DNA from: Candidatus Latescibacterota bacterium
GTDB taxonomy: Bacteria; JAAXHH01; JACQVL01
DNA length: 9,428 nucleotides
Direction of reading: 5' to 3'
Assembly (NCBI GenBank): GCA_016209865.1
Contig: JACQVL010000345.1
Coordinates: 1 to 9,428, forward strand
A program made the position numbers and the translations under genes. The notes beneath the pieces are model-generated. The model saw nothing but the letters and a program-made list of their open reading frames with translations. It did not search any database and was not told where the DNA came from. The stretch's first letter is position 1; every line of letters begins with the position of its first letter. Positions 1-9,428 of the stretch are shown here, piece after piece.

Positions 1-132
1 CAAGCGCGGCGGCTCGACATCAACCAACCGGATGCAGGAGAACCGCCCGGTGCTCAGCCCCGGCCAGCGCCGGCCGAACGCCCGAACAAAGAGATACCGG
101 GGAACGCTTTTGATGTATTGGAGAGCGAGCAT
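1..132 (-). CDS. Probable zinc-type alcohol dehydrogenase, N-terminal 44 codons only
   Basis: An open minus-strand frame starts at ATG 130-132 and runs off the left edge after exactly 44 codons. It reads MLALQYIKSVPRYL, then VRAFGRRWPGL and RLVDVEPPRL. From memory this resembles the N-terminus of a group of zinc-dependent medium-chain dehydrogenases, in which a (K/L)ALQ..KS.PR.L opening and an RLV.(V/I).EP.L strand precede the GroES-like catalytic domain. No zinc ligand or nucleotide-binding motif is inside the window, so function rests on this short match. The start has no Shine-Dalgarno sequence: the bases just upstream are an ACTCGTC repeat ending CTGCTCTTCT. It lies 86 bp downstream of the HAD-IB gene on the same strand and may belong to the same lipid-related unit, where it could oxidise or reduce long-chain alcohols or aldehydes. 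The rival reading is a plus-strand tail at 1-159; I judge the minus frame better because it resembles a known N-terminus. Confidence 0.6.
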   Translation of the reverse strand, partial: MLALQYIKSVPRYLFVRAFGRRWPGLSTGRFSCIRLVDVEPPRL

Positions 133-228
133 AGAAGAGCAGTGACGAGTGACGAGTGACGAGTAAAATCAGGAGTGAGGAACAAGTCTGCGGCGGAGCG
201 CGTTGAGCATTTTACTCGTCACTCTTTC
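133..228. repeat. Inverted pair of ACTCGTC-family repeats filling the HAD/alcohol dehydrogenase gap
   Basis: The left copy (133-168, plus orientation) is GAAGAGC followed by three AGTGACG units and AGTAAAA. The right copy (210-228, opposite orientation) is shorter and overlaps the last codons and stop of the HAD gene. GAGTGACGAGTAAAA at 154-168 is a perfect 15-base inverted match to TTTTACTCGTCACTC at 210-224, with 41 bases between. A transcript of either strand could fold a 15-bp stem. The stem is followed by the other tandem units rather than a T-tract, so it is not a classical intrinsic terminator. It could stabilise the 3' end of the HAD message or act as a boundary between genes. Confidence 0.85.
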
Positions 229-911
229 TCCCAGTTCTCGATTCCCCATCCGTTCTCCTCAGCGACGCGACGGAGTAACCGTTTCGGGTTGATAACGACC
301 GGATGCCCGACACAGCGGAGCATCGGGATGTCTGCGCGGCTGTCCCCGTATGCGAAACTCCGGGCGAGGTCGAGATGGTGCGTGTCGGCGAAGGCACGAA
401 TCACGTGGGCTTTTTCCTCGTCCCCGATGGGGGGGCCAGTTAAATGACCCGTGAGCCGGCCGTCCTGTTCCGTCATCTGGACAGCGAGCAGAGCGTCCGC
501 CTGGAGAAACTCAGCGACCGGCTGCATGATGAAATCGAGCGATCCGGTGACCAGGACGACGCGCTCCCCGCGATCCCGGTGCTGCGCGACGCGGGTGATG
601 GCATCGGGATACAGACGGGGACGGATCACGTCCTCGAAATGCGCCTGACTCCAGACTCGCACCTGACGGGCGTCCATCCCCGCGTAATTCTGGTAGAAAA
701 TTCGGTTGAATGCGCTACGACTGACCCGATCAAGGAAGATGTAGTAGAGAATTTTCGGGATGAATCCGGCCAGCCAGAGGCGACGCCGGAGGGGCGAAAG
801 GGCTCGCGTGGCGAAGTAGGCATAATAGTGGACGATGGTCGCGTCGACGAGCGTCCCGTCCACATCGAAGAAGGCAGCGACCCGGGTGGGGTGATCCGAG
901 TGATTGGACAC
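219..911 (-). CDS. HAD-IB family phosphatase (SerB-like)
   Basis: This 230-residue protein is a complete HAD-superfamily hydrolase of subclass IB. Motif I is FFDVDGT (residues 14-20), with nucleophile D16 and acid/base D18. Motif II is VTGS (121-124), the motif III lysine is K167, and motif IV is GDSRAD (189-194), giving Mg2+ ligands. A hydrophobic and basic stretch at about 43-68 (LWLAGFIPKILYYIFL) lies in the cap and may touch the membrane. The start is GTG at 909-911; a GGAAGG lies upstream at a rather long spacing (about 13 nt). The family dephosphorylates small phosphomonoesters, and in actinobacteria HAD-IB domains are found fused to PlsC acyltransferases. Here the gene follows a PlsC-containing enzyme by 70 bp, so a lipid phosphate such as a lysophosphatidate, or glycerol phosphate, is a more likely substrate than phosphoserine (inference). 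The last codons, GAG TGA, fall inside an ACTCGTC repeat. Confidence 0.92.
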   Translation of the reverse strand: MSNHSDHPTRVAAFFDVDGTLVDATIVHYYAYFATRALSPLRRRLWLAGFIPKILYYIFLDRVSRSAFNRIFYQNYAGMDARQVRVWSQAHFEDVIRPRLYPDAITRVAQHRDRGERVVLVTGSLDFIMQPVAEFLQADALLAVQMTEQDGRLTGHLTGPPIGDEEKAHVIRAFADTHHLDLARSFAYGDSRADIPMLRCVGHPVVINPKRLLRRVAEENGWGIENWEKE

Positions 912-965
912 AAATGTTCAAATCCTTCCCTGCATTGATCCTCTCTCATCAACCTTCCTGCTGAT

Positions 966-1010
966 CTTTACTCGTCACTCGTCACTTGTCACTCGTCACT
1001 ACTCTTTCCC
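966..1010 (-). repeat. ACTCGTC-family repeat overlapping the 3' end of the four-domain lipid gene
   Basis: Read on the minus strand, GGGAAAGAGT is followed by four 7-base units of the AGTGACG type (one is AGTGACA) and ends AGTAAAG. The block supplies the final codons GTA GTG ACG AGT GAC AAG and the TGA stop at 982-984. Unlike the copies in the other two gaps it has no inverted partner before the next gene. The remaining bases up to 911 contain only the upstream region of the HAD gene. Confidence 0.85.
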
Positions 1011-4000
1011 GAAGCCGCTCGATGGCTAACCTCACCTGCTGGACGATGTCCCGGTAGAGGTCGTAATTCATCCGCGTCCCTTTCTTCGCCCGGTACGGGG
1101 TCATCGAGAGGGGTGGGCCGAAGATGACCTGGATCGCGCCCGGTTTGGGGAATGAACGGCCTTTCGGGAGGGCGTCATACGTCCCACGGATGTAGGCAGG
1201 GACAACCGGCACGTTGAGTTCCAGGGCGAGCAGGCCGAGTCCCACTTTGAACGGCTGTAACTCGCCGCTGACTGAGCGGGTGCCTTCGGGGTAGATGAGG
1301 ATCGGGCGCTTCGGGGCGAGGACCCGGGAGGATGACCGAAGGCCCTCGAAGAAATCCCCATGACGATCGAACGGGATGACGTTCAGGAAGGTGCTGAAGA
1401 ACCAGGCTTTCGTGGGGGTGTTGAAGAAATAGTCCTTCGCGCCCAGGACGTGCAACCGATCGACCCGTCCCCAGAGGGAGATGATGATCGCCCCGGAGTC
1501 GAGATGGCTGCAGTGGTTGGCGGCGACGATGTACGGGACGTCCGCCGGGAGGTGCTCAAGCCCCTGGCAGGTCAGACGGAAATACCACCGGTACAGAAAT
1601 CGGCCCCAGAGCCAGAACCCATGCCGGGTAAGGTCCTGGCCGATCGTCCGGCGGGACAGGTCGGGCGACCCGTTCTTCGATGCGCTCGCCGCGAGCATTC
1701 TCGCCCAGAAGGGCGTCGTGTCGATCGGGCGACTGCTCTCCTCGATCCAGCCCGCGTTGTTCCGCTCAAGATGGTCTTTCACCGCATTCAGCACATCCTG
1801 GATCGTCTGGATCTGGAGCGCGGCAGCATCGGAGATCGACGTCTCGAACCGGGTCTCGAGCGCGGCCAACAACTCCACGCGCATCAATGAATCCATCATC
1901 TCGTCGAGGGGACGGTCGGGCTGGCTGGCGACCTCCGGGACCGGCAGGCCAGTGAGCTGGCTGACCACCCGGTAGACCGCCTGCTCCCACGGCAGGCCGG
2001 CCTGCTCGGCTGTCTGGGACGCTTTCCCCTCCTGGGCGGCCTGGAGTCGCTCAGCTAAGGCGCGCTGAAGGTGTTCCCGCGCCCGCTTCATGTCCCCCTC
2101 GCAGGGCAGCGGCTCCTCCCAGAGATGCACCTGCTGGATGCGCTGGTAGGTCGGCAGTCGCTTGGAGACCGTGTGAACGGCCTCCATCAGCGAGCGCCGG
2201 AGCGCGTCCGGGTCGCGCGGCCCCGGAAAAGCCTCCCAGTCAGGCACGACGACGGCATGGATGTCCTCGCTCAGGGTGTGCGGGGCGCGCACCCCCACGA
2301 CCTTGAGGTGCTTGATGTACGGGATCGACCGGTAAAACTGCTCGACCTCGTCGGGGTAGACGTTCTTCCCCGCGCCGGTGACGATCAGGTCCTTCGACCG
2401 CCCGGTGATGGACAGGTAACCGTCCTCGTCCAGCCGGCCGATGTCCCCGGTGTACAGCCAGCCGTCGCGCAGCACGTCGGCGGTGGCGTGCGGGTTCCGG
2501 TAATACCCGGCCATGACGTTCGGCCCCCGCACGACGACCTCCCCGTTCCCGTCCGCGTCCGGATTGTCGATGCGCAGTTCGATGCCGGGGAGCGGCGGGC
2601 CGACGGAGTTCCGTTTACTGTTCCCCATCGGGTTGACCGTCAAGATGGGCGCGGTCTCGGTCAGCCCATACCCTTCGTAGATCGTCAGCCCTATCCGCTG
2701 GTAGGCGTCGTACAACTCCGCCCCGAGGGCAGCCCCGCCGCTGACGAGCAGCCGGAGGTGTCCCCCAAACGCCGAGGCATCCGGCCTGACGCCGCCCGGT
2801 GTCGCTGTGTCCTCTGCTCCGCCGTTCCCGATCTCCACGTCCCGCTGAATGCGGTCGTACAGCAGCTTGAAGATCCGAGGAACGGCGAGTAAACACGTCG
2901 TCTTCGTCTCCTCCATGAGATCGAGGACGACACGGGACTTGAGCGTCTCGACGTACGTGATCGTCGCCCCGCCGTAGAGGGGCATCAGGAAGCCGCCGGT
3001 GAATTCCAGGGCGTGATTGAGGGGCAGGATGGAGAGGAAGCGGTCGGTCTCATACGCCCGCAGGACGTCCGCTAAGGCGATCAGGTCGGTGATGAAATTC
3101 CGGTGCGAGAGCATCACGCCGCGCGGGTCAACGGCGGTCCCCTTCGTGAAGATGATGGAGGCGAGCGCGTCAGGATGGAGTGGTTCCCAGGCCGGCGGGT
3201 CGTCCCCCAGGAGGGCCGGCGGGTCGTCCGACGTCGGCTCGCCGAACGGCCGGCCGTGGTTGTCGATGTTCCAGATGTGGAGACCCGACTCAGACTCCGC
3301 GTTGGCCAGGAGGGCCTCCTCGGAGAGGTTCACGAAGCAGAGGTCGGAGCACAGGAGAGCCCGCGCGTCGGTGAACCGGGCGATCGCCCAGATCTCCGAC
3401 TCCGGCGTCTGCCGGTCGATCGGGACGACCGTCGCCCCGGCCGCGATGGCGGCGAAGTAGACGATGCCCCAGGCCGGCCCGTTCTCCGCGTACAGGAGGA
3501 CGCGATCGCCGGGACGTAGTCCGTGCTGTCCCCAGAACGCCCCGATCCGGCCCGCCCGGTCGTAGACCTCCTGGTACGTGTACTGCACCCATTCCCCGTT
3601 TCGTCTCACCCGGAGCGCCACCTTGTCCGGGTATTTCGCCGCGCTCTTAGCGAGCAGGTCTCCGAGCGTCTCCAACGGGTTTTCTTCGCGCTCCTGGTCG
3701 AGGCCCGCCCGGTCGGCGGACTCCCCGTCAGCGCTCTCGTCCGGTTCTGGCGCTTCCGGCGCCTCTGTCTTGAGGACGTGCCGCTTCAGACCCGGGATGT
3801 GGATGTCCTGGATGTACTCCTTCCAGCGGATGCGTGTGACGTCGAAGTTGAACAGCCGCCGGTCTTCCGGCTCCATCTCCTCGTACAGTCGCTGAGTCCG
3901 GCTCGTCTCGAACTGATAGTCGAGGGTGGTGTACGGGCTGTAGATCTCGGCGTAGTACAGGAGTCGGTTGACCGTCGCCTTCAGGACGGTGACGCGCTGC

Positions 4001-5364
4001 TTCACACGGGCCATCGTCGCCAGCCCCGAGCACCGTTCCGCCACCCACTGGATCGCGTTCAGCGGGGCGAGGTACTTCAACTGCTGGCGCCGTCGAAACC
4101 GTGCAAACGTCGGAAAATTCCAGCTCCAGTCGTTGACCGGGATCGGCTCTCCTTGCTTATTCAGCCGGGGATGTTCGCGGAAGTAATCGTGGATCAGGTC
4201 GAACAACACCCGGCATGTCAGGGGGTTCTGCGACCCGGTCGCCGCCTGGTAGACCGTCAGGCCGCCGTCCTGCGCCAGCCTCGGCATGACGGCTAAGATG
4301 ACGTTGACGACGATGTCCACCGGGACGATGTCGATGATGACGCTCGGGTTCGACGGGAAATCCGGGAGGCGTCCCCGGCTGAACGCGTCGATCAGCGGGT
4401 CGGCCACCTTGAGGCCGTCGACCCATCCCGGCTCCGGCTCGACTAAGCTGCTCTCGATGATCGATGGCCGGACGATGGCGGTGGGCAGGTCGCCGCGGGT
4501 CTTGACGATCAACTGTTCTCCCATTGCCTTCGTCAGGGTGTAGCTGTCGTGCCAGCCCAACTGCTTCGCTCGCCGCATCCCTTCGTCGACCAACCGTCGC
4601 TTGACCCAGCGTTTGCGGATCGTCTCGACCTGGGCGTCCAGCCATCGCGCGGTCGGCGGCTGTTCGTTCTGCTTCAACGCGGCCCGCCGGAATTCCGCGA
4701 ATTGCTCCGGCGTCCGGGAATCCTCGTGGACACGTTTGGCGAACGCGAGAGCCGACCTGATCTCCCGTTCCAGGTCGTACGGCTTCGCTGGCCGGCCGAT
4801 CTCCTGGGCGACACTCCGGTCGGGTGCCAAAGGCTCTTCCGGGATTCGTCCGGTCCGCTGGCCGCTGACGTAGGCGGTCGAGACATGGACGAGGATGGCG
4901 TTCCGGCAGGCTCTGGCGAACTCGACCACATGCCTTGCCCCCAGCGTATTGAGCTGGAGGGCGTGATCGATCCGCTCGTCGAACGTCACGGACGCGGCGC
5001 TGTTGATGACGACCTGGATTTCCTGCGTCAGGCTGGTGTAGACGTCCGCGCTCATGCCCAGATGGTCGAACGTCAGGTCGCCCGCGACCGCGACCATCTT
5101 CTGCCGGAGCACCTCCTGGAACCGCTCGCCGTACAGGTCACGGAGGGTGGCGAACGCGTTCGACAGAAAGACCTCCCGTTCCAGGCGCTCCTCAGCAGAG
5201 AGAGTTGAGCCGTCCGGCAGGCGTTTCGGCCGGATGAGCAGGTACATCCGCTCGACATCCGGCACGTGCCGGAGGATCTTCTCGACAAGCCCCTTGGCGA
5301 GAAACCCGGTGGCCCCGGTGATGAACAGGGATTTGCCGCGTAGAAAATTGGTGATGGAACTCAT
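982..5364 (-). CDS. Four-domain fatty acyl reductase / acyl-AMP ligase / acyl carrier / PlsC acyltransferase (ElbD-like)
   Basis: This 1460-residue protein carries four domains. (1) Residues 1-530 are a fatty acyl-CoA reductase of the extended SDR type: TGATGFLAK at 16-24 binds NADP(H), STAYV is at 162-166, and the catalytic YTLTK is at 275-279. (2) Residues 565-1100 are an AMP-binding acyl ligase: PLNHALE 781-787, YGLTETAP 899-906, YTGDIG 971-976, GRSKDLIVTGAGKN 988-1001, with the likely catalytic K1093. Its P-loop is abnormal (FTKGTAVDPRGV, 739-750). (3) Residues 1125-1200 are a carrier protein with phosphopantetheine serine S1159 in MDSL. (4) Residues 1248-1450 are a PlsC acyltransferase with NHCSHLD (1283-1289) and YPEGTR (1358-1363). 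A charged linker (about 533-562) separates domains 1 and 2. The likely role is activating and reducing a fatty acyl chain and acylating a glycerolipid; the nearest match I know is myxobacterial ElbD (ether lipids). I start at ATG 5362-5364, because an in-frame TTG at 5400 adds only repeat-derived residues. No clear ribosome site is seen. The C-terminal VVTSDK is repeat-encoded. Confidence 0.9.
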   Translation of the reverse strand: MSSITNFLRGKSLFITGATGFLAKGLVEKILRHVPDVERMYLLIRPKRLPDGSTLSAEERLEREVFLSNAFATLRDLYGERFQEVLRQKMVAVAGDLTFDHLGMSADVYTSLTQEIQVVINSAASVTFDERIDHALQLNTLGARHVVEFARACRNAILVHVSTAYVSGQRTGRIPEEPLAPDRSVAQEIGRPAKPYDLEREIRSALAFAKRVHEDSRTPEQFAEFRRAALKQNEQPPTARWLDAQVETIRKRWVKRRLVDEGMRRAKQLGWHDSYTLTKAMGEQLIVKTRGDLPTAIVRPSIIESSLVEPEPGWVDGLKVADPLIDAFSRGRLPDFPSNPSVIIDIVPVDIVVNVILAVMPRLAQDGGLTVYQAATGSQNPLTCRVLFDLIHDYFREHPRLNKQGEPIPVNDWSWNFPTFARFRRRQQLKYLAPLNAIQWVAERCSGLATMARVKQRVTVLKATVNRLLYYAEIYSPYTTLDYQFETSRTQRLYEEMEPEDRRLFNFDVTRIRWKEYIQDIHIPGLKRHVLKTEAPEAPEPDESADGESADRAGLDQEREENPLETLGDLLAKSAAKYPDKVALRVRRNGEWVQYTYQEVYDRAGRIGAFWGQHGLRPGDRVLLYAENGPAWGIVYFAAIAAGATVVPIDRQTPESEIWAIARFTDARALLCSDLCFVNLSEEALLANAESESGLHIWNIDNHGRPFGEPTSDDPPALLGDDPPAWEPLHPDALASIIFTKGTAVDPRGVMLSHRNFITDLIALADVLRAYETDRFLSILPLNHALEFTGGFLMPLYGGATITYVETLKSRVVLDLMEETKTTCLLAVPRIFKLLYDRIQRDVEIGNGGAEDTATPGGVRPDASAFGGHLRLLVSGGAALGAELYDAYQRIGLTIYEGYGLTETAPILTVNPMGNSKRNSVGPPLPGIELRIDNPDADGNGEVVVRGPNVMAGYYRNPHATADVLRDGWLYTGDIGRLDEDGYLSITGRSKDLIVTGAGKNVYPDEVEQFYRSIPYIKHLKVVGVRAPHTLSEDIHAVVVPDWEAFPGPRDPDALRRSLMEAVHTVSKRLPTYQRIQQVHLWEEPLPCEGDMKRAREHLQRALAERLQAAQEGKASQTAEQAGLPWEQAVYRVVSQLTGLPVPEVASQPDRPLDEMMDSLMRVELLAALETRFETSISDAAALQIQTIQDVLNAVKDHLERNNAGWIEESSRPIDTTPFWARMLAASASKNGSPDLSRRTIGQDLTRHGFWLWGRFLYRWYFRLTCQGLEHLPADVPYIVAANHCSHLDSGAIIISLWGRVDRLHVLGAKDYFFNTPTKAWFFSTFLNVIPFDRHGDFFEGLRSSSRVLAPKRPILIYPEGTRSVSGELQPFKVGLGLLALELNVPVVPAYIRGTYDALPKGRSFPKPGAIQVIFGPPLSMTPYRAKKGTRMNYDLYRDIVQQVRLAIERLRERVVTSDK

Positions 5365-5373
5365 AAGGGTCGG

Positions 5374-5396
5374 TAAAATCAGTGACGAGTGACCAG
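5374..5396 (+). repeat. ACTCGTC-family repeat just upstream of the four-domain gene
   Basis: TAAAATC is followed by AGTGACGAGTGACCAG (5381-5396). The last 16 bases are a perfect inverted match to CTGGTCACTCGTCACT at 5585-5600, across the end of the isomerase gene, so the pair brackets the whole 217-bp gap. The copy ends 10 bp before the ATG of the large gene and takes the place where a ribosome-binding site would be expected. Confidence 0.85.
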
Positions 5397-5429
5397 CCAA
5401 ACAGCCGTTTCACCCGCCTGTGCCTGGTG

Positions 5430-5453
5430 TCATTCCCGCGCAAGCGGGAATCC
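5430..5453. repeat. CATTCCCGC/GCGGGAAT hairpin repeat in the presumed 5' leader
   Basis: ATTCCCGC (5432-5439) and GCGGGAAT (5444-5451) form a perfect 8-bp stem around a GCAA loop (plus strand). The surrounding GTCATTCCCGC...GCGGGAATCCA is a palindromic repeat that I know as widespread between genes in many bacteria. It lies between the predicted promoter and the start of the large gene, so it would be transcribed as part of the leader. It has no T-tract, so I do not call it a terminator. Confidence 0.85.
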
Positions 5454-5479
5454 ATATCATGAGGATAAGAAGCGCAGAA

Positions 5480-5507
5480 AATATAGGAGGATTTGGCTGA
5501 GTGTCAA
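5480..5507 (-). promoter_or_regulatory. Sigma70-like promoter for the lipid module
   Basis: On the minus strand TTGACA (5507-5502, a perfect -35 consensus) is followed by a 16-bp spacer and TATATT (5485-5480, five of six to TATAAT). The region is AT-rich relative to its surroundings. Transcription would start near 5473, about 110 nt before the ATG at 5364. It is the only convincing promoter I found in the window, and it suggests that the four-domain gene and those after it form a unit separate from the upstream isomerase. Confidence 0.65.
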
Positions 5508-5513
5508 CAATAA

Positions 5514-5576
5514 ACAAGAGAAAAGGGCAAATGGTGAAAAGGCGAAGAGAGTAACACTTCTCCCGTTTTCGCTTGT
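5514..5576. repeat. Imperfect inverted repeat downstream of the isomerase gene, possible terminator
   Basis: ACAAGAGAAAAGGG (5514-5527) pairs imperfectly with CCCGTTTTCGCTTGT (5562-5576): one mismatch and one bulge. On the minus-strand transcript this stem would start 5 nt after the isomerase stop codon and end in UUGUUUAUUG, a weak U-rich tail, just before the -35 box of the next promoter. The position suits termination or 3' end stabilisation of the isomerase message, but the loop is long (34 nt) and the U-run broken, so this is tentative. Confidence 0.4.
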
Positions 5577-5610
5577 ACTCGTCACTGGTCACTCGTCACT
5601 GCTCTTCCCA
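5576..5610 (-). repeat. ACTCGTC-family repeat overlapping the 3' end of the isomerase gene
   Basis: On the minus strand TGGGAAGAGC is followed by three AGTGACG-type units (the middle one is AGTGACC) and ends AGTA. It encodes the last isomerase residues, GRAVTSDQ, and the TGA stop at 5582-5584. It matches the copy at the end of the four-domain gene (966-1010) both in the tandem part and in the GGGAARAG lead-in. It forms the 16-base inverted pair with 5381-5396. Confidence 0.88.
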
Positions 5611-6664
5611 TCAGTCGCTTGAACTCATCCACCCACGGAATGGGCGTCGGGTTGACCCGGTTGGCGACCGCCTGGTAGAAGCTCGCATAGCTGCCGAGCA
5701 GGAGCAGGTCGAACGCCTGTTCGAGAGGCGTCTCGCCGCGAGCGAGCACGGCCTGGCAGGCGATTCCTTGCCGCCGGAGCACCTGTGTAGTGATCCCGTA
5801 CCGCTTCCGGTTGCGCGGGTCGTACAGACCTGATTCGATCATCAGGACGAGCAGGCGTTTTCGCACCGCGGCCGGGGCGGTGAGTCCTTCGAGGAGATGA
5901 TGGTTGAGTTCCGGGATCACGAACCACGCCGCGAAGTTTTTTGCGTTCTCGTTCCACTGATTCGCGAAGATGTGGGCGTTCCCGGCCAGGTGCTCGGAGG
6001 CGACGATGATGGGCATACGAAGACGAGCCTGGTGGGCAAGTTCCAGCGCCGGGTTCGGACCAGCCAACTGGCTGTATCCCGCGTTGGCTGCTCTGAGGCA
6101 CCGGATGATACGCCGCATTTCCTGATCGGTCAGGTCGATCAGACCGACCTGACGGAAGACGCCGAGCTGGTAGGTCACGGCGTATCCCAGGCCGATCCGG
6201 GGCTGGCCGCACGGGTTGTGCTCCGTCCCGAACACCACGGCGGGCAGCCGGTGCGCCCGCGCGAACGCCGACAGCGCCCCGCCGGTCGTCAGCGCGATCA
6301 TCGGGATTCCCGCCCGCTGCGCAGATTCCGCGACGGCCAGGATTTCTTCAGTCCCCCCTGAGTAGCTGGAGAGGAGCAGCAACGTCTCACGGTTGACCCA
6401 GGACGGCACGGTATAATCCGACACGATGGTGATCGGGACCGACAGCCGGTCACGAAACACGCTCTGAATCAGGTGCGTCCCGATGGCCGACCCGCCCATC
6501 CCGGCGACGACGACGTGCCGGACACGCCGGTAGGATGCAGGAAACGGGGTCGTCGAGATGGCCGACCACGCGGCTTCGACCTGATCCGGCAGGTGTCCGA
6601 TCGAGTCGAACATCCGCTGCGGGTCGAGACGGGTCAGGAGGGATGGACTGATGCGAGAGGGCAT
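5582..6664 (-). CDS. Bifunctional phosphoglucose/phosphomannose isomerase (SIS family)
   Basis: This 360-residue cytosolic enzyme interconverts fructose-6-phosphate with glucose-6-phosphate and mannose-6-phosphate. The first SIS domain carries GMGGSAIG (55-62), preceded by the strand VVVA, and SSYSGGTEE (99-107), which binds the sugar phosphate. The second domain has NENAK (238-242) and ELNHH (252-256). E239 and H255 lie 16 residues apart, like the catalytic Glu and His of the archaeal PGI/PMI enzymes. Length is normal for the family. The ATG at 6662-6664 has a good ribosome site, GAAGGA, 7 nt upstream. The gene starts 113 bp after the flavoprotein gene, across a CACAAAG inverted repeat. Products feed glycolysis and GDP-mannose synthesis, matching the sugar-related neighbour at 8166. 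The normal protein appears to end near KRLMGR (349-354); the final AVTSDQ comes from an ACTCGTC repeat. Confidence 0.95.
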   Translation of the reverse strand: MPSRISPSLLTRLDPQRMFDSIGHLPDQVEAAWSAISTTPFPASYRRVRHVVVAGMGGSAIGTHLIQSVFRDRLSVPITIVSDYTVPSWVNRETLLLLSSYSGGTEEILAVAESAQRAGIPMIALTTGGALSAFARAHRLPAVVFGTEHNPCGQPRIGLGYAVTYQLGVFRQVGLIDLTDQEMRRIIRCLRAANAGYSQLAGPNPALELAHQARLRMPIIVASEHLAGNAHIFANQWNENAKNFAAWFVIPELNHHLLEGLTAPAAVRKRLLVLMIESGLYDPRNRKRYGITTQVLRRQGIACQAVLARGETPLEQAFDLLLLGSYASFYQAVANRVNPTPIPWVDEFKRLMGRAVTSDQ

Positions 6665-6682
6665 GAAAAATTCCTTCGGGGT

Positions 6683-6760
6683 TCACCACAAAGACACAAA
6701 GGGCACAAAGTAGAGAACAGGAATTTGGACCCCTTTGTGTTCTTTGTGCCTTTGTGGTGA
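6683..6760. repeat. CACAAAG/CTTTGTG inverted repeat in the flavoprotein-isomerase gap
   Basis: The arms are 6683-6710 (TCACCACAAAGACACAAAGG...) and 6733-6760 (...TTTGTGCCTTTGTGGTGA), 28 bases with three mismatches, around a 22-base loop. Each arm is itself a loose tandem of CACAAAG. On the minus-strand transcript one mismatch is a G-U pair, so the hairpin should be stable. It fills most of the gap, ending 18 nt before the isomerase ATG, just upstream of its ribosome site. I recall TTTGTGCCTTTGTGGTGA as a dispersed intergenic repeat in many environmental bacterial genomes. Confidence 0.88.
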
Positions 6761-6777
6761 GAAGCGTTGATCGTCGA

Positions 6778-8109
6778 TCACCGAAGACACCCCTCTTTCC
6801 TCAAAATATCCCCCGCGATCGCGTACGTCGTCCCGTGCATGGCGATGACGACCAGGCCCATCCCCTCCGCTAAATAGCCGCCCGGGTATAGGTTGGGGAT
6901 ATCAATCGATTCGTAGTTGTGCGGATGGACGCGCATCTGGTGGCACTGGAACCGGTAGTTGTCGTACTTCTCGACGAGCTGGAGGGGCGGGAACCCCTGA
7001 AAGGGTGAATAATCCACGATCCCGCCGATTTCGATCACGACATGATCGACGTCGAGGGTTCGCGCATGGCCGTTGTGCGAGACGAGCACACGCCCGCCCG
7101 TCGTCCCGCCGTCGATCTGGCGGACGTGACTGCCGTACAACGTCTCGAACCGCCGGTCACGGCTTTCGATGATGTCCGCCATCCGGGCGTAGTAGGGCAG
7201 GCCGTCCCGGCTGTCGCTGATGAGCCGCCAGTGGTGCTCCTCGTTCTGGCGCATGACGTAGGACACCTGCTTGCCCGCGTCGTACAGCTCAGTCGCCGCC
7301 CAGTCGGACGACCGGCCCCCGCCGATGACCGCGACCCGCTCGCCGGGGAAATCCTCCGGCCTGTCGTACTGGTTCGTCACGAACGGCAGGTCTTCGCCCG
7401 GGACGTTCAGTCGCCGGAGGATGCACCGCTGCCCGACGGCGTACAGGAGAGACCGGCTGGTGTAGCGCCGTTCTTCTCCGGTCTGCATCTGCCGGCTCGT
7501 GACCAGGAACCCTTTCGCATCAGGCTCGATCCGGATGACCTCCTCGTCCGTCCGCATCCGGGTCGTCTGGCCGAACCGTTCGGGGATGCGGTGGTAGTAG
7601 TCGATCAGGTCGCGTTTGCAGATGAGCGCGTTCATGTCGAACGGCCGGTCCGTCTCTGCGGCATACTGCGCGAGCGGGTAGAACGCTAATTCCATCCAGT
7701 GGCCGGGGGACAGGGTCAGGAGGTTCGCCGGGACGTTGTTCCAGAGACCGCCAGCCGGCTCGCGCGAGAGCAACAGATAGTCGAGAGGTTCGGCTGGCCG
7801 GAAATCGAGGCCGATCTGGTCGAGTCCCTGAAACCGCTGGGACGGATGGTGGAGCAGCCGGAAGAGATCGACCGGCGAGACGCCCGTCCGGACGAGGGCG
7901 GGGAAGTCGAGCGCCAGGAGCGAGCCCGGATGTCTCCGCAGGTATGCCGCTAATTGAGGGTGGCGTGACTCGAAGAGCGCGCTTTCCCGGTAGAACGGAT
8001 GCCAGCCGCCCAACACGACGGCGAGCGCCAGTCCGGCCGGCCCGCCGCCGACGATGAGGACGGTATGGTGTTCGGGTTTGGCGTAGGGGCGAAGCATTCG
8101 CTGCTCCAT
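6778..8109 (-). CDS. FAD/NAD(P)-dependent oxidoreductase, OSGIN-like
   Basis: This 443-residue flavoprotein has two dinucleotide-binding folds. The FAD site is VLIVGGGPAGLALA (17-30). A second fold at VAVIGGGRSSDWAATEL (259-275) probably binds NADPH, with serine in place of the last glycine. The stretch LLTLSPGHWMEL (130-141) resembles the LTLS.G.WMELP segment that I associate with OSGIN1/OKL38 flavoproteins, relatives of N-hydroxylating and Baeyer-Villiger monooxygenases. The C-terminus, GGYLAEGMGLVVIAMHGTTYAIAGDILR, looks like the usual final FAD contact. No signal peptide or membrane segment is seen, so it should be cytosolic. The substrate cannot be read from sequence. I prefer ATG 8107-8109, with AGGA 7 nt upstream; an internal ATG at 8095-8097 is possible. 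Residues 4-9 (RMLRPY) are encoded by one arm of an inverted repeat. It follows the epimerase gene by 56 bp and may be cotranscribed with it. Confidence 0.85.
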   Translation of the reverse strand: MEQRMLRPYAKPEHHTVLIVGGGPAGLALAVVLGGWHPFYRESALFESRHPQLAAYLRRHPGSLLALDFPALVRTGVSPVDLFRLLHHPSQRFQGLDQIGLDFRPAEPLDYLLLSREPAGGLWNNVPANLLTLSPGHWMELAFYPLAQYAAETDRPFDMNALICKRDLIDYYHRIPERFGQTTRMRTDEEVIRIEPDAKGFLVTSRQMQTGEERRYTSRSLLYAVGQRCILRRLNVPGEDLPFVTNQYDRPEDFPGERVAVIGGGRSSDWAATELYDAGKQVSYVMRQNEEHHWRLISDSRDGLPYYARMADIIESRDRRFETLYGSHVRQIDGGTTGGRVLVSHNGHARTLDVDHVVIEIGGIVDYSPFQGFPPLQLVEKYDNYRFQCHQMRVHPHNYESIDIPNLYPGGYLAEGMGLVVIAMHGTTYAIAGDILRKEGCLR

Positions 8110-8155
8110 TCAAGGTTCCTGGTCATTAGTTGTCCGCTGAATGCTTCGCCCCTAC
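8083..8155. repeat. GTAGGGGCGAAGCATTC inverted repeat enclosing the flavoprotein start
   Basis: GTAGGGGCGAAGCATTC (8083-8099) and its exact complement (8139-8155) form a 17-bp perfect stem with a 39-nt loop. On the minus-strand transcript the loop holds the ribosome site and the ATG (8107-8109) of the flavoprotein gene, and the 3' arm lies inside its coding region. I recall TAGGGGCGAAGCATTC as a dispersed repeat in several environmental lineages. Confidence 0.88.
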
Positions 8156-8165
8156 CCGATCGCCC

Positions 8166-9134
8166 TTACACCGCACCGATGCGACGCAGGTACGCCACAC
8201 TCTCCTCGAACTCCCGCGTCTCGTACGCGGCCAGGGCTTCCGGTGATTCTTTCCGTTCCCACGGCGTCCGCCAGTCTTCGGCCGCTGGACGGGCCTTCTG
8301 CCAGTACAGCCGCAAGTGCGGGAGCATGTCGGTGATCGGCCGCACCGGGAATTCAGCCCAGTAATCGTCCGCTAAGAGCCGGACGTGGCGGGCTTCCAGC
8401 GCGCCCAGCTCGATCGTCTTGGTGAGGGACGGATGGTGCTGATCGAAGAGAGCCAACAGCGCGGGAAAATCCACGGCACCCCGGCCGAGCGCGCACCGGG
8501 CCATCCGGTAGCCCTCTGGAGTCGGATGGAGGGTATAATCCTTCAGATGCACGTTCTTGATGAACGGCATCAGCCGGGTGACATACTCGACCGGTTCCTC
8601 GCATACCGCCAGGACGTTGCCGGTGTCCAGATTGATTCCGACCTGATCGCTGTTCAACTCGTCGCACAGCCAGAGCAGGTCGTGAGAGGTGGCGTCCGAG
8701 TGGTTCTCGACGGCGATCGTGATCCCGTGCTCCTTCGCGATGGGCAGGGCGTCTCGAAGGTATCCGAGGCAGGTCCGAAGATGCTCCGGCCATCGTCCAG
8801 CCATCGGCCGGCGGTCGCCGCCTAAAATCCCGCTCAGGATGACGCGCAGGGTCGGCGTACCCAGCCCGTGCGCCACCGGGATGAGCCGGCGGAGCATGTC
8901 GGGCTTGACCGGCCCGCCGTCCGCCACGATGAAGAGGGAGCGCTCGGCCGCGGACTGCCGCGCGCGCTGTAACGTCTCCTCGCGCAAGTCCGGCAGGCAA
9001 TGCTCCGGGGGAAACTCCACCCCGGCCAGGCCGTGGCGCGCCGCCAGGTCGATCAACGCGAACGCGTCGTACCCGGCCGTCCCCATGAACCCGCCGAGAT
9101 GACTGAACGTATACGCACACAGACCGGTTGGCAT
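8166..9134 (-). CDS. Sugar phosphate isomerase/epimerase-type TIM barrel
   Basis: This 322-residue protein belongs to the AP-endonuclease-2-like (xylose isomerase-like) TIM barrels. The likely divalent-metal ligands sit at strand ends: E143 in AVENHSD (141-147), D170 in NLDTGN (168-173), H196 in NVHLKD (194-199) and E242 in TIELGA (240-245). The N-terminal strand GLCAYTFSH and the element LAGVEFPPEH (36-45) are typical. Members act as epimerases, isomerases or dehydratases on sugars, inositols or keto acids; the exact substrate cannot be assigned. The start is ATG 9132-9134, with GAGGAG 6 nt upstream; an ATG at 9192-9194 would add 20 residues translated from an intergenic repeat and lacks a ribosome site. 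It lies between a dehydrogenase and a flavoprotein on the same strand, which suggests a small catabolic set for a sugar or polyol (inference). It ends with TAA at 8166-8168. Confidence 0.87.
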   Translation of the reverse strand: MPTGLCAYTFSHLGGFMGTAGYDAFALIDLAARHGLAGVEFPPEHCLPDLREETLQRARQSAAERSLFIVADGGPVKPDMLRRLIPVAHGLGTPTLRVILSGILGGDRRPMAGRWPEHLRTCLGYLRDALPIAKEHGITIAVENHSDATSHDLLWLCDELNSDQVGINLDTGNVLAVCEEPVEYVTRLMPFIKNVHLKDYTLHPTPEGYRMARCALGRGAVDFPALLALFDQHHPSLTKTIELGALEARHVRLLADDYWAEFPVRPITDMLPHLRLYWQKARPAAEDWRTPWERKESPEALAAYETREFEESVAYLRRIGAV

Positions 9135-9140
9135 GGTGGA

Positions 9141-9146
9141 CTCCTC
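9141..9146 (-). promoter_or_regulatory. Ribosome-binding site fixing the epimerase start
   Basis: GAGGAG on the minus strand lies 6 nt before ATG 9132-9134. This near-ideal site decides against the upstream in-frame ATG at 9194. Confidence 0.8.
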
Positions 9147-9158
9147 GAAGTGAAGAAT

Positions 9159-9237
9159 GTATGGGAGTATGGGGGTATGGGCGTAGAGGAACATTCGTCA
9201 TTCTTCTTTTTTCTCCCATACTCCCACACTCCCATAC
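9159..9237. repeat. CCCATACT 8-bp-period inverted repeat in the dehydrogenase-epimerase gap
   Basis: GTATGGGAGTATGGGGGTATGGG (split here: GTATGGGAGTATG then GGGGTATGGG, 9159-9181) pairs with the 23 bases at 9215-9237 with two mismatches, around a 33-nt loop. Each arm is three units of an 8-base repeat (TATGGGAG type). The loop carries a run of adenines on the minus strand (GAGAAAAAAGAAG). The pair spans most of the 112-bp gap between the SDR stop and the epimerase ribosome site. Confidence 0.87.
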
Positions 9238-9246
9238 GTCTTTTCA

Positions 9247-9428
9247 TTAACTCCTTGGTTGCTGTCCTTGCACGCAATACCCGCCGTCACACCGGATGTC
9301 CGTCGCCGTGATGTCGCTCGATTCGTCGCTGGCGAGGAAGACGAACACGGCCGCCACCTCGTCGATCGTCGCCACGCGGCCGATCGGGTGGAGGGCATCG
9401 AACGCGCGACGGGCGGCCGCCGGGTCAG
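9247..9428 (-). CDS. Short-chain dehydrogenase/reductase, C-terminal 59 residues
   Basis: An open minus-strand frame enters from the right edge and ends with TAA at 9247-9249. It reads [20 protein letters not shown], then [20 protein letters not shown] and [13 protein letters not shown]. The order P.GR.AT.DE.A....FLASD.S..IT...I..DGGY is the classical C-terminus of NAD(P)-dependent short-chain dehydrogenases: the substrate-loop end, the FLAS(D/E) helix and the DGG strand. The nucleotide-binding motif and catalytic Ser-Tyr-Lys lie outside the window, so substrate and cofactor are unknown. It is 112 bp upstream of the epimerase gene on the same strand, so it may act on the same sugar or polyol. 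Confidence 0.88.

Follow-up and report, generated by a model that had tools for sequence, protein, structure and literature searches.

What does a bacterium outside the myxobacteria make with a single protein chain that joins a reductase, an acyl ligase, a carrier and a PlsC acyltransferase, and how would an ether bond to glycerol be formed in its genome? The window analysed here, 9428 bases long, is the whole of contig C313 in the 83% complete, 3.75 Mb draft genome of a Latescibacterota-related bacterium. The reading that we favour, and consider reasonably probable, is that it carries an ElbD-type enzyme in an elb-like operon (ElbD, HAD phosphatase, Zn-dependent dehydrogenase), whose fatty acyl reductase (FAR) would provide a fatty alcohol and which would place acyl groups for alkyl-ether glycerolipids. 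Its own ligase would have lost or reduced ATP-dependent activation, and the ether bond would arise independently of AGPS, with a LarA-type enzyme and the Zn-dehydrogenase as candidates.

Domain order, kinship and neighbours of the ElbD-type protein

A single open frame on the minus strand runs from the ATG at 5364 to the stop at 982 and encodes 1460 amino acids. Pfam places on it, in this order and each above its cut-off, NAD_binding_4 (4297-5322, E-value 1.5e-64), Sterile/FAR_C (3769-4017, 1.1e-16), AMP-binding (core 2500-3651, 1.3e-76), PP-binding (the carrier, 1783-1980, 1.5e-8) and Acyltransferase (PlsC, 1189-1578, 5.4e-21), all on the minus strand. The original prediction had put four domains, reductase, AMP-binding, carrier and PlsC, in one chain; its coordinates were exact, and the domain search recovered all four with Sterile in addition. 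The catalytic motifs of the reductase (the Rossmann motif TGATGFLA at 5296-5319 and YTLTK within 4525-4545), of the carrier (the DSL serine, within 1879-1893) and of PlsC (NHCSHLD, an HX4D motif, at 1498-1518 and EGTRS at 1273-1287) are all intact, those of the carrier and PlsC as had been foreseen. The reductase had been called SDR-type; a reductase it is, but not a generic SDR, since the C-terminal Sterile domain, paired with NAD_binding_4, marks it on domain evidence as a FAR of the eukaryotic/alcohol-forming family. That an assembly or frame error fused separate genes has a negligible probability: the source is indeed one 9.4 kb draft contig, but the frame is intact, and relatives refute it, dozens of MAGs that were obtained independently and belong to several phyla having the identical domain order. 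An Rfam scan gave no match. Elsewhere, FAR and the AMP-carrier-PlsC part of ElbD are encoded by separate genes in several Poribacteria (L051, L059, L064, L066, L069, L072 and L079), and at L067:9995-14327 a break within the AMP domain divides the ElbD frame into two that overlap; in L115, a close relative, it is intact.

The order FAR, ACS, carrier and AGPAT in one chain, by which ElbD is recognized, is that of the window protein, which is, judged from its sequence, an ElbD homologue. In Myxococcus xanthus, ElbD has FAR1-like, ACS, carrier and AGPAT-like parts, its operon also holds a HAD protein (ElbB), ElbC of unknown function and two epimerase-like proteins, and loss of elbD strongly lowers ether lipids (PMC9131029). 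The likeness to M. xanthus ElbD and elbA-E (Lorenzen et al. 2014), to which the original prediction had pointed for ElbD, is borne out by the shared domain order and by the HAD gene in the operon. We infer from its elbA-B-C-D-E gene order (epimerase, HAD, LarA-type, ElbD, epimerase) and from its CarF that G043, a 9 Mb genome, can be taken as a myxobacterial stand-in. Against its ElbD, the window protein is 34% identical in FAR, 40% in AMP and 39% in PlsC, the carrier alone giving no BLAST match, and the two HADs are 40% identical. The window nevertheless differs from M. xanthus elb in its degraded ATP loop, in a Zn-dehydrogenase that follows HAD, in that CarF was not found in its genome and in that the LarA-type gene, which occupies the ElbC position in the myxobacterium-like genome, lies on another contig; identity to the myxobacterial-type ElbD is also just 34-40% per large domain.

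The predicted occurrence outside the myxobacteria is correct, yet already in print: four-domain ElbD homologues have been reported from sponge Acidobacteriota and Poribacteria (PMC9426513), and ElbD matches from Latescibacterota MAGs (PMC11868695). With the domain order published for M. xanthus ElbD and sponge symbionts, the window protein is not new in kind. The sponge clusters have the four domains in common with the window, which counts sponge-type MAGs among its relatives, and are flanked by hydrolases/dehydratases (PMC9426513), whereas the window's order is nearest to Latescibacterota MAGs and has sister genera with a FAR-AMP-HAD fusion. Carboxylic acid reductases likewise combine a ligase, a carrier and a reductase within a single chain, but in that sequence and without an acyltransferase; the window protein departs from them, as originally noted, in its Pfam order, in a FAR with Sterile as its reductase and in the added PlsC, and the CAR model NF041592 is not among its best 25 family models. 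Its nearest relatives are found in Candidatus Latescibacterota MAGs, the reductases of same-order genomes being 58-62% identical to it; next in line are FAR genes of Latescibacterota and Gemmatimonadota, and further out ElbD-type genes of Poribacteria, Acidobacteriota, Gemmatimonadota, Planctomycetota and Verrucomicrobiota. The FAR tree groups the window with four genes from its own order (SH-aLRT 99), close to the FARs of three AGPS operons (L045, L047 and L094).

Downstream of the elbD-like gene lies that of a HAD-IB phosphatase (219-911, minus strand; TIGR01490), which is ElbB-like. Because G001, from a sister family, has the PlsC part, HAD and a Zn-dependent dehydrogenase in a row, we inspected the first bases of the window, which proved to hold the initial 44 codons of such a dehydrogenase (1-132, minus strand), cut by the contig end and 72-76% identical to the dehydrogenases adjoining HAD in G001 and G011. 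By a script count, HAD lies no more than 500 nt downstream of 39 of 52 AMP-carrier-PlsC genes, a count that misses L081 and L101, where HAD is in a frame overlapping the gene end. An ElbE-type epimerase/dehydratase was not found among the scanned genes of the window, whose contig ends just after the dehydrogenase start. Upstream on the same strand (5582-9194) are genes for a phosphoglucose/phosphomannose isomerase-like protein, an FAD-dependent oxidoreductase and a xylose-isomerase-like TIM barrel; the elbD-like gene of L034, too, is adjoined by relatives of the isomerase-like gene and of the TIM-barrel gene. A heptamer-period repeat, (T)CGTCACTCGTCACT, marks gene boundaries at 134-168, 965-1006, 5372-5396 and 5573-5607, with eight matches in the window against none in shuffles; it is also present on other contigs of the genome, and one copy overlaps the last codons of elbD. 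Intergenic inverted repeats occupy 6683-6760 and 9159-9237 (TCACCACAAAGACACAAAGGGCACAAAG; GTATGGGAGTATGGGGGTATGGG).

The ATP loop of the ligase domain

The A3 loop of the ligase domain reads TKGTAVDPRG (3118-3147, minus strand) in place of the consensus TSGTTGxPKG; of the loop's seven conserved positions, four are altered, one glycine among them. All six of the other AMP-binding proteins checked in the same genome keep TSG[TS]T, and their departures elsewhere in the loop are of single residues (TSGTTSKPKG, TSGTTGPPKM and TSGTTGKKKG). A superfamily-wide survey gives 88-97% conservation for these P-loop positions, with one exception, and reports severe loss of activity on mutation of the loop's glycines or proline, the affected positions being described as critical for adenylation (PMC6122825). 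Since the window's loop departs at conserved, mutation-sensitive positions, its ligase domain has likely lost ATP-dependent activation, and self-activation of the acyl group by the chain finds no support. Nor is the window alone: the consensus loop is missing from 65 of 66 aligned ElbD-type sequences, the sole match being G043, and for this reason a non-canonical loop does not exclude ElbD membership. Poribacteria mostly have TMGTTVDAKG and Acidobacteriota and Gemmatimonadota TTGTAVDPKG, and the loops of Planctomycetota are closest to canonical (for example, TSGTTVSPKG). As a warning, most ElbD 'ligases' may not be ligases.

Would the enzyme still work as M. xanthus ElbD, its altered loop binding ATP and the chain activating a free fatty acid, loading its carrier, reducing part of the product and transferring the rest? 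The M. xanthus ElbD ligase and carrier are active in vitro (PMC9131029), and the window protein retains the carrier serine, motifs A5, A7, A8 and A9 and, in LPCEGDMKRA (2080-2109, minus strand), a Lys at A10 spacing; in relatives, moreover, the AMP domain is under purifying selection. We regard this as unlikely, though far from negligible, given that the changed loop positions include a Gly whose mutation is severely inhibitory (PMC6122825), that most ElbDs outside the myxobacteria have also lost the A10 Lys and that sister genomes have deleted the ligase C-domain altogether.

FAR and HAD in dismantled relatives

About ten genomes from a single sister genus encode a protein reduced to FAR, AMP core and HAD (1198-1262 amino acids), with HAD joined in frame and the ligase C-domain, carrier and PlsC missing; in G011, FAR stands alone and is followed by separate HAD and Zn-dehydrogenase genes. 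Median pN/pS in the fusions is 0.15 for the AMP core, 0.13 for FAR and 0.21 for HAD. The value for the AMP core does not support pseudogene drift of this domain in the sister genera, and with purifying selection persisting, the core probably serves a purpose other than complete ligase chemistry. Actinomycetota (Acidimicrobiia and others) have a FAR-HAD fusion without any AMP domain. That two distant lineages fused the same two enzymes argues that FAR and HAD act together, and the two look like the core that stays when other parts go. Around these Actinomycetota fusions (L102-L121, mostly Acidimicrobiia), about 20 genomes share an operon of FAR-HAD fusion, Zn-dehydrogenase, LarAH14-type enzyme and PlsC, as far as the length of the contig allows it to be seen.

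The ether bond with and without AGPS

AGPS was not found in the window's 83% complete genome with a query verified against mammalian AGPS (4bby), nor was CarF/PF10520, which the same search did detect in G043 as a positive control; at this completeness, gene absences are weak. Two tandem frames of 494 and 463 amino acids do match PF02913, but their size and arrangement lead us to read them as glycolate-oxidase-like, and the AGPS query matches nothing there. As CarF was not found, the alkenyl products included in the original prediction are unlikely.

Several loci of Acidobacteriota, Gemmatimonadota and Acidimicrobiia have, after the dehydrogenase, a Lar_N protein of 530-550 amino acids. Members of the same family occupy the ElbC position in G043 and lie on contig C259 of the window's genome; both pass the NCBIfam model NF052592 (LarAH14/15/16), the latter with 817 bits against a cutoff of 740. 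Among solved structures, the best matches are 9q2u and 9q3j, LarA-like enzymes of the single-histidine kind (PMC12611868). The family keeps the NPN Lys (K193), the Ni His residues (H208/H209) and one catalytic His (H118; numbering in A2), and the second catalytic His and the phosphate-binding Arg/Lys are not conserved. A LarAH14 that was tested showed no activity, and the suggestion has been made that such enzymes may perform another hydride reaction (Desguin et al., PMC7583248). Our literature search, which covered papers outside their supplementary tables, gave none linking LarAH14/15/16 to ether lipids.

Within a panel of 26 FAR/ElbD genomes, 18 have the LarA type and eight lack it. AGPS (G013, G059-G062, G068, G076 and G075) is found in seven of the eight LarA-lacking genomes and in one of the 18 LarA-bearing ones (Fisher p about 1e-4, not corrected for kinship). 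The independent AGPS/LarA changes on the FAR tree number four to five, too few for phylogenetic significance, and strict exclusivity is refuted by Acidithrix (G075), which has both, and an AGPS homologue is reported alongside elbC for M. xanthus too (PMC9131029). The clearest case of alternation lies within the window's own order, where G013 has the four-domain enzyme and AGPS but neither the LarA type nor HAD and dehydrogenase neighbours. This alternation suggests that the LarA-type enzyme might make the ether bond where AGPS is missing.

The classical eukaryote-like route of FAR, acyltransferase and AGPS might instead operate here, with AGPS simply missing from an incomplete assembly. The eukaryotic FAR1-GNPAT-AGPS pathway and bacterial FAR-acyltransferase-AGPS operons resemble the window in a FAR with C-terminal Sterile and a glycerolipid acyltransferase, the bacterial operons contain the FARs closest to this order, and the sister genome G013 pairs its full four-domain enzyme with AGPS. 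We judge this route improbable, because relatives in the order, 93-99% complete, lack AGPS but have HAD, the dehydrogenase and the LarA type, and the window has the two genes missing at the G013 locus; in place of AGPS, its genome offers HAD, Zn-dehydrogenase and a LarA-type enzyme. The bacterial operons themselves (L047:9974-15409, L045 and L094; Latescibacterota and Gemmatimonadota) consist of FAR, a 644-amino-acid protein and AGPS. The middle protein has no Pfam match; its top Foldseek matches, PlsC and plant GPAT, are all weak, from a model with pLDDT 57, and hint that it may be acyltransferase-like.

For the AGPS-independent pathway that we favour, alkyl ether production by the window's operon is plausible on the gene content. 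With its own ligase domain lost or reduced in ATP-dependent activation, FAR would take acyl-CoA or acyl-ACP made elsewhere and convert it to a fatty alcohol (or aldehyde), and the AMP-binding domain would now hold or load the acyl group. Carrier and PlsC would acylate glycerol phosphate or its alkyl ether, and HAD would strip the phosphate from an intermediate, either a lyso- or an alkyl-phosphatidate. Candidate catalysts of the ether bond are the ElbC-like nickel-pincer enzyme of the LarAH14/15/16 type and the Zn-dehydrogenase; the former might act through transient oxidation of a glycerol hydroxyl, allowing acyl-alkyl exchange, or through hydride transfer to the hemiacetal of a fatty aldehyde and glycerol. 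It counts against this explanation that the LarA-type and elbD-like genes are on different contigs in the window's genome, and that in Pontiella strains with ElbD homologues no ether lipids were seen (PMC11868695).

FAR-family enzymes yield alcohols or aldehydes, and the operon might therefore make fatty alcohols, wax-like esters or another acylated alcohol, and no ether lipid at all. HAD and PlsC are general glycerolipid enzymes, and the literature search gave no lipidomics for these bacteria. We assign this outcome a small though real probability, since the operon logic is common to elb, where elbD loss strongly reduces the ether lipids of M. xanthus (PMC9131029), and since close FAR relatives adjoin AGPS, which is dedicated to ether-lipid synthesis.

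A review describes as unknown the steps by which a fatty acid becomes an alkyl ether lipid (PMC9131029). For the formation of glycerol ether bonds in bacteria without AGPS, our comparison names a concrete candidate, the LarA-type nickel-pincer enzyme, and it shows that FAR and HAD persist where the other parts are lost. That ElbD-type loci in general get their ether bond from this enzyme (LarAH14/15/16, ElbC) with HAD and the dehydrogenase, replacing the FAD-dependent AGPS, is a tentative proposal, possible if somewhat on the unlikely side. If true, an orphan group of LarA proteins would gain a function, and the step missing from the myxobacterial pathway could be tested directly.
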